Positions 1 to 64,000 of a DNA stretch of 64,000 nucleotides are shown here, piece after piece. The stretch comes from Pedobacter ureilyticus. Lineage in GTDB: Bacteria > Bacteroidota > Bacteroidia > Sphingobacteriales > Sphingobacteriaceae. The stretch is taken from the NCBI RefSeq assembly GCF_005925345.1, contig NZ_SSHJ01000018.1, forward strand, positions 37,849 to 101,848, given 5' to 3'. The translations under genes were made by a program, and so were the position numbers. Each line of letters opens with the position of its first letter. The stretch's first letter is position 1. The notes beneath the pieces were generated by a model that saw only the letters and a program-made list of their open reading frames with translations, had not been told where the DNA came from and searched no databases.

Positions 1-456
1 TTCAGGTCTTCTATCTTTATTACCTACCCACAAATCAAACGCACCAATTTTCAGAAAGTCAAGCGGGTTTGAAAATAATTTCAATTCTCTTTTAGAAACA
101 TTTATAAATTGTTCTAGTTCAAATGCTGGAGATACCTGTTTTGATCCAAACATTACATTTTCATAAAAATTTGAGCTGTAAAAATCAGACATTTTTTCAA
201 CCTCCTGCAAGTAAGTGTCAACAACCTCTTTAGAGATTACTGCTAAGCAAAATTCAGGAACATGTAACGACCAGCATTGCGCAAAATATCCACATAATAG
301 TTCGTTTATAATTTCAGCAGATGGATTTTGTTGGCCAGTAGTTTTAACAAAATAGGTGCTGTCATCAACTCCATAGGTAAATAATGGTGCACTTCCTTTG
401 GTTGTCGTTTCCCTAAAAATTTTTGATATTTCTATCGTTTTTATTGGCTGGAGCAT
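1..456 (-). CDS. HipA-like kinase family protein, N-terminal part (cut by window edge)
   Basis: This reading frame is open from the ATG at 456 to the window edge, giving 152 residues without a stop. The start reads MLQPIKTIEISKIF. Near the visible end (residues about 141-151) is DLWVGNKDRRP, which resembles the catalytic loop D-x-x-x-x-N-x-D-R-R of the small HipA-like kinases (HipA_2 type) that occur alone or beside defence genes. Full HipA-like proteins of this type are roughly 250-300 residues, so about half is missing. It lies 104 bases downstream of the GIY-YIG gene on the same strand and may be the last gene of that operon. The family call rests on one motif region and the general fold pattern; kinase activity and substrate cannot be judged from this fragment. 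Confidence 0.6.
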   Translation of the reverse strand, partial: MLQPIKTIEISKIFRETTTKGSAPLFTYGVDDSTYFVKTTGQQNPSAEIINELLCGYFAQCWSLHVPEFCLAVISKEVVDTYLQEVEKMSDFYSSNFYENVMFGSKQVSPAFELEQFINVSKRELKLFSNPLDFLKIGAFDLWVGNKDRRPE

Positions 457-560
457 GTCAATGTAGTAGTTCCTTCAATTACAATTATTTAATATGATAG
501 AGTATTTGAAGGAAAATTTCTCTATTAAAGTGAAAAGTAAATAATTCTTTTTAATAATTC

Positions 561-1748
561 TTACTTCAATATAATCTTACTAAGACTACTGTCATATCTG
601 TAATTAATTATAGTTCCGTTTATCAAAAGATTTATCGCTTCATCAATTACGGGTAGAGGAACGACAAACCATTCTCTAGGAACTAATCTACGTTCATCAC
701 TGTCATAGATATCTACATCTAAACAATTCTCTGCAAAAAAACGATGAATCAGTTTTTCAAAAGCTTTAACATTTAAATTATAGCAAGAATAAGTGGCAAT
801 TATTTCTACTTCACTATAAAGGTACGTAGCCTCTTTAGAAGCATTTTTTATTCTCTCCATTACGTTGGTTGTTGAAAAACCAATTTTAAATAAGGTATCT
901 AATTGAGCTATTTCAGTTTTTTTAGATTTTGATTTTAGAACGTAAATCCAACCGCTTTGTAAATCTTCTTCCTCTACCAAGCTAGCACTCTTATATAGTT
1001 GCTGTTGCACATTCTCATCTGTGTCAGTAATTACCTTACCATTCTTTTGTATGACTTTGCCTAATGAGCGATAAAGCATATTGGACATCGTGGCATTTTC
1101 AAAAATCGTTACTGTACGACCATCTAGTCTTTTTCGTCCACCAATTTCTTCTTCAATTAATGTTGCCGATTCAAGGTATAGTAAAAGACCATCCAACAAA
1201 TAAAAATGTTCTACCTGAATGTTTTTGTAAACGTTTTCTGCTGGTACTAACTTGCGTTTGCCGCTCTTTAATTCTTGATGTACTTGCTTAAACATAGCTT
1301 CATACTTTTCAAAATCTTTATCTTTAATTGAAGTTCTTTGAGCCACAAAATCGGCATCTGCTCGTTTATTAAATTTAGGAATATGTTTAAACTCAAAAAT
1401 GGATAAGTCTCCCTCAGGATTTAGCAATCCTAAGTTATCCTCTGCTAAGATATCATCAAACGTCTTTTTTTCCATTTCTACTTCTCCAAGTAGATTGAAA
1501 CGGTCAAAAGGTTTTAATATCTTCTTTTTACTTTCATTACTTCTAAATCCTTTCAATCTAGCAAACAAGCTGTAATCAGACATACTGCCCGTAGATGGCT
1601 CGCTTTTATTTTTTTCATAGAATGAATTAATTTCCTCAAAAGAGTCTATAAGCCTGTCTTCATCAGTTTTAATTTGCGCAGATTTTTCTTTTTGATTAAG
1701 CAACCCAAAATCATCATCGTCAAATATATCGTCAAGTGTCTTAGCCAT
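561..1748 (-). CDS. GIY-YIG family nuclease with duplicated N-terminal motif
   Basis: This protein of 395 residues carries a C-terminal GIY-YIG nuclease domain of the T5orf172/MUG113 type at about residues 265-375. The GIY half is GWIYV (266-270), the YIG half is LFKIG (286-290), and a conserved H-R-F-F follows at about 335-338. GIY-YIG enzymes cut DNA, so this is the likely nuclease of the operon. The first 110 residues are acidic and low in order, with one 16-residue motif present twice: KTLDDIFDDDDFGLLN at 3-18 and KTFDDILAEDNLGLLN at 95-110. The middle (120-260) has no domain I recognise. The start overlaps the end of the helicase gene by 8 bases, so translational coupling is likely. The repeat could be a docking peptide for the helicase or methyltransferase; that is inference. 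Confidence 0.85.
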   Translation of the reverse strand: MAKTLDDIFDDDDFGLLNQKEKSAQIKTDEDRLIDSFEEINSFYEKNKSEPSTGSMSDYSLFARLKGFRSNESKKKILKPFDRFNLLGEVEMEKKTFDDILAEDNLGLLNPEGDLSIFEFKHIPKFNKRADADFVAQRTSIKDKDFEKYEAMFKQVHQELKSGKRKLVPAENVYKNIQVEHFYLLDGLLLYLESATLIEEEIGGRKRLDGRTVTIFENATMSNMLYRSLGKVIQKNGKVITDTDENVQQQLYKSASLVEEEDLQSGWIYVLKSKSKKTEIAQLDTLFKIGFSTTNVMERIKNASKEATYLYSEVEIIATYSCYNLNVKAFEKLIHRFFAENCLDVDIYDSDERRLVPREWFVVPLPVIDEAINLLINGTIINYRYDSSLSKIILK

Positions 1749-3744
1749 TCTGTTCTCGCTTTCTTTTTGCCTCTCTTAAAAATACCAAAGCTTGTGCCAT
1801 TCGTTGTTCTTTTTGATCAAATGATTGAATATTTGGTTGCTCTCCAGTTTTAGCAACCCATTCTTTGATTTTATCCCACAACAGAATAGCTTCTTCCTGC
1901 GTCATTTCTATTTTGGAAACATTTATTGTATCTTGAATAGCTTTAAGAACCGATGTAGTTACCGATTTTGATAATATCTCAAATGCCTTTTGAAAAGGGT
2001 TTATTGTATCAATTAGGTCAATATGAATATCATCAATATCAACAAAGCTGCCAGCCATTCTAATAAACTTTTTACTTCCCTGCTCCTCAATTGTACTATT
2101 TTTAATAACCGAATCGACAACGACATATTGCCTTACTGCCTCTATATCTTCTGCACTTAAATCAGGGTATATTTCTCTGATTATTTTAGGGATAATAATT
2201 GTATTAATCACTTCTGGCTCTATATTACCAGGCATTGCCTTGAGCATCGTATCATCTTGTAATATTCTTGCCTTTAAATCATTTAAATCACTATCAATAA
2301 TATCTTTTGCCCTTTGTGATGTTGGTAATTTAAAACCCCTAACTTTAATAGTCTTTCCGTCATCGTCGTTTTCTTGTTCGTAATTATCGTCATCATACTT
2401 TGGCCTAAAATTAAAGTTTGGTGCTAATACTTGCTCCATTAACAATGATGCAGTAATTGCCTTTAACATATTGTTTACAGCTAGCTTTACATCGTCATCT
2501 ACAGCATCGGGTTTTGCAATTAGATTTGTAAACTGTGCATGTGTTTTATTACTACTATCTCTAGTTGCTCTACCAATTATCTGAATGATTTCCGTTAAAG
2601 AGCCACGATAACCAATAGTCAAAGCATGTTGACAGAAAGGCCAATCAAAGCCTTCTTTCGCCATCCCTAAAGCTATAATTATGTCAATATCATCAGCACT
2701 GCTAACTCCCCTTAAATAAGCTACAGCTTTATCACGTTCTTTTTGATTATCATTAACCAAGTCAGCAATTTTCAAAATACGTCCACTTCGTTTACTTTTT
2801 ACGTAAAGTATTCCCGTTTCATCATCTTGATATTCTAATTCTCCAATACAATCAATTACATGGCTAACCTCTTCAAGCTTTTCTTTTGAAGATTCTGCAG
2901 AATTTACACTTGGTATATGGATAATTGTTTTTAGATTTTCATCTAGTATTTCTTCAAGTGCAGATAGTCCACTATCATCTTGTTTTTTATAATACCTACC
3001 TTGATAAAAATGATAGCCAATACCTAGCGATTTTAAATGTTCATAACCATTTAGTTGCTCATAGTAATTATAGGTAACTTTAGTAAATTTTGCTTCGTCC
3101 TCTGGCACAAGAACAGGAATGTTATCTCCCCTAAAATATGAACCAGTCATAGCAATGATATGAGCAGTAGATTTTTCCATTACCTTGCGTAATACATCTC
3201 CTAAGCGATTTTGACCCTCAGCAGAAACATGATGAAATTCATCTATTGCTAAAAGACAGTCATTAAGGGATGTATCAGTCATTCCCTCGAAAGCGAAACG
3301 GAGTGTAGCATGTGTGCAAATAAGTATCTTCTCATCACTTTCTAAAAAGGATAGAAAGGCTTTTACTTTACTGCCATCATTACCAACAGTACATAGATTG
3401 TATTTTGGATTTAGTTCCCAATCAGCAAAAAAACCAAACTTAGTTAATTGAGTAGGACTAAATGAACTTCCTATTGAACGTTCTGGCACAGCTACAACAA
3501 CTTTCCTTATACCTTGATTTTTTAATTTATCCAAAGCAAGAAACATTAAGGCTCTTGACTTACCTGATGCTGGAGGTGCCTTTAATAAAATGTATTTGGC
3601 GGTTCTAGCTTCAAAAGCCTTGGCTTGCATTTCTCGCATGCCTAAGCTATTTATTTGCTTGCTTTCACCAGTTTGCGCATAATTAACCTGCACCAAGTTA
3701 ATTGGTTTAAAATATGCTATTTCTTCTGTTTTCTGTTCGCTCAC
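1741..3744 (-). CDS. DEAD/DEAH-box superfamily 2 helicase
   Basis: This is a superfamily 2 helicase of 667 residues with all the main motifs visible: Walker A APPASGKS (56-63), Walker B LLAIDEFHH (164-172), motif III AMTGSY (198-203), and motif VI QIIGRATR (388-395). The sequence GFDWPF before motif VI is typical of the restriction-helicase group (UvrB/Res type). Residues after 450 form an unassigned alpha-helical tail. It sits between a DNA methyltransferase and a GIY-YIG nuclease, overlapping them by 4 and 8 bases, so it is probably the translocating motor of a restriction-type complex. No nuclease motif is evident in this chain. The exact system name is not clear from sequence. Confidence 0.9.
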   Translation of the reverse strand: MSEQKTEEIAYFKPINLVQVNYAQTGESKQINSLGMREMQAKAFEARTAKYILLKAPPASGKSRALMFLALDKLKNQGIRKVVVAVPERSIGSSFSPTQLTKFGFFADWELNPKYNLCTVGNDGSKVKAFLSFLESDEKILICTHATLRFAFEGMTDTSLNDCLLAIDEFHHVSAEGQNRLGDVLRKVMEKSTAHIIAMTGSYFRGDNIPVLVPEDEAKFTKVTYNYYEQLNGYEHLKSLGIGYHFYQGRYYKKQDDSGLSALEEILDENLKTIIHIPSVNSAESSKEKLEEVSHVIDCIGELEYQDDETGILYVKSKRSGRILKIADLVNDNQKERDKAVAYLRGVSSADDIDIIIALGMAKEGFDWPFCQHALTIGYRGSLTEIIQIIGRATRDSSNKTHAQFTNLIAKPDAVDDDVKLAVNNMLKAITASLLMEQVLAPNFNFRPKYDDDNYEQENDDDGKTIKVRGFKLPTSQRAKDIIDSDLNDLKARILQDDTMLKAMPGNIEPEVINTIIIPKIIREIYPDLSAEDIEAVRQYVVVDSVIKNSTIEEQGSKKFIRMAGSFVDIDDIHIDLIDTINPFQKAFEILSKSVTTSVLKAIQDTINVSKIEMTQEEAILLWDKIKEWVAKTGEQPNIQSFDQKEQRMAQALVFLREAKRKREQNG

Positions 3745-6455
3745 TTGCTTTTTAATTTTTTAACAGTTTTGATTTTTGCAAATAATGTATCTTTTTTGGC
3801 CATTTCTTCATAAAGTTTGAATAAATGCGCTAGTCGCTCAGCATCAGTTGTAAATGGAGCTAACCGATAAATCCTTTCAATAGCTTCATCTAAAGCTTTA
3901 TGTGCCAATTTTAAAGTACTGGGCATAGTATCGGGGTTATACATCCAAGCCATAGTTTTTTCAGGATATTTTGCTCGTTCATCTAAAATATCAAAAACAT
4001 ATTGATTGATATTTTCTTTTTGTTTAACGTTTATTTCTGGAAATGGAAATGTGTTGTAAACAAGTTTAGCAGAGTATCTGTAATCCGTCTTTAGTTTACC
4101 ACCAATGTTGTCAACCCATATCATATGCATTTTAGAATGAATAATCCCAAAAAGCCAAGGTTGCGCACCATATATTGCCATTGCAGAATTAGAAATTACT
4201 GTTTCAGAATTTAAAAAGCCTATAGGTATATAAGTTCTTCTTTCTGATGAGGTTGCTGGAACTATTATAGAATCAGTTTCTTGATGCCTATTTTCTCCAA
4301 AAGCAAAGGGTATTTTAGCTAGTTTGACCGTTGCCATTCTGTTACTTTCTCCTCGCAATTTCCTGACTTGGTTTATTCTTTCTCTTATTGGAGATATGTT
4401 TTGTGCAAGTGGAAGTGTATCCTCATTTATCCAAATACAGTATTTTTCTATTCCTTGTAGAAATTCAGCACCTCCAGCAAATTTCTTTATCAATTTTAAA
4501 GAATTGGGATAAACTGTAGTTAAGTAAGATTTTTCATCCCTATTTAATAATAAAGAACCTCCATCGTTTGGCATGCTACCAAAGTTCATTTCGGGGAATT
4601 TGCTTAAAGGCTTCGTTCTGGGCAACACATAAATGTTAGGAACGTCAATAAGGTATGCATTTATGTTCTTTACTTCCTTTTTGATGTTATCAGTATAAAG
4701 AAATTTAGGTTGAGTGCTTAAATTCCTAGCTCCAATTATAATAACTGTAACGCCAGCATTTCCAATTGCATTATTAGTCCATTTAAATGAGTGATATGCA
4801 AATTCCAACTCGATATTATCCTTTAACAATGTTGGCCATAAATTAGAAACCTGCTCGCCTTGGCAGATTGAGTTTGTAGTTACAAAAGCAAACTTGGCAT
4901 TTAAATTTTCAATATATTTTTTTGCCTTAAAAAACCATATTGCAATATAATCTAGATTATTTGCTCCCTTAATAGAATTTAAAGTAAATGCTATATCACC
5001 TTTTTGCTCTTCATTTTGTTTCCGAGCACCATAGTAAGGAGGGTTACCCAAGATGTATACCTCATCATCTTTTTTAACGGGGCAAACTATTTTCCAGTCT
5101 ATTCTAGTTGCATTTCCACATATAATATTTCCAGCTTGCTTCAGAGGGAGTATTGGTTTACTTTGCCCATATCCCTCTAAACGCTCATCAAATACCCTAT
5201 TCATTTGATGTTCGGCTAACCATAGAGAAAGTATGGCCATTTCATGTGCAAAATCTTTGATTTCTATACCGTAAAATTGGGATAGTTTGATAATTGTAAA
5301 TTGCAGAGGAATTGTAAAGCCTTGTTTGGTGGTTAGATCAATTATTCTTTTAATTATCTCAATTTCTAAAAGCCTAATTTCTTTATAGGTTATAATCAAA
5401 AAATTCCCGCTTCCACATGCAGGATCAAAGAACTTGATTTGCCCCAATCTAGCAATCAATTTGTTAAGTCCAGTTATACTATCATATTGTTTTTCATATT
5501 CTGAATTTAACTCATCTAGAAACAAGGGTTCTATTAATTTTTTAATATTAGGTACAGATGTATAGTGCATCCCTAAGTCGCTACGCTCTTCGGGGTCTGC
5601 TACTGCCTGTATCATTGAGCCAAAAATATCTGGATTAATTTCACTCCAATCTAAATCTCCACAGCTTAAAAGCAAAGTTCTAGCTTTTGAGGAAAATTTT
5701 GGCGATGTTACGTTATTTCTAAATAAACCACCGTTCACATAAGGAAACTGATTTTGTAGATAATCTGGAAAAGAACCCTTTTCAGTATTTAGACGTTGAA
5801 AAAATGAATTTAAAAATTCATCAACATCCCTGCCATCAACATTTGTATGTTGTGATAAAGTCTCTGTAAAAATGCTTGATTTCTCAAATATACCAGTGTC
5901 CTCTGCAAAAAAACAGAATAGTAATCTTGATAGAAAAATATTTAACTTATGGCTGTCTTCTTTGAAGTCAGGATTGTCTTGAACTAGGATGTCATAAAGC
6001 TGTGCCATCTTGTAAGCGGCATCCCTATCAGCTTTGTTGTCATTAGAGGATTTATAAACCTCTGCACCAGTTAAAGGTAGAAAAAAATCAAAATATTTTG
6101 GTAGTTCCTTGAGTGGGAAATCTCTATTTAATTTTGTTTTTAAATCTTTTGCTACTAATGTTTTATAATCAGTTACAATAACAAATCTTGGATTTTGTTT
6201 AAGTAATTTTTCGTCTGTTGCAAACTCATCAACTTTTAAATGTAAATCCGTTTCAGCATAGGTGAAAAACAATTTGTTTTTATACAAAACTTCGCCAGTA
6301 ATTTTAGATAAATTGAAGTCTCCCTTTTTTAATCTGTTGACCGATGTTTTTGAAATTCCATAGGCTAAGAGCAATTCATAAATAAACTCTTCATTATTTA
6401 TGTTTGCTATCAGTTTTTCGAGGTTAGCTTCAATTTCTTTAGAGGTCATAACCAA
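3741..6455 (-). CDS. MmeI-like class I SAM-dependent DNA methyltransferase
   Basis: This protein of 904 residues is a DNA adenine-type methyltransferase. Motif I is FFDPACGSGNF (342-352) and motif IV is NPPYYG (471-476), the N6-adenine or N4-cytosine class. The stretch LSRLLFCFFAEDTGIF (175-190) and DLGMHYTS (293-300) match the helical spacer and core of MmeI-like proteins. The region after about 580 is likely the target recognition domain and C-terminal helices. In MmeI itself the N-terminus is a nuclease; here the first 130 residues show no clear D-(x)n-E-x-K motif, so cutting may have passed to the partner GIY-YIG protein. It is the first gene of a three-gene run and overlaps the helicase by 4 bases. 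MVM gives two possible starts two codons apart. Confidence 0.9.
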   Translation of the reverse strand: MVMTSKEIEANLEKLIANINNEEFIYELLLAYGISKTSVNRLKKGDFNLSKITGEVLYKNKLFFTYAETDLHLKVDEFATDEKLLKQNPRFVIVTDYKTLVAKDLKTKLNRDFPLKELPKYFDFFLPLTGAEVYKSSNDNKADRDAAYKMAQLYDILVQDNPDFKEDSHKLNIFLSRLLFCFFAEDTGIFEKSSIFTETLSQHTNVDGRDVDEFLNSFFQRLNTEKGSFPDYLQNQFPYVNGGLFRNNVTSPKFSSKARTLLLSCGDLDWSEINPDIFGSMIQAVADPEERSDLGMHYTSVPNIKKLIEPLFLDELNSEYEKQYDSITGLNKLIARLGQIKFFDPACGSGNFLIITYKEIRLLEIEIIKRIIDLTTKQGFTIPLQFTIIKLSQFYGIEIKDFAHEMAILSLWLAEHQMNRVFDERLEGYGQSKPILPLKQAGNIICGNATRIDWKIVCPVKKDDEVYILGNPPYYGARKQNEEQKGDIAFTLNSIKGANNLDYIAIWFFKAKKYIENLNAKFAFVTTNSICQGEQVSNLWPTLLKDNIELEFAYHSFKWTNNAIGNAGVTVIIIGARNLSTQPKFLYTDNIKKEVKNINAYLIDVPNIYVLPRTKPLSKFPEMNFGSMPNDGGSLLLNRDEKSYLTTVYPNSLKLIKKFAGGAEFLQGIEKYCIWINEDTLPLAQNISPIRERINQVRKLRGESNRMATVKLAKIPFAFGENRHQETDSIIVPATSSERRTYIPIGFLNSETVISNSAMAIYGAQPWLFGIIHSKMHMIWVDNIGGKLKTDYRYSAKLVYNTFPFPEINVKQKENINQYVFDILDERAKYPEKTMAWMYNPDTMPSTLKLAHKALDEAIERIYRLAPFTTDAERLAHLFKLYEEMAKKDTLFAKIKTVKKLKSK

Positions 6456-6567
6456 AAGTAGCTATTTTCGGTCATTGGAAGCTTAGCTTTTAACAGAAAT
6501 TCTTGTGCAATTTGAAAATCATAATTCATTATATTTGAAATAGACTGATTAAATAAGTCTGGCCCTT

Positions 6568-7662
6568 ATGAACCTTAGAAATTTTTTATCTGATGAATAT
6601 TTCCTTCTACCAAAGTCACAGCCACCAAAGGAAGATTTTAAGCTTTTTATAGTTAGGCAGTATGATATCTTTTTGGAAAAATTGGAAGCACTTAGGCCTT
6701 TTTTTTTGTTTTCTGACTATACTGATTTCGACATTTCCACCATTATTGAAAGACAAACTATTTTAGTTTCAAAGCTCAAAAATGCTATCGAATATATATA
6801 TGATGGGAAACCAAATAAAGCATTTCAAGAAGTTGAAAGCGGCTTAAATAGTAATATCAAAGATTTTTCAGAGGTACTTAACGTGAAGGAATTTCCTATC
6901 GACACAAATTTCTACAGGATGCGTTACCATAGGGAAAATTATCCTTTAGATAATGAAAATTTTTTCCATATTCCATACCAATTACGTGGAATGGTAAGTA
7001 CTCAGCGTTTTAGTATTCCTGGATTTCCATCTTTATATTTAGGTAATTCAGTGTACGTTTGTTGGGAAGAGCTAAAAAGACCAAATATAAACAACTTTCA
7101 GGTTGCGAGATTAAAATCTTTATCAGAGCTAAGTGTTATTGACCTTTCACCTCCAGATGAGAGCGCTTCTTCACGAGACCTTTATAGATATCTTATGACT
7201 TGGCCTCTTGTAGTTTCATGTTCAGTAAAGGTGAGAAATCATGAAGATAGCTTTAAAGCAGAGTATATCATACCGCAGCTCCTTCTTCAGTGGGTAAGGG
7301 AAACTCAGCAGGTTGATGGCATAGCTTATCAAACAACAAATATTGATTATAGCTCTACACTTTCAAAAGGTAAATTCACAAATTTTGTTCTTCCTGTTAG
7401 AGAAAACAAAATTCGTGGGTATTGTGGGGTATTGAGAAATAAATTTGGGATAACTAGTCCAGTTTCTGTTCAACTAAATCAGCTTGCTGACGGTTCAGGT
7501 AGTTACACATATCTTCAAACAGAGTTAGAAAACTTGAATCCAAATATTGAAAGAATTGAATTTATTAAAGGTTCTAGGGGTATATATGGTATGTCTATAT
7601 TGGGCTCTTTGGAGAGGAAGTTGAACAATATGGAAACGTTACGTATTCCAATTCGTGATTAA
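6568..7662 (+). CDS. RES-domain protein (possible NAD-degrading toxin-like effector)
   Basis: Residues about 112-290 form a RES domain, the fold of NAD-degrading toxins such as MbcT and ParT. Visible marks are FYRMR (115-119), QRFSIPG (146-152), LYLGNS (156-161) and W-E-E (166-168), covering the conserved Arg, Ser, Tyr and Glu positions. The protein is 364 residues, about twice the length of toxin-antitoxin RES proteins, with an extra N-terminal helical region of about 110 residues. No Xre/MbcA-type antitoxin gene is adjacent. It is transcribed away from the methyltransferase operon, with starts 112 bases apart, which suits a shared regulatory region. A role as a suicide effector of the island is inference. 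Confidence 0.75.
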   Translation: MNLRNFLSDEYFLLPKSQPPKEDFKLFIVRQYDIFLEKLEALRPFFLFSDYTDFDISTIIERQTILVSKLKNAIEYIYDGKPNKAFQEVESGLNSNIKDFSEVLNVKEFPIDTNFYRMRYHRENYPLDNENFFHIPYQLRGMVSTQRFSIPGFPSLYLGNSVYVCWEELKRPNINNFQVARLKSLSELSVIDLSPPDESASSRDLYRYLMTWPLVVSCSVKVRNHEDSFKAEYIIPQLLLQWVRETQQVDGIAYQTTNIDYSSTLSKGKFTNFVLPVRENKIRGYCGVLRNKFGITSPVSVQLNQLADGSGSYTYLQTELENLNPNIERIEFIKGSRGIYGMSILGSLERKLNNMETLRIPIRD

Positions 7663-7976
7663 AATGATAGAGATTATTAATAGGAAGCAACTTGAATCAC
7701 ATATTAACTTTACCAATTTTATCCTCATAATAATCAATAACTACCAATTAGCAATTAATCGCCCAGCACTAGTTTAGCTTCAGTTAAAGTATCATTTATG
7801 GAGGCAGATTTCAATTTCACAATTGAAGTTGAAATTTATGTAAAACGTCACACTACAAAGGGAAAGTATATTATTAAAAGACCAACATAAATAATACTAA
7901 ACAATTTTTTAAAAAGAGAAAAATGAATTTATTCAGTATTTTAAATAAAGTAAAAATTAGAGCCGAATGTTCATCT
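7663..7976. other. AT-rich intergenic stretch between convergent genes
   Basis: These 314 bases lie between the ends of the RES gene and the NACHT gene. I see no convincing gene. A 30-codon frame from 7798 to 7890 on the plus strand exists but has no family resemblance. There is no strong hairpin. Confidence 0.5.
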
Positions 7977-9848
7977 TTACAACTTAAATCCTAACAAGGT
8001 AATATTTGCAGCATTCTCTTCTTCTAATTCCTTTTCATATTTTTTTATTGCCTCTTCAAGTGATTTTATCCAATCTATAAAAAGGGAAGTAACTTCAGAC
8101 TTTTCAATTAAATTTTCTAATTCTTCACCCCAATGATATTTTGCAGGAAAGTAATAGTTAAATTTCTCATTATCCTCATTATGTAAGCTCTCTTTATTAG
8201 CAGGGTCATCCAGCTTAGAAAGTAAATATTCTGAAAATTCTTCTTTTAAATCTTCATGTGTTTGTGAAATAATATTGTATACATCAAAGCTATTCAAATT
8301 AAGAAATCTAAAAATTGAATTATATAGACCATAAGCAGAGTTATATATTCGTGATTTATTAAACCTAAATTCGGTTTCTCCTAATTGCTCAAAACCTTCT
8401 CGTATGTTCCATATCAGATAAAGCTGATGAAGTTTTTTAACACCACTGAACATCTTAAATTTTGATGTAAAATCTTCAAGAAAATATATTAAGAACATCT
8501 TTGTAAAATCACGCTTATCTATCTCTAAAGCTAAAGACCATAGATTAAATGAACCACCTGTAGATTTGAACTCTAAACTTTTGAATTGAATCTGATATAT
8601 TTTTTGTTTAATATTTACATTGAAATCTTTAATTAACATCACTGAAAAATACTCCTGAATTGACTTATGTGGGAATTTATATTCTATTCCGTCAATAATT
8701 AAAATGGATATTGCCACTGTTAAATCATCTATAAGTGTCTTAACATCAAAATCCATTGCAAGTTCTTTCTTTATCTGACTTAAAGATAAACTTAGATATT
8801 CGGCATCGAAACTTATTCTTCCTTCGAATAACGATTTATAAGATAGCCATTGCAAAATTTTCTCAAACTGCTCATTTTGTAAGCCAGATTTACGCTCATG
8901 CTGATATCCTCCTTTTTTTGTAAAACTGTCATGTTTGGTTGCTAGAGTATCGAACACATTCCAATAAAATTTACTTTTTTTCTTTGGAAGTTCAGGGTAC
9001 TGACTAAACGTCAAAATAAACATAGAAAGCAATAAGGGACTGCTCAGAAAGTTACTATAATCTTTGTTTTCTGGCTTGGCGATTACTTCTTTTATTTTTG
9101 CTCCTAGTTCTTTGTCATCAGTTCCTTTTAAAACTATATCGATAAATTGGCTTATTTCACGCTTATTTAGCGGCATCACTGGATAATTGTTAAATCTTGG
9201 CATTGCATCAACACCACTTCCAGGGCGTGATGAAATTATATACTTGTTTTTCGAAAATCTGTCTATAAATTTATCTATGTCATTAGTAACAGAATCTTTT
9301 TTCTCAGAAAAAATTTCATCATAGCCATCAAGAAGTAACAAAAAATTTCCACTTTCCAATAGCCTTTCTAGTATTTTGCTATTAGGTGACAAACGATTAT
9401 TTAGAATTACCTCATATATTAAATCTGTAAAACTACCTTTAAAATCATTTAAACTTCTAAGCTCTATAAATAGAGGTATTTTATAGCAAGTTTTTATACT
9501 TTCTAAGAAAAAATGCTTCATCAACATGGTTTTCCCAGAACCTGCTGTTCCAATTATACTTACGAAATTAGATTCGCCAAATAAATCTTCACAAACAGTA
9601 ACGGTTTTTGTTCCTTTTTGTATTTTAACAGATACAGGAAAAAATACATCATAGAAATTAACGTTTTCCTGACGGTAAAGAAAGGTTTTTGTGTGTTGAA
9701 ACTTATCCTTTATACTATTTATATAATCTGGCAAACCATCATCTAAAAAAAATAGAATCTCTGTTTTGATATCCTTACAAGATTTAAGTATTGGGTCTTT
9801 AAAAGCACTTACAAGACTAATTGTGGAAGCTGTTGTTAATAGAGCCAT
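7977..9848 (-). CDS. NACHT-domain NTPase (STAND family, probable defence protein)
   Basis: This protein of 623 residues carries a NACHT-type STAND ATPase module. Walker A is GTAGSGKT (100-107) and the Walker B region is LLLLDGYDEIF (170-180), with the small residue and second acidic residue typical of NACHT. SSRPGS follows as sensor 1. The N-terminal 90 residues are helical with no known effector; the C-terminal half (about 350-623) is an alpha-rich region likely used for sensing. Bacterial NACHT proteins (bNACHT, Avs relatives) are known to protect against phage, and this one lies alone in a defence-rich island, divergent from a serine recombinase. No nuclease or protease domain is visible, so how it would act is unknown. 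Confidence 0.82.
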   Translation of the reverse strand: MALLTTASTISLVSAFKDPILKSCKDIKTEILFFLDDGLPDYINSIKDKFQHTKTFLYRQENVNFYDVFFPVSVKIQKGTKTVTVCEDLFGESNFVSIIGTAGSGKTMLMKHFFLESIKTCYKIPLFIELRSLNDFKGSFTDLIYEVILNNRLSPNSKILERLLESGNFLLLLDGYDEIFSEKKDSVTNDIDKFIDRFSKNKYIISSRPGSGVDAMPRFNNYPVMPLNKREISQFIDIVLKGTDDKELGAKIKEVIAKPENKDYSNFLSSPLLLSMFILTFSQYPELPKKKSKFYWNVFDTLATKHDSFTKKGGYQHERKSGLQNEQFEKILQWLSYKSLFEGRISFDAEYLSLSLSQIKKELAMDFDVKTLIDDLTVAISILIIDGIEYKFPHKSIQEYFSVMLIKDFNVNIKQKIYQIQFKSLEFKSTGGSFNLWSLALEIDKRDFTKMFLIYFLEDFTSKFKMFSGVKKLHQLYLIWNIREGFEQLGETEFRFNKSRIYNSAYGLYNSIFRFLNLNSFDVYNIISQTHEDLKEEFSEYLLSKLDDPANKESLHNEDNEKFNYYFPAKYHWGEELENLIEKSEVTSLFIDWIKSLEEAIKKYEKELEEENAANITLLGFKL

Positions 9849-10007
9849 GAATTTAGATTATTAAATTTTGAAATTAACATTTTTTAAACGTTACACAATA
9901 AAAATCATAACTAAAATTAGCACAACCTTCTTTGAGGAATTTCTTCTTAAGCTTTGTTTAATGCATATTTTGTTTTAATTTTATTGTGTGATTTATTTTA
10001 AAACATA

Positions 10008-10604
10008 ATGAAGATAAAATATAATAGAGTTAGTACGCTTCAACAAACAGGGCTTAGGTTTTACGCTGATAAAGAATCTTATGATAAAATATTGCTTGAT
10101 AAAGTTTCGGGCTCTATGCCATTCAAGGAAAGACCTCAAGCGAAGGAATTGATAAAGCTTATTGAAAAAGGTTTGGTTGAAGATTTAATAGTAGAAGAAT
10201 TTTCAAGATTAGGGCGCAATACAGGCGATGTAATTAATACAATTGAATGGCTTGATGAAAATGGTGTTAATGTAATTGTAAGAAACCTAGGGCTTCAATC
10301 AAGACCTAATGGCAATAAAAATCCTGTTTGGAAAATAATATCAACTGTAATGTCTTCATTATATGAAATGGAGCTTGAGAATATCAAGGAAAGAACGTTA
10401 GCTGGTAGAATGATGTATGTTCAAAATGGTGGTCAGTTAGGTAGACCAAAAGGTTCTAAAGAAAATAACGCTGAGTTCCTTAAGAAAAAAAGCTCCATTA
10501 CGGCATTAAATTGCCTCAAAAAAGGACTTACTGTAAGAGAAATAGCAAAGATTGCTGACATATCTACCGCCACCGTAATAAAAATTAAGAAATTGAGTTC
10601 TTAG
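10008..10604 (+). CDS. Serine recombinase (resolvase/invertase family)
   Basis: This protein of 198 residues is a small serine recombinase. The nucleophile Ser9 lies in YNRVST, and EEFSRLGRN (63-71) carries the conserved S-R-x-x-R of the active site. The catalytic domain runs to about residue 130, helix E follows, and a C-terminal helix-turn-helix (GLTVREIAKIADIS region) binds DNA. Its size fits resolvases and invertases such as Tn3 resolvase or Hin. It is divergent from the NACHT gene, with 159 bases between the starts. I see no transposase or invertible segment nearby, so it may resolve multimers of the mobile element or be a leftover from one. Confidence 0.88.
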   Translation: MKIKYNRVSTLQQTGLRFYADKESYDKILLDKVSGSMPFKERPQAKELIKLIEKGLVEDLIVEEFSRLGRNTGDVINTIEWLDENGVNVIVRNLGLQSRPNGNKNPVWKIISTVMSSLYEMELENIKERTLAGRMMYVQNGGQLGRPKGSKENNAEFLKKKSSITALNCLKKGLTVREIAKIADISTATVIKIKKLSS

Positions 10605-10622
10605 CTATCTAACGAAAAATAG

Positions 10623-11387
10623 TTAATCTGTATCTATGTTTAAAAAATCCTTAAAAGAAGGGCTAAATTCGAATTTGGTAACACTTTCTCCTCTTCCTTG
10701 CTTAAGCTCGATTGTACTATAGGTCTTTAATAAATTTTCTGATGCTAGATACGAAATGAGGTTTTCCATTGACGCTTTATATGTAGCAGAAGAGTAAACC
10801 TCAGGTACATCTATATTGGGCTTTTTCTTTAGTATCCCCAATAATTCTCTGAAACTAAATTTTAATTTTTCCTTCGTTGAGCTGGCATTAATATAATTTA
10901 ACACAGTATCATAATCTTTTCTTGAAATCTCTGAAATCGTAGCATCGAGATTTCTTGAAGATAAATTAGTGTTAACCTTTCTTAGATTATCAATATCATC
11001 TGCTAATGCTTTATTCTCATCTAAAGCCTGTGATAATTGTGCTGTGAGCGCACTAATTTTTTCAAAGCTCTCTATCTCAGTCGTTATTTCCTTATCTTTT
11101 CTATAAAACCATTTTAGACAAAAATTTAAAAAAGTATTTATCATTGTGAAAATGATAATGAGAGATATTGATATTAATAGGCAAATAAATATCCTGCAGG
11201 AATAGACGTCAGAATATTGACTTTTAACGTAATTAATTTTAACTAGTGCATCATTTTGCTCAAACAGAAGATAAAAAATTATGTCCCAGTTGTACAATAT
11301 TAAAACTGTACAATAGGTCGCAATTATTGGTATTTTCAATCTTGAACTTAAGGATTTAGTTAGGTTTTCGAGCAAATTTTCTTCCAT
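10623..11387 (-). CDS. Two-helix membrane protein with coiled coil and possible winged-helix tail
   Basis: No named family is certain. The chain of 254 residues begins with about 20 polar residues, then two membrane helices at about 20-40 and 62-92, with a soluble loop of about 20 residues between them. Residues 105-165 are rich in E, K, L and S with heptad-like spacing and look like a coiled coil. The last 80 residues, ending in a beta-hairpin-like GRGESVTKFEF, could be a winged helix. Similar N-terminal modules (helix pair with N-W-D between) occur in Bacteroidota accessory genes. It converges with the recombinase gene, 18 bases apart. A membrane-associated defence role is only inference. 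Confidence 0.6.
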   Translation of the reverse strand: MEENLLENLTKSLSSRLKIPIIATYCTVLILYNWDIIFYLLFEQNDALVKINYVKSQYSDVYSCRIFICLLISISLIIIFTMINTFLNFCLKWFYRKDKEITTEIESFEKISALTAQLSQALDENKALADDIDNLRKVNTNLSSRNLDATISEISRKDYDTVLNYINASSTKEKLKFSFRELLGILKKKPNIDVPEVYSSATYKASMENLISYLASENLLKTYSTIELKQGRGESVTKFEFSPSFKDFLNIDTD

Positions 11388-11543
11388 AAATTATTGAATC
11401 ACAAAATATCAAACTCATAGTTTTTTGAAGCCTATTAATTTGAATCTTAATAATAGCAAATAATGCTAATATAGCTGCGTTTTTCGTCAATAGCAATATT
11501 GCGGTTGCTATTAATTGATTTTAAAATTCACCTCTAAATGGTA

Positions 11544-11822
11544 CTAAAAACTTATAGCAGCGACAATCAAATCACCACTAACAGCTTTTAAACTTCTATC
11601 AATTACCAAAATGTCGCCTTCGTAAATATTGATATCGGTTAAAGATTTTCCTGTAACACGTCCTAAAAATGTGGTTTCCTTATTGTTAATACATATCTCA
11701 TCTAAACTCAGAACTCCTTCTAGGTAGTCATCAGCAGGAGATGGAAACCCACATTGAATCCTGCTTTGGTAAAGTGGTAGTTTAACATTAGAGTTAGTGA
11801 AGTTGAAAATTTGTAAAGCCAT
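11544..11822 (-). pseudogene. Truncated UmuD-like S24 peptidase
   Basis: This chain of 92 residues matches the first two thirds of UmuD. Residues 25-42 carry the self-cleavage region (CGFPSPA) followed by LEGVLSLDE, and GKSLTD holds the catalytic serine position. UmuD proteins are about 140 residues and have the catalytic lysine in the last third; here the frame stops after LIVAAISF, before any such lysine. The next bases in a shifted frame read FRGEF and then stop, so the end has been lost. No umuC gene follows. It is therefore probably a broken SOS mutagenesis gene or an inactive relic. An inverted repeat AATAGCAA/TTGCTATT lies just downstream (11489-11512). Confidence 0.7.
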
Positions 11823-11900
11823 AGCACAAAGCTATGCTAAAAATATTAGTAATTGCAGCTATGATTTATATTCTTTAATTTCATTAATCAAACATATGGT

Positions 11901-12071
11901 ATGGCTGAATACTGCAAACAATGTTCTGAAAGGTTAGGACTAGATTATAATGGTCTGGCAAGTGATGAAATTTGTGAAGGCTGCAAGATAAAAGGGGTTG
12001 GCTCAACCTTGACCAATAACATAGTACTTGGCTTAATAATCATTGCAATTATATTATCATTTGGGTTTTAA
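11901..12071 (+). CDS. Small zinc-ribbon membrane protein
   Basis: This frame of 56 residues begins MAEYCKQCSERLGL. It has two C-x-x-C pairs, Cys5/Cys8 and Cys27/Cys30, which would bind one zinc ion, followed by a single hydrophobic C-terminal helix (about residues 38-55) that would sit in the membrane. The N-terminus resembles the short cysteine-rich proteins often annotated as hypothetical in Bacteroidota. It lies divergent from the UmuD relic and converges on the next secreted protein gene. Its function is unknown. It is short, so the gene call depends on the clear motif pair and the helix. Confidence 0.55.
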   Translation: MAEYCKQCSERLGLDYNGLASDEICEGCKIKGVGSTLTNNIVLGLIIIAIILSFGF

Positions 12072-12154
12072 TAAGAAATGGAGATAAAACCGAAGTCCTA
12101 TCCCCATCATCTAAATTAACGCTCTCGGCACAAAGCTAGATTATTTTCCTAATA

Positions 12155-12739
12155 TTATAGGTCGTCTTTGGCTTTTTCTCTTATTACATTACCATTCGCT
12201 TTGTCGATGTAAGCTAATCTCACAAAACATCTAGTGCTTTTATGTTCAATAGATAACTGTATATCTCCTTTGTCCGTTTGCCATACCGATTTATATTTAC
12301 AATTGTCAGACCAGACCCTAGATAGCTTCATTCTATCTTCTTCAGGTTGGTAACCTCCATCAAATTTCTCTAAAATATCGAATGGTTTTCCATATTTTTC
12401 GGTTAGCATCTCTTTTAAACTACTGTAATTGTCAAATAGCGTAGACCAAGTATCCCTGTTTGGGAAAAGCACTGAAATTTTGTGAACTAAGTCTTTTTGT
12501 TTTAATGTAGAAACTTCAATCATGCAATCTTTATAGCCCGCAAAATCTCCCTTTAGAGATGCTGTTTCATTTTCCGTCCCTAGATGGGCAAAACCGTTTT
12601 GTTTCATCTTGAGAACATATTCTCCAAGATTTCCATCAATGGGAACGCCTTTAAAACTTAGGTGTTCATTTTTTTCATTTTGAGCGAACGACATTACTGT
12701 TATCAGCAAAAAGAGTGTCGTTAAAAATTTAGCTTTCAT
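12155..12739 (-). CDS. Secreted protein of unknown function
   Basis: I do not recognise a named family. The 194 residues begin with a signal peptide ending MSFAQ (about residue 20), so the protein is exported to the periplasm. The mature part starts with HLSFKGVPIDGNLGEYV, an opening seen in a group of small secreted Bacteroidota proteins, followed by alternating beta strands and helices. No lipobox is present. It stands alone on the minus strand with 256 AT-rich bases in front of it. Confidence 0.6.
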   Translation of the reverse strand: MKAKFLTTLFLLITVMSFAQNEKNEHLSFKGVPIDGNLGEYVLKMKQNGFAHLGTENETASLKGDFAGYKDCMIEVSTLKQKDLVHKISVLFPNRDTWSTLFDNYSSLKEMLTEKYGKPFDILEKFDGGYQPEEDRMKLSRVWSDNCKYKSVWQTDKGDIQLSIEHKSTRCFVRLAYIDKANGNVIREKAKDDL

Positions 12740-12995
12740 ATTATTTATTTAAACTTTTTGATTTTCATTTCGATGTTATCGTTTTGATAGTAACATTCAT
12801 TGTAGCATATTTATAAACTGAATAATCATTAATTTTTTCAGCAGTTTTAATGTCAAATTATATTTAGGTAAAAGTTCTGGTTTATATATTTAATTGCTAA
12901 TATAATATTTGCTTTAATTTAAAATTAAGTAAATAATAACTAACTTTTCAATAGAGTAGCTATATTAGAATATCCTAAATTTTACAAACGCTCAC

Positions 12996-13712
12996 ATGTC
13001 GAAAAATAGTTTTAAAGTTTCAGCTTTTACACCAAAAGATTTCAAAGTTATTTCATGTGCCGCATCGGATAGTTTGGCTAAAGCAAAGAGCCTAATGGTC
13101 TTAAATGACTTTTCACAATTGCCTGTTTTGGATGAAAAAAACAAAATCTTGGGAGCTATCAGTTGGAAGTCTATTGGGAAATCAGAGTTTCTTGATAATG
13201 AAAGTAATCTTGTAAAAGACTACATGGAAGATGCAGCTGTAATTAAAAATACCGAAGATTTTCTTAAATACCTAAAATTAATAGCAAGGAAAGAATTTGT
13301 GTTAGTGAAGAATTATCACGGTGAATTGGTAGGTATAATTACTACATATGACATGACTATCAACTTCAAAGAATTTTTAATTCCCTTTTTAAAAATAGGG
13401 ATAGTTGAAGATAGTTTAAGAAAGATTATAACAGATTGGCAATTAGAAGTAAAGGGAGGTAAAAAACCTGAAAATCTTGTCTTTAGTGAATATATAAAGG
13501 TTTTTCAAGACGAAAAAAATTGGCAGAAAATGAAATTTAGAAATCTAGATAAAGCTTCATTTATAGATAAGCTTAACGAAATACGTGTAATAAGAAATAA
13601 GATAGCCCATTATAAACCTGATGGCATTAGTTCTCAAGAAATATTCAATATAACCTCATTTGCTGAAATAATTGAAAAATTTAGTGATTCTTATAATTCC
13701 AATGAGCTTTAA
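12996..13712 (+). CDS. CBS-pair protein with C-terminal HEPN-like domain
   Basis: Residues about 12-62 and 72-122 form two CBS repeats, marked by QLPVLDEKNKILGAISW and VKNYHGELVGIITTYD. CBS pairs usually bind adenosine nucleotides or related ligands. The C-terminal half (about 130-235) is helical and contains RNKIAH at 200-205, the R-x4-H motif of HEPN ribonucleases, near the end of a helix as expected. The protein of 238 residues could thus be a ligand-gated RNase, but the HEPN match rests on one motif and helical context. HEPN domains of this form can also be non-catalytic. It is 28 bases upstream of the next gene on the same strand, which may be a partner. Confidence 0.65.
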   Translation: MSKNSFKVSAFTPKDFKVISCAASDSLAKAKSLMVLNDFSQLPVLDEKNKILGAISWKSIGKSEFLDNESNLVKDYMEDAAVIKNTEDFLKYLKLIARKEFVLVKNYHGELVGIITTYDMTINFKEFLIPFLKIGIVEDSLRKIITDWQLEVKGGKKPENLVFSEYIKVFQDEKNWQKMKFRNLDKASFIDKLNEIRVIRNKIAHYKPDGISSQEIFNITSFAEIIEKFSDSYNSNEL

Positions 13713-13740
13713 TATTCATTTATAGACAATAATAGAAAAA

Positions 13741-14631
13741 ATGAGCTACGATTTATTTTTCTACAAAAGGAAAACAGACCCAATTACAAAATTAGAGATA
13801 GAAACTTATTTGAACACCTTGCCTAATCTTGAAGGAAATGCGGAAAACCAGTGGCTCTTTCAAAATAATGAATCGGGTGCATATTGGACATTTGAATATT
13901 ATCATCCCGATGAAAATGACCTAGATAGTATAGAGCTTGATGAGGGCTTTGAAGATTTTGAAGACACAAATTTCATGTTTAACATCAATTTTGTAAGACC
14001 TAACTTTTTTGGATATGAGGCATTTCCTATCGCTGAAAAGTTTGCTCAAGACCTCAATCTTTTAATATTTAACCCACAGGATGAAGCAATCCCAAAAGAG
14101 CACAATAAAGGAGCTTTTGAAAAAAATTGGATAGAAACTAATGTAAGATATGCCAATGACTATTTTGACGAGTGGGGACTCAACTATTTGGAGGAAAATA
14201 GTTCTGATTATAGTTGGAGGCATAATTTGCGTAGAGCAGAATTGCAAAGCCAATATGGTAATGAGTACTTTGTCCCTAAAATTTTCTATGTAAAAAAACA
14301 TGATAGCCGCTTAGTTGAAACACTTTGTGTATGGCCAGAGCACATTCCATATATTTTACCAAAAGTAGATATAGTGCTAGTGCAGAAGAAGATTCCTAAA
14401 TTATTTTGGAGCAAAAAGGAAGAAGGTCTTGTTAGATATTCAGAATTGATTGAGCAATTAGGGCAGCATTTTGTGCAAGATGAAAACTATTTGGTTTTAA
14501 ATCCAAACGAAGCAGAGAAAATTTCAAAGACTTTTAATCGGTTAAAGGTTTTTGATCGCTTTGATACGTACGGTGAGGGGATTAGTGTAGATAAGTTTGT
14601 AAACGGTAAACCTGATATCGATTTATTATAA
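13741..14631 (+). CDS. Protein of unknown function, possible partner of the CBS-HEPN protein
   Basis: The chain of 296 residues starts MSYDLFFYKRK, an opening shared by a group of cytosolic hypothetical proteins sometimes found near toxin-immunity loci. It is acidic in residues 55-80 (many D and E), has no signal peptide or membrane helix, and ends with an alpha/beta region. I cannot name a domain. It begins 28 bases after the CBS-HEPN gene, so both are probably co-transcribed. A role as an antitoxin or immunity protein is possible but not shown. Confidence 0.6.
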   Translation: MSYDLFFYKRKTDPITKLEIETYLNTLPNLEGNAENQWLFQNNESGAYWTFEYYHPDENDLDSIELDEGFEDFEDTNFMFNINFVRPNFFGYEAFPIAEKFAQDLNLLIFNPQDEAIPKEHNKGAFEKNWIETNVRYANDYFDEWGLNYLEENSSDYSWRHNLRRAELQSQYGNEYFVPKIFYVKKHDSRLVETLCVWPEHIPYILPKVDIVLVQKKIPKLFWSKKEEGLVRYSELIEQLGQHFVQDENYLVLNPNEAEKISKTFNRLKVFDRFDTYGEGISVDKFVNGKPDIDLL

Positions 14632-14661
14632 AAAGCTTAAACGAATATCTAACAAATAAAC

Positions 14662-15276
14662 ATGAGGAAATTTTTGCTATTTATCCTATTGATATCAGCT
14701 TCCATTTTTATGGGGTTTACCATTTATAATGACGAGATAAAGTTCTAGACCAAACAGACAACCTTTGATAAGGCGGTTGATTTTGAAAAATCTCTCAACA
14801 AGAAATCTAAACTTATTTCTATGAATGTATCGCTTTCAGAAAGTGTTTATCCATTAATTAATAAATATAAAATTGCATAGCCAATAATCATTGAACGTAA
14901 GCAAACGGGACTCTTACCGTCATACGCTGAATACTTCTATAGCGAAGGAGATTCTGTACTTAGATATGTAAGTTATGATTGGGAAAGGGATAAGTATGGT
15001 AACTTCTTCAAAAAACAGGCAATGTGGAGAGAGGAAAGTGAAAAGCTGACCGAGTATAACGCAGAATATGAAAATATAAAGGCTACGTTTATAAATCAAC
15101 TAGGTAAGCCAATAACACAAGATGATAAACCTAAAATTGTTAAATCTACGTCTAGAAGAGGTGATTATCTTTCACGGAAAACAGTTTGGGAAACCAATGA
15201 GCACTACTCAGTATTGACTATGATTTTTGAATCTATGACCTATAGGATTAGATGGAATTACTATTGGAAGAACTAA
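14662..15276 (+). pseudogene. Small exported protein gene interrupted by two in-frame TAG codons
   Basis: A single frame runs from ATG 14662 to TAA 15276 (204 codons and stop) and is broken only by TAG at 14746-14748 and TAG at 14878-14880. It begins with a signal peptide (MRKFLLFILLISASIFMGF). The parts between and after the stops have normal coding character, ending with a stretch rich in charged and aromatic residues. Both stops can come from CAG by one C-to-T change. TAG ends other intact genes here, so recoding is unlikely and the gene is probably dead. The last 84 codons could in principle be made from an internal ATG at 15022. The function is unknown. Confidence 0.65.
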
Positions 15277-15287
15277 ATCCTAATATC

Positions 15288-15715
15288 ATGAAAATTGCGC
15301 TGCTAATACTTTTATATGTGATATCACTATTAGGCTTTTTTGTAGCTTTTAGAACGAAGTTAGATAAAGAAAGTAATAATTATTATTTCAAGCGTTCAAG
15401 CAAGTACAGGCTATTGGCATTGAGTTCATTCTTCCAAATTATTGCAATATCTTACACCTATCTGTTGATTTTTGGATGCAACGAAGGTGGTCATTTACTG
15501 GGATGCTAAACCCGTTGATTCGATATGCCGTATACTATATTTTTTTATTGTTTAACCATTGTTTAACCATTGTTTTCTACCTGATTGCGCTTTCATATGA
15601 TTCAAGTAATAAATATGATAGGCATCGAAAAATATTGAACAACATTTGGGTTGTCGCTTGTCTCGCAATAGCTATTATTCGTACCATTGGTCATATTTTT
15701 GGATACATTGATTGA
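15288..15715 (+). pseudogene. Small membrane protein gene split by stops and an 11-bp duplication
   Basis: Two hydrophobic frames sit end to end: ATG 15288 to TAA 15509 (73 residues, two membrane helices) and a second frame ending at TGA 15715 with two more helices. Between them an 11-bp sequence GTTTAACCATT is present twice in tandem (15550-15560 and 15561-15571). Removing one copy puts the downstream part into the same frame as the first, interrupted only by TAA at 15507 and a TGA at 15516. The most likely reading is one ancestral four-helix protein of about 140 residues that has decayed. The alternative is two small membrane proteins overlapping by 34 bases (second start 15476). Confidence 0.55.
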
Positions 15716-15743
15716 ATTAATCTAAACTCAGCTGTAGCTAAAA

Positions 15744-16118
15744 CTATAACTTTTTAAGCTTCGCAGTAAATACTTTGTTTGGCAGTGATGGGAATGATTG
15801 TTCGCTGATTAAAAAACCATCGTCAGATAATGTGAAAACAGCTCCTGTATCCCAAATTACTCTCTTGCCATCTACTTCATATTTCCCGTGAGCTTTGTCA
15901 TTTAAACTCTTACCAGCAAATTCAAAAGTGGCTTCCCTAAAAGAATTTCCATTTTCCGTAAACTCCACATCCAACTTGGTTATTTTGAAGGAAGAGATAA
16001 TGTCAATAGGTTCAACTAGTGTCCATTTTCCAATAATGGCGGTCTTTGTATCCTTTTTGAACGTGTTGCATCCAAGCATTAATGCCATAAACAATATAAT
16101 AAATAATTTTTTTAACAT
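15744..16118 (-). CDS. Lipocalin-like lipoprotein
   Basis: The N-terminus has a lipoprotein signal with lipobox LMLGC (Cys17), so the protein is probably anchored in a membrane. Residues 28-124 start with IIGKWTLVE, the usual entry of lipocalin-like domains in Bacteroidota, and then alternate in short beta strands such as GKYEVDGKRVIW and FTLSDDGFLI. At 124 residues it fits that family. No ligand can be assigned. It stands alone on the minus strand. Confidence 0.7.
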   Translation of the reverse strand: MLKKLFIILFMALMLGCNTFKKDTKTAIIGKWTLVEPIDIISSFKITKLDVEFTENGNSFREATFEFAGKSLNDKAHGKYEVDGKRVIWDTGAVFTLSDDGFLISEQSFPSLPNKVFTAKLKKL

Positions 16119-16255
16119 GCCGTTTTTGCTTAAAGATTAAAAAATTAGGTAAGATTTATTTTGGGAGTCAGAATAGATAAATTTTAATTAGATAAGATTT
16201 CAAGTGAGATATTCATCTAAATTTATCGCAATACAATCAGTTTACTTTTTGGGAG

Positions 16256-17230
16256 CTAAAAGACATTGATTTTCCCAATCCTAAGGTTCAAAAGTTCTAT
16301 ACCTTCATCAGATGTTTTAAAGTCCTTGTCACCAATGAAATTTGAATAAACTTCATTGCTATAACCCTCGCTGGGAACTAACTTCAATGCTATGTCCTTA
16401 CCCTGTAGTACACCGTTGTTGAAACTTACCACATAGCCGTCATAATCCCATTCAAATCCCTTGAATGTTATGTGTTCCCTATTTATTTTTAACAGCTTTT
16501 CTAATGGCATGCCAACATAGATCCCATATGGAAGTTTAATCTTTGAATTTTTTGTTATAATTATTGAAGGACTCCCGTCACTGAAGTTTACTTCAACTTC
16601 TTTCGAGGTATTGGGGTAGAGGATATACTTGTAGCCAATGTCATTGTTTTCATTGTCATAAAATTTTTCCTTTCTAAGATTCTTCTCTCCATAATGTTCA
16701 TATAGCTGTGAAGCATTCTTAATATCAAGAATTGTTTTAACATCAAATCTTGCTGTCTTTGTACTTCTCTTTTCATTGGGAAGATTATCACTAGATGTAC
16801 TATTTGACGTAGTATCTATATTGGCAATTGGTTCGCTTGCATCAGTATTTTTTGAAAATTTATTATATAGAATAAATCCGATTAGTACCACAAGTATTAT
16901 AGTTACCACTACTGTAAAGACATCCCATTTTCTTTTAGGTTCAATTATTTCAGTTGTCAAGTCTTCTTGAACAAAAGTACTTTTATCTACGGCTGGATTT
17001 AAAGCTGGCTGTTCATTTTTTTCAACATATATGATAGTTGGCTCAGTTTCCTTTTTACATGCCCATACAAGGGCTATAACCCAGCCAACACCTGTAGCGC
17101 CTAAAAATAGATTTAACAGAAATATTGAAAGAACATCTTTCTTATTCCTAGCGATAATTGATGGAAGAAAATATAGAAAAAGTACTATTATGGATATAAA
17201 AATCAATGCGATTAAGACGTTATTTTCCAT
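16256..17230 (-). CDS. Superinfection-immunity-domain membrane protein with extra C-terminal domain
   Basis: The first 60 residues match the superinfection immunity (Imm-like) family: helix 5-25 followed by YFLPSIIAR, then FLLNLFLGATGVGWVIALVWAC split across a second helix at 35-58. In phage T4 this family blocks DNA entry of later phages, and it is also common in bacterial genomes. Here it is followed by a linker, a third helix at about 106-125, a Ser/Thr/Asn-rich linker, and a domain of about 160 residues (165-324) that I do not recognise. The total length of 324 residues is far more than the 60-100 of simple members. With three helices the C-terminal domain probably lies on the opposite side from the short loop. 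Function is inferred only from the first domain. Confidence 0.65.
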   Translation of the reverse strand: MENNVLIALIFISIIVLFLYFLPSIIARNKKDVLSIFLLNLFLGATGVGWVIALVWACKKETEPTIIYVEKNEQPALNPAVDKSTFVQEDLTTEIIEPKRKWDVFTVVVTIILVVLIGFILYNKFSKNTDASEPIANIDTTSNSTSSDNLPNEKRSTKTARFDVKTILDIKNASQLYEHYGEKNLRKEKFYDNENNDIGYKYILYPNTSKEVEVNFSDGSPSIIITKNSKIKLPYGIYVGMPLEKLLKINREHITFKGFEWDYDGYVVSFNNGVLQGKDIALKLVPSEGYSNEVYSNFIGDKDFKTSDEGIELLNLRIGKINVF

Positions 17231-17353
17231 TAAGAGGTTATTAAATTGATATAATAGTTAGCTAATATCTTAGTTTATGTTCTCTACCATTTACGGTTTC
17301 CCGTAGTTGGCTTAATTAAATTCAAGCCTAAATGAAAAATCTATAGAGCATCT

Positions 17354-17938
17354 TTAGAATAAATTGAAAATGTTGATTTTCCTAACTTCAGCTCTCAAAG
17401 GGTGGGGAATGTTTCTCAACATGCCATTTTCATTAACATATCTGTCTTCAGCACCGTTAACTCTTTCCTTGTCATCCAAAGCAGGGTAAAGAAACTCCGC
17501 TCTTCTCAAAGAACTTGAACGTGGGTAATGGTTAAGCGAATCAGCTGAAATAATTTTGTATAGCTTGGTATTATCTTCATCACCTATAAATGTTTCATTC
17601 TCACCACGAATAATCTTGTATGTTCTCACTTTATCATTTACAGGATTAAATATTTTAAAGACATCGTTTGTATCGATAGAGTATTTTCTAGATGCTGTTA
17701 ATCTTCTATATCCCTTATACTCAATATCACAATAAGCACTATCAATGAAATTAATAATGATATAGGTTGTTGGTGCTAATGCTAAAGAGAGTTTCTTATC
17801 AATTGGCTGCAAAAATGCACGACCACGAATTGTTGTGATTTCAGGCTCTTTAAGACGGTTTTGACAACCACTACCAATGATACATAAAGTAAGAAGAATG
17901 ATTACTGATGTGGTTTTACAAAAAGAAGAGTAGTACAT
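17354..17938 (-). CDS. Lipoprotein of unknown function
   Basis: The protein has 194 residues with a hydrophobic signal and lipobox IGSGC near residue 25, so it should be a lipoprotein. The mature part is mainly beta-like and basic, with no domain I can name. The most upstream ATG is used; no other Met precedes the hydrophobic core. It is on the same strand as the superinfection-immunity-like gene, 123 bases upstream of it, so they may be co-transcribed. Confidence 0.55.
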   Translation of the reverse strand: MYYSSFCKTTSVIILLTLCIIGSGCQNRLKEPEITTIRGRAFLQPIDKKLSLALAPTTYIIINFIDSAYCDIEYKGYRRLTASRKYSIDTNDVFKIFNPVNDKVRTYKIIRGENETFIGDEDNTKLYKIISADSLNHYPRSSSLRRAEFLYPALDDKERVNGAEDRYVNENGMLRNIPHPLRAEVRKINIFNLF

Positions 17939-18027
17939 AACGCATTATTTAGGTCTTCAAATATAAAAATTTTACCAGTACATGTATGGGTGTGCGGAGT
18001 TTTTTCATTGAGTTAATTGCGTAAGCA

Positions 18028-18270
18028 ATGAAAGACTTGGCTGATAAAACGGAAATAGAACTTTATGTAATTAATAAAGTAAGGGAAATGAGATTGGAAA
18101 GAGGTATCTCCCAAGCTGATTTAGCACATAAGCTAGACCTTTCTGTGGGGTTTATTGGTAATGTAGAGAGTGTGAGATATAGAGCTAAATACAATTTGAA
18201 TCATCTCAATAAACTTGCAAAGATTTTTGAATGTTCATTTCAAGATTTTTTCCCAAAATCTCCTATTTAA
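18028..18270 (+). CDS. XRE-family helix-turn-helix regulator
   Basis: The 80-residue protein is almost entirely a Cro/C1-type helix-turn-helix: VREMRLERGISQADLAHKL (residues 13-31) followed by the recognition helix region VGFIGNVESVR and LNKLAKIFECSFQDFFP. Such small regulators control mobile elements and toxin-antitoxin genes. It is divergent from the lipoprotein gene at 17354-17938, with 89 bases between the starts. It could regulate the element's own genes or those flanking it. Confidence 0.85.
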   Translation: MKDLADKTEIELYVINKVREMRLERGISQADLAHKLDLSVGFIGNVESVRYRAKYNLNHLNKLAKIFECSFQDFFPKSPI

Positions 18271-18283
18271 ATCAATTTTAAAG

Positions 18284-18327
18284 ATTCTATCCTATAAATT
18301 AATAATTTTAAATTTAAAGGATAGAAT
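18284..18327. repeat. Inverted repeat between the XRE gene and the rep gene
   Basis: The arms ATTCTATCCT (18284-18293) and AGGATAGAAT (18318-18327) are perfect complements around a 24-base AT-only centre. It lies 14 bases after the XRE stop, so it can act as a terminator for that gene; it is also 196 bases past the end of the rep gene and could be part of a replication origin. Confidence 0.5.
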
Positions 18328-18522
18328 AAGGTAGATTAATTTCTAAGTGTGTAATCATGTTGATTGTATTAGAAGTTAATTATGTCAATATTATAAAACT
18401 ACATCAGTAGATTTATTTGAAAGTACTACTAACCTAAATGGGAGAATCAATGTTCTAAGTAGTATTAATTGTTACAATAGCTCAAAATTGAACTATAGTA
18501 TTAAGGTTGTTTCATTGCTGTG
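18328..18522. other. AT-rich non-coding stretch beside the rep gene
   Basis: No gene is visible between the hairpin and the end of the rep gene. The sequence has short repeated pieces with AGTACTAC and AAGTAGTA forms that might be part of a replication origin, but nothing decisive. Confidence 0.3.
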
Positions 18523-19428
18523 TTACATCTTCCTATTAAGGTGTGAGTCATGAACAGCTTTAATCTTTGAATCTAATTCATCTTTAAGCTCTGGTTTAAT
18601 ATATTGGCGATTCATTGTATAATTCACTACATCCTTCATTCTAGCTCTATATTGTGGGCGTTCGTTTAGTTCAATACATTCTAACAGCTTTGGAACATTG
18701 CACTTGCTTAAGCCTTTTGTCATTAACCACTCTTTTAAATCAGTTGGTGTCCTAAATATTATTTCAGGAGCACCTGATTTAATTAAGCGAGGAATTTTAA
18801 AATATTCGTCATGCCATTCTTTAACCAATTTAAGGTAGTTATTGTAGTTAAATAAAGCAGCAACACTATTAAACCCTAGAGTGTTCAAAATATTAATTGC
18901 GCCTGATAAGCGAATTTCAAACCTTAAATTATTAGTTGAAATTAATGTTGGTTCACCTTCTTTCGCTACCATTGCCATTCCCTTGTCATAAAAAACGGTT
19001 GAAAAAGATTTGTCGTTTTTATGATAATAGAGTGTTTCAATTAGATTTCTACAATTGGTTACAGTGTGGCATTTGAATAATTCAGGGCAGCGAAATTCAT
19101 TAATATATCTAACAGCTTTGTGCTTCATGTAAAATGACCAAGCGAAATCTACTCTGGTTATTATGCCGTTTCTAATATCAAATCCAAAAACTTCACTAAT
19201 TCGATTAAGAGCAGATGTAACATGTAAAAAAGTTATTAAATGTTGATTGCTCCCATGATAATATCTGTTCAAGCTACCTTTAATGATTAATTTATTTTTG
19301 GTTAGTTTAATCATCAGGTTTTTATAATAACGTTCACCATTGTACCAAGTACAGTGTTTATCTAAGAGTTCTTTTAACTCTTTTGCATTAAAGTATTGTT
19401 TATATATTTCTATCCAAATAGTATCCAT
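18523..19428 (-). CDS. Phage/plasmid replication protein, II/X family
   Basis: The 301-residue protein resembles the gpII/gpX replication initiators of filamentous phages and small plasmids. Diagnostic pieces are IITRVDFAWSF (about 129-139), VFYDKGMAMVA (about 165-175) and NNLRFEIRLSG (about 187-197), matching the R-x-D, Y-x-K-G and L-R-x-E motifs of the group. Family members nick one strand and start rolling-circle replication. Its presence beside an integrase points to an integrative element that can replicate when excised. A perfect 8+1+8 palindrome 39 bases upstream of the start may be its operator. Alternative: a relaxase-like initiator from the same broad class. Confidence 0.75.
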   Translation of the reverse strand: MDTIWIEIYKQYFNAKELKELLDKHCTWYNGERYYKNLMIKLTKNKLIIKGSLNRYYHGSNQHLITFLHVTSALNRISEVFGFDIRNGIITRVDFAWSFYMKHKAVRYINEFRCPELFKCHTVTNCRNLIETLYYHKNDKSFSTVFYDKGMAMVAKEGEPTLISTNNLRFEIRLSGAINILNTLGFNSVAALFNYNNYLKLVKEWHDEYFKIPRLIKSGAPEIIFRTPTDLKEWLMTKGLSKCNVPKLLECIELNERPQYRARMKDVVNYTMNRQYIKPELKDELDSKIKAVHDSHLNRKM

Positions 19429-19466
19429 AGTTATCTATTCTATTAAATGTTTTTAATGGTTAATTA

Positions 19467-19483
19467 ATAACAGAATCTGTTAT
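19467..19483. promoter_or_regulatory. Palindromic operator candidate upstream of rep
   Basis: ATAACAGAATCTGTTAT is a perfect inverted repeat of two 8-base arms with one base between. It lies 39 bases upstream of the rep start, a normal place for a repressor site. The binding protein could be the XRE regulator or the excisionase-like protein; neither is proven. Confidence 0.45.
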
Positions 19484-19542
19484 ATATATAATCTTATTAT
19501 AGGAGAAGTAATGATAATGCTAAGTGAAGAAGCATTTGCAGT

Positions 19543-19866
19543 TCAAGCTGCTTTATTACTTTTCAGCTTTTTATTACTAACTAGAAAATCTTCTGGGTGA
19601 ATTTCCTCGTTATGTTCTCTGCCACTTTCAAGCCAATTGACTAGTTCTGATTTGAGAAAATAAATTTTGCCTAATTTTTTTAAATAGGGGATTTTCTTCT
19701 TAAATACTAAAAGATTTAAAGCATTTTTAGTCATCGAGAGAAACTCGGCAGCCTTATCTATTTTTAAATAAATTGGCTCATTGACATTAGGGACATGATG
19801 GCTGTTTACTAGCTGGCTTTTGATAGATGCTAGCTCCATCATGATGGTCTCGAACGGATTACCCAT
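19543..19866 (-). CDS. Excisionase-like helix-turn-helix protein
   Basis: The 107-residue protein has a MerR/excisionase-type winged HTH at about residues 32-85 (YLKIDKAAEFLSMTKNA then IPYLKKLGKIYFLKSELVNWL). This is the small DNA-binding protein usually found next to integrases and replication genes in Bacteroidota elements, where it directs excision or activates element genes. I chose ATG 19866 rather than an upstream ATG because AAGGAGGT lies four bases in front of it, a strong Shine-Dalgarno site that is unusual in this phylum. The first 25 residues form a helical leader. It is 114 bases upstream of the rep gene on the same strand. Confidence 0.8.
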   Translation of the reverse strand: MGNPFETIMMELASIKSQLVNSHHVPNVNEPIYLKIDKAAEFLSMTKNALNLLVFKKKIPYLKKLGKIYFLKSELVNWLESGREHNEEIHPEDFLVSNKKLKSNKAA

Positions 19867-20027
19867 TGTACCTCCTTTTTTGAGATACAACATTTGCATT
19901 GCATTGTGCAACTGCGGACTGTGATTTTTTAATTTTTTTCATATGCTCTATTAATTTTGTGATTGCATACTGCAAATATTAATAGAGCTTTTTTTGGGGT
20001 GAAACGAGTTTGCCCGCAAAAAAAAAA

Positions 20028-20987
20028 TTATGGAAGTTTATACTTAAGTTTTGATAGGTCTATGCCTATGTTCTTAAGGTATTTATCTGTTTCTTTTTTA
20101 CCTTTAGGTGTAAGTACCTCTATGGGGTAATCTTTTTTCATTATTTCAACTTGAAATGAGCTCAATGCTTTTCTAAAACCATTTAAGTTGCCTTTTTCAT
20201 GTAGACCAAAGATATTTCCAACAAGTTCGGTAAAGTCATTTGTTGAAAGTTGATGTTCATCCTTGATCTTGATTAATGGTTCAAATAAACCAAGTTTATG
20301 CAATATAATAAGCTTATGACTGTTCGGTAGGATTTCTGTATCGTTTAAAAATAATAGGCGAGAAACAACGTTTAGCTCAAATTCAACTTTGTTAATAATT
20401 ATTTGTAAGTGACTATATATATGGAATAAAAATATAATGATGTATTCTCCTATCGTACAATTATCTATGTATGAATCTGTTTTATACATATTTATAAAAA
20501 TAGAAATTGGCTCTTCGTCATTATGTAAAGATGGATTGTATTCTTTATGTATATTTGCTAATCTGTTTAATTCGGTAAATTGAAATTTATAATATATATT
20601 GAGGTTGTCAAATATTCTTTGCAGGTAGTTTTTCCTGTTATCTTCAAAATTTAAAGAATTTACAACTGTTAATATTTCTTCAATCAACTCGTCATAGAAC
20701 GTTTGCTCTCGGAAGTCACCTGCCATATAGACCAAATCCATTCCACATCCATAAGCTTCATCTTGATTTAGACAATTAAAATCATCGTCGATAATATAAT
20801 CTTCGTTTCTTCTATTTTTTTTATATAAAATTTCCATTACCGCATCTTCATCAGGAATTTTATTAGAAAAGTCATATAAGAACTTTAAATATTTGTCAAA
20901 CTTTATCCTTTTATTAGCATCTTCAATCACATGTTTTTTATCAATCAGATAAAGTTCGCTAAGAGGTGATTCATAATCGTTTTCCAT
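20028..20987 (-). CDS. Unknown protein of the mobile-element module
   Basis: I do not recognise a domain. The 319 residues are acidic in the first 100 residues and helical throughout, without signal peptide or membrane helix. The end TPKGKKETDKYLKNIGI resembles RteC-like tails in element-encoded regulators, but this is a weak likeness. It sits 5 bases after the integrase stop on the same strand and is followed by the excisionase-like gene, so it is very likely part of the same mobility module and may regulate excision. Confidence 0.6.
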   Translation of the reverse strand: MENDYESPLSELYLIDKKHVIEDANKRIKFDKYLKFLYDFSNKIPDEDAVMEILYKKNRRNEDYIIDDDFNCLNQDEAYGCGMDLVYMAGDFREQTFYDELIEEILTVVNSLNFEDNRKNYLQRIFDNLNIYYKFQFTELNRLANIHKEYNPSLHNDEEPISIFINMYKTDSYIDNCTIGEYIIIFLFHIYSHLQIIINKVEFELNVVSRLLFLNDTEILPNSHKLIILHKLGLFEPLIKIKDEHQLSTNDFTELVGNIFGLHEKGNLNGFRKALSSFQVEIMKKDYPIEVLTPKGKKETDKYLKNIGIDLSKLKYKLP

Positions 20988-20992
20988 AGTAT

Positions 20993-22327
20993 CTAAATGT
21001 CGTCAGGTATTGATGTGGTTTTGGAGTTATTAATAGAATCTAAATCTAGCAACTTACTCTCATACTCTTCAACTTTATCTGCACTAAAACTATCAAGATA
21101 TGCTTGAGTAGTTTTAATATCTGTATGTCCTAGTTGCTTAGAAATAAAAGCGATTGGAGCATTATTGTTCATTAAATTGGTTGAAAACGAATGTCTAGCA
21201 TAATATAAACTGATTTCTTCAGTGATATTAAGTTTAGCTGATATTTTTTTGAGGTTGGCATTTATTGCTGCTATTTTGATGGTTGTTTTGGTTTTTATTT
21301 GTAATTCACTATCTCCGTATTTGATGACGTTAAAAACGTAAGTAGCATCTGATTTATACTTGTAAATTATTTCTTTCAGTTGTGGATTTAATCGAACTGT
21401 AATTTTGTTTGTTCCACCTGTTTTTTTTGCTGTCTTTGTTCTTATGAAAGTAAATTTATCGCCTTCTATGTCATTCCATTTTAGTTTGAAGATGTCTATC
21501 GGGTTGATACCGCTCGCTAAGTAGCTAAAAATAAATACGTCTTTGGCAAACTGCTCGTTTTCTGTTACAGGCTGATAATTGAAAATCAACATTATTTCAG
21601 AGATATTTAGTGCCCTTTTGTTATTTGAAGCCTTGGGTATTTTGTATCCCAAGCGATTATCCGCCTTATGAAACGGATATAGATTTGGATTAATTTCCCT
21701 TGTACTTATGGCTTCATTAAATATTGACCTGACTCTAATTAGGTACATGCCAATAGTAGTTCTGCTATATTTGCTCCTTACTTCATAATCATTTTTAGAA
21801 CCTTTGATTTTTCTCTTGACAGGAACATTTATTGCCCACTTTTCAAAGTTGTTTAGCCATGTGGCGGTTACTGCGTTTAAAGGCAGTTCTTCTAATGAGC
21901 TTTTTTCATTTGTATTGTTTAGATTAATATAATTTATCAAGATTGACGCTGTTTGTTTATAGAGATTGTAACTTGAGAAATTCTCATCATCCCTAAATTT
22001 ATTAGCCTTCTCATTAAGTAAGAATATCAAGTTACTGCGGTTACCTTTTTGATTAAAACGAGTTGTAAAGGTTTTAAAATTGAAAGGCTCTAATGACTCA
22101 ATAATTTTGTTAGCTTTCACTAATAGCTCATCAAGAGTATTTCTGTACTTTAATAAAGTTCCTTTTAGATGAGTGCCCTTCATCATCTTTTCGAAATCAC
22201 TTTCGCTTAATGAAATTGTAGTGCCAATTCTTTGGGCGTTTTTATTATCCGAGACCCTAATTTTAACGGGGTAGGAGCCATCTTGTTTTTGTTTCCTAGT
22301 ATCTAAAACGATTCGAGCTGTAGCCAT
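20993..22327 (-). CDS. Tyrosine-type site-specific integrase
   Basis: The 444-residue protein is a Bacteroidota-type phage/ICE integrase. It begins with an arm-binding domain (MATARIVLDTRKQK), has a SAM-like core-binding domain at about 100-215, and a catalytic domain from about 235. The box II region reads YYARHSFSTNL, the box after it LGHTDIKTTQAY, with the nucleophile Tyr in AYLDS near residue 415. The usual first catalytic Arg is replaced (SYLASGINPIDI) and the His of H-x-x-R is a Tyr, changes seen in other integrases of this phylum such as IntDOT-like enzymes. It is the last gene before core-like sequence, so the attachment site probably lies in 22328-22732. Confidence 0.9.
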   Translation of the reverse strand: MATARIVLDTRKQKQDGSYPVKIRVSDNKNAQRIGTTISLSESDFEKMMKGTHLKGTLLKYRNTLDELLVKANKIIESLEPFNFKTFTTRFNQKGNRSNLIFLLNEKANKFRDDENFSSYNLYKQTASILINYINLNNTNEKSSLEELPLNAVTATWLNNFEKWAINVPVKRKIKGSKNDYEVRSKYSRTTIGMYLIRVRSIFNEAISTREINPNLYPFHKADNRLGYKIPKASNNKRALNISEIMLIFNYQPVTENEQFAKDVFIFSYLASGINPIDIFKLKWNDIEGDKFTFIRTKTAKKTGGTNKITVRLNPQLKEIIYKYKSDATYVFNVIKYGDSELQIKTKTTIKIAAINANLKKISAKLNITEEISLYYARHSFSTNLMNNNAPIAFISKQLGHTDIKTTQAYLDSFSADKVEEYESKLLDLDSINNSKTTSIPDDI

Positions 22328-22732
22328 AACCTAAACTACAAAAAAAATTGCTATTTGCCCGATATTTGCCCGATAAATTTTAATTGCTAGAAATAGTCAG
22401 AAACATTAAACTGCATTAAAAGTATCTTAAAGCATATTTTTAACTAGATAAAATTTGTGGAAATGATATTATATGTCTCTACTGATGACATATTTTTCTT
22501 GTTTTAAATTGAGCTGCAAAGTTACGGCATAGCTTTGTGAATATCAATTTAATAAATAGTGCTTTACAAATTGATGATGTTGTGCTTAACTGCGGCATGT
22601 GAGTTAAAGTAGGTTAAGCTTTGATGTATAGCTGTGTGGCTGAAAGGATTAATTATTTAATTGACGCTATTGAATCTTTTAATCTTACCACACTAAATAT
22701 AGCATACTTAGCGTGGTAAAATACTAATGCAC
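22328..22732. other. Island-chromosome junction, probable attachment region
   Basis: These 405 non-coding bases lie between the integrase start and the end of the thioredoxin gene. No tRNA or complete gene is visible. The base composition stays AT-rich up to about 22.7 kb. The integrase is transcribed away from the junction, so attR is expected here, but its exact core cannot be named without the other end. Confidence 0.45.
22685..22719 (-). terminator. Hairpin after the thioredoxin operon
   Basis: The arms TTACCACACTA (22685-22695) and TAGCGTGGTAA (22709-22719) pair at 10 of 11 positions around a 13-base loop, 14 bases beyond the last operon stop. There is no long T-run, so terminator is likely but not certain. 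Confidence 0.5.
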
Positions 22733-23812
22733 CTAATTTTCAAATAATTTCTCTAGTTCCTTCATTAAATTCTCGCCACGCAGGCCCACACCAACAATCT
22801 TACCTTGCGGATCAATTAAATAATTAACAGGAATAGACTGTACATCATAGGTTCGTGCGGCCGCATTTTCCCAACCTTTTAAATCAGATACCTGTGTCCA
22901 AGGTAATCCGTCTTTTTCAATAGCTGCAATCCACTCTTTTTTGGCACTTTCCTTATCTAAGGATACGCCGAGTACGGTAAAATTGTGGTCCTTAAATTTT
23001 TCGTAGGCTTTTACCACTGCCGGATTTTCTGCTCTACAGGGTAAACACCAAGATGCCCAAAAATCTAGGAGCACATATTTTCCCCGAAAGTCAGATAGTT
23101 TTACTGGTTTACCGGCAACATCATTCATAGTAAAGTCTATAGCTTGCTTACCAATTCCTAACCTTTTAGCGCCATCAATTAATTTCGCTACCTTTTTTCC
23201 GTCTTCAGAAGCCTGCCAATCTTGCGGGAAAAGCAAAAATATTTTTTCTATTTCTTTCGCCCTTGACGAAAAGAAATTTGGGGTAGACATGCCCTTCATC
23301 AAATCGAAAGATACCTGTGAATTAGGGTTTTTACGCATAAATTCTAGATATAGCTGATCTCGTTTGGCAATTAGCGCATCGTCTTTGCTCTGCTCTGTCC
23401 AACCAATTTCATTCAACTTCTTTTGAAGTTCGGCAAATTTTTCCTGTTCGGCACCACCTGTAATTTGGGCTGTTAGCAAATCTTCACCAATAATAGTTGT
23501 GGTTCCACCATCTATGTAAAATGTTCTACTTTCGCCAGTTTTTTTAGTTTTTGCCTGCTCTTCTTTACTATAATTGATAAACAGTGAAGTTTTGACGGGG
23601 CGTGTCAAGTTTCCCCTCAGTTCAATTTGTCCATTGCTAAACCGGGTAGTATCGTACTTGAATTTGCCATCCACATAGCTCATCAGCGCCATGCTTTTTT
23701 CGAAAGCAGGTTTTGTAATTTTTGCTTTTACTACGAAAGGCTGCTGTGCTGTAGCGATGTTTAGCGTACATATACAAATTGCTACGCTACTTAAGTATTT
23801 AATAAATTTCAT
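22733..23812 (-). CDS. TlpA-family thioredoxin-like protein with DUF4369-type N-terminus
   Basis: The protein has 359 residues: a signal peptide (about 1-23, ending ATAQ), a beta-rich DUF4369-type domain to about 120, a helical linker, and a TlpA/AhpC-TSA thioredoxin domain at about 222-359. The redox site is WCLPC with Cys256 and Cys259, and the cis-proline loop is SIPVNYL. It should act in the periplasm or at the outer membrane as a thiol-disulfide reductase. It follows a paralogous gene by 8 bases and ends the SusC/SusD operon, so it probably supports the uptake system, for example by reducing a substrate or an envelope protein. Confidence 0.9.
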   Translation of the reverse strand: MKFIKYLSSVAICICTLNIATAQQPFVVKAKITKPAFEKSMALMSYVDGKFKYDTTRFSNGQIELRGNLTRPVKTSLFINYSKEEQAKTKKTGESRTFYIDGGTTTIIGEDLLTAQITGGAEQEKFAELQKKLNEIGWTEQSKDDALIAKRDQLYLEFMRKNPNSQVSFDLMKGMSTPNFFSSRAKEIEKIFLLFPQDWQASEDGKKVAKLIDGAKRLGIGKQAIDFTMNDVAGKPVKLSDFRGKYVLLDFWASWCLPCRAENPAVVKAYEKFKDHNFTVLGVSLDKESAKKEWIAAIEKDGLPWTQVSDLKGWENAAARTYDVQSIPVNYLIDPQGKIVGVGLRGENLMKELEKLFEN

Positions 23813-23820
23813 TGCTTTTG

Positions 23821-24939
23821 TTAGTTTAATAGCGATTCGATTTTATTGTAAAGTGTTTCTGCTCGAAGATTGGTCGCAACGATTTTTCCTTGTGCATCAA
23901 CCAATACATTTTGTGGGATGGCCCGAATTCCATACAATGCGGCTGCAGGTTCTTTCCATCCCATTAAACTGGATACGTGGTACCAAGGCATGCCATCTTT
24001 TTCAATGGCTTCTTTCCATTTGGCAGCGTTGTCATCTAAGGAAACACTTAACACCGTAAAGCCCTTGTCTTTAAAAGCGTCAAAGGCTTTAACTACGTTA
24101 GGATTTTCCTTTCTGCATGGTCCGCACCAGCTGGCCCAAAAATCTACTAATGTGTATTTGTTTTTGCTCAGCACCTCTTTAAGGCTCAGTTTCGTGCCTT
24201 CGGGTGTGGTAGATACAAAGTCGATATATTTCTCACCTGTTAGCGCACCTTTGGAGGCCATAAGCCTTTCTCCAAATTCTTTTCCTAGGGGCGTTTCTTT
24301 AAGTGTTTTGCTCAATTTGGCGTAATATGGATTGGTGGCTTCATAATTCATCAATTTTCCAGGCGAGCCTTTATCTAATAAATACAACGACACGTATGAA
24401 CTTGGGTTTTCTAGCACAAAGCGATGCACAATTTCTCTTCTTTGACGTCCGTAAGCATCTAAATCCGCAAGCATTTTAGTGGTGTAAGCTTTTTTTGCTT
24501 CGCCTTCTGGCATAGTTTTAATTAGCAAAAATTTGCTCATAAAGTCATCATCTAATGGTCTTAACACTTTGGCCAGTTTTTCATAAGTTGCTGCCAGTTC
24601 GGTACCATTAATGTTGGCATAGCGAATGGAATCTTTAGCGTTTACTCGAACTGTTCCGTCAGATAAGAAGAGATCAATGCGATCTCCTTGATCTTCGCTA
24701 CCTAGTGTGATTTTTGCAGCGGTAGGCCGATTGAGCTGACCTGTAAAGACAAACTCGCCTTCGTTAATTTGGGTGCTGTCTACTTTTTTTGTGCCATTGT
24801 TTGGCGTGTATATCAGTTTAATGAAACGTCCGTGATAGGTCGGATTTACCTTTCCTTCGATGCGGTAGGGCACGCTTTGTGCAAATCCCAGCAATGGAAA
24901 AATAGCAAACGATAGGAGAATTATTTTTTTAAAATTCAT
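23821..24939 (-). CDS. TlpA-family thioredoxin-like protein with DUF4369-type N-terminus
   Basis: This 372-residue paralogue has the same layout as the gene 8 bases downstream: signal peptide (about 1-21, ending GFAQ), DUF4369-type domain, helical middle, and a thioredoxin domain from about 235. Its active site is WCGPC (Cys272, Cys275), the classical thioredoxin sequence, while the neighbour has WCLPC, so the two may differ in redox potential. The cis-proline loop is AIPQNVL. It sits 19 bases from the PKD-like lipoprotein gene, clearly in the same operon. Confidence 0.9.
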   Translation of the reverse strand: MNFKKIILLSFAIFPLLGFAQSVPYRIEGKVNPTYHGRFIKLIYTPNNGTKKVDSTQINEGEFVFTGQLNRPTAAKITLGSEDQGDRIDLFLSDGTVRVNAKDSIRYANINGTELAATYEKLAKVLRPLDDDFMSKFLLIKTMPEGEAKKAYTTKMLADLDAYGRQRREIVHRFVLENPSSYVSLYLLDKGSPGKLMNYEATNPYYAKLSKTLKETPLGKEFGERLMASKGALTGEKYIDFVSTTPEGTKLSLKEVLSKNKYTLVDFWASWCGPCRKENPNVVKAFDAFKDKGFTVLSVSLDDNAAKWKEAIEKDGMPWYHVSSLMGWKEPAAALYGIRAIPQNVLVDAQGKIVATNLRAETLYNKIESLLN

Positions 24940-24958
24940 TTGAATAGTGTGTTAGGGA

Positions 24959-26500
24959 TTAATTAATGGCTCGCCAGTTGATGTCTTTCACTTTTACCAA
25001 ACCAGACCAAGTACTGTTTTCGACTAAATTGATTTCAACGACGTTGGGGTTTGAGCCTACTACATACCTTCGAAGTGTACCTTTGGTAGATGGATTATAA
25101 GTGGCAATATATAAGCTGTTTAATAGGTAATCTATTTGCGTGTCGAACTTAATCATGCTAATTTCGTCGTTGATTTCGGGAAAAGTATAGATCTTTTCGA
25201 AACCAGTATTGTAATCATAGGCGTATAGCTTATTATCTACGGCATAAAATACAACGGTTCGATTGGACGAGAAGGCATAAAATTTTGCTCTATCAAAATC
25301 GGTTGCGATAGATTTTACTGTATAAAGCGCACGTTTTGCAGGATTAGTTCCGTTAGCATAAAATTTGTAAATATGGTGGGTATTGTCGGCATCTTTCATA
25401 ATGGCAAAAGAGTTGCCATTGGTCGATCCACCATCTGTATTACGTGTATTTTCGGCATAAACTAATGTTCTACCAGCGGGCTGGTTCCAAGGAAATGCAC
25501 TGCCTGCTACATCAGCTAGGGTGGTAGAGGCTACTGCAGAACCGATACTTGTGTAATTTAAAAATCGATTGTTTTGCGTATCGTACCACATAAAAGAGCT
25601 CATGCTGTTGATGGGGTATAAGATGTAAGGGGCAGCTGGGATACGTACACTTTGTGCGGTTGTCAAACGGTTTACCGGATTGTTGAAATAATCGCCGCCC
25701 ATTAATAAGGGAACGCTGGCAAATACATCGCCACCTTTGGTAATCATTGCCCTGTACAAGGTACTGCCAATTGCCCCTGCCGCAGTTCTGATTTGGGGTG
25801 CATAAGCAACTGGGTGCAGCGTAGATTCGTCGAGCGCTTCGGATATGTAAAGCGTTCTTTTGAAATTGTCTGCAGGATTTCCGGCCATGGTCGCACGATC
25901 TAAAAAGTACGAGCCGCTTTTAGTGAAAGCCCACAGTTTAGAGTAATTGGCGCTTCCGCTGGTGTGTACCAAACTGATAGGATCTCGTAACTTGGGCAGA
26001 TTGCTGCTCGATAAAATATGCTTCACATGTACAGTATCTGATAGCATGGAAAGCATTTCAGCTTCGGCATAACCTTCAGTGTCTTCGCCCATAATGAGTA
26101 TGCCTTTAGAAAATGGAGTGCTAATATTTAGTTTAACATTTGCAGCCCAAGTTACTCCTGTTTCTTTATCTAAAACCCTATAAAACAGATCGTAAGGCAT
26201 AGGGTTTAATTTAATAGGATAAGCTAAGTCTTTTTCTCTGCCAACGGTATCGTAAACAAAGGTGCTTAATCTCACAATCCAAAGATACCGGTACCGATCT
26301 GGCGCAACCGATGGGTCTAAGGTGCCTTCAATTTTAGGCTTAATTTTAAGAGTATCAATACCAGTACGTAGTAGATATTCGGTTTTAATGTCTTGAATAT
26401 CGAGCTCGTTGATTGCTTGATAATCGTAATTGCCCTCGTCTTTACTGCAGGCCGCCATAAAAAATAAGGCAAGCAGTAGTATTATATAATTTTTTTTCAT
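24959..26500 (-). CDS. PKD-like family lipoprotein
   Basis: The 513-residue protein has a lipobox (MAACS, Cys18) and the opening DEGNYDYQAINELDI, which is characteristic of the PKD-like lipoproteins (PKD_2 family) in SusC/SusD operons. The rest reads as repeated beta strands, suggesting a beta-sandwich followed by a propeller-like region. It is probably displayed on the outer membrane and binds the imported ligand or its carrier. The gene is placed between the DUF4843 lipoprotein and the thioredoxins. The substrate is unknown. Confidence 0.85.
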   Translation of the reverse strand: MKKNYIILLLALFFMAACSKDEGNYDYQAINELDIQDIKTEYLLRTGIDTLKIKPKIEGTLDPSVAPDRYRYLWIVRLSTFVYDTVGREKDLAYPIKLNPMPYDLFYRVLDKETGVTWAANVKLNISTPFSKGILIMGEDTEGYAEAEMLSMLSDTVHVKHILSSSNLPKLRDPISLVHTSGSANYSKLWAFTKSGSYFLDRATMAGNPADNFKRTLYISEALDESTLHPVAYAPQIRTAAGAIGSTLYRAMITKGGDVFASVPLLMGGDYFNNPVNRLTTAQSVRIPAAPYILYPINSMSSFMWYDTQNNRFLNYTSIGSAVASTTLADVAGSAFPWNQPAGRTLVYAENTRNTDGGSTNGNSFAIMKDADNTHHIYKFYANGTNPAKRALYTVKSIATDFDRAKFYAFSSNRTVVFYAVDNKLYAYDYNTGFEKIYTFPEINDEISMIKFDTQIDYLLNSLYIATYNPSTKGTLRRYVVGSNPNVVEINLVENSTWSGLVKVKDINWRAIN

Positions 26501-26708
26501 TTCTATATAATTATTTCATGAGCTAGCAAGCTCGGTTTGTCTTTAATAGAAGCTATCAGCGTTTTTCTTTCCCTTTTATGGTTCGAAAATCAATGATAGT
26601 TTCATCGATTTTTTTTATTTAATGGTTTATCTCCCCAGTGTCAATTAGCATTCTAATTAAAAATCCATGCGTTTCATCATCACTGGGTTTCAAAACCTTC
26701 TCGCTTGT

Positions 26709-27551
26709 TTAGAAAGGAACCCCAATGATACTTGTCCATGGCACCGATCCAATAAACATTAATCGACCATCGTCTTCGAGAACTGGATTATTGGCATTAA
26801 AGCGTGCTTTTAAGATTTCTGCCGCATCTGATGCTACCAATAAGTAGCGAGCCTGCGGCATAGTTTCTGAGCTAGCAAAGTCTTCGTATTTTAGCCCTAA
26901 ATTATCAATCAGGAACTGCATTTTTTTACGTGTGAAGGCTCCAAAAAGCCCAGATTCTCTATTTCCAGCTTGTATTGATCCTGGCCAAACTGCAGGCTGT
27001 ATCATCAAATCATTAATACGTAAAGTGTGCAAACTGGCATCAAATTCTTTAACTACTATTCCGCCCGTTAAGCTAGGTATGGCATCCCATTCAGGAAATG
27101 AAAGTTTAAAATCATTGGTTTCAACAAGGCGTAGGCCTAAGGTTACCGCTTGGTTTTCTAGATCTGGAGAACGTTTTAAACGTATTTTTACATCTACGCT
27201 AGTTTGTTTGGCCGGAACTTTCCACTCTGTTTGCAAAGATGCATAATGTTGCCCTTCTACAGCGGTAGTAGAGTCTGGGTTGACCTCCAATCGGAAAACA
27301 CGGTCGTAATCTTTTACAGGCCCGGTGATCATCACTTTTACCGGGAAATCTACCTCACTTTGACCTATTCTCACAAATTCTACGTCGCTAAATGGTTGGA
27401 AAGGCCAAGAATTAATGCTCAGCGACTTGTTACCATGTTGTACTGCGAAGTATACACCTTCTTTACCTTCGTAGCCCATCATTTCTTTTTTACAGCCCGA
27501 AAAAAATAGGGCCATAGGCAATGCCAATATGTAGATTAATAACTTTTTCAT
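26709..27551 (-). CDS. DUF4843 domain lipoprotein
   Basis: The protein has 280 residues with a lipobox (FFSGC, Cys20) and then YEGKEGVYFAV, the entry motif of DUF4843. Such proteins are commonly encoded between SusD and a PKD-like lipoprotein, as here. It likely sits on the outer membrane as an accessory part of the receptor complex. It is 15 bases after susD; the gap of 208 bases to the next gene has no gene in it. Confidence 0.85.
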   Translation of the reverse strand: MKKLLIYILALPMALFFSGCKKEMMGYEGKEGVYFAVQHGNKSLSINSWPFQPFSDVEFVRIGQSEVDFPVKVMITGPVKDYDRVFRLEVNPDSTTAVEGQHYASLQTEWKVPAKQTSVDVKIRLKRSPDLENQAVTLGLRLVETNDFKLSFPEWDAIPSLTGGIVVKEFDASLHTLRINDLMIQPAVWPGSIQAGNRESGLFGAFTRKKMQFLIDNLGLKYEDFASSETMPQARYLLVASDAAEILKARFNANNPVLEDDGRLMFIGSVPWTSIIGVPF

Positions 27552-27566
27552 CGTTTTGTCTTTTAA

Positions 27567-29039
27567 TTAATTTCTCAAAGCAGTTTCGCTATCTGGAAGC
27601 GGTACAGTATAATTAGATAAGGACATTGATTTTTCTGGCGTAATGCGTAGGGTAGCATGGTTCGGAATACTGGTGTACGCATTTCTCTTATAGAAAAAGA
27701 ACGTTTGCCCTTCTCCAAGCATTTCCCTACGGTATTCTTTGCCAATTTCTGTTTTTAACAAGGCCTCGTTCGCCGGGTTCAAACTCACACAGTTTCTAGC
27801 GGTTCGCAGCTCGTTAAAGTAGGCGGTAGCTGTGGTTAGATCTGGATGACATTCGGCAGCAATCAACAACACTTCCGAAATGCGGATCAATGGCATCATA
27901 TACCTTCCAGGGCCATCTAGTACATCGGCAAATTTCACATTGGTGGTTGCCGTAACCGTACCTGAAGAAGCACTTTGCCAAGCCCTGCGGCGATAGTCGT
28001 TGGCATCATCGTAAATCGAATTTACCCGCTCTTCATTTACATCGCCTGCGGTAAACGACAGTTTGCTGTTTGGCACAAGGTTTACGTCAAACAATTGGTT
28101 GTACAGCTTTACCCGGTTAATGTTGTATAAACTAAACATCACTTCGGTTGAAAACATACGATCTGGTTTTTCTACATTAGCTACCGCGGCAAATGTAACG
28201 TAGGGAAATACCGTTTTAGTAGGGGTTTTTACTTCTGCCAGAAGCGCTTCGGCTTGTGCTAATGCATCTGCTTTTTTGTTTTGCCATAAATAAGCACGTG
28301 ATAGCAATGCTTTTGCCGCATAAAAGTTTAAGCGATATTGGCGATAATACAAATCATTTGGCCCACTGGGGTTAGCTATGTTTCTAACTCCTTCGGTACG
28401 TACGGGATCGGTATTGGCCATTAATTCGAGTGCTGCATCAAGATCACTGGTAACTTGCGACATTACTTGTTCTGAACTTGAGAGCGGTTGCACCTCAAAT
28501 CCCGTTTTATTTACGTAAGGTATGGCAGGTTTAGCCTTGTTCGCCTCGTTATAAATTGGTCCGTAAAGGCGTAACATATCAAAATGTAACATGGCACGTA
28601 ATGCCAATGCTTCGCCTTTAATAATGCCGTAATAAGGCTCGGGGAGCACGTCGCTAGGTGCATTGCCACATTTTTCTAAGATTACGTTGCAATTGGCAAT
28701 AAGTTCATAAGCTTTTACCCACGAGTTGTTAAATGCGGCTTTGGGGCCTGCATCTTGGTAGCTAAATACCGTGTAATTATAAAAAGTGTGTACAGAGCTT
28801 GGCAAATAATAATAATTAGCCAGCACATCTATGGCACCAGCTGTCATGGTTCTGCCGTAAAGCATCTCATTTGCCATTTCTACATATACGCCATTTAGTG
28901 CTTTAAGGTAACCCTCTTTGTTTACAAAAAGTTGGTCTTCGCCTAATCTATCGGTGGGTTTTACATCTACCCATTTATTGCACGATAAGGTAAAAAGGCT
29001 TAAAATCAAGCAGTATTTTAATTTATATAATATCTTCAT
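27567..29039 (-). CDS. SusD/RagB-family nutrient-binding lipoprotein
   Basis: This 490-residue outer-membrane lipoprotein has a lipobox (FTLSC, Cys20) and the typical opening KWVDVKPTDRLGEDQLF. The helical TPR-like body includes the usual YGIIKGEALALRAMLHFDMLRLYGP region (two parts) around 130-155, and the C-terminal RYMMPLIRISEVLLIAAE near 375-395. SusD proteins cap a SusC channel and bind substrate outside the cell. It follows the SusC-like gene by 17 bases. Confidence 0.93.
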   Translation of the reverse strand: MKILYKLKYCLILSLFTLSCNKWVDVKPTDRLGEDQLFVNKEGYLKALNGVYVEMANEMLYGRTMTAGAIDVLANYYYLPSSVHTFYNYTVFSYQDAGPKAAFNNSWVKAYELIANCNVILEKCGNAPSDVLPEPYYGIIKGEALALRAMLHFDMLRLYGPIYNEANKAKPAIPYVNKTGFEVQPLSSSEQVMSQVTSDLDAALELMANTDPVRTEGVRNIANPSGPNDLYYRQYRLNFYAAKALLSRAYLWQNKKADALAQAEALLAEVKTPTKTVFPYVTFAAVANVEKPDRMFSTEVMFSLYNINRVKLYNQLFDVNLVPNSKLSFTAGDVNEERVNSIYDDANDYRRRAWQSASSGTVTATTNVKFADVLDGPGRYMMPLIRISEVLLIAAECHPDLTTATAYFNELRTARNCVSLNPANEALLKTEIGKEYRREMLGEGQTFFFYKRNAYTSIPNHATLRITPEKSMSLSNYTVPLPDSETALRN

Positions 29040-29056
29040 GTTGTTACGGTTAAATT

Positions 29057-32000
29057 TTAGAATCTTACGGCTGCCGAGAACGAAACTGATCTTGCAAATG
29101 GATAATCGATACCTCTTTCGTTTTTGATGCTTGAAATATGAAAAATATCGTTAGTATAAGCTCTAAAAGTGAAAGAAGAAGCTCTTACTGCTTTCAACCA
29201 TTTCGCTGTAGAATTTTCATAGCCAATAGAAAAGGCCTCGCCAATAATCATATCATTGTTTGCCACAAAACGCGATGAGATTGGTGTTACTTCGGTTCTG
29301 GAAATGGCTTTAAATTTAGCATTGTCTCCAGGCTGCTTCCAGCGATCATACAAGGCTCGTTTGTCTTGGTTTAGCGCCACGCCGGTAGTAGTGATATTTT
29401 CTACCTTATCAAACAAGGTTTGCATAAATGCTTGTCCGCCAATTCTGTAGCGTAAATTTAAAGATACTGTAAAACCTTTGTAATACAGGTTTGTGCCAAC
29501 TATTCCTTCCAAATCTGGGTCGCTATTGCCCACAACTACTTCGTCTTGGTAGCTATGTACAAAGGTTTGCTCTCCGTTTTTGTTCAAGAAAACTTCTCTT
29601 CCTGTTGCTGGGTCTATGCCAACCGAGCGTACCGCCCAAAGATCAGATGGACTGCCACCATCGTAATAACGTAACAGATTACGGCTTTTATTGCCTTCGT
29701 TAAAGCTGTTTAAAGCATTACCCATGTCGTGGTATCTAGCTTTCAACTGCCTCATATTTAAGTTTACTCTCCAATTAAACTGATTTTTTTTGATGATGCT
29801 ATAATCAGTTGTAATGGTAAAACCTTTGGTGGTTTGGCCGCCTACGTTTTGGGCAATTTGATAAACACCTGTAGAGGCAGGCAGCGTAACAATTGCTAGT
29901 AATGGATCGGTATCTTTAACAAAATAATCTATCGTAAAACGAAAACGGCTAGAAAAGGCAGTCATATCCAATCCAATGTTGCGGTCTAGCGTAGTTTGCC
30001 ATTCTAGGTTTTTGTTCCCCATATTGTTAATGATGGTACTGGCGCCAAATGGGTTTCTATTTTCGTTGTTGTAACGATAAATTCTGGTTGAAATGTAGCT
30101 GCTAAAGTTTTGGTTTCCAGGATTACCAATTGAACCACGTAAGCGCAACTGTTCTATCCAAGATAAGCCTGCGTTTTTTATAAAGGCTTCGTTATGGATA
30201 TTCCAGCCTAAACCTAGCGACCAGATGACAGAGAATTGTCTTTCTGAACCAAATACCGATGAACCATCTGAGCGAAGTGTGGCATCAACGATATAGCGTT
30301 GGTCAAATGCGTAGCCAGCGTTGGTAAAAAAACTGGCTCCTCGGCGTTTGGCTTCAGCGTATGGTGGGCGTGTTTCGTTAACATAACCTAAAGCAAAATT
30401 AGGATTTGAAAATTCATCATCGGTAAAGCCACGCACAGCGAACGAACTTAAACGCGTATTGTTTTGTTCCATTCGCATTCCCGCAACTGCATTGACCATG
30501 TGTTTTTCACCGAAAAGTTTCCCAAAAGTTAAGGCTAAATCTCCATCGTAGTTGATGTCTTTATCGTTAGTTTCATTATAATTCCCTTTCAACAGGGCAT
30601 TGGTGCTTTCAAATTCACTATTAAAGGGCGAACGGAAAATTACTTGGTTTTTAGCAATGCTACGTAGCCCAAAGCGGCCACGGGCACGTAAGGTTGGAGA
30701 TACACGCCATTCCATCTCAAAGTTGTTGGTAAAACCTTGAGACTTAGATTCGTTGATATTGAGGTTGCTTTGGTCGTAAAGCGGACTGTACTGAGGCAAA
30801 AGCGTTGCATTGCCGTAAGCCCTAAAATCTTCTAAAACCTTACGTACGTTTCCAAAATCGTCGTATTTCCTATAATAGGGGTTGGCACGAGAAAAGGCTG
30901 AAAAGGGTGTGGATTCTACGTTGGATTTAACATAGTCGATACTGAGTGAGTTGTTAACGGAGAAGTTTCCTTTTCTGTACAACAAGCGGATATTTCCGTT
31001 GGTGGTTTCTCTGTCTGAGCCTTGCATTACACCATTGGTTAAACCGTAGTTAAGTGATACACTGTAGCGTAGATTCTGGTCGCCTCCTTCAGCAAATAAA
31101 GTATGACGTTGCGTAAGTGCGGTTCGCAAAGGCTCGTTAGCCCAGTAGGTGTTTACACCACGTTTTACTTCTTTTAAGCGCTCATAATAGTTGGCTTCGC
31201 TGGCCGGATTGGCACCCAAAAGAATATTTCCGTTTTCATCGAGCAATCCGTAAAATCCCGAAAGTAGTTCAAACTGTAGTTTTTCTTCTGCGTTCATCAG
31301 GTTATAGTCGCTCAAATCGGCAAAGCCCACGCTACCATTTAAGGTGTAGTTGATGCGTAATTGGCCGGGGGTGGGGCGTTTGGTTTCTATAACAACTACA
31401 CCATTCGCGGCTTTAGATCCGTAAATGGCTGTGGCTGAGGCATCCTTTAAAAGGGTAATGCTCTCTACTCGGTCCATACTTAAATCGGCAATAATAGCCA
31501 AGGTACTTTCGAAACCATCTAAAATAAATAGCGGTTGGTTTGGGTTGGTCGCAAACTGATCGGTTAATCCAATAACACTACTTTTTCCACGAATTTCGAT
31601 GTCGGGCAGTCTGTTGGGGTCAGAGCCAAAACTGTTGTTTTCTACAATAGCGAACGACGGATCTAGCGTTTTTAAGCTTTGAAGCAAATTTTGGTTACCT
31701 ACAATCATCAGATCTTTGGCCTTGTAAACGGCCGATGAACCCGTGTGTACTTCGCGGTTACGCTGGTAAATACCGGTAACTACCACTTCGCCCATTGGGT
31801 TGTTTTCTGGGGTAAGTTCTACATCCAAAGTTGCTTGGTTTTTGTAGGTAATTTCCGTTCGTTTCATACCCACGTAACTGAACACTAAAACTTGTTTACC
31901 TTCTGCATTTGGCAATACCAATTTGTATTGTCCTTTAGCATCTGTTTGTGTTTTTACGGCAGTGCCTTTTACTTGAATATTTACGCCCATTAATGCGGCT

Positions 32001-32401
32001 CGGGTTTCTGCATCGCTTACAGTGCCGCTTACCGTTTGTTGCACAGCAGCAACTAAGCTGGTTCTAGGCAATTTTTCCAGAGGCTTTTCAGATAGCGATA
32101 TGGTTTTGTCTTCAATGGTAAAATCCATGCGCTGGCCTTGTGTAATTTGTTCCAAAAATTGAACAAGGGGCATGTTTTTAGCATCAATGCTTACCGGAGT
32201 TGCAGATTCGATTAATTTTTTAGTCCCGAAAACGGTGTAATTACTCTGTTTTCTAATGACATCAAGCACGGTAGAAAAAGGTATGTTTTTACCTTTTAAG
32301 GTGATTTGTTGAGAATAGCTTGCAGCACTCACCGTCATAAATCCAGTGAGTATTATGCACATGATGATCTTCATCAATTGTGATAAATGGTTTTTATTCA
32401 T
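29057..32401 (-). CDS. SusC/RagA-family TonB-dependent receptor with STN domain
   Basis: The protein has 1114 residues: a signal region to about 30, a secretin/TonB short N-terminal (STN) domain at about 33-105, a carboxypeptidase-regulatory-like domain at about 118-205, a plug at about 210-345 (with GVVVIETKR), then a beta-barrel ending in SFSAAVRF with a terminal Phe. STN domains receive signals through a cognate anti-sigma factor, matching the FecR and sigma genes immediately upstream. It transports a ligand across the outer membrane using TonB energy. The ligand is not shown by the sequence. Confidence 0.94.
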   Translation of the reverse strand: MNKNHLSQLMKIIMCIILTGFMTVSAASYSQQITLKGKNIPFSTVLDVIRKQSNYTVFGTKKLIESATPVSIDAKNMPLVQFLEQITQGQRMDFTIEDKTISLSEKPLEKLPRTSLVAAVQQTVSGTVSDAETRAALMGVNIQVKGTAVKTQTDAKGQYKLVLPNAEGKQVLVFSYVGMKRTEITYKNQATLDVELTPENNPMGEVVVTGIYQRNREVHTGSSAVYKAKDLMIVGNQNLLQSLKTLDPSFAIVENNSFGSDPNRLPDIEIRGKSSVIGLTDQFATNPNQPLFILDGFESTLAIIADLSMDRVESITLLKDASATAIYGSKAANGVVVIETKRPTPGQLRINYTLNGSVGFADLSDYNLMNAEEKLQFELLSGFYGLLDENGNILLGANPASEANYYERLKEVKRGVNTYWANEPLRTALTQRHTLFAEGGDQNLRYSVSLNYGLTNGVMQGSDRETTNGNIRLLYRKGNFSVNNSLSIDYVKSNVESTPFSAFSRANPYYRKYDDFGNVRKVLEDFRAYGNATLLPQYSPLYDQSNLNINESKSQGFTNNFEMEWRVSPTLRARGRFGLRSIAKNQVIFRSPFNSEFESTNALLKGNYNETNDKDINYDGDLALTFGKLFGEKHMVNAVAGMRMEQNNTRLSSFAVRGFTDDEFSNPNFALGYVNETRPPYAEAKRRGASFFTNAGYAFDQRYIVDATLRSDGSSVFGSERQFSVIWSLGLGWNIHNEAFIKNAGLSWIEQLRLRGSIGNPGNQNFSSYISTRIYRYNNENRNPFGASTIINNMGNKNLEWQTTLDRNIGLDMTAFSSRFRFTIDYFVKDTDPLLAIVTLPASTGVYQIAQNVGGQTTKGFTITTDYSIIKKNQFNWRVNLNMRQLKARYHDMGNALNSFNEGNKSRNLLRYYDGGSPSDLWAVRSVGIDPATGREVFLNKNGEQTFVHSYQDEVVVGNSDPDLEGIVGTNLYYKGFTVSLNLRYRIGGQAFMQTLFDKVENITTTGVALNQDKRALYDRWKQPGDNAKFKAISRTEVTPISSRFVANNDMIIGEAFSIGYENSTAKWLKAVRASSFTFRAYTNDIFHISSIKNERGIDYPFARSVSFSAAVRF

Positions 32402-32472
32402 TAAATTAGGTTGTTTGGTTGGTGCAAAAGTTTGCTGGAGGTTAAAGGCATACTGGAACCAATCAAATACTT

Positions 32473-32502
32473 AAAAGGGGAGGATGGCCGTCCTTTCCTT
32501 TT
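32473..32502 (-). terminator. Hairpin between anti-sigma and SusC genes
   Basis: AAAAGGGGAGGATGG (32473-32487) pairs with CCGTCCTTTCCTTTT (32488-32502) at 12 of 15 positions. It sits between the fecR-like stop and the SusC start and could stop or attenuate transcription, separating regulator genes from the structural operon. Confidence 0.5.
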
Positions 32503-32580
32503 TTTTAGATTGATCCAGTGCGTTTTTTTAGTTTGTTTTGGTTAATAGGTCATCTCATTTTTTGCTTTTGGTTTAAGTGT

Positions 32581-33744
32581 TTACAATTTAGGTTTCTTTT
32601 CTCCAATGGTTAGTTGGCGACGAGAGACGTCAAGTGTATAGTTGACTTGAGCTACTTTTTCGAGTAGCTGTAAAACAAAGTGGATATTTTGGTTACGATA
32701 GGCATCACCGATTAATTCTTCATTAGGTACACCGTTTTCGTAAACAATTTTCAAATCGTACCATCGGGCAATTTCGTCCATGGTTTCTTTAAATGTTTTG
32801 CCGTCGAAACTGAATTTTCCATCACGCCAGGCTACATAATTGTATGCGTTAACCGATTTGATTGTTGTAGTTGTGTTGGTGCTAATTGCCTGTTCGTTGG
32901 GCGATAGTAGCTTGCGGCCTTGTTTGTTGTTAATGGCAACTTTGCCTTCTACAAGTGTGGTTTTTACCGATGCTTCTTCTAAATAGGCATTCACATTAAA
33001 TTGAGTGCCCAAAACTTCTATCTCTTGTTGGTTGGTAATTACGCGAAACGGAACTTTTTGATGTGATTTATCGTAAGTGGTTTGTACGTTAAAATAAGCC
33101 TCGCCTTCTAAGCTAACCACACGAATATTTCCGTCAAATTTGGAAGGATAAGTAATTTTAGAAGCTGCATTTAGCCACACTTCGGTGCCATCTGGCAAGG
33201 TAATTTTGTAGGTGCCGCCACGGGGTGTTTGTAGCGAGAGCATACCCTCGTATTGGCTGGTATTGGCGGCGTTGCCAATGGGCTGGCCATTGCTGTAGCG
33301 AATGTCTTTTCCGGTTAAGATGCCGGTTTGCGCACTACTTAAAGCAATGGTTTTGCCGTTGGCGAGTGTGAGCGTAGCTTTGTTACCTCCTGGTTCAATG
33401 TTGGTGTTGTTAGCTAAGTGTTGTACTTCTGGTTTTCCCTGATTGATCACCAACCAGGTGCCAAGCATCAAAACAAAAAGCGCTGCTGTTGCTGCAATCC
33501 ATCGCCAAATCCGCAACTGTGGTTGAGGTGGCTTAATGTCGGTTTCATTGATTTTTGCAAGCAAACCGTCCAGGATGCGGGTTTTCACCACATCAGGTGT
33601 GTCATGTTGTTTAGTAAAGATGTGAACTACTTCGTCGTTATGGTTGTTATACCAGTCTTTAAGTACTTCTAATTCCTCTAAAGAGATTGTTCCTGTATTA
33701 AATTTATAAACAAGTAGTTCTATATATTCCCAATTTTGGTTCAT
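32581..33744 (-). CDS. FecR-family anti-sigma factor
   Basis: The 387-residue protein has a cytoplasmic N-terminus of about 80 residues that would hold the sigma factor, one membrane helix (about 84-104, within WIAATAALFVLMLGTWLVI), a FecR domain at about 165-275 (TPRGGTYKITLPDGTEVWLN), and a DUF4974-type C-terminal domain from about 310 (GKTFKETMDEIARWYDL). It would pass the signal from the receptor's STN domain to the ECF sigma factor encoded 60 bases upstream. Confidence 0.92.
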   Translation of the reverse strand: MNQNWEYIELLVYKFNTGTISLEELEVLKDWYNNHNDEVVHIFTKQHDTPDVVKTRILDGLLAKINETDIKPPQPQLRIWRWIAATAALFVLMLGTWLVINQGKPEVQHLANNTNIEPGGNKATLTLANGKTIALSSAQTGILTGKDIRYSNGQPIGNAANTSQYEGMLSLQTPRGGTYKITLPDGTEVWLNAASKITYPSKFDGNIRVVSLEGEAYFNVQTTYDKSHQKVPFRVITNQQEIEVLGTQFNVNAYLEEASVKTTLVEGKVAINNKQGRKLLSPNEQAISTNTTTTIKSVNAYNYVAWRDGKFSFDGKTFKETMDEIARWYDLKIVYENGVPNEELIGDAYRNQNIHFVLQLLEKVAQVNYTLDVSRRQLTIGEKKPKL

Positions 33745-33804
33745 TCTGATGCTTTTCTATCTTAATAGACAGAAAAAAAACTACTTAGGGTTAGTGGCGA
33801 CGAA

Positions 33805-34395
33805 TTATTTTTGAAAAAAAGTGTAAATAAGAAGCAAAGCGGTCAAAAATTCCATATTTCCTTTGATTTCTTTATCTGCTTTTTTCAAATGTGACTTCAC
33901 GGTATTTTCAGAAAGGTTAAGACTTTTTGCAATTTCTTTATTAGATAGGCCATCTTGTCGGCTAAGTTTAAAAACTAACTGGCATTGTGGTGGCAAGGCC
34001 TTAATAGAGTTGTCTAATTGCTGTTGCAATTCGCGAACAATAAGTGTACGTTCTGGCGAAAGATGATTGACATCTGCTGCTGGCTGATAGTTTTCGGATT
34101 TTAGTTTTTCGCGGTGTCGGCTATCTAGAATGTTGAAAGACTGGTTTCGGACCGCACGTGAGAGGTAATTGATGAGGTTTACTTCAGAAAGACCAAAATC
34201 ATCGCGAAGTTTCCAAAGCTTATACAGTACGTCTTGAACGCATTCTTCAGCCTCTTCTTGATTGCCCAAACGGTTGTACGCAACTGCAAGCATCTTGTCC
34301 CAGTAACGATTGTAGATTTCGATGAGCACACGTTCATCGCCACTTCGCATTGATTCAACCAACTCCCGATCTTCATATAAGCTGTACTGCGCCAT
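33805..34395 (-). CDS. ECF-type RNA polymerase sigma factor
   Basis: The 196-residue protein has sigma region 2 at about 20-90 (RYWDKMLAVAYNRLGNQEEAEECVQDV) split by the usual acidic patch, and region 4 at about 120-180 (LPPQCQLVFKLSRQDGLSNKEIAKSLN and its helix-turn-helix). It belongs to the Bacteroidota ECF expansion family paired with FecR and SusC genes and should direct transcription of this operon when the receptor is occupied. Confidence 0.92.
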   Translation of the reverse strand: MAQYSLYEDRELVESMRSGDERVLIEIYNRYWDKMLAVAYNRLGNQEEAEECVQDVLYKLWKLRDDFGLSEVNLINYLSRAVRNQSFNILDSRHREKLKSENYQPAADVNHLSPERTLIVRELQQQLDNSIKALPPQCQLVFKLSRQDGLSNKEIAKSLNLSENTVKSHLKKADKEIKGNMEFLTALLLIYTFFQK

Positions 34396-34414
34396 TCTGT
34401 ATAACCCTCACTTA

Positions 34415-34422
34415 CAAAGATA
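34415..34422 (-). promoter_or_regulatory. Candidate -7 promoter box for the sigma gene
   Basis: On the minus strand the sequence is TATCTTTG, an exact match to the Bacteroidota -7 consensus TAnnTTTG, about 20 bases before the sigma gene start. I cannot see a convincing -33 box. Confidence 0.4.
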
Positions 34423-34509
34423 AAACTTTATTTGTGTTTGAAAAGTTTGGTTAAATGCAACTTGGAGCGAGCGGTGCTTCGCACTCGTTTCAAAAATTTA
34501 AAGCAACTT

Positions 34510-36141
34510 CTACTTCTCAATTTCCTTTAAACTGTTCATCTTTTTATATTCCAAGAAGCCTTTCACGTCCGAAAAATGTTCGCGAACACGTTTGTTGCCA
34601 AACTCAAATACTTTGTTGGCAAGGCCATCTAAGAAATCCCTATCGTGAGAAACCAGAATTAAAGTGCCATCAAAATCTTGCAGCGCTTCTTTAATAATAT
34701 CCTTCGTTTTCATATCCAAATGGTTGGTAGGCTCATCGAGGATCAACACGTTAACCGGTTCCAACAAGAGTTTAATCATGGCCAAACGGGTTTTTTCTCC
34801 ACCAGATAAAACTTTTACTTTTTTGGTAGTATCATCTCCGCTAAACATAAAAGCACCTAACAAGTCTTTGATTTTCACTCGAACATCGCCCACGGCAATT
34901 TGATCAATCGTATCAAAAACGGTTAAGCTCTCATCTAATAAAGAAGCTTGGTTTTGGGCGAAGTAACCAATTTTGGCATTGTGGCCTACTTTCAGTGAGC
35001 CTTCAAAATCAATTTCGCCCATAATGGCTTTAATCATGGTCGATTTACCTTCTCCATTTTTACCCACAAAAGCTACTTTTTCACCTCGTTCAATTACCAT
35101 AGCTGCTTTTTCGAACACCACATGGTCGCCGTAAGTTTTCGTTAGTTCTTCTACAATTACAGGATACTGGCCAGAGCGGGGAGAAGGTGGGAATTTTAAA
35201 CGCAAAGCAGAAGTATCCACTTCATCAATTTCTATGATTTCCAGTTTCTCTAACATCTTTACCCGAGATTGCACCTGTAAGGTTTTAGAATAGGTGCCTC
35301 TAAATCTGTCGATGAACTCTTGATTGTCGGCAATGAAGCGCTGTTGTTCTTCGTAGGCCTTTAACTGGTGTTGGCGGCGTTCTTGACGTAGCTGCAAATA
35401 GTGAGTGTATTTCGCTTTGTAGTCGTAGATACGTCCCATGGTTACTTCAATGGTACGATTGGTGATGTTATCTACAAAAGCCCTATCGTGAGAAATTACG
35501 ATTACCGCTTTTGCCGAAGTGATCAAGAAGTCTTCTAACCATTGAATACTTTCAATATCCATGTGGTTGGTAGGCTCATCCAGTAAAATCAAATCAGGTT
35601 TTTTAAGGAGGATTTTAGCGAGTTCTATACGCATCCGCCATCCGCCAGAAAATTCTGATGTTGGGCGGGTGAAATCGCTGCGCAAGAAGCCTAAGCCTTT
35701 CAAAACTTTTTCTACCTCCGCATCGTAATTGGTTTCTTCTATAGAATAGAACTTTTCGCTCAATTCTGATACACGCTCAATTACCTTCATGTAATCGTCG
35801 CTTTCGTAATCGGTACGAGTTTCTAGCTGCTTATTCAGATCTTCCAGTTCATCACGCATTTGGTAAACCTCTTCAAAAGCTTTAGAAGTTTCTTCGAAAA
35901 CCGTTAAATGATCTTGCGTTAGTAAATGCTGCGGTAAGTAGGCAATAATGGCATCTTTTGGCCCAGAAACATTGCCGCTGGTAGGTTGCCCTACACCGGC
36001 AATAATTTTTAACAAAGTTGATTTTCCGGCACCATTTTTACCCATTAGGGCTATTTTATCGTTTTCGTTGATGGAGAAAGAAACATCACTAAAAAGGGTA
36101 GTGCCTCCAAAAGACACCGAAACATTATTTACGTTGATCAC
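34510..36141 (-). CDS. ABC-F family ATPase
   Basis: The 543-residue protein has two ATP-binding cassettes and no membrane helices, the ABC-F layout. The first Walker A is GKNGAGKST (about 34-42) with signature FSGGWRMR; the second is GKNGEGKST with signature LSGGEKTR, each followed by LLDEPTNH. The linker between them (about 240-320) is basic and helical, as in proteins that enter the ribosomal E site. ABC-F proteins adjust translation or protect ribosomes from drugs. The closest named types are YdiF/Uup-like, but this cannot be fixed from sequence alone. It is monocistronic. Confidence 0.93.
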   Translation of the reverse strand: MINVNNVSVSFGGTTLFSDVSFSINENDKIALMGKNGAGKSTLLKIIAGVGQPTSGNVSGPKDAIIAYLPQHLLTQDHLTVFEETSKAFEEVYQMRDELEDLNKQLETRTDYESDDYMKVIERVSELSEKFYSIEETNYDAEVEKVLKGLGFLRSDFTRPTSEFSGGWRMRIELAKILLKKPDLILLDEPTNHMDIESIQWLEDFLITSAKAVIVISHDRAFVDNITNRTIEVTMGRIYDYKAKYTHYLQLRQERRQHQLKAYEEQQRFIADNQEFIDRFRGTYSKTLQVQSRVKMLEKLEIIEIDEVDTSALRLKFPPSPRSGQYPVIVEELTKTYGDHVVFEKAAMVIERGEKVAFVGKNGEGKSTMIKAIMGEIDFEGSLKVGHNAKIGYFAQNQASLLDESLTVFDTIDQIAVGDVRVKIKDLLGAFMFSGDDTTKKVKVLSGGEKTRLAMIKLLLEPVNVLILDEPTNHLDMKTKDIIKEALQDFDGTLILVSHDRDFLDGLANKVFEFGNKRVREHFSDVKGFLEYKKMNSLKEIEK

Positions 36142-36447
36142 GGTTTGTACTGATTAAATTTTGCGCAAAGATAATCGGATTGGTGAGGTAAGAAGAAATA
36201 ATATTGTATGATGTTTAATGAATTACAAACTATTTAAATTTCGTTCTTCTTTGCTAGTCAGTTTGAGCTTGCCGAAGCTGCTATCGAAAAATGTTCGACA
36301 AGCTCAAAAGGTGTTTCATGAAAAAGAAATTTAAGCAGTTTCGTTATTTGTAATATAGTATGTTGTGCATACGCTAAACTAAATTAGGTCGTACTTTTCA
36401 CTTTGCCATAGATCAGCATCGCCAGGAGGGCCATTTGCATTAAATTA
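36142..36447. other. Intergenic stretch with REP-like hairpin
   Basis: There is no gene in these 306 bases between the divergently placed ABC-F start and the DUF1080 stop. TTTGAGCTTG (36262-36271) and CAAGCTCAAA (36299-36308) form a 10-bp perfect inverted repeat, extended by a near-match, typical of dispersed palindromes in this genome. Confidence 0.6.
36166..36173 (-). promoter_or_regulatory. Candidate -7 promoter box for the ABC-F gene
   Basis: TATCTTTG on the minus strand, 25 bases before the ABC-F start, matches the TAnnTTTG consensus. The upstream -33 element is not clear. Confidence 0.4.
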
Positions 36448-37206
36448 CTACAGCTCCCTGATCCAAATATTTCTAAAGCTAATGGGTTCGCTAGGGTCGC
36501 CATGATCTTGCAACTTGATAGGGCATGCCCCATGTGCTTTTTGATAGGATGCTTTGCCGATGTATTGCGTTGGCCCTTCTAGTGCAATGTTATTTTGTAC
36601 CAATACGCCATTGAAGAAAACGGTAACTCGGGCTGGAGATTTTAAGGATCCATCAGTATTAAAAATAGGGGCAGTCCAAATGACGTCGTAGGTTTGCCAT
36701 TCGCCAGGTTTTTTGTTAACGTTAGCCAAAGGGATAAACTGTTTGTAGATACTTCCAGCTTGGCCGTTTACATAAGTGTCGTTGTTGTAGTTGTCTAAAA
36801 TCTGTAGCTCATAACCATCATCACCGCCGCCAGTTGAGGCCAAAAACAAACCACTGTTGCCTCTTGCTTGCCCTTTACCGGTAATATTTGCTGGAATTTT
36901 CCATTCTAAGTGCAGTTGATAGTTTAAAAAAGATTGCTTGGTTTCGATGTTTCCAGTTCCTTTTTTTACTGTGAAAGCGCCATTGGCAACTGTCCATGCT
37001 GCCGGTTTGGATTTATCTTTTACCGAAGTCCACTGGTCTAAATTTTTACCATCAAATAGGATTGTTGCATCTGATGGCGCATCAGAAAATGTTTTTCCAG
37101 GAGTAACCTTAGGCGGAACAGGCTTATAAAATTCGGTATCTTCTGGCTTTTGTGCTTGCGTTTTTAAGGCTAGTAATGGTAGTGCAAATAAGATTAGTCG
37201 TTTCAT
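36448..37206 (-). CDS. DUF1080 (3-keto-disaccharide hydrolase-like) secreted protein
   Basis: The 252-residue protein has a signal peptide (about 1-18, ending KTQAQ) and a DUF1080 domain from about residue 45 (ATILFDGKNLDQWTS) to the end, including GNSGLFLAS and YELQILDNY. These proteins have a concanavalin-like beta-sandwich; some are 3-keto-glycoside hydrolases. It probably acts in the periplasm on a sugar. It stands alone, so no pathway can be read from the context. Confidence 0.88.
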   Translation of the reverse strand: MKRLILFALPLLALKTQAQKPEDTEFYKPVPPKVTPGKTFSDAPSDATILFDGKNLDQWTSVKDKSKPAAWTVANGAFTVKKGTGNIETKQSFLNYQLHLEWKIPANITGKGQARGNSGLFLASTGGGDDGYELQILDNYNNDTYVNGQAGSIYKQFIPLANVNKKPGEWQTYDVIWTAPIFNTDGSLKSPARVTVFFNGVLVQNNIALEGPTQYIGKASYQKAHGACPIKLQDHGDPSEPISFRNIWIREL

Positions 37207-37282
37207 GATTTTATAACTATTTATTGCAATTTAAGAAATACTGTGGCAATAATTAAAGGCTAATTTATATTTTAGCCTCAAA

Positions 37283-37636
37283 ATGAAGAGGGCATTAGCA
37301 ATATTTATGTTGGCTTTAGTAGGCGAGGGGCATAGTGTTATCCATTGGCTCGAAAGCCATTTACTCGCCTGTCCGTTTAAAAAATTAACTGGTATAGATT
37401 GTCCTGGTTGTGGTTTGCAAAGGTCGATAGTTTCGTTATTGAAAGGAGATATCGTAGCTTCCTTTAAATTTTATCCGCCCACTTTTTCTATCTTAATATT
37501 GTTAATTTTTGCCTTGTTTCATCTCAAATTCGATTTTAAGCACGGTGCACTAATTATCAAAACATTATATATTTTAATTACCGTAATTATCATAATTAAC
37601 TATATTTATAAAGTTTATCATCAACAATTATTCTAA
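37283..37636 (+). CDS. DUF2752 membrane protein
   Basis: The 117-residue protein carries the DUF2752 signature: CPFKKLTGIDCPGCGLQRS (about 30-48) with three conserved cysteines, followed by membrane helices at about 65-82 and 92-112. Family members are small inner-membrane proteins of unknown role, usually encoded next to a CCC-motif protein as here. The next gene begins 4 bases after its stop. Confidence 0.87.
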   Translation: MKRALAIFMLALVGEGHSVIHWLESHLLACPFKKLTGIDCPGCGLQRSIVSLLKGDIVASFKFYPPTFSILILLIFALFHLKFDFKHGALIIKTLYILITVIIIINYIYKVYHQQLF

Positions 37637-37640
37637 AATT

Positions 37641-38096
37641 ATGTCAGAAGAACAAGAAGGACAAGCGTCTCAAAACCCACAACCGAGCCAGCCGTCGCAA
37701 CCCTCTTTTAATCAGGGGAATTCATTTCCTCCAAAAAATGAGTATTTAGGTGTTGTAGGATTTCAGCAATCTTTACCAAATGCTACGGCGGTGTTAGTAT
37801 TAGGCATATTGTCTATTCTAACTTGCTGCTGCTATGGTATTATCGGTCTAATTTTGGGTATTATCGCTCTAATATTAGCTAAAAAAGATAAAACTTTGTA
37901 TGCGGCTAATCTAGGTATCTATTCTGAGAGCTCTTTAAAAAATTTAAATGCTGGTAGGATTTGTGCTATAATTGGCATAGTGTTTAGTGCTATCTATCTT
38001 CTATTAAATATTGTATTCATCGCGATATTTGGTTTTGAAGTATTATCTGATCAAGAAGCATTGAAAGAAGCTATATTAAATTGGCAAAATCAATAA
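37641..38096 (+). CDS. CCC-motif (DUF4190-like) membrane protein
   Basis: The 151-residue protein has a Pro/Gln/Ser-rich first 50 residues and two helix pairs from about 50. ILSILTCCCYGIIGLILG shows the triple cysteine that names the group. It follows the DUF2752 gene by 4 bases and is followed by a clear terminator, so the two genes form one operon. Function is unknown. Confidence 0.85.
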   Translation: MSEEQEGQASQNPQPSQPSQPSFNQGNSFPPKNEYLGVVGFQQSLPNATAVLVLGILSILTCCCYGIIGLILGIIALILAKKDKTLYAANLGIYSESSLKNLNAGRICAIIGIVFSAIYLLLNIVFIAIFGFEVLSDQEALKEAILNWQNQ

Positions 38097-38110
38097 AAAC
38101 TAAATATCGC

Positions 38111-38135
38111 AAATGCCCCAAAAACTGGGGCATTT
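38111..38135 (+). terminator. Rho-independent-like terminator
   Basis: AAATGCCCC (38111-38119) and GGGGCATTT (38127-38135) form a perfect 9-bp stem with a 7-base loop between two convergent genes. Both the CCC-motif gene and the bactofilin gene could use it. Confidence 0.8.
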
Positions 38136-38140
38136 GTTAT

Positions 38141-38536
38141 TTATACTGCCTTTAAAACTTTTTCTTCAGATTTGATGATTTGTTTCATCTCTAACTTTCC
38201 ATTATACTGGGCGCCCAATTCTATTTCCAGAGTTTCTGTTTTGATATCGCCATTAACAATTCCCGTTTTTTTGATTTCGAGTTGCAGGGCTTGTACATTG
38301 CCAGTTACCGCCCCATAAATTACTGCCGATTTGGTTTTTACGTTGCCCGTGATTTCGCCTTTCTCTCCTAAAATCAGGCCTCCTTCGGTAGTTACATTTC
38401 CAGTTACTTTGCCATCTATTCTAATTACGGATTTACCGTTGATTTCGCCAGTGATTTCATAGCCGTAACCAATTAATGTGCTGATTTCTTGTTGGTTTAA
38501 GTCTAGTGATTTCGCTTCTTTATTTCTTTTGAACAT
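38141..38536 (-). CDS. Bactofilin (polymer-forming cytoskeletal protein)
   Basis: The 131-residue protein is a bactofilin: after a short polar leader, residues 22-115 are a run of short strands with Gly at turns (IDGKVTGNVTTEGGLILG, KGEITGNVKTKSAVIYG), the right-handed beta-helix of this family. Bactofilins form filaments at the inner face of the membrane and direct cell-wall enzymes. The gene follows an M23 peptidase by one base, the usual partner of bactofilins. Confidence 0.92.
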   Translation of the reverse strand: MFKRNKEAKSLDLNQQEISTLIGYGYEITGEINGKSVIRIDGKVTGNVTTEGGLILGEKGEITGNVKTKSAVIYGAVTGNVQALQLEIKKTGIVNGDIKTETLEIELGAQYNGKLEMKQIIKSEEKVLKAV

Positions 38537-38537
38537 A

Positions 38538-39374
38538 TTATTCGATGGTTAAGTAAGATTTTGGGTTAACAATTTTGCCATTTCTGTGTACTTCGTAATG
38601 TAGGTGTGGCCCGGTAGATCTTCCCGTTGAGCCAATACGACCAATGATATCTCCGGCGGCTACTTTTTGTCCTCGCTTCACCGAAATTTTTGATAGATGG
38701 CCGTAGTAAGTTTCAAAACCATTACCATGGTCAATGATCACCACATTGCCGTATCCACCTTTGCGACTAGCAAATTTTACTTTTCCATTTGCTGTTGTTT
38801 TTACGATTTCGCCATGATTTCCTTTAATATCTAAACCTTTGTGTCGCTCTATACTTTCGCCTGTAAAAGGGTTTGACCTGTGTCCGAAATTAGAACTGAT
38901 ACGACCTTTGTGTGGATATCCCATTGGAGTAAAGCCCACCAAGTGGATCATTCTTTTTAAATATTCCTCGTAGAAACTGCCTATTTCCTCGGTAGAACCC
39001 AGATCTGTGCCGGCCTCACCTCCTTGGTCTTTGGGCATGGGTTTTAGTCCTCTGGCTTTTAAATACTTATTGATGGTTTTTAGCTTGTCGTCAATAGATA
39101 AGTAGTGTTTTTTGATGGCTGTGGTATCCAATTGTTGGGCTGCTGCTTTTTCCTGCGCCAAGAGGAGCGCTAAATTTTGGTTAAGCTGCTGTACCTCTGC
39201 TTTGCTTTTAACGAGATGCATAATGAGCCCTAATAGCAGGCAAATAAAACAAAAAAAGGATACTGCAAATTTTTTCCAGTGCCTAATGTAATAAGTTTTA
39301 ATTTGAAAGGGCTTTTGATGATTTTGGTTTTGATCAAGAAAAATGACGGTTGTTCTATCCTTCCGTTTCGACAT
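38538..39374 (-). CDS. M23 (LytM) family peptidase
   Basis: The enzyme has one membrane helix at about 33-55 (after a basic leader), a coiled-coil-like region at about 60-90, and a LytM domain in the last 130 residues with SNFGHRSNPFTG, HKGLDI and HLHYEVH, which carry the zinc ligands His, Asp and His. It would cut peptide bridges of peptidoglycan from the periplasmic side. I chose ATG 39374 (MSKRKDRTTVIFL) over an ATG 48 bases upstream because the coding character starts there; either is possible. The bactofilin gene follows by one base, suggesting a joint role in cell shape. Confidence 0.9.
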   Translation of the reverse strand: MSKRKDRTTVIFLDQNQNHQKPFQIKTYYIRHWKKFAVSFFCFICLLLGLIMHLVKSKAEVQQLNQNLALLLAQEKAAAQQLDTTAIKKHYLSIDDKLKTINKYLKARGLKPMPKDQGGEAGTDLGSTEEIGSFYEEYLKRMIHLVGFTPMGYPHKGRISSNFGHRSNPFTGESIERHKGLDIKGNHGEIVKTTANGKVKFASRKGGYGNVVIIDHGNGFETYYGHLSKISVKRGQKVAAGDIIGRIGSTGRSTGPHLHYEVHRNGKIVNPKSYLTIE

Positions 39375-39510
39375 GGGTATTCGTTTTTTGTTTAGCTTGG
39401 TAAGCAAATATATGATTTTCAATGAAATAAATGAATGCTTTTACAGTATCATCTTATTGTTAAAACTAGCATTACAAACGTTAAAAAATAGAAAACAGAT
39501 ATAAAATGAT

Positions 39511-39518
39511 TATTTTTG
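39511..39518 (+). promoter_or_regulatory. Candidate -7 promoter box for the bacilliredoxin gene
   Basis: TATTTTTG lies 24 bases upstream of the ATG and matches TAnnTTTG. No clear -33 box is seen. Confidence 0.35.
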
Positions 39519-39541
39519 CTTCCAAATTTTAAAAAATAGAT

Positions 39542-39952
39542 ATGTATCCAGAATATTTAGTAGAGCCAATGCGTGCCGAGTTAACCAATGTTGGTTTTGA
39601 TGAGTTGAAAACCGTTGAGGAGGTTGATGCAGCCATTAAAGGCGAGGGAACGGTGTTTGTAGTGGTAAATTCTGTTTGTGGTTGTGCTGCAGCAAATGCC
39701 CGTCCGGCGGCTAAATTAGCTGCGGCTAACGCTAAGCATCCAGATAAATTGGTAACCGTTTTTGCAGGTATGGAAAAAGATGCGGTTGATAGAGCAAGAT
39801 CTTATATGATGCCTTTTCCTCCATCATCACCATCAATGGCTTTGTTTAAAGATGGCAAATTAGTTCATATTATTGAGCGTCACCAAATTGAAGGTAGACC
39901 GGCACAAATGATTGCTGAGAACCTTATTGGTGCTTTTGAGCAGTACTGTTAA
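39542..39952 (+). CDS. BrxA/BrxB-family bacilliredoxin
   Basis: The 136-residue protein matches the bacilliredoxin family (YphP/YqiW): MYPEYLVEPMRAELT at the start and NSVCGCAAANARPA, the C-G-C active site at Cys46 and Cys48. These proteins remove bacillithiol or related thiols from oxidised proteins. Other marks are PFPPSSPSMALFKDGK and the end IEGRPAQMIAENL. It is monocistronic with its own terminator. Confidence 0.93.
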   Translation: MYPEYLVEPMRAELTNVGFDELKTVEEVDAAIKGEGTVFVVVNSVCGCAAANARPAAKLAAANAKHPDKLVTVFAGMEKDAVDRARSYMMPFPPSSPSMALFKDGKLVHIIERHQIEGRPAQMIAENLIGAFEQYC

Positions 39953-39965
39953 GAATAGAAAAAAG

Positions 39966-40015
39966 AAAAAGGAGCAAAGATGAAGGACGATGTGTCTAAA
40001 TCTTTGCTCCTTTTT
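39966..40015 (+). terminator. Strong hairpin terminator after the bacilliredoxin gene
   Basis: AAAAAGGAGCAAAGAT (39966-39981) and ATCTTTGCTCCTTTTT (40000-40015) form a perfect 16-bp stem with an 18-base loop, ending in a T-run, 13 bases after the stop codon. Confidence 0.88.
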
Positions 40016-40697
40016 TATTGGATAAGGTTTTTTGAAAATTGGGTTTCTGCTTTCAATTGATGATGAGAAAATTGTTTTTAGCTTCATTGGCGGCTGGCCT
40101 AACTCTTTTTTCTTTAAAAAAAGAACCAAAAGTTTAAGGCTGCTTAGCCAAGTTCGCTTTAGCTCAATCAAAATTGATAAAATAAAATGAGCGGTTTCAC
40201 TCCTTAATTTTGCTTAATAGCGGTTTAATTAGCAGAAGTGCTTTCGTTGGATTGGCTTCCTGATTAACGTGAGTTTGGATCTTGATTCGTCATTTCGACC
40301 GTAGCGAAGCGAGTGGAGAACTGAAAGAAAGCAAAGCTAAATCTTTAGAGCGATAATTTCTGATAAATGACCCAAAGATTTCTCGACTACGCTCGAAATG
40401 ACGACCAGTTCTAATATAACTAAAAGCATAAGCTGCTGATAAACAAATACAAACATCCAAAACTCACGTTGATTACTATGCTAAAAGACCGATTGCGTGC
40501 TTAGGAATTCAACTGCTATCTCATTTTAATTGCCTAAAGCAGTACAGAAAAAACCGTGCTATGAAAACATGTAGTGTGTAAAATAAACCTGAACGAAGCG
40601 GAAAGCCCACAGGCAAGCGTAGCGAAGCCGAGGACTTGGAGCAAAGTGCAGGACTTTAGGTACAGTTGAAATACTGGTATTGCTTTTCGAATATCAA
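40016..40697. other. Long intergenic region with repeats
   Basis: No gene is visible in these 682 bases. Besides the REP element at 40288-40403, the stretch 40570-40665 holds pieces such as AACGAAGCGGAAAGCCC and AGCGTAGCGAAGCC, which look like other dispersed palindromic repeat parts. Confidence 0.6.
40288..40403. repeat. REP-type palindromic repeat
   Basis: CGTCATTTCGA (40288-40298) and TCGAAATGACG (40393-40403) are perfect complements, with further near-complementary sequence inside (ccgtagcgaagcgag against ctcgactacgctcg). The arms match those at 62525 and a partial copy near 45620. Confidence 0.75.
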
Positions 40698-42116
40698 TTA
40701 TAACCTCGTTCCGGCTTTGTAGTACAATTCGGCAAGTTTTTTTTCGTAGCCAATAATCATTTCCTCTAGTTTAATTTTCATATCGATAAGCTTGGTTTCG
40801 CGGGCATTAATTAAGAACAGTGTACTTTCGCCCAAACCAAATTTGGTGGTTTCGCCTCTTAAAAGCATCTCTTGGTTACTAATGTTTTTTACCTGTACCT
40901 CTATCTGGCGGCTGTAAGCGTCTAGATGGTTAAAGCTTGTCACTATCGAGTTTTTAATTTCTCTGTTAGTTTGCTGTATATCGTACTGTAGCTCAAGCTG
41001 TTTAATTTTAACTTCTTTTAGCTTTCCCCTTTCCGAGCGTAAAAACAAAGGGAAAACAAAATCTAAGCCTATTTTGTAATTGCCCATATTGAAATCATAA
41101 TAGTCGGGAATATTGCTGTTAAAATCTCTTCTCATTGATAGGAGCGAGGCGCCTACATTGAGCTTTGGTTTTAGCATTTCGGCACGATAGGAGCGTTCTA
41201 TGGCCAATTGCTCATCTTTAGTTTGTAGTTTTATCAAATCTGGATGCAGGTTATTAGCATACGCCAACAAGGTATCTAAGAGCTGTTGCTTTGGTTGTTC
41301 TTTTTCTGGGCGCTGCATTGGTGGGCGAGCTGTTTCTGGCAATTCTAGCGGTTGTGCCTCGTTGTTCCAAAGGTGGTTAGAAAGTGTTAAACGAGCGTTC
41401 ATCAACTCTACTTTCATTTTCTCAAATTGGATGAGACGATCCTGTACAGTAATGGCAGCTTCTACCGAGTCGATGCTCGCTTTGTCTCCCAAAACTGTTT
41501 GTCTGCTGATTGCTTTAAAACGTGTTTGGGCCAGTTCTACACCTTCGCTAATCAACATAAATTGTTTGTAAGTGAAATACCAATCCCAATAATCCTTGGC
41601 AATGGTAAACCAAGTTTCGTTGATTTGTTTTACACGCTCTGCCTCGGCATATTTAACCATTACCTTAGCTTGTTTTAGGGTGTTGCGCCTAGAGTCTATG
41701 AGTAATCCTTGGCCTAGCGGAATGCTGATGCCTATACCAGTTAAACCAGCGGTAGACGTGCTTGTTTCGGGATTGGTGTAATCGCCCACATTTCTATCGT
41801 AACCTAATTTTAAATCGGCTCCAGCCAGCCACAAGGGCACTTTCAATTCACTTGTCCAACGGTTGTAGTATTCGGAATTGCCAAAAACCTTTCTGTCGAA
41901 GCCTGCTTTTACCGCTGGATCGAAGTAGCCTAAAGATTGCATTACATTAGCTCTAGCTGTTTCGCTGAGTAGTGCCGCTTGTTTAATGATTGGATGGTTT
42001 TGGAAAACAATTTCCCGCAGATCTTCTATTAAAAAAACATTGGCAGTATCTGGCGCTGTTTGTGCTTGGCTTTGTTGCAGGCAAAATAGGCCAATCAATA
42101 ACAATAGTTTTCTCAT
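40698..42116 (-). CDS. TolC-family outer membrane channel protein
   Basis: The 472-residue protein has a signal peptide (about 1-19, ending SQAQ) and two long helical repeats typical of TolC proteins, with IPLGQGLLIDSRRNTLKQA around 132-150 and FPLFLRSERGKLKE in the second half. It forms the outer-membrane exit duct. It follows the HlyD-type gene by 4 bases, so it is the last part of an export operon. Confidence 0.9.
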   Translation of the reverse strand: MRKLLLLIGLFCLQQSQAQTAPDTANVFLIEDLREIVFQNHPIIKQAALLSETARANVMQSLGYFDPAVKAGFDRKVFGNSEYYNRWTSELKVPLWLAGADLKLGYDRNVGDYTNPETSTSTAGLTGIGISIPLGQGLLIDSRRNTLKQAKVMVKYAEAERVKQINETWFTIAKDYWDWYFTYKQFMLISEGVELAQTRFKAISRQTVLGDKASIDSVEAAITVQDRLIQFEKMKVELMNARLTLSNHLWNNEAQPLELPETARPPMQRPEKEQPKQQLLDTLLAYANNLHPDLIKLQTKDEQLAIERSYRAEMLKPKLNVGASLLSMRRDFNSNIPDYYDFNMGNYKIGLDFVFPLFLRSERGKLKEVKIKQLELQYDIQQTNREIKNSIVTSFNHLDAYSRQIEVQVKNISNQEMLLRGETTKFGLGESTLFLINARETKLIDMKIKLEEMIIGYEKKLAELYYKAGTRL

Positions 42117-42120
42117 TTTC

Positions 42121-43500
42121 CTATTTACTTAGGTTTTGTGGTTTTGGCTCTTTTTCTAAACTTGGAGGGAAGCCATTTAATTGACGCCATATTTCATACC
42201 AAACCGGTACCGAATTTAAGATTACCCTGCCATAAACACCAGATCCTTGGCGAAGTTGGATAGGCCAGGGGTCGTCTTTTTCTGGAACAGGAATCATTTG
42301 CTTAACCAAAACCCTATAAGTTCCGTTGGGGCTTGCCATTTTATCTATAGAAAATACTTTGCCAGCAAAAGTGCCCACCGCTACCGATGGCCAACCCGAA
42401 AACTGTACCGATGGCCAACCTTCAAACTGCAAACGTACTTCGCTTTGGTCAAGAATTAAAGGTACGTCCATGGCATCTACATAAATTTCGGCGGCCACTA
42501 AAGGGTTTTTGGGCTGTAGGGTTGCTACCGATTCGCCTTCTTTAATGTTCTCTCCAATACCTGCTTTCATGGTTTTAATCACATAGCCATTTTGAGGTGC
42601 TCTAACTACGTACAGGCCCTGTCTAAAATCAATGTTGGCAATTTCGTTTCGAAGTTTTGCAATATCGCCTTGTGCCGAAGCCTGTCCCGATAGGGCCGAG
42701 CCCATGTCGGACTGAGCTTTGGCAAGCGATTCTTGGTATTTAGCTCTGATGTTGTCTAGCTCTATTCTTGCATTAATGAGGGTTTGCTTAGCGATGTTAA
42801 GTTTGTTTTGTTGAGCAACTAGCTTAGCATTATCGTTTTGGAAGTTCATTCTCCGTGTTTCGATATCTGTTAGCGAAAACAGGCCATCCTTGTAACCCTG
42901 TTCGTAACGTTCTAAACGGGCTTGGCTTACTTTGTAAAATTGCTGTACCGCTACCAAGTCGGCACTGTCGCTTTTAACATAGTCGCGGCTTTGCTTTACT
43001 TTATTTTCTGCTGCAATAAGCTGTAGCTTTAACCCACGGTTAAGTGCTTCAATTTGAGTATTGGTGGCACGCATTTTTTGTTTGGCTGCTTCTTCACTCT
43101 CTTTTTTTGCGTTGAGTTGTTCTTGCAGTCGTAATTGCAACTCAGGGTCGAAGTAAGATTGATTAACTTCAGAAATAAGTAAGATGGTGTCGCCTTTTTT
43201 TACTTCTTGACCTTCTCTAACATACCAACGCTCTATGCGTCCGCCAATTTGGTTTTGTACCGTTTGTGGGCGGTCTTCTGGATTTAGCGCTGTTACCGTG
43301 CCTCTGCCAGGTATGGTTTGGCGCCAGGGTAGAAACAGGATGATGAAGAACAGGACGAAAATAAACAGGATGATTCTCTTTAGCAGAAGCATTCTGCTGA
43401 TTGGGATTAATGATGCATTAGATTTTTCTGCAAGATTTTCCCAATGTTGCTGATGGTTTACTTTGTGACGATTAGGCATTTTCATCCTCCTTTCCTTCAA
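42121..43500 (-). CDS. HlyD-family membrane fusion (periplasmic adaptor) protein
   Basis: The 459-residue protein has one membrane helix at about 40-62 (ILFIFVLFFIILFLPW), a lipoyl-like half domain at about 70-115 (IERWYVREGQEVKKGDTIL), a long coiled coil at about 125-290, then the second half-lipoyl (VVRAPQNGYVIKTMKAG) and a beta-barrel. It links an inner-membrane pump to the TolC channel. It overlaps the ABC membrane protein gene by 29 bases, a sign of coupled translation. Confidence 0.9.
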   Translation of the reverse strand: MKERRMKMPNRHKVNHQQHWENLAEKSNASLIPISRMLLLKRIILFIFVLFFIILFLPWRQTIPGRGTVTALNPEDRPQTVQNQIGGRIERWYVREGQEVKKGDTILLISEVNQSYFDPELQLRLQEQLNAKKESEEAAKQKMRATNTQIEALNRGLKLQLIAAENKVKQSRDYVKSDSADLVAVQQFYKVSQARLERYEQGYKDGLFSLTDIETRRMNFQNDNAKLVAQQNKLNIAKQTLINARIELDNIRAKYQESLAKAQSDMGSALSGQASAQGDIAKLRNEIANIDFRQGLYVVRAPQNGYVIKTMKAGIGENIKEGESVATLQPKNPLVAAEIYVDAMDVPLILDQSEVRLQFEGWPSVQFSGWPSVAVGTFAGKVFSIDKMASPNGTYRVLVKQMIPVPEKDDPWPIQLRQGSGVYGRVILNSVPVWYEIWRQLNGFPPSLEKEPKPQNLSK

Positions 43501-44476
43501 AAAGTTCTAAATCAGTTACTATTGCTAGTTTTTCGGCGCTGGTAATCATGTCAAATATGGTGTTCATACTGGTCATGATTTTTTCTACGGCATAGCTAAT
43601 TTGTACCACAATTACTTCTGCCGCCACAAATTGTCCAAATGTCATTTGTCGCTCTATCACAAAATAAGATCCCATTAATAAAAGAGCTCCCATCAGTATC
43701 GCTCTAATAAGAATAGAACTGGCAAATAATTTACGCAGTACCTTAAAATGGTTGGTTCTAGATTTTAGATAATTAGAGGTAATTTCATCCGTCGTTTTCA
43801 TGGCCTCATCCATCTTTTCTTTATTTCCCCTGTAGTTATCTAAGTTGGCGGCAATTTCTTCTAAGTAGGCTACTACTTCAAATTTGTAAGTAGATTCTTT
43901 GATGCTTGTTTTTACCGCCTCTTTAAAGTAAAGGCCAATAATGATAGGTAGTGCCAGCACTATGAAAATGCCAAAAGCCAAGTAAAATGGATGGTAGAAT
44001 GATAGCAAAATAGCGCTAAAAACAATGAGTATGGCCGCTGCGATAATTTCTACCACCAATTTAGTCAATCCTTTTTGTATGGTTAAAATTCCGAAAAACC
44101 GATTAATTAGTTCTGGCGGATACTCGCCTTCCAGTTCAGCTTTTTTTATACGTGGCAACCTGTACGCAAACTCTAGCGAAGTACGGGCAAATATTTTTTG
44201 CTCTACCAGTTCTACTAGGGTGAGTTGGCCAATTAGTAATAGGCCGCCAAAAACAATACCAGCTAGTACCACACCAATTAAAATATAGGTAGAGCTGTAC
44301 ATAGAGCCATTGCTTAAAAGATTAAAAATGGCTGTAGTGCCTAAAGGTAGGGTTAGGCCTATTAAACCAATTAAGATAGCATAGAATAAGATATAGTTGA
44401 TAGATGAACGCTCAAAGTGCAAAATTGCGATTAGGCGCTGCCAAGGCCTTAATGGCGCATCATTTTTATTACTCAT
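43472..44476 (-). CDS. ABC exporter membrane domain without ATPase
   Basis: The 334-residue protein matches the transmembrane part of type I ABC exporters such as those of type I secretion or peptide export: helix pairs at about 25-75, 130-180 and 245-285, with intracellular loops like YPPELINRFFGILTIQKG. The chain stops at about residue 334 after DLELFEGKEDENA, where a nucleotide-binding domain would normally begin. No Walker A or signature motif is present here or in the downstream HlyD gene. The ATPase is therefore absent or encoded elsewhere. It overlaps HlyD by 29 bases. Confidence 0.82.
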   Translation of the reverse strand: MSNKNDAPLRPWQRLIAILHFERSSINYILFYAILIGLIGLTLPLGTTAIFNLLSNGSMYSSTYILIGVVLAGIVFGGLLLIGQLTLVELVEQKIFARTSLEFAYRLPRIKKAELEGEYPPELINRFFGILTIQKGLTKLVVEIIAAAILIVFSAILLSFYHPFYLAFGIFIVLALPIIIGLYFKEAVKTSIKESTYKFEVVAYLEEIAANLDNYRGNKEKMDEAMKTTDEITSNYLKSRTNHFKVLRKLFASSILIRAILMGALLLMGSYFVIERQMTFGQFVAAEVIVVQISYAVEKIMTSMNTIFDMITSAEKLAIVTDLELFEGKEDENA

Positions 44477-44546
44477 GTTTATAAAAGTAAATTTTGATTA
44501 ATGGGTTAAAAGTAATCTAGTAATGCTTGATATACAAATAGAATTT

Positions 44547-44882
44547 TTAACCCAGTTCGGGCGGCTCGCTTAGCACAGATAGGAGAGGTGCGTTTACGAT
44601 GGACAATAAGTACACACGGTTGTGCGCTTCGTTTACAATGCTTATGTTCGAAAAGGTTTGATGGGGATGAGCAGACGAAATATCCCAAGTTTTTTTGATT
44701 GCCCTGCCAGATTTGTCATCTTTTGTGCTTTCTTCATCTTCGAGGGGTTGCTTTTCTTCTAGTTCACATACCAGATTGTACCACTTACACCCAAAACAGC
44801 TGCTTGCTTTTAGGAAAAAGCCCAAAAGCAAGAAAGAGCTGAGTATATAAATTGTAAATCTATGTCTAAAAAAAGCAATCAT
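44547..44882 (-). CDS. Small unknown protein upstream of the ABC exporter
   Basis: The frame gives 111 residues with a membrane helix or signal at about 8-28 (IYILSSFLLLGFFLKASS), Cys at 29 and 32 (S-C-F-G-C), and a low-complexity acidic region after it (ELEEKQPLEDEESTKDDK). It is not a family I know. It is 70 bases upstream of the exporter membrane gene on the same strand. It may be a regulator or a secreted substrate; the gene is uncertain. Confidence 0.4.
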   Translation of the reverse strand: MIAFFRHRFTIYILSSFLLLGFFLKASSCFGCKWYNLVCELEEKQPLEDEESTKDDKSGRAIKKTWDISSAHPHQTFSNISIVNEAHNRVYLLSIVNAPLLSVLSEPPELG

Positions 44883-45068
44883 TAGGCTACAAATATAGGG
44901 CAGAATGGTTACCTAAGGGGCTTTTTTTAAAGTATTGATATCAAATATAATCGATTTTACAAAAACGTGATTTGTAGATTAAAATGAGATTAGAAAGAGA
45001 ATAGTTTGTTAACATGTGAATGCCGATTTGCTTTGTTTGATAGTTAGCTTTTGTTGGTTAAACATTGC
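44883..45068. other. Non-coding sequence
   Basis: There is no clear gene between the small unknown protein and the tRNA-like repeat. The sequence is AT-rich with no visible hairpin. Confidence 0.4.
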
Positions 45069-45121
45069 TTTTCTCCTGTCGGGATGAGAGGATTCGAACC
45101 TCCGATCTCCAGCACCCCATG
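45069..45121 (-). repeat. Duplicated 3' half of tRNA-Pro
   Basis: These 53 bases match the sequence at 45511-45563 with a single difference (CGATCTCC against CGACCTCC). They include the tRNA T-arm TTCGAATCC (minus strand) and the anticodon-arm 3' side. The 5' half of the tRNA is absent. This is the classic scar of an element that integrated into the tRNA 3' end. Confidence 0.8.
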
Positions 45122-45128
45122 AACAAGC

Positions 45129-45336
45129 TCATATCCCAATATCACTAATAAGCATATCATACGCTTGCTTATAACTGTTAATTCGATGTCGCTCTTGCAG
45201 ATTAAAATGTTGCTTGTAACTCAGTTGCACCTCTGCAACGTTCAATAGTTTTTTCTGTTCTGTGTTAATGTGCCACAGCAAATTCGTTGTTTGCCAGTGG
45301 CTTTTTTGTTTTTAAAACAATTGCTAATGTAGCCAT
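45129..45336 (-). pseudogene. Remnant of an integrase gene
   Basis: From ATG 45336 the frame reads MATLAIVLKTKKPLANNEFAVA, the entry of arm-binding domains in Bacteroidota integrases, followed by a stop at once. With a one-base frame change the sequence continues open as HINTEQKKLLNVAEVQLSY and on to TGA at 45129-45131. The rest of the enzyme is missing. It lies between the two tRNA-Pro copies, so it is the wreck of an element once integrated there. Confidence 0.65.
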
Positions 45337-45482
45337 AAAACTGTGTTCTATGGCAGTTTACTAACGAATTATAGGGTGTTTATGGAGGTCAACCAGAAGG
45401 TCAACCACATAGTTCAAAGAGGTTAAAAAACCATCTTTTTTGTGGTTATCAATCCTAACCCTCCCAATCCCTCCAAAACCAA

Positions 45483-45515
45483 AAAAGCCCCTAAAACATC
45501 TGTTTAAAGGCTTTT
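45483..45515 (-). terminator. Hairpin terminator after tRNA-Pro
   Basis: On the minus strand AAAAGCC pairs with GGCTTTT around a loop that itself pairs further, followed by TT and a T-rich stretch, just 7 bases past the tRNA 3' end. Confidence 0.65.
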
Positions 45516-45521
45516 CTCCTG

Positions 45522-45595
45522 TCGGGATGAGAGGATTCGAACCTCCGACCTCCAGCACCCCATGCTGACGCGATACCTGGCTACGCTACATCCCG
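45522..45595 (-). tRNA. tRNA-Pro (anticodon GGG)
   Basis: The minus strand gives a full cloverleaf: acceptor CGGGATG against CATCCCG with discriminator A, D-arm with GCGT, anticodon arm TCAGC-ATGGGGT-GCTGG with anticodon GGG, variable loop AGGTC, and T-arm GGAGG-TTCGAAT-CCTCT. The length is 74 bases and CCA is not encoded. It is flanked downstream by a partial copy of its own 3' half. Confidence 0.9.
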
Positions 45596-45599
45596 ATGA

Positions 45600-45745
45600 G
45601 GCCGTCTCAAAAGTCGCTCGTCATCCCGAATGTTAGAGAGAGAGCTGCTTCAGAAATGCTTCTAAAAGAGATTTAACTTCGTTGATTTTCAATTCTCCTC
45701 CTTTGATCGTCGAAATGACGACATTATTTTACTTTTGAGACGGCC
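45600..45745. repeat. Inverted repeat element with inner REP parts
   Basis: GGCCGTCTCAAAAGT (45600-45614) and ACTTTTGAGACGGCC (45731-45745) are a perfect 15-bp inverted repeat. Inside are GTCATCCCGAA and TCGAAATGAC, parts of the CGTCATTTCGA family. Confidence 0.7.
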
Positions 45746-45761
45746 TTTGTAATGAAGTTTT

Positions 45762-48260
45762 TTAGGCTGCTTTCTTCTTCTTAGCTTCGCTGTAGCCAGC
45801 AAACCCTAAACAAAGGATTAAAAGAACCGTTCCCGCTAGCGAAATTTTCTCTCCAGTGTAATAAGATTTAGGCTCAAACTTAAATTCTACTTTATGGTTA
45901 CCAGCAGGTAGCTGTGCCGCACGTAAAACATAATCGGCTCTGAAGTAAGGCTTTTGCTCGCCATCTATATACATGTTCCATCCTTTATCATAATAAATCT
46001 CAGAAAACACTGCAATTACATCACGTGGTGCACTATAGCTATACTCTAAATGATCTGGATGGTAGTTTTCCATTTTAATGAAAGCCGATGGATCCGCACC
46101 TAAACGGGTAGTGTCTAACAATTTTTTATATTGCTCGTCAACAATGGCTTCTTGTTTAGGGTCAAAGCTGTTGATGGCTTTCATCTCCTCGTCCGAATTT
46201 TTCACAAATTGAACACTCTTCACAATCCATGCATTACCCAAGGCAGTAGCATTTCTGCTCATTTTATAAGATCCGTTTTGAGGGTCTTGCGTGATGAAAT
46301 ATCTGGTGTTCAACATGTCTAAAACATCTTGGTTTACACTTTTAGAGAACTGGTTTTGAATCAATTCATCATATCTTTTCAACTTGGCTGCATGGTAGCC
46401 GCCCACAGTTTTGTGGAAGTTAGAAGTGCTCGCATCGCTGAAAGTATTGATGCTTTGGTCGTAAACACGGAAGTTAGGATCTTTATCACTGGCAATAAAG
46501 GTATCTACATCTCTAGGTTGGAAATAATTGGCTAAGGTAGATTTGCTTTCGAAGTTTTTGCTGTTTAGGTATTTTCTGTCTACCTGCCACATATCAATAA
46601 GTACAGCAAAAGCTAATAATCCAAACGCCAATTGGGTATTTAACTTCTTTTTAAGGAAAGCCCAAACAATAGCGTAGCCAATTAATATAAACAAGAATGC
46701 CCTAAAAGCATCGGCACGGGCAATAGCTGCACGATCTTCTACCAGAGCATTCGTTAGTTTTTGGGCTGCACCAGTGTTATTTTGCAAAGCTTGGGTTAAA
46801 GCCTGTACAATTTCTGCGTGGTTGCTGGTTTTAAAGCTGAAAAATAAAGTAGGGGCAATAGCTACTATCAACGCAAAACCACCAGTTATGCCTGCCGACC
46901 AAGTCAATTTTTTAACCAATTCTTTTTGCTCTAGTTTTCCTTCTTGAGCCTCTTTTAAGGCTAGGAAAGCTAATATAGGAACCATTAAGCCAACCACAGC
47001 TAAGATTGATTCTACCGCTCTAAACTTATTGTAAAGTGGGAAATAATCGTAAAACAGATCTGAAATTAATGGGAAGTTTTTACCGAACGAAAGCAACATG
47101 AACAATACAGTGGTTGCTAAAATCCACCATTTTAGCCTAGTGCGAACGATAAATAAGCCGAAGATGTATAAGAAGCATACAATAGCACCAAAATAATACC
47201 CGCCAGAAGTTCCCGGTTTTTCGCCCCAGTATTCTTGCATGTTAAAGCCCTGTGCCAACTGTTGGATAATCTGCGTGGTTTGACCAGGGTCGCCACCGGC
47301 AAAATCTGCTGAAACAGCTTTATATAGATGGCTTTCGGGTTTTACTAACTCATCAATTCCTGTGGCGCCTCCATACAAATTAGGGATTAAAAAGGTGAAA
47401 CTTTCGCCGACACCTTGACTCCATGCGTAAGCATAATCTTTGGTCATGCCTGCTTTTTCTTTGCTGGCCGCTTCTCCAGTTGTTAAATTGGATTTACCAC
47501 GATTGGTTTCTGCTGCATATTCAGATGTGGTCCAAAGTAAACTGGCATTGATCATCACGGCAATTACTACGGCACCCGTTAAAAAACCAACTGCCTTTCC
47601 AAATGCGGGTAGGGTTTTATTTTTATAAGCTTGATATAACTCTATTCCTACTAAAATTAATAAAGAAAGAAATAGGTAATACGTCATTTGAACGTGGTTA
47701 GCTCTAATTTCTAAGGCTAAAAATAGGGCGGTTAAACTGGCACCTAGCAAGTATCTGCCTCGCAAAGTCATTAAAATACCAGCAATAATTGGCGCAAAAA
47801 AGCCGATGGCTAACGCTTTGTTACTGTGGCCCGTAGCAATTAATACAAAATTGTAGGTGGTAAATGCGAAAGCAATGGCACCAGCGGCAGCCAGCCACGG
47901 ATTTACCTTTAGCGTAATGAATAAGAAATACGCACCAACTAATAGCAATAATACGGTACCTACCGGATTAGGGAGTGCTTTGGTAATCAACGCAATGCCA
48001 TAAGTAGCGCCATTGTAGGCGTATTGCACCCAAATTTGATAGGCGGGCATACCGCCAAACATTTGGTTTGTCCAAAGTGGTCCTTTGCCATCTTTGTCTT
48101 TGTACTCCATGATTTCTTTTTGCATGGCTTTAGACTGGATCACATCGCTCTGTGCAGGTGCTTTACCTTGCAAAACCGGACTGAAATACACGAAACAGAT
48201 AACAACAAATGCTGCTATAATGGCAAGATGGATGCCGTTTTTATTGAACCAATTATTCAT
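45762..48260 (-). CDS. YfhO-family multi-pass membrane protein
   Basis: The 832-residue protein has about 12 membrane helices and the YfhO family openings: FSPVLQGKAPAQSDVIQSKA (about 27-46) and NQMFGGMPAYQIW. The C-terminus after about 560 is a soluble domain followed by a last helix and a lysine tail. YfhO proteins are thought to modify cell-surface polymers with sugars. There is no clear operon partner. The gene ends next to the inverted repeat at 45600-45745. Confidence 0.88.
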   Translation of the reverse strand: MNNWFNKNGIHLAIIAAFVVICFVYFSPVLQGKAPAQSDVIQSKAMQKEIMEYKDKDGKGPLWTNQMFGGMPAYQIWVQYAYNGATYGIALITKALPNPVGTVLLLLVGAYFLFITLKVNPWLAAAGAIAFAFTTYNFVLIATGHSNKALAIGFFAPIIAGILMTLRGRYLLGASLTALFLALEIRANHVQMTYYLFLSLLILVGIELYQAYKNKTLPAFGKAVGFLTGAVVIAVMINASLLWTTSEYAAETNRGKSNLTTGEAASKEKAGMTKDYAYAWSQGVGESFTFLIPNLYGGATGIDELVKPESHLYKAVSADFAGGDPGQTTQIIQQLAQGFNMQEYWGEKPGTSGGYYFGAIVCFLYIFGLFIVRTRLKWWILATTVLFMLLSFGKNFPLISDLFYDYFPLYNKFRAVESILAVVGLMVPILAFLALKEAQEGKLEQKELVKKLTWSAGITGGFALIVAIAPTLFFSFKTSNHAEIVQALTQALQNNTGAAQKLTNALVEDRAAIARADAFRAFLFILIGYAIVWAFLKKKLNTQLAFGLLAFAVLIDMWQVDRKYLNSKNFESKSTLANYFQPRDVDTFIASDKDPNFRVYDQSINTFSDASTSNFHKTVGGYHAAKLKRYDELIQNQFSKSVNQDVLDMLNTRYFITQDPQNGSYKMSRNATALGNAWIVKSVQFVKNSDEEMKAINSFDPKQEAIVDEQYKKLLDTTRLGADPSAFIKMENYHPDHLEYSYSAPRDVIAVFSEIYYDKGWNMYIDGEQKPYFRADYVLRAAQLPAGNHKVEFKFEPKSYYTGEKISLAGTVLLILCLGFAGYSEAKKKKAA

Positions 48261-48434
48261 TAAAGGTTATATTAATTTTAAACTCAGCCCAAAAATAGAA
48301 ATTTGATGCAGATTAAGAAGAAAAAGTTTCTTAGCCGTATCGTCATGCTGAATTTATTTTAGCATCTATTTTGCATGGAAGACCCCCGAAATAAATTTAC
48401 AAGTAGTGCTACAGGTCTGGATGACAATTTTAAC
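48261..48434. other. Intergenic sequence between YfhO and the repeat
   Basis: No gene is visible. It likely holds the YfhO promoter. A partial REP arm CGTCATGCTGAA is at about 48340. Confidence 0.4.
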
Positions 48435-48683
48435 GTGAGAGATAATAGAAATAGGCTATTTGCTAGCGATAGCCTCTCAAATCTCCGTTCCGCTAATTTT
48501 CGGTCTCCTATTTTTCGGGTCGCACCGATAAGCCAAAGCAATTTCTTCGAAAGAAAAATAGGCAACCGAGAGTTTTTGCTACTTTTTGCGGTCAAAAAGT
48601 AGGAGCCCAGCGGCGGCCAGCTAAGAAAAAAGGTCAAATACGAATTAGACAAAGTTAGAGGGTAACGCTTAGCCCGAACTCAC
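48435..48683. repeat. MITE-like intergenic repeat, short copy (A)
   Basis: This 249-bp sequence matches the longer copy at 63452-63887 over most of its length with extra blocks missing. It contains a perfect 10-bp hairpin CTACTTTTTG-CGGT-CAAAAAGTAG (48579-48602) and an outer stem CTATTTTTC/GAAAAATAG. Ends are GTGAG and CTCAC. Short reading frames across it are shadows, not genes. Confidence 0.75.
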
Positions 48684-48729
48684 TTAATTTTAGCAAAAGT
48701 GACTACAAACTTAAAACCGTACAACCCTC

Positions 48730-49521
48730 TTAAAAATCCTTATTCAGCAATTTCTCCAGCTCGCCAAAAGAAACGTTCATGCGTACACGGCCTTGTTTAG
48801 CGTAGGCAATTTCACCAGTCTCTTCAGAAATAATTACTGCTACGGCATCGGTAGATTCAGAAACACCAATGCCTGCTCTGTGTCTTAGACCAAATTGTGC
48901 AGGTAGTTTATCATTATCGGTTAATGGAAGGATGCAACTTGCACTTTTGATTTTGTTTTCGGAAATCACTACTGCACCGTCATGCAATGGGCTGTGTTTT
49001 TGAAAAATACTTTCTAACAATCGTTTAGATATTTTACTGTCAATCATCTCGCAGCTATTGGTAAAATATTCATCATCGTAGTATTTTACGAATACCATTA
49101 GAGCGCCAGTACGTGACTTTTTCATGCTTTTGCAAGCATCTATAATGGGTTTTATTCTTATTAAGTTATCTTGCTCGGCACTTTTATTTCCGAATAAGTA
49201 GCCCCACCAAGCTTTATTTTTTTGCAGGAAAGTGCTTTTTCCGATGTGAAGTAGAAACCGTCTAATTTCGGGTTGGAAGATAATAACCAACGCTAAAATG
49301 CCTACACTCATGAATTTGTCGATGATGGCTTCTAGCAACTCCATGTGAAGGCCTTTTACAATGTAGTAAACCAGCACAATAATTACCATTCCTAATACTA
49401 AATTTACAGCTAAAGTATTGCGTATTAGGCTGTAGATATAGTAAATTAAGATAGCAACTAGGGCAACATCAATGGCATCTATCCATGTAATATTTAAAAA
49501 ATCGAAATCAAGGCTTTTCAT
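48730..49521 (-). CDS. cdaA: Diadenylate cyclase (CdaA type)
   Basis: The 263-residue protein has three membrane helices in the first 80 residues and a DisA_N domain from about 90. The diadenylate cyclase motifs are DGA (171-173, in SPLHDGAVVIS) and RHR (203-205, in FGLRHRAGIG). It makes cyclic di-AMP from two ATP on the cytoplasmic side. It lies 145 bases downstream of folP on the same strand; this pairing is frequent in Bacteroidota as far as I know. Confidence 0.92.
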   Translation of the reverse strand: MKSLDFDFLNITWIDAIDVALVAILIYYIYSLIRNTLAVNLVLGMVIIVLVYYIVKGLHMELLEAIIDKFMSVGILALVIIFQPEIRRFLLHIGKSTFLQKNKAWWGYLFGNKSAEQDNLIRIKPIIDACKSMKKSRTGALMVFVKYYDDEYFTNSCEMIDSKISKRLLESIFQKHSPLHDGAVVISENKIKSASCILPLTDNDKLPAQFGLRHRAGIGVSESTDAVAVIISEETGEIAYAKQGRVRMNVSFGELEKLLNKDF

Positions 49522-49549
49522 TGCTGTACAAGATAGGAATTTTTAGGGA

Positions 49550-49615
49550 TTAGGAGTTAGGAGTTAGCGATTAGGTTTCAGGTTTCAGGTTTCAGGAGTC
49601 AGTGGTCTGGTATGA
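49550..49615. repeat. Short direct repeats between cdaA and folP
   Basis: The sequence holds repeats GGATTAGGAGTTAGGAGTTAG and TTTCAGG three times in a row (near 49580-49598). It is non-coding and similar in style to the CCCTAAT array near 60171. Confidence 0.6.
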
Positions 49616-49666
49616 GGTAGAAAATCATCAATGAATTATTGGGCAGGATACCAATGAACAAGTGAG

Positions 49667-50533
49667 CTAATGAGCTAATGAACCAATTAACCTATTCACC
49701 AATTCCACACACTCCACCGCTTCTTTCACATCGTGAACCCTTAAAATGTTAGCACCTTTAAGTAGGGCAGTGGTGTTTAAAACCGTTGTTCCGTTCAAAG
49801 CATCTTCAGTCTTAATGTTCAGTGCTTTAGTAATCATCGATTTTCTGGAGAAACCAACTAACAAAGGCAGTTCAAAGAAGTTGAATATTTGCAAATTTCT
49901 TAACAACTCGTAGTTGTGATCAAGTGTTTTGGCAAAACCGAAACCGGGGTCTAAAATGACATCTTTTACGCCCAACTGATTTAAAGTTTTGATTTTCTCA
50001 CTGAAATAACTGAAAACTTCCTTGCTTACATTTTGGTAATTAGGATTGTTTTGCATGTGTTGTGGTGTGCCCTTCATGTGCATCATGATGTAAGGTACTT
50101 GCAGTTTTGCTACGGTTTCAAACATTTTTTCATCCAAATTGCCAGCAGCAATATCGTTGATGATGTGTGCACCGGCATTGATGCTTTCTTCGGCCACTTT
50201 AGCTCTAAAGGTATCTGCCGAAATTATAGCATCAGGAAAGGCTTGGTTTATAGCTTTTACAACTGGCACTAAACGCTCAATCTCTTCGGTTTCACTTACA
50301 TCTGTTGCGCCTGGACGAGAAGAATAAGCGCCAATATCGATGAATTTTGCGCCAGCTTGAAGAAACTTTTCTGTTCGCTCCAACGCTTCTTCTACCGAGG
50401 CCATTCTGCTTTTGGAATAGAACGAGTCTGGAGTGATATTTAGAATTGCCATTACCGAAGGTTTGCTCATGTCGATCAATTTGCCTTTACAGTTTAGCGT
50501 ATGTTTTCGGTTTAAAAATGTATCTTTAGCCAT
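49667..50533 (-). CDS. folP: Dihydropteroate synthase
   Basis: The 288-residue enzyme condenses p-aminobenzoate with dihydropterin pyrophosphate in folate synthesis. Motifs are NITPDSF (32-38), DIGAYSSRPGA (66-76), IINDIAAG, and the C-terminal VHDVKEAVEC with the conserved R-x-H-D. It is the only folate gene here. It is transcribed away from the DUF1599 gene, with 61 bases between starts. Confidence 0.94.
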   Translation of the reverse strand: MAKDTFLNRKHTLNCKGKLIDMSKPSVMAILNITPDSFYSKSRMASVEEALERTEKFLQAGAKFIDIGAYSSRPGATDVSETEEIERLVPVVKAINQAFPDAIISADTFRAKVAEESINAGAHIINDIAAGNLDEKMFETVAKLQVPYIMMHMKGTPQHMQNNPNYQNVSKEVFSYFSEKIKTLNQLGVKDVILDPGFGFAKTLDHNYELLRNLQIFNFFELPLLVGFSRKSMITKALNIKTEDALNGTTVLNTTALLKGANILRVHDVKEAVECVELVNRLIGSLAH

Positions 50534-50593
50534 CAGTTAACAAAAAACAAAAATAGCCGTTTTATTGGCTAAATATTAAATATTTTAATTGTT

Positions 50594-51136
50594 TTGGCAG
50601 CAAATACTTCTCTAGAATACGATCAGGTCATAGCGGTTTGCAAATCGCTGTTCATCAAAAAAACAAAAGATTATGGTACCGCTTGGCGTATTTTACGTCC
50701 GGCCTCTATTACCGACCAAATATTTATCAAAGCACAGCGTATTAGAACTTTAGAAGAGAAAAAAGTTTCTAAAGTGGGCGAAGATATTACTTCAGAGTAC
50801 ATCGGCATTATTAACTATTGCGTAATGGCGATTTTGCAATTGGAGTTGGGAGAAAATGAACCAAAAGAATTGGCAGTTGCTGCAACAGAGGCCTACTACG
50901 ACGAGCGAGTGCAGGAAACCAAAGACCTGATGTTAGCTAAAAACCATGATTATGGCGAAGCTTGGCGTGATATGCGTATCAGTTCGTTAACAGATTTAAT
51001 TTTGATGAAAATTTTAAGAGTAAAGCAGATCGAAGATAATGATGGGCAAACCGTGGCATCAGAAGGTATCAAAGCCAATTATCAGGATATGTTGAATTAT
51101 GCAGTTTTTGCATTGATTAAATTGGGAGTAGGGTAA
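50594..51136 (+). CDS. DUF1599 protein with two repeats
   Basis: The 180-residue protein consists of two similar halves: KKTKDYGTAWRILRPASITDQ (first 20 of it at about 22-41) and KNHDYGEAWRDMRISSLTD (about 115-133), each followed by a K-x-x-R-x-x-x-x-E motif. This is DUF1599, a family linked to nucleotide metabolism of unknown reaction. The start is TTG, as no in-frame ATG precedes the first motif. It is cytosolic. Confidence 0.87.
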   Translation: MAANTSLEYDQVIAVCKSLFIKKTKDYGTAWRILRPASITDQIFIKAQRIRTLEEKKVSKVGEDITSEYIGIINYCVMAILQLELGENEPKELAVAATEAYYDERVQETKDLMLAKNHDYGEAWRDMRISSLTDLILMKILRVKQIEDNDGQTVASEGIKANYQDMLNYAVFALIKLGVG

Positions 51137-51153
51137 AATTCAAAATTCAAAAA

Positions 51154-51900
51154 TTGAAAGTCGAAAGCTCAAATTCTTTAAAACAAGGTTGTTTTTCAAC
51201 TGCTAAGCTTGAATTAGAACAGCTTGGATTTTCGACGGTAGACAATATCTATACTCCGGAAGAGGTAGGTCAGATGCTGACTTTAATCGCTGCTGCAAAT
51301 AGCGATAAAGCTACATTTAGAAAGTCGGAAGATTTATTTGCTATCAGACAATTTTTAAAAGAGGTTCCGGAGATAAAAGACATCATTTTTAATGACAACT
51401 TGAGAAGTCTGATCAATGAAGCCTTTGGTCAATCTTTTTTTGTCGTAAAAAGTATCTATTTTGATAAGCCAGATAAATCTAATTGGTATGTAGCTTACCA
51501 TCAAGACTTAACGATATCGGTAGATAAAAAAGTTGAATTAGAAGGGTTTGGCCCCTGGACAGTAAAGCAGGGACAGTTTTCGGTTCAGCCTCCCTTAACA
51601 ATTTTGCAGCGTAATTTTACCATCAGGATTCATTTAGATCATACAGACGGAAATAACGGTGCATTAAAGGTTATTGCACAATCACACTTGAAAAATATAT
51701 ATCGTCCCGAAACAATTAACTGGGATTTGGAACGAGAAATTACCTGCGAAGTAAAACTGGGAGGAATAATGTTAATGAAGCCTTTACTTTTGCATAGTTC
51801 GAGCAGAACAACCAGCGGACAAAAAAGAAGAGTAATACATATAGAGTTCTCTGACGTTGAATTACCTCCCGCAATTCAATGGTCGGAACGATTAAACTAA
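51154..51900 (+). CDS. Phytanoyl-CoA dioxygenase (PhyH)-like protein
   Basis: The 248-residue protein looks like a non-haem Fe(II)/2-oxoglutarate dioxygenase: YHQDL carries the H-x-D iron ligands (His116, Asp118), His214 in LLLHSS is the third ligand, and Arg in KRRVIHIEF near 225 would bind 2-oxoglutarate. The substrate is unknown. The start is TTG at 51154; the next Met is at residue 41, too late. It overlaps no neighbour and begins 18 bases after DUF1599. Confidence 0.78.
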   Translation: MKVESSNSLKQGCFSTAKLELEQLGFSTVDNIYTPEEVGQMLTLIAAANSDKATFRKSEDLFAIRQFLKEVPEIKDIIFNDNLRSLINEAFGQSFFVVKSIYFDKPDKSNWYVAYHQDLTISVDKKVELEGFGPWTVKQGQFSVQPPLTILQRNFTIRIHLDHTDGNNGALKVIAQSHLKNIYRPETINWDLEREITCEVKLGGIMLMKPLLLHSSSRTTSGQKRRVIHIEFSDVELPPAIQWSERLN

Positions 51901-51914
51901 AGAAATTTTTAACG

Positions 51915-53066
51915 ATGCAAAAAATCCTTTTTCATTTTTCTAAATGGTTTGTAGGTCTCCTGTTCATTTTTTCAGGATTAATTAAAGCGAATGATCCGAT
52001 TGGTTTTGGATATAAGCTACAAGAGTATTTCGAAGTTTTTCACATCGGTTTTTTAAATGGTTGGGCAACCGGAATTGCCATTTTGCTTTGTGTGCTCGAA
52101 ATTATGTTTGGTGCACTTTTACTATTAGGTATTTTTAGAAATTTTGTAGCAAAAGGTTTGCTGGCAACTATTATCTTCTTTACTTTTTTAACCTTCGTTT
52201 CGGCGGCATTTAAAGTAGTTACTTCATGTGGTTGTTTTGGCGATGCTATTCCACTTACACCTTGGCAATCGTTTAGTAAAGATGTGCTGCTATTGCTGCT
52301 GATTATCTATATCTACATTAATAGGAAACAAATTAGGCCAGTAACTGAAAAACCAGGTGTGCAAAGTGCATTGTTTGCGATAGCTTTTACAGCTTCTTTA
52401 TTGTTTGGTACTTTTACCTATAATTATTTGCCTATTATCGATTTTCTTCCTTATAAAGTGGGTTCTAATATTCCCGAGAATATGAAAATACCCGAAGGTG
52501 CACCGGTAGACGAGTACCTGATCATGTACGACTTGAAGAATAAAAAAACTGGCGAAACCAAGGCCATGAGCGATAAGGATTACATGGAAAAAGAGGTGTG
52601 GAAAGATGAAAACTGGGAAGTTACGGGTTCGCCATCGCGTAAGCTCATTAAAAAAGGCTATGAGGTAAAAATTAAAGATTTGATGATTACCGATGCTTCT
52701 GGAACAGATTACACCAAAGAAATTGTAGAAAATCCTTACCATAGCTTAGTAGTTGTTGCATACAACTTAAACGAAACTGATGAGAAAGCGATAGCGGAAA
52801 TTAACGCCTTAGCACTAAATGCGGCAGAGCAGTTCAATATCCGTACAGTGTTGCTTACTTCCAACTCTGCGCAAGATGCAGATAAGTTCAGCAAGCGATT
52901 AAAGCTTTTTATGGAAGTGTTTTACGCAGATGCGGTGCCATTAAAAAGTATGGTTAGGGCAAATCCTGGGGTGTTGTTGCTTAAAAATGGTACAATCATC
53001 AATAAATGGCACTATCATTCGCTGCCTTCGTTTGATCAGTTAACCGAAAAATATTTCTCTAAATAA
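51915..53066 (+). CDS. BT_3928-family membrane protein (DoxX-like with C-terminal domain)
   Basis: The 383-residue protein has four helices in the first 130 residues, of DoxX-like type (FHFSKWFVGLLFIFSGLIKA), a further helix at about 145-165, and a soluble domain of about 200 residues. The latter resembles a thioredoxin fold without its CxxC (LVVVAYNLNETD and PGVLLLKNGTIINKWH). I chose ATG 51915 over an earlier frame start because the coding pattern begins there. Its stop overlaps the start of the next gene (TAATG). Confidence 0.85.
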   Translation: MQKILFHFSKWFVGLLFIFSGLIKANDPIGFGYKLQEYFEVFHIGFLNGWATGIAILLCVLEIMFGALLLLGIFRNFVAKGLLATIIFFTFLTFVSAAFKVVTSCGCFGDAIPLTPWQSFSKDVLLLLLIIYIYINRKQIRPVTEKPGVQSALFAIAFTASLLFGTFTYNYLPIIDFLPYKVGSNIPENMKIPEGAPVDEYLIMYDLKNKKTGETKAMSDKDYMEKEVWKDENWEVTGSPSRKLIKKGYEVKIKDLMITDASGTDYTKEIVENPYHSLVVVAYNLNETDEKAIAEINALALNAAEQFNIRTVLLTSNSAQDADKFSKRLKLFMEVFYADAVPLKSMVRANPGVLLLKNGTIINKWHYHSLPSFDQLTEKYFSK

Positions 53067-54121
53067 TGGGTAGCTACGCAATTAGAAAACTCTTGTACGG
53101 ACTAGCGGTAATGGCAGGGGTGGTAGCTGTGGTATTTGTGCTTTTCAATATTTTACCCGGCGATCCGGCTCGTATGACGATGGGGCAACGCTCAGATGTG
53201 CAGTCTTTGGAAGCGGTGCGTAAGGAATTTGGCTTGGATAAATCTAAACCTGTACAGTTTTTTCTGTATGTAAATGATCTGTCGCCAATCAGCGTTCACG
53301 CAAATACGCCAGAAAATCAAGAGAAATATGGCTATGTTAGGCTGTTTAAACTAGGGAACGATGCGTGGGTGTTGAAAAAGCCTTATTTGCGTCGCTCGTA
53401 CCAAACTAAACGTGACGTAACTACAATTCTGGCAGAAACGGTACCCAATACTTTTGTTTTAGCACTAACTGCTATGATTTTTGCCACTATAGTTGGCGTT
53501 TTTTTGGGCGTACTTTCTGCCATTTATAAAGGCACTTGGATTGACAAGGCTGCCAATATGTTCGCTATTTTAGGTATTTCGGCCCCGTCTTTTTTTGCAG
53601 GGATTATTATAGCTTGGTTGTTTGGCTTTGTGTTGGCAGATTATACGGGCTTAAATATGAGTGGGAGCTTGTTCAGCTATGATCCTTTCCAAGGCGAAAT
53701 CATGACCTTACGAAATTTATGGCTACCCATGATTACTTTAGGACTTCGCCCGTTGGCAATTATTGTGCAATTAACCCGTAGTGCCATGTTAGATGTTTTA
53801 TCTCAAGATTACATTCGTACGGCAAGGGCAAAAGGTTTGTCCCGTAAAACGATTATCTATAAGCACGCCTTGAAAAATGCCCTAAATCCGGTCGTTACGG
53901 CTATCTCAGGTTGGTTTGCGTCTTTGTTGGCAGGCTCGTTTTTTGTAGAATATATTTTTGGTTATAACGGTTTGGGGCGTACTACCGTTTCTGCCCTTGA
54001 AATGTCTGATTTTCCGGTGGTGATGGGCTCAATTTTGTTTATTGCTTTTGTTTTTGTAGTGGTAAATATCTTAGTAGATTTATTGTATGCTTGGATTGAC
54101 CCGAGAGTGAAATTAGCTTAG
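53066..54121 (+). CDS. ABC transporter permease (DppB/OppB type)
   Basis: The 351-residue permease has an N-terminal helix (10-30), a periplasmic loop of about 80 residues, and five helices from about 115. FNILPGDPARM and the EAA-type loop DYIRTARAKGLSRKTIIYKH (about 252-271) mark a dipeptide/oligopeptide-type permease. The second permease and ATPase are not in the neighbourhood, so it must pair with products from elsewhere. Translation is probably coupled to the gene before it. Confidence 0.88.
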   Translation: MGSYAIRKLLYGLAVMAGVVAVVFVLFNILPGDPARMTMGQRSDVQSLEAVRKEFGLDKSKPVQFFLYVNDLSPISVHANTPENQEKYGYVRLFKLGNDAWVLKKPYLRRSYQTKRDVTTILAETVPNTFVLALTAMIFATIVGVFLGVLSAIYKGTWIDKAANMFAILGISAPSFFAGIIIAWLFGFVLADYTGLNMSGSLFSYDPFQGEIMTLRNLWLPMITLGLRPLAIIVQLTRSAMLDVLSQDYIRTARAKGLSRKTIIYKHALKNALNPVVTAISGWFASLLAGSFFVEYIFGYNGLGRTTVSALEMSDFPVVMGSILFIAFVFVVVNILVDLLYAWIDPRVKLA

Positions 54122-54158
54122 GAGATGGGTTAGTTGTGCATGCGAAATATAAAATAAG

Positions 54159-54605
54159 ATGAACCTCGAAGAGCTTTTACGATACACTAAAAAGGCAGAC
54201 GAAATGATCATCAAGACCTTAGCCGAAACGGGTTTTTCTATACCCGAGGCTAGTACCTTGTTTAGTCATGTGCTAAGTGCTCAACATATTTGGGCAAAAC
54301 GAATTTTAGGTCAAAAACCGAATTATGCGGTTTGGGAATTGTTTGATCCAGAAGATTTCAACAACATTTACCAAAGCAACATCGAAATGCTGGAAGAAAT
54401 TTTAGCTAACAAAGAGCTTACGGAACAAATAACCTATGGTAATTCTGCCGGTGATGGTTTTAAGAATACTATCGAAGAGATTTTGATGCACCTTTGTAAC
54501 CACGGAACTTATCATAGAGGCCAATTGGCCAAAATATTGAAACAAGCGGGTTATGTGCCGCCTGTTACCGACTATATCCTGTTAAAAAGGCAAGGTCTGT
54601 TATAA
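54159..54605 (+). CDS. DinB-family protein
   Basis: The 148-residue protein is a four-helix bundle of the DinB/YfiT type. The expected metal-binding histidines are His37 or His43 (FSHVLSAQH) and His115 and His119 (CNHGTYHRGQLA). Such proteins are often thiol-dependent transferases or of unknown function; no substrate can be stated. It lies between the permease and aroK. Confidence 0.85.
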   Translation: MNLEELLRYTKKADEMIIKTLAETGFSIPEASTLFSHVLSAQHIWAKRILGQKPNYAVWELFDPEDFNNIYQSNIEMLEEILANKELTEQITYGNSAGDGFKNTIEEILMHLCNHGTYHRGQLAKILKQAGYVPPVTDYILLKRQGLL

Positions 54606-54641
54606 GTAACCAGTTAACCAATTTAAACACTCAACCAAAAA

Positions 54642-55148
54642 ATGAAAATTTTCCTAGTAGGATTTATGGGTTGCGGCAAAAGCACCAAAGCAAAACAACT
54701 CGCTAATTTATTAGAATGCCCCGTAATTGATATTGATGCCGTAATTGTCGCGGAACAAGGGATGAGTATTGCCGATTATTTTGCTGCCAATGGCGAGGCT
54801 GCTTTTCGCCAGCTAGAAAATGAAGTGCTTAAGTCTTTTGATTATCCTGAAACTTGCGTGGTGGCTACAGGAGGTGGTTTGCCTTGTTATTTCGATAACA
54901 TGCAATGGATGAACGAAAACGGGATTACGGTTTACTTAGAGATGACACCGCCGCAGTTGGTTTCACGTTTGCACAACAGAGAAAAGCGTCCATTATTAAA
55001 AGGTATGGATGATGAACAACTTTTAGCGTTCATCATCGGTAAATTGGAAGAGCGAAATGTGTTTTACCGTCAATCGAAATTAGTTATTAATTCATTTGAT
55101 CTAGACCCAAAGGTATTATTGGAGGAAGTAAATAGCTTGAAGGCATAG
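54642..55148 (+). CDS. aroK: Shikimate kinase
   Basis: The 168-residue protein has the Walker A motif GFMGCGKST (7-15), FRQLENEVL, ATGGGLPC and REKRPLLKG, the ATP- and shikimate-binding marks. It phosphorylates shikimate at position 3 in aromatic amino acid synthesis. No other shikimate gene is close. Confidence 0.92.
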   Translation: MKIFLVGFMGCGKSTKAKQLANLLECPVIDIDAVIVAEQGMSIADYFAANGEAAFRQLENEVLKSFDYPETCVVATGGGLPCYFDNMQWMNENGITVYLEMTPPQLVSRLHNREKRPLLKGMDDEQLLAFIIGKLEERNVFYRQSKLVINSFDLDPKVLLEEVNSLKA

Positions 55149-55351
55149 CTTTTACCTTTTTTTATTTCGAACGGAGCTTGGCGAGAGAAATCAAACAATT
55201 TAAAGGTTAGTTACTGTTGTTAACTCGTCATTCCCGAGTATGCGGAATCTTAAAGCGAAATAAATTGACCTAACTACACGTTACGATTAGCTGCGCTGAG
55301 CGCTTTGTGGTTCCGAAATAAATTCGGAATAACGCGAATGAGCGTCTATAC
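55149..55351. other. Intergenic region with REP remnants
   Basis: It holds a partial arm CGTCATTCCCGAG and a small hairpin TTCCGAA-ATAAA-TTCGGAA near 55310-55331. There is no gene. Confidence 0.5.
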
Positions 55352-55747
55352 TTAGCCCAAATTCTCCAGTTTTTCATCCATTTTCCTGATTTTGGTTTTG
55401 CCATGCGGAATAGGTTCGCTACGCTCATTTACATTTACAAATACCATTCTGTCTATAGTTAAAATGGCTTTTTTAGTAATTTTGTTTCGCACTTCGCATT
55501 TAAGTGTAATAGAAGTTCTCCCAAACTCGGCTGCGGTCATGCCCATTTCCACAATATCGCCTAGTTTACCAGAAGATACAAAGTTGATCTCCGAAATCAG
55601 TTTGGTAACTACTCTTGGAGCTTCTAACTGGCACATGGCATAAATTGCGGCTTCTTCATCAATCCATTTTAATAAACTACCGCCAAAAAGGCTACCATTT
55701 GGGTTTAAATCTTCGGGCTTAATCCATTTACGAGTGTGAAAATTCAT
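55352..55747 (-). CDS. Acyl-CoA thioesterase (hotdog fold)
   Basis: The 131-residue protein has the hotdog thioesterase pattern with PEDLNPNGSLFGGSLLKWIDEEA (the N-terminal part with Asn and Gly, about 11-30) where the catalytic Asp and Glu lie, and GKLGDIVEMGM. It resembles YciA-type acyl-CoA hydrolases. It is cytosolic and monocistronic. Confidence 0.88.
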   Translation of the reverse strand: MNFHTRKWIKPEDLNPNGSLFGGSLLKWIDEEAAIYAMCQLEAPRVVTKLISEINFVSSGKLGDIVEMGMTAAEFGRTSITLKCEVRNKITKKAILTIDRMVFVNVNERSEPIPHGKTKIRKMDEKLENLG

Positions 55748-55779
55748 CTTAATCTTTTTATTTCAAGCTAATTTAAGAT

Positions 55780-56757
55780 TTATTGTTTGTTGGATGACAA
55801 ATCTTTCTTAGAAATTCCGTTGAAGCCAACAACTGATTCTGGCAGATCGGATAGTTGTATGGTGTTTTTGGTATTTGGAATAAAGGTTTGATAACTGAAC
55901 TTTTTGGCATTTTTAGCAGGTACTTCTATGATGGTATAAGCCCTTTTTGCCGGCTGATGATCTCCTAACAAAGGCCGTGGGCCTTCGCCAATACAACCAG
56001 CATTCAGCAACCTTAAATTTTTGGCGAACGATGGATAGTAGGCATGTTGATGGCCGCTAATATATAAATCGATGCCGTTTTGTTCAAAAAAGTTGTTCGT
56101 TTTTTCGTTGTCGGCTAATACCTCTCCGGGTTTGTTTTTGCTAGCTACAATGGCATAAAGTGGTAAATGCCCTAAAAGGATGCGCAATTTTGCTTTTTTT
56201 GCTGTTTTAGATTGCAATTGTTTTTCCATCCAATCAAATACTTCTTGGTTTACTTTAGATCCTGCTGCATCCCAACTGATGAAGAAAAGATCATCTTGTT
56301 GATAGCTATAATAAAATGGAAAATGCGCCTGATCAATAAAATTGAGGCCTAGCTCTTTCTGCTTACTTAGCCAAAATTCTTTTGCCAGTTCTCGATCTTG
56401 CTGGTAAGAAGGTGAGGCATCGTGGTTGCCAACAGTAAAGCCAAAAGGAACTTTTGTTCTTTGTATTGGTTTCAGTATGTTATTGTCGAAACTGTTCCAC
56501 ATGGCTTGGGTTTGTTCGGTAGTTAAAGAAGCTTTCTGCCCCGCAATCATATCGCCACCACATAAAATGATGTCTGGCTTAATGTTTTCAAGTTCTTTTA
56601 AAGTTGCGTAAACATCTGGATGGTAAACGGTAGCGCCGTAGCTCGAATTGAGATCGCTGATTACTGCAATTTTGATAGTTTTCGACTTAGGTTTTTCTTG
56701 CCAAGATGAGCAGATGATAAGGATGGTGCATAGCAGAATTACAATTGCTTGTTTCAT
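55780..56757 (-). CDS. Secreted metallophosphoesterase
   Basis: The 325-residue protein has a signal peptide (about 1-19) and a calcineurin-like phosphoesterase domain: ISDLNSSYG near 33, GGDM near 66, GNHDAS near 110, GHLPLYA near 196, and GHQHAYYP near 234. These carry the two-metal site. It is probably periplasmic or exported and hydrolyses a phosphoester. The gene lies 32 bases from the thioesterase gene. Confidence 0.9.
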   Translation of the reverse strand: MKQAIVILLCTILIICSSWQEKPKSKTIKIAVISDLNSSYGATVYHPDVYATLKELENIKPDIILCGGDMIAGQKASLTTEQTQAMWNSFDNNILKPIQRTKVPFGFTVGNHDASPSYQQDRELAKEFWLSKQKELGLNFIDQAHFPFYYSYQQDDLFFISWDAAGSKVNQEVFDWMEKQLQSKTAKKAKLRILLGHLPLYAIVASKNKPGEVLADNEKTNNFFEQNGIDLYISGHQHAYYPSFAKNLRLLNAGCIGEGPRPLLGDHQPAKRAYTIIEVPAKNAKKFSYQTFIPNTKNTIQLSDLPESVVGFNGISKKDLSSNKQ

Positions 56758-56931
56758 TTAGCAAATATAGAAGATTGGAAGTTGATTGCATTTGCTTTAG
56801 ATGATAAACCCAATTGCAGTGTAAATCCTTTTTGTTGATGGGGCTAGAAGAGCGGGGGCGGCAAAAAGATTGCAACGAAAAGTGGGACTGGAATTGCCGA
56901 TTTCTTACCAAATACCTTTTCCAAAATAAAA

Positions 56932-56959
56932 AAAGTCTCGATTTTGAGGCCGAGACTTT
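56932..56959 (-). terminator. Terminator of the N-acetylglucosamine kinase gene
   Basis: AAAGTCTCG (56932-56940) and CGAGACTTT (56951-56959) form a perfect 9-bp stem with a 10-base loop; reading on the minus strand a run of T follows. It is 23 bases past the gene's stop. Confidence 0.85.
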
Positions 56960-56981
56960 GCTGTATAAAATTCTTTTAAGC

Positions 56982-57833
56982 TTATTTTTTGCTTAAATGG
57001 TACTCTACTAAGTCATCTATTGGCGAGCGGATGATTTTGCCAACGCCCATTTCGTATTTATCAGCTACAACGCTTAGTCTGTCTCTAAAGCTGTAACCTA
57101 CAGAGCCTACCACATTTAGCAAATACTTGTTGTAGTTGGGGTAGTGTATCACCAATTTTTCGAAGAATGCAGTAAAAGCGGTATCAACTACATCTTCCGT
57201 GTACTCTTGGTAGGTAGTTTTAAAATCATATAAAAATTTGCTGAAACTTGCGCAGAAACGGTTTGGTAATGGTTTGTTATAGATGTTGTCGAAGATATCT
57301 TCATTACTTAATCCGTAGATATTAAAGAAACTTTCGCTCAATCCCTTTGGCATAAAACCTTTCATATAATCGGCCAATAAACGTTTACCAATGTAACTAC
57401 CGCTACCTTCATCGCCTAGAAAATAGCCTAATGAGTCGATGTTTAAAGTAATGCCGTCGCCATCGTATAAGCAAGTATTGGTTCCTGTGCCTAAAATAGC
57501 CGCAAAGCCTGGTTCGTCGCCTAAAAGCGCACGACAAGAAGCTAACAAATCATGATCTACATAGATTTCGGCATTTACAAAAACTTTTTGCATGGCATCC
57601 GATACAATTTTTTTGTTTGCATCTGTAGAGCAGCCTGCACCGTAGTAGTAAATTTCTTTTAGTTTAGATGCATCTAAACTATCGGGCAAAGTGGTTCTCA
57701 ATGAATTTTCAATGTAGTCTTGCTTTGCAAAATAAGGGTTGTAGCCCTCGGTGTTAAAATGGATTTTCCTACCGGCTTCATTGATCAAGCACCAGTTGGT
57801 TTTAGTAGATCCACCGTCTGCAATAAGTATCAT
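56982..57833 (-). CDS. N-acetylglucosamine kinase-type (BadF/BadG) ATPase
   Basis: The 283-residue protein has the actin-like ATPase fold: ADGGSTKTNWCLI (5-17) is the phosphate-1 motif, and GTGTNT (near 117) the adenosine region. These small BadF/BadG-type kinases commonly phosphorylate N-acetylglucosamine or muramyl sugars in cell-wall recycling. There is no transporter near. The terminator downstream is clear. Confidence 0.87.
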   Translation of the reverse strand: MILIADGGSTKTNWCLINEAGRKIHFNTEGYNPYFAKQDYIENSLRTTLPDSLDASKLKEIYYYGAGCSTDANKKIVSDAMQKVFVNAEIYVDHDLLASCRALLGDEPGFAAILGTGTNTCLYDGDGITLNIDSLGYFLGDEGSGSYIGKRLLADYMKGFMPKGLSESFFNIYGLSNEDIFDNIYNKPLPNRFCASFSKFLYDFKTTYQEYTEDVVDTAFTAFFEKLVIHYPNYNKYLLNVVGSVGYSFRDRLSVVADKYEMGVGKIIRSPIDDLVEYHLSKK

Positions 57834-58238
57834 TTTTTTGGTTTGTTAAGTTGTATAATTTGTATAAAAGTTTGGCAATATATCAGCCTTTATTGGAAAT
57901 AAAAAATTAATATTAAGTTTTTTATTACTTAATGTTAACTGCATTCAAATGTTTGATTGTGAATAAATGAAGTGGTTTTTTAATAAAGTGTATTTTTTAC
58001 ACTATTTAATGCAGTTTTTACGACTTTAAAACAGGTAAATAAGGCCGCACAAAACGGTGGAAAAATAATTTACCACAATTGTAATTTTTTTGTCGGTTGT
58101 TTTTTCTTCGTTTTTCATTTTGAGTTATGCGCTTTAGGATTTAGTCTTTCCTTTTTCGTCTTTAGTCTTTGATCCTTTACCTCTAGTCTTTCGTCTTTAA
58201 CCTTTCCGCTTTTAGCTTTTAACTTTTAACTTTATGGC
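57834..58238. other. Intergenic region between divergent genes
   Basis: No gene. A small hairpin AGTGTA-TTTTT-TACACT lies near 57987-58003. From about 58140 to 58230 it is a pyrimidine-rich stretch with repeated TTTAGTCTTT and CTTTTAACTTTTAACTT pieces. Confidence 0.5.
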
Positions 58239-59267
58239 ATGGAACCAAAAATAGACTTTAGAAGTGATACCGTAACTAAGCCAACGGCAGGAATGCTTGA
58301 TGCAATGATGAGTGCCAAAGTAGGCGATGATGTGTATGGCGAAGATGAGACGGTTAATGAACTCGAAAGGAAGCTCGCAGGCATGTTCGGTATGGAGGCA
58401 GGTCTGTTCTGCCCGTCGGGTACAATGACCAACCAAATTGCCATTAAATGTTTTACGCAACCGCTGGATGAGTTAATCTGTGATCAAACCGCTCATGTTT
58501 ATCGTTACGAAGGTGGGGGCATTGCCTATAACTCAATGGCTTCTGTGAGGTTGCTTTATGGCGAAAGAGGTATTTTAACCCCGGAGTTGATAGAACCAGA
58601 AATTAATGAAGAAAATATTCACTACCCAAAAACAAGTTTGGTGGTGTTAGAAAATACGGTAAATAAAGGAGGTGGCAAGTGCTACACGTTGGCACAAATA
58701 GAAGCGGTACATAATTTATGCAATATAAAAGGTTTGAAGTTACATTTAGACGGAGCCAGACTTTTTAACGCATTGGTAGCTACTGGAGATAAGGCATCGG
58801 TTTACGGTCATTTCTTTGATGGCATTTCTATTTGTTTATCAAAAGGCTTGGGAGCTCCCGTGGGTTCGGTACTACTTGGTTCTTCGGCAATGATAGGCCA
58901 AGCAAAGAGAATTAGAAAGGCATTAGGTGGTGGAATGCGACAAGCTGGTTTCTTAGCTGCTGCGGGTATTTATGCTTTAGACCATCATGTAGCTAGGCTT
59001 GCGGAAGATCATTTACACGCAAAGGCTTTGGCAGCTGCTTTAGCGCAAACAAATTATGTGGCCACGGTGATGTCGCCAGAAACTAATATTGTATTGTTTG
59101 ATGTAGTAAACAGGTATAAAGCAGAAGAAGTGGTAAGGGCTTTGGGCAAAAAGGGTATTTTATGTAACACAACTTCGGCTAAAACTATTCGCTTAGTCAC
59201 ACATTTAGATGTTACACCTGCAATGATAGATCAAACCATTGAGGTAATTGGTAAGTTGGAAGTTTAG
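58239..59267 (+). CDS. ltaE: Low-specificity L-threonine aldolase
   Basis: The 342-residue enzyme is a PLP-dependent beta-eliminating lyase family member: FRSDTVTKPT (about 6-15), GTMTNQIAIK, the PLP lysine in ICLSKGLGAPVG, and GGGMRQAG. It splits threonine or allo-threonine to glycine and acetaldehyde. The gene has a pyrimidine-rich leader and lies alone on the plus strand. Confidence 0.9.
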   Translation: MEPKIDFRSDTVTKPTAGMLDAMMSAKVGDDVYGEDETVNELERKLAGMFGMEAGLFCPSGTMTNQIAIKCFTQPLDELICDQTAHVYRYEGGGIAYNSMASVRLLYGERGILTPELIEPEINEENIHYPKTSLVVLENTVNKGGGKCYTLAQIEAVHNLCNIKGLKLHLDGARLFNALVATGDKASVYGHFFDGISICLSKGLGAPVGSVLLGSSAMIGQAKRIRKALGGGMRQAGFLAAAGIYALDHHVARLAEDHLHAKALAAALAQTNYVATVMSPETNIVLFDVVNRYKAEEVVRALGKKGILCNTTSAKTIRLVTHLDVTPAMIDQTIEVIGKLEV

Positions 59268-59593
59268 TCTTGCTTTTGGTTTGAACCAAAAACAACTAAA
59301 GTTCAAGGCCGCCTATTTTTTCTTGAAAGAATAGGCTTTTGCATATTCCTATTACCCGAAAAAATAGGAGGCCGAATTTAAGCTACGGAAGAACTGTACT
59401 TGGGCCAGCGTTGGGCGATTACTTTTTTAGGGTTCTTAAAGACGGCTTAACTTTTCGTTAAACTTTTTACTTATCAGTCTAAGGTTTCCGATTTGGCGGA
59501 AAGCTCAACATGATGCTTTTATTTTAATCAGCAGAAATTTAAACAGTTTCTTAGTAACTTTTTACTTTTGCCTTTCTACTCTTAACTTGTAAG
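59268..59593. other. Intergenic region with a structured hairpin
   Basis: GGCCGCCTATTTTTTC (59307-59322) and GAAAAAATAGGAGGCC (59358-59373) form a stem with 15 of 16 matches. It resembles the outer stem of the repeats at 48435 and 63452. There is no gene. Confidence 0.6.
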
Positions 59594-60034
59594 CTAGTGC
59601 TCAAATTTCTTTTTGATTTTCTTTACAATAGAATCATCCTCAATCCCTTCTATAGAACTGAGTTCTAGTTCTAAGGCTTTGGTGCTTAATTGGATCTCTA
59701 GCAGTGAAATCAACAAAGAAACCATGAAAAAAAGTAAACTTAGCGCAAAGAATATTTCTGCAGTAACTCCACTTTCCAAGTAAATAAAGAGCATACATAG
59801 TAAACAACAAGCAAAGCTCAGTACACCAAAAGCCTGCATATTTTTAATTAGCCTTAGTCGGTAACGTAAATTTTTAATCTGTTTATGTAGTCCAGGATTT
59901 TTATCCGTTTGTTCGTATTTCGATTTTAAACTCCGTACTAAACTAGCCAGTGCTAAAAAGCGATTGGTATAAGCTAACATGATTAAACTAATGGCGGGGA
60001 AGAAAAGGGCAGGTACGTTGAGGCTCAGTTGCAT
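59594..60034 (-). CDS. DUF2721 membrane protein
   Basis: The protein has about 146 residues and three membrane helices (about 4-25, 70-90, 95-118) with a charged loop between the first two, the layout of DUF2721. I chose ATG 60034 over a TTG at 60049 because MQLSLNVPALFFPAISLI begins with the helix. Function unknown. Confidence 0.75.
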   Translation of the reverse strand: MQLSLNVPALFFPAISLIMLAYTNRFLALASLVRSLKSKYEQTDKNPGLHKQIKNLRYRLRLIKNMQAFGVLSFACCLLCMLFIYLESGVTAEIFFALSLLFFMVSLLISLLEIQLSTKALELELSSIEGIEDDSIVKKIKKKFEH

Positions 60035-60170
60035 GGCTTTAGGGATCAAGGGTAAGGTGAAAATTCAAAATTCAAAAGAAAAATTAGCTACACAAGTTAG
60101 CCATAACTTTGCAACATTTCAACTTTGCAATTTTTCAACAATAAAAACAATTAAGCCATAAAGCAATTTT

Positions 60171-60228
60171 CCCTAATCCCTAATCCCTAATCCCTAATCC
60201 CTAATCCCTAATCCCTAATCCCTAATCC
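60171..60228 (+). repeat. Heptamer tandem array (CCCTAAT)8
   Basis: The heptamer CCCTAAT is repeated eight times with two extra bases, no mismatch, ending 60 bases before the biotin carboxylase start. It is a simple-sequence tract that could vary in copy number. Confidence 0.9.
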
Positions 60229-60287
60229 AAAATTTGTCTTTTCGCAATAAAATCTCCATCTTGTAAACGGTAACCAAGTATCAGCAC

Positions 60288-61775
60288 ATGAATAAAATAT
60301 TGATTGCAAATAGAGGTGAGATCGCTTTGCGTATTATGCGTTCTGCAAAAGAAATGGGCATAAAAACGGTAGCTGTATTTTCAGAAGCAGACAGGAATGC
60401 ACTGCATGTTCGTTATGCGGATGAAGCCGTTTGCATTGGTCCTGCACCATCTAACCAATCGTATTTGGTAGGTAGCAACATTATTGAGGCCTGCAAAAAA
60501 ACTGGTGCCGAGGCTATTCATCCAGGGTATGGTTTCTTGTCAGAAAATCCGGCTTTTGCCAAAGAAGTAAAAGAAGCGGGCTTACTTTTGATAGGTCCAA
60601 CTCCGGAGGCAATGGAAATTATGGGCAATAAACTTTCGGCAAAGGCAGCAGCGCTAAAATACAATATTCCTATGGTTCCGGGCACCGAAGAAGCTGTTGA
60701 TAACGTAGATGAAGCAAAGCTTAGGGCAGTAGAGGTAGGTTTTCCTATTCTTATTAAAGCGGCAGCAGGTGGTGGCGGTAAGGGCATGCGTATTGTAGAA
60801 AAGGTAGAAGATTTTGAAGAGCAAATGCAATTAGCGGTAAGTGAGGCTACTTCTGCTTTTGGCGATGGTTCAGTTTTTATTGAACGATATGTTACCTCCC
60901 CTCGTCACATTGAGATCCAGGTTTTGGGAGATACTCATGGAAATATTGTACATCTTTTCGAAAGAGAATGCTCAGTGCAACGCCGCCATCAAAAGGTGGT
61001 CGAAGAAGCTCCATCAGCTGTGCTAACGCCAGAAATTCGGGAAAAAATGGGCAAATGTGCGGTAGATGTAGCTCGTTCTGTAAGCTATGTGGGGGCTGGC
61101 ACCGTTGAGTTTATTCTAGATGAACATCTTGATTTCTTTTTTCTAGAGATGAATACCCGTTTGCAAGTGGAGCATCCGGTTACAGAAATGATTACTGGTT
61201 TAGATTTAGTGAAAGAACAAATCAAGATTGCCCGTGGCGAAGCTTTAAGTTTCAAACAGGAAGATTTGAAAATCAGTGGTCATGCCATGGAGTTGCGTGT
61301 GTACGCAGAAGATCCATTGAATAATTTCTTGCCTGATATTGGTACTTTGCAGACCTATCAAACCCCAAAAGGTTATGGTGTACGTGTAGATGATGGCTTT
61401 GAGCAGGGAATGGAAATTCCTATTTATTACGATCCAATGATCGCCAAATTGATTACCTATGGCAAAGACCGCACCGAAGCCATAGAAAGAATGATCAGGG
61501 CAATTGAAGAATATGACATTACAGGCATACAAACCACCTTAAACTTCGGTAAATTTGTAATGCAGCATCCAGCCTTTGTTTCTGGTAACTTTGATACGCA
61601 TTTCGTGGGGAAATATTTCAACCCCGATAGCCTAAAGAGTGAAAACGAACAAGAAGCTATGATTGCAGCTATTGCGGCAGTTTTGTTATTGCAAAATGAT
61701 AAAAATACAAAGCAGCAATCAACTTCCGTAGATACGCAAAAAAACAACTGGGTGCAAAATAGACGCAAGGTTTAA
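60288..61775 (+). CDS. accC: Biotin carboxylase subunit of acetyl/propionyl-CoA carboxylase
   Basis: The 495-residue enzyme has the ATP-grasp biotin carboxylase fold: KILIANRGEIALRI (about 3-16), GYGFLSENPAF, KAAAGGGGKGMRIV (about 158-171), and FFLEMNTRLQVEHPVTE. It carboxylates biotin on its carrier protein. At 495 residues it is longer than E. coli AccC (449), with a C-terminal tail of about 45 residues of low complexity that may contact a carrier. No biotin carrier or carboxyltransferase gene is adjacent, so the partners are encoded elsewhere. Confidence 0.92.
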   Translation: MNKILIANRGEIALRIMRSAKEMGIKTVAVFSEADRNALHVRYADEAVCIGPAPSNQSYLVGSNIIEACKKTGAEAIHPGYGFLSENPAFAKEVKEAGLLLIGPTPEAMEIMGNKLSAKAAALKYNIPMVPGTEEAVDNVDEAKLRAVEVGFPILIKAAAGGGGKGMRIVEKVEDFEEQMQLAVSEATSAFGDGSVFIERYVTSPRHIEIQVLGDTHGNIVHLFERECSVQRRHQKVVEEAPSAVLTPEIREKMGKCAVDVARSVSYVGAGTVEFILDEHLDFFFLEMNTRLQVEHPVTEMITGLDLVKEQIKIARGEALSFKQEDLKISGHAMELRVYAEDPLNNFLPDIGTLQTYQTPKGYGVRVDDGFEQGMEIPIYYDPMIAKLITYGKDRTEAIERMIRAIEEYDITGIQTTLNFGKFVMQHPAFVSGNFDTHFVGKYFNPDSLKSENEQEAMIAAIAAVLLLQNDKNTKQQSTSVDTQKNNWVQNRRKV

Positions 61776-61861
61776 GTTATAGGTTTTAAGTGATACGTTT
61801 TAAGTTTTAGGCGTTTTACAAACAACTTTTTACTTTTGCCTTTTTACTTTTAACTTATCCA

Positions 61862-62449
61862 ATGTTTACAGGAATAATAGAAACTTTAGGCACTGTCCAA
61901 AATATACAGAAAGAAGGCGATAACATCCATTTTACCATCGCATCTAGCATCAGCCACGAATTAAAGATAGACCAAAGCGTAGCGCACAATGGTGTTTGCT
62001 TAACGGTGGTTAAACTCGATGAGAATAGCCATACTGTAACTGCCATAGACGAGACTTTACAGAAGACCAATTTAGGTTGTTTAACGGTAGGAGCGAAGGT
62101 GAATTTAGAGCGTTGTATGCAAATGAATGCTCGTTTAGACGGACATATTGTACAAGGTCACGTAGACCAAATAGCTACTTGCATTTTGGTAAATGAGTTA
62201 AACGGCAGTTGGCAATATCGCTTTAAGTACGATGCTTCAAAAGGCAACGTAACCGTAGAAAAAGGCTCGGCTTGTGTTAATGGTATTAGCTTAACTGTAG
62301 TAAATTCTGCCGATGGCGAGTTTTCTGTTTTTATCATTCCTTACACACATGAACACACTAATTTGCAGGATGTAAAAGTTGGCGATACCGTAAATTTAGA
62401 GTTCGACATTATTGGTAAATATGTAGCCCGTTTAATGGGTAGAAATTAA
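61862..62449 (+). CDS. ribE: Riboflavin synthase, alpha subunit
   Basis: The 195-residue protein shows two tandem lumazine-binding repeats: MFTGIIETLGTV at the start and LDGHIVQGHVDQIATC (about 98-113), each with H-N-G-V-C-L-T and VNGISLTVVN loops. It joins two lumazine molecules to riboflavin. It is preceded by a pyrimidine-rich leader of tandem CTTTTTACTTTT-like units. Confidence 0.93.
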   Translation: MFTGIIETLGTVQNIQKEGDNIHFTIASSISHELKIDQSVAHNGVCLTVVKLDENSHTVTAIDETLQKTNLGCLTVGAKVNLERCMQMNARLDGHIVQGHVDQIATCILVNELNGSWQYRFKYDASKGNVTVEKGSACVNGISLTVVNSADGEFSVFIIPYTHEHTNLQDVKVGDTVNLEFDIIGKYVARLMGRN

Positions 62450-62869
62450 TTTTGGAAAAGAATGGGAGCGATTCTTGGCAAATGTAGTCCCGCTTTCAGT
62501 TTAAATCTTTTTGTGTACTGTCGCCGTCATTTCGAACGTAGAGAGAAATCTCAAATTTAGTTTTTCTATCAAACAGATTTCTCTCTACGTTCGAAATGAC
62601 GCTCCAAAAAGTATTTCCACTACAATCGGGTTTTATTAACCGAATACTGTGCAGCTATGAATTAAATTGCAGACATAGCTTTCTAATTTTAATGAATACC
62701 AACTTTGCGTTCTTTGCGTATCTCTACTTTTCTTTGCGTTAAAAATTTTACCGCAAAGTTTTTTAAGTATTTGCGAAGAAAGCAAAGATAGCTTAACTAA
62801 AACTTTTTACTTTTAACTTTTTAATCCCGAACTATCGGGATTTCGTTTCACTCAACTTTCTACTTTAAG
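62450..62869. other. Intergenic region with a perfect long hairpin
   Basis: Apart from the hairpin at 62525-62601 there is no gene. A small inverted repeat AATCCCGA-ACTA-TCGGGATT is at 62823-62842, just before the next start. Confidence 0.6.
62525..62601. repeat. REP-type element with 27-bp perfect arms
   Basis: The arms at 62525-62551 and 62575-62601 are perfectly complementary over 27 bases, starting CGTCATTTCGAACGTAGAG, with a 23-base AT-rich loop. It is the best-preserved member of the CGTCATTTCGA family in the window. Confidence 0.9.
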
Positions 62870-63331
62870 ATGTTTAGCAAAGAAGAAGCCGCAAGGTTAC
62901 GACAACAGTTTTGGATTAGCTTTGGCCAATATATGAAACCCGTACCTGGCGCCGAGGGCTTAGCTGTTAATTGGGTTAACTACAAAACAGGCGTTAAAAA
63001 TATCTTCTTCCGTATGGATGCCGAAAAGAGGCAGGCCAGCATTGCTATCGAAATTGCGCACTCAGATGAAGGCATAAGAGAACTGTTTTTTGAGCAATTT
63101 CAAGAGTTTAAGTTGTTGCTAGAAAACGCACTTAACGAAAAATGGGATTGGCTGCCTTCGGTTGCAAACAGTTACGATAAGCAAGTAGCCAGAATAGAAA
63201 TGGTGTTGGCTAATGTAAGTGTGTATAACCAGCAACAATGGCCAGATATTATCGCATTTTTAAAGCCTCGTATCATTGCTTTAGATGAGTTTTGGGCAGA
63301 TGTAAAACCTGTTTTCGAGGATTTGAAATAA
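62870..63331 (+). CDS. DUF4268 domain protein
   Basis: The 153-residue protein is the DUF4268 domain alone: RQQFWISFGQYMKPVPGAEG near the start, GVKNIFFRMDAEKRQASIAIEI in the middle (two parts) and WPDIIAFLKPRIIALDEFW at the end. The fold suggests a nuclease-like or nucleic-acid-binding domain, but no active site is clear. It stands alone. Confidence 0.85.
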   Translation: MFSKEEAARLRQQFWISFGQYMKPVPGAEGLAVNWVNYKTGVKNIFFRMDAEKRQASIAIEIAHSDEGIRELFFEQFQEFKLLLENALNEKWDWLPSVANSYDKQVARIEMVLANVSVYNQQQWPDIIAFLKPRIIALDEFWADVKPVFEDLK

Positions 63332-63451
63332 TCTTTAAGATTAACGACAAAGACACAAATAAGATTAACCACAAAGGCACGAAGAACACAAAGTCTATTT
63401 TACTCTATCGCCAACGGTAAATGTTATTACCGCACCGTTAATAAATAACTT
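63332..63451. other. Non-coding region before the repeat
   Basis: There is no gene; AACCACAAAGGCACGAAGAA-like text near 63365 is simple-sequence in style. Confidence 0.4.
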
Positions 63452-63887
63452 GAGTTCGGGATAAGAGAAATAGCCTATTTGCTAGCGATAGCCTATCAAA
63501 TCTCCGTTTCGCTAATTTTCGGTCTCCTATTTTTTAACTATTTTTTGTTTGTTTTAATGGCGTTAAAGAGCGCTTATGCGGTTTTCGCGTTGCATCGATA
63601 AGCCAAAGCAATTCCTTCGAAAGAAACCTGCGGAGCAAGCATGAAGACAATTAAAAATAAAAGCTACACTGAATAAATAGGCAACCGAGAGTTTATCAGC
63701 AAAGCTGATGAGCTCCGTAAACTCCGGTTTTGCTACTTTTTGCGGTCAACCTAAGCGTCAGCGAAAGCTTGAAAACCATAGAAACATTAACCAAATGAAA
63801 AAAAGTAGGAGCCCAGCGGCGGCCAGCTAAGAAAACAGGTCAAATACGAATTAGACAAAGTTAGAGGGTGACGCTTAACCCGAACTC
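63452..63887. repeat. MITE-like intergenic repeat, long copy (B) with terminal inverted repeats
   Basis: The 436-bp element begins GAGTTCGGGATAAG and ends CTTAACCCGAACTC, a 13 of 14 match terminal inverted repeat. It shares its backbone with copy A at 48435 but has at least four extra blocks (about 63536-63590, 63627-63675, 63695-63727, 63750-63799). There is no target-site duplication and no gene in it. Confidence 0.75.
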
Positions 63888-63930
63888 CTATGTTTGTAAG
63901 GCATACATTTGTATCTAAAAGTGAAAAGGG

Positions 63931-64000
63931 ATGAGAGCAGAAACCCGAACAAATAACTTCTTGAAGTATATTCTACGTGAGATATTGCCTCATTCTTTTT
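63931..64000 (+). CDS. Start of an unidentified gene (cut by window edge)
   Basis: An ATG at 63931 opens MRAETRTNNFLKYILREILP and stays open to the window end. GAAAAGGG lies just upstream. The protein cannot be identified from 23 residues; the gene itself is uncertain. Confidence 0.35.
   Translation, partial: MRAETRTNNFLKYILREILPHSF

Follow-up and report, generated by a model that had tools for sequence, protein, structure and literature searches.

An intact dnmA-yeeB-yeeC gene set on a mobile island of Pedobacter ureilyticus, a probable split-chain restriction-modification system

The dnmA(yeeA)-yeeB-yeeC cluster is known from Bacillus subtilis and is little understood. According to the accessible parts of the two papers that deal with it (PMC7261158, PMC9973331), a Type I-like reading of the cluster was put forward earlier and homologues in Vibrio crassostreae give protection against some phages. 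In B. subtilis, as the same parts report, deletions left three phages and plasmid transformation unaffected, the authors' verdict being that the genes are a relic, and dnmA influences some promoters. The available sections of PMC9973331 add that B. subtilis YeeB and YeeC lack stretches retained in the Vibrio copies, and that phage genomes do not avoid the GACGAG site. Reports on this widespread set conflict, describing a dead relic in B. subtilis and protection in Vibrio. An intact copy in the window, by which we mean the whole stretch of 64,000 nucleotides that was analysed, makes the reading as a living restriction system directly testable.

The initial annotation of this DNA had proposed a restriction-type defence system with recognition, translocation and cutting on separate chains, and had allowed that a catalogue might list it under a different name. 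It is listed, as dnmA(yeeA)-yeeB-yeeC (PMC7261158, PMC9973331, in the parts available). The three-gene arrangement itself is already known. The division of functions and the restriction-type reading are supported, translocation and cutting being inferred steps. The refutation named in the annotation, identity with a known system whose mechanism is described, holds only by half, as the gene set is known and its mechanism a proposal.

The operon and its carrying element

Three intact ORFs on the minus strand, between positions 561 and 6455 of the window, encode an MmeI-like methyltransferase, an SF2 helicase and a GIY-YIG (T5orf172) nuclease, in that order. The features of the operon and of the element around it are:

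3741..6455, minus strand: MmeI-like gamma-class adenine methyltransferase (DnmA/YeeA type), from Pfam domains, motifs and alignment with MmeI (5hr4)
5979..6449, minus strand: N-terminal domain of the methyltransferase (MmeI_N, residues 3-159), which occupies the MmeI nuclease position; D-x9-E-x-K triad absent by column test
4032..4643, minus strand: target recognition domain, TRD (MmeI_TRD, residues 605-808)
4083..4091, minus strand: specificity pair K789/D791, equivalent to MmeI 806/808 in the 5hr4 alignment
3741..3744, minus strand: methyltransferase/helicase overlap of 4 bp, GTGA, no inserted gene in this copy
1741..3744, minus strand: SF2 helicase/translocase (YeeB type), 667 aa, GTG start
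1741..1748, minus strand: helicase/nuclease overlap of 8 bp, identical in length in 34 of 80 relatives (the best-scoring 80 of 556)
561..1748, minus strand: GIY-YIG/T5orf172 nuclease (YeeC type), 395 aa, ATG start
1698..1736, minus strand: short acidic motif of the nuclease, first copy, LDDIFDDDDFGLL; D12 conserved in 83 of 84 nuclease sequences, as is L17
1422..1460, minus strand: short acidic motif, second copy, FDDILAEDNLGLL; of 84 nuclease sequences, 77 have D104 and 79 have L109
20993..22327, minus strand: tyrosine integrase of the element, at its right end (Phage_integrase, 8.4e-16)
22474..22494, plus strand: right copy of the 21-bp bounding repeat; left copy at contig positions 36167-36187, outside the window and over the ahcY start

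The gene order and the 4- and 8-base overlaps given in the initial annotation were confirmed, and all three reading frames are open. The methyltransferase ORF (6455-3741) comprises 904 aa counted from TTG; an in-frame ATG at 6449, which gives 902 aa, is the more likely start. The window copy is an intact member of the dnmA-yeeB-yeeC set on a mobile island, an element of 24.2 kb inserted at the start of ahcY (identified by NCBIfam). The 21-bp repeat occurs in exactly two copies genome-wide with up to two mismatches allowed, and the longest word shared in 100 shuffles was 14 bp. The insertion site is empty in three of the nine congeners looked at. An ordinary lon gene is found on the far side of ahcY, about 11 kb from the element.

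Protein domains and the missing MmeI nuclease

Domain matches in all three proteins far exceed chance. The methyltransferase matches MmeI_Mtase (1.2e-100) and MmeI_TRD (4.3e-77), with MmeI_C, MmeI_N and MmeI_hel also above the Pfam cut-offs. Motif I (FFDPACGSGNF) is found at residue 342 and NPPY at residue 471, and residues 87-903 align with MmeI 5hr4. The D-x9-E-x-K pattern, which we take to be the MmeI nuclease triad, is kept in none of 62 partnered methyltransferases by the alignment column test (the window enzyme plus 61 of 70 from the loci, complete and longer than 850 aa), nor in six further partnered enzymes added later, so that 68 of 68 are without it. It is present in 23 of 26 other MmeI-like enzymes, and all three exceptions do have partner genes. 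These 26 come from 29 other MmeI-like loci, three of which were dropped as shorter than 850 aa; the MmeI-like loci analysed cover 30 of the 44 genomes that gave a methyltransferase match, counting the source genome. The 23 genomes with the triad and the nine with a helicase do not overlap. Loss of the nuclease, described as a domain of the MmeI chain itself in the accessible part of PMC4833311, is coupled to the presence of the partner genes.

In the PADLOC search that the initial annotation had recommended (PADLOC-DB 2.0.0), neither the helicase, at 41 bits for its best model, nor the nuclease, at 16.6 bits, had a strong match, while the type IIG restriction enzyme model scored 990 bits on the methyltransferase. 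This catalogue model gives the type IIG label to methyltransferases without the triad, and a catalogue search would therefore mislabel the enzyme.

The helicase matches DEAD (1.3e-9), ResIII (2.7e-7) and Helicase_C (2.4e-6), and contains Walker A PPASGKS at residues 57-63, DEFH at 168-171 and QIIGRATR at 388-395. Above the Pfam cut-offs the chain has motor domains only, from residue 36, and no nuclease domain of its own. The fold is a generic SF2 core for which Hef, RIG-I and HsdR tied, with the HsdR alignments starting at residue 222-260 of the chain. The nuclease domain is C-terminal, at residues 266-374 of 395 (MUG113 3.4e-14, T5orf172 1.1e-12), and also matches Slx1, a nuclease that acts on branched DNA. 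In the structure model, the two acidic motif copies each form a short helix beside low-confidence stretches.

The TRD is only 58.8% identical to that of a congener (G063), compared with 93.6% for the N domain and 89.5% for the MTase domain. TRD identity is below 60% in 21 of 26 close pairs, which derive from few source loci and are not independent, with a median helicase identity of 92%. Judged by these identities, recognition domains are swapped between otherwise near-identical systems. With the K-D rule for MmeI-type specificity, as given in the available part of PMC4833311, K789/D791 would specify G at recognition position 6, and the site NNNNAG with the A methylated is a prediction only. 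Among the 62 partnered methyltransferases the pair is K-D in 30, E-R in 21, R-D in 8 and another in 3; the 26 other MmeI-like enzymes show a similar spread (15, 10 and 1).

Conservation, proposed function and alternatives

The three-gene order, whose persistence in other genomes the initial annotation had made the touchstone of its proposal, is conserved. In 80 loci, the best-scoring of 556 confirmed loci and not a random sample, the nuclease gene adjoins the helicase gene in every case, while the methyltransferase gene lies upstream in 69, with strand shared, and downstream in one. It is not visible in the remaining 10, where the contigs extend no more than 2.4 kb beyond the helicase on its upstream side. 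Titles of loci with helicase relatives name Bacteroidota, Proteobacteria, Campylobacterota, Planctomycetes, Chlamydiae, Bacillota and one archaeal MAG. Across 395 Bacteroidota genomes, helicase and nuclease are both present in the same nine; among plasmid records, 263 contain a relative of the helicase, and in 147 of these the match covers at least 80% of the helicase length. In one genome (G378), which retains both helicase and nuclease, a search for an MmeI-like methyltransferase at E<=1e-40 gave no hit, so the pair may also act in other ways.

The intact dnmA-yeeB-yeeC set is probably a functioning split-chain restriction-modification system that depends on ATP. Its methyltransferase, of MmeI type but devoid of the nuclease of its relatives, would recognise a short, asymmetric sequence (predicted NNNNAG) and mark self by methylating the adenine in it. 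On unmethylated DNA this enzyme would load the helicase, which would translocate as HsdR does, and the GIY-YIG protein, attached to the helicase, would cut the DNA. Complex formation, translocation, cutting and an anti-phage effect are what we infer, and the monomer models carry no information on docking. The mutual exclusion of built-in nuclease and partner genes, together with TRD exchange, suggests that the gene set is a living, working restriction system in many carrier bacteria.

Inserted genes are found at the methyltransferase-helicase junction in 35 of 69 loci (from the best-scoring 80 of 556, excluding the 10 without a methyltransferase and the one with it downstream). Junction gaps of more than 250 bp number 38, of which 35 hold foreign ORFs, two only methyltransferase fragments and one no 80-aa ORF. 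The inserts include RhuM, Schlafen/AlbA, Fic, PrrC-like and Abi_C genes, with Pfam/PADLOC names taken from representatives and not from each insert, and are of kinds known from R-M operons. The helicase-nuclease junction is hardly ever interrupted, with no insert in the same best-scoring 80 loci; against a strict 'never' stands G303 (L120), where about 385 bp at this junction contain a same-strand ORF of 72 aa. By eye, this ORF resembles the insert at the methyltransferase-helicase junction of L070.

The frequency of toxin-like inserts (Fic, RhuM, PrrC-like, Abi_C), as well as the lack of GACGAG avoidance cited above from part of PMC9973331, would fit a defence that distinguishes self from non-self by methylation and dispenses with simple double-strand cutting, through a BREX-like replication block, nicking or stalled-complex suicide. 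We consider this unlikely, as a GIY-YIG protein with an active site invariant across 84 aligned sequences adjoins the helicase throughout the 80 loci, and 31 of the 69 loci are insert-free, so that inserts are optional. Somewhat less probable again is an orphan regulatory methyltransferase beside two inactive relics, as judged for B. subtilis, where the accessible reports describe dnmA acting on some promoters and yeeB and yeeC deletions that were silent in the tests done. The YeeB and YeeC of that species are the ones reported to lack stretches (PMC9973331, in part), whereas catalytic residues are invariant in 75 aligned helicase and 84 aligned nuclease sequences; TRDs are exchanged and not kept, which would not be expected of a regulator acting on fixed promoters; and the sole copy seen with a methyltransferase fragment (G214) also has a helicase without its N-terminus. 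That the partners are DNA repair or recombination genes and chance neighbours of the methyltransferase, as the generic SF2 core and the Slx1 match might suggest, is very improbable given their patchy spread (nine of 395 Bacteroidota genomes, 263 plasmid records, an integrative element here) and their strict association with methyltransferases that have lost the built-in nuclease.

As an extension of the split-chain restriction reading, we tentatively propose that YeeB-YeeC may be a transferable ATP-driven module in which the GIY-YIG cutter replaces the MmeI nuclease and docks via the two YeeC acidic repeats. The methyltransferase-helicase junction could then be a place for taking on suicide genes, a second line of defence that detects when the complex is damaged, by analogy with PrrC and type Ic R-M.

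Comparison with known systems

The claim that the locus differs from HsdRMS, type IIL MmeI and DISARM was borne out, there being no HsdS, no triad and no drmA, drmB or drmC in the ORFs scanned. DISARM class 1 and BREX share a related methyltransferase domain with it (DrmMI 94 bits, PglX weak), but the seven ORFs in window positions 561-11387 gave no PADLOC match to drmA, drmB or drmC and include no BREX pglZ, brxC, brxL or lon. Type I systems (HsdRMS, e.g. EcoR124I) also have separate modification and motor chains, the motor being an SF2 enzyme of broadly similar class, and their loci likewise carry toxin genes inserted in the operon. In the window, by contrast, recognition resides inside the methyltransferase (MmeI_TRD), no Pfam match to HsdS was found among the 10 + 7 ORFs scanned, and the nuclease is a GIY-YIG chain of its own and not a domain of the motor. 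With type IIL MmeI the window enzyme shares the spacer and the C-terminal domain as well as the methyltransferase domain and the TRD, and the specificity residues align, whereas it lacks the PD-(D/E)xK triad and the cutting part is on a separate chain.

The closest likeness is to dnmA-yeeB-yeeC, with a triad-less MmeI-like methyltransferase, an SF2 helicase and a protein with C-terminal T5orf172/GIY-YIG domain in equal order and strand. The likeness to B. subtilis and V. crassostreae is by domains, order and description; among 14 genomes used as controls, that of B. subtilis gave matches to MmeI_TRD and T5orf172 at the profile level only. In contrast to the B. subtilis YeeB and YeeC, for which the accessible literature reports missing stretches, the helicase and the nuclease of the window are both full length by family alignments, and this copy rides an integrase element at ahcY.

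Operon and carrying element

The initial annotation had proposed three genes that overlap their neighbours by 4 and 8 bp, and their coordinates, overlaps and identities are all upheld: each gene is an intact ORF on the minus strand with the corresponding domain match.

6455–3741, minus strand: MmeI-like methyltransferase (intact ORF, domain match)
3744–1741, minus strand: SF2 helicase (intact ORF, domain match)
1748–561, minus strand: GIY-YIG/T5orf172 protein (intact ORF, domain match)

The methyltransferase gene probably begins at 6449 (ATG), not at 6455 (TTG). Its product scores 990 bits against the type IIG restriction-enzyme model of PADLOC, and no strong PADLOC model was found for the helicase or the nuclease. 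The MmeI recognition domain is present once in the source genome. The 12 closest relatives of the helicase are 94–97% identical to it, and two of them bear the name Pedobacter sp.

The operon is carried on an integrative element of 24,155 bp (positions 36167–60342 of the source contig, C10; in the window, up to 22494), with a GC content of about 31% against about 40% in the right flank and 33–43% in the left. The element is bounded by perfect 21-bp direct repeats, of which the genome holds two copies, and a tyrosine integrase lies at its right end. The left repeat covers the ahcY start codon; the insertion leaves this start intact and replaces the region upstream of ahcY. In three of nine congeners (G001, G007 and G076), the first 43–47 bases past the right repeat immediately precede ahcY, and this arrangement is the empty site; no such match was found in the remaining six congeners examined. 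In the congener G063, the operon and ahcY share a contig, about 7 to 13 kb apart.

The neighbouring genes include a RES-domain protein (6568–7662, plus strand), divergent from the methyltransferase and related to PHROG 7835, of unknown function, and a serine recombinase (10008–10604, plus strand) whose best NCBIfam match, below cut-off, is the Mpi DNA invertase family and near which only weak inverted repeats occur. A NACHT-domain ATPase (7977–9848, minus strand), weakly similar to antiphage EruA and to PDC-S60, a PADLOC candidate, may be another defence gene of the element, which also encodes a protein with a superinfection-immunity (Imm_superinfect) domain (16256–17230, minus strand).

Gene order and inserted genes

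Whether the three genes keep this order elsewhere was raised in the initial annotation, and they do. With one genome kept per species, the 80 best of 556 confirmed helicase loci carry titles from Bacteroidota, Proteobacteria, Campylobacterota, Planctomycetes, Chlamydiae, Bacillota and an archaeal MAG. In all 80, the nuclease comes after the helicase, with the exact 8-bp overlap in 34. The methyltransferase lies upstream, on the helicase's strand, in 69 and downstream in one; the other ten, where no methyltransferase is visible, sit on contigs that extend no more than 2.4 kb upstream.

Of 395 Bacteroidota genomes drawn evenly (cut-offs E≤1e-50 for the helicase, 1e-20 for the nuclease and 1e-40 for the methyltransferase), nine have the helicase, and the same nine have the nuclease, which adjoins the helicase on the same strand in every case; in G303, about 385 bp separate the two. 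Methyltransferase matches occurred in 44 of the 395, including seven of the nine helicase carriers. Of the two carriers with no such match, one (G214, locus L126, 6490–11288) holds a decayed copy, with a fragmentary methyltransferase and a helicase without its N-terminal part. In the other, G378 (locus L125, 4635–13080), SIR2, HerA and Schlafen/AlbA-type genes stand upstream of the helicase–nuclease pair instead of a methyltransferase, a search for an MmeI-like methyltransferase (E≤1e-40) found none, and the nuclease is extended at its C-terminus by about 115 residues with no Pfam match. The helicase is present in four of 148 nearer relatives, the source genome counted, and matches 263 plasmid records, 147 of which cover at least 80% of it; plasmids carrying the set include the 7.7-kb pP76 (Pediococcus pentosaceus) and pCP105 (Rhodococcus opacus).

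At the methyltransferase–helicase junction, 31 of the 69 loci have no insert, 35 hold at least one foreign ORF on the same strand, two hold methyltransferase fragments only, and in one the gap contains no ORF of 80 aa. The junction is empty in the window's copy. Representatives comprise RhuM (PDC-S05), Schlafen/AlbA_2, Fic, AAA_13 (PDC-S06; one with a PrrC match), PDC-M59A, Abi_C/AbiJ, YhcG and OLD/Gabija-like ATPases, the RhuM type occurring in 13 loci and the Schlafen/AlbA type in 11 (by clustering, short pieces counted). In locus L127 (G342), a 257-aa protein with no Pfam match at 0.01 occupies this position (4906–5679). No inserts were found at the helicase–nuclease junction of the 80 loci, where the gaps above 250 bp (L056, L062 and L080) are the nuclease's own N-terminus. 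Outside the 80, the gap in G303 (locus L120, 3866–4249) contains a 72-aa ORF and is the only helicase–nuclease gap found with a foreign-looking ORF. Passages of PMC3710099 describe restriction-modification operons with PrrC-, RhuM- and Doc-type genes inside, and a type Ic enzyme that keeps its PrrC inactive. We read the helicase and nuclease as one tight unit and the methyltransferase as a second, with second-line genes placed mostly between the two.

Nuclease triad and recognition domain

The residues D-x9-E-x-K, which we take to be the triad of the MmeI nuclease domain, occupy their alignment columns in 23 of 26 MmeI relatives from the Bacteroidota draw. In MmeI, residues 1–155 form a PD-(D/E)xK-type nuclease domain, as given in part of PMC4833311. 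Each of the three exceptions (L088, L089 and L105) has helicase and nuclease genes downstream (loci L119–L121). The triad is absent from the same columns in all 62 methyltransferases accompanied by a YeeB-type helicase and a YeeC-type nuclease, the window's included, and from six further enzymes with these partners, and the 23 triad-bearing genomes share no member with the nine helicase-bearing ones. Within this sample, an MmeI-like enzyme comes either with a nuclease of its own or with the YeeB–YeeC pair.

The target recognition domain (TRD) has been swapped among systems that are almost identical elsewhere. Twenty-six pairs are close (identity of 75% or more in the methyltransferase domain); few loci contribute to them, and they are hence not independent. 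In these pairs, median identity is 86% for the N domain, 77% for the methyltransferase domain, 47% for the TRD, 89% for the C domain, 92% for the helicase and 84% for the nuclease, and TRD identity is below 60% in 21. Between L010 and L012, compared in 40-residue steps, identity is 75–100% at 1–440, 40–51% at 601–800 and 90–97.5% at 801–880; between the window and G063, it is 93.6% (N), 89.5% (methyltransferase), 58.8% (TRD) and 82.3% (C). A residue pair sets base 6 of the MmeI site, E-R giving C and K-D giving G, according to a passage of PMC4833311. This pair is K-D in 30, E-R in 21, R-D in eight and otherwise in three of the 62 enzymes with partners (E-R in L016 versus K-D in L070), and the spread is similar in 26 other MmeI-like enzymes (15, 10, 1), so that such variation is common to the nuclease-bearing family. 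The window's enzyme carries K-D; its site is therefore predicted to have G as the last base, following the methylated A, like GACGAG.

The findings added here make a live, split-chain restriction system of unproven mechanism a likelier reading of the gene set than a relic. Recognition-domain switching fits self/non-self marking and counts against a methyltransferase with a fixed regulatory role.

Comparison with dnmA-yeeB-yeeC

The initial annotation had allowed that the system might be catalogued under another name, and the window's gene set is indeed already known, as dnmA(yeeA)-yeeB-yeeC of B. subtilis. In the portions of PMC7261158 and PMC9973331 that describe this cluster, DnmA is an MmeI homologue without MmeI's nuclease motif that methylates GACGAG, helicase and T5orf172 genes follow dnmA in further species also, and Morgan et al. 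2009 are credited with an earlier notice and the suggestion of a Type I-like system. The same portions place the helicase and nuclease on the list of defence-island genes of Makarova et al. and report no restriction of three phages or of plasmid transformation in B. subtilis. In Vibrio crassostreae, by their account, strains deleted for dnmA or yeeB are more sensitive to some phages.
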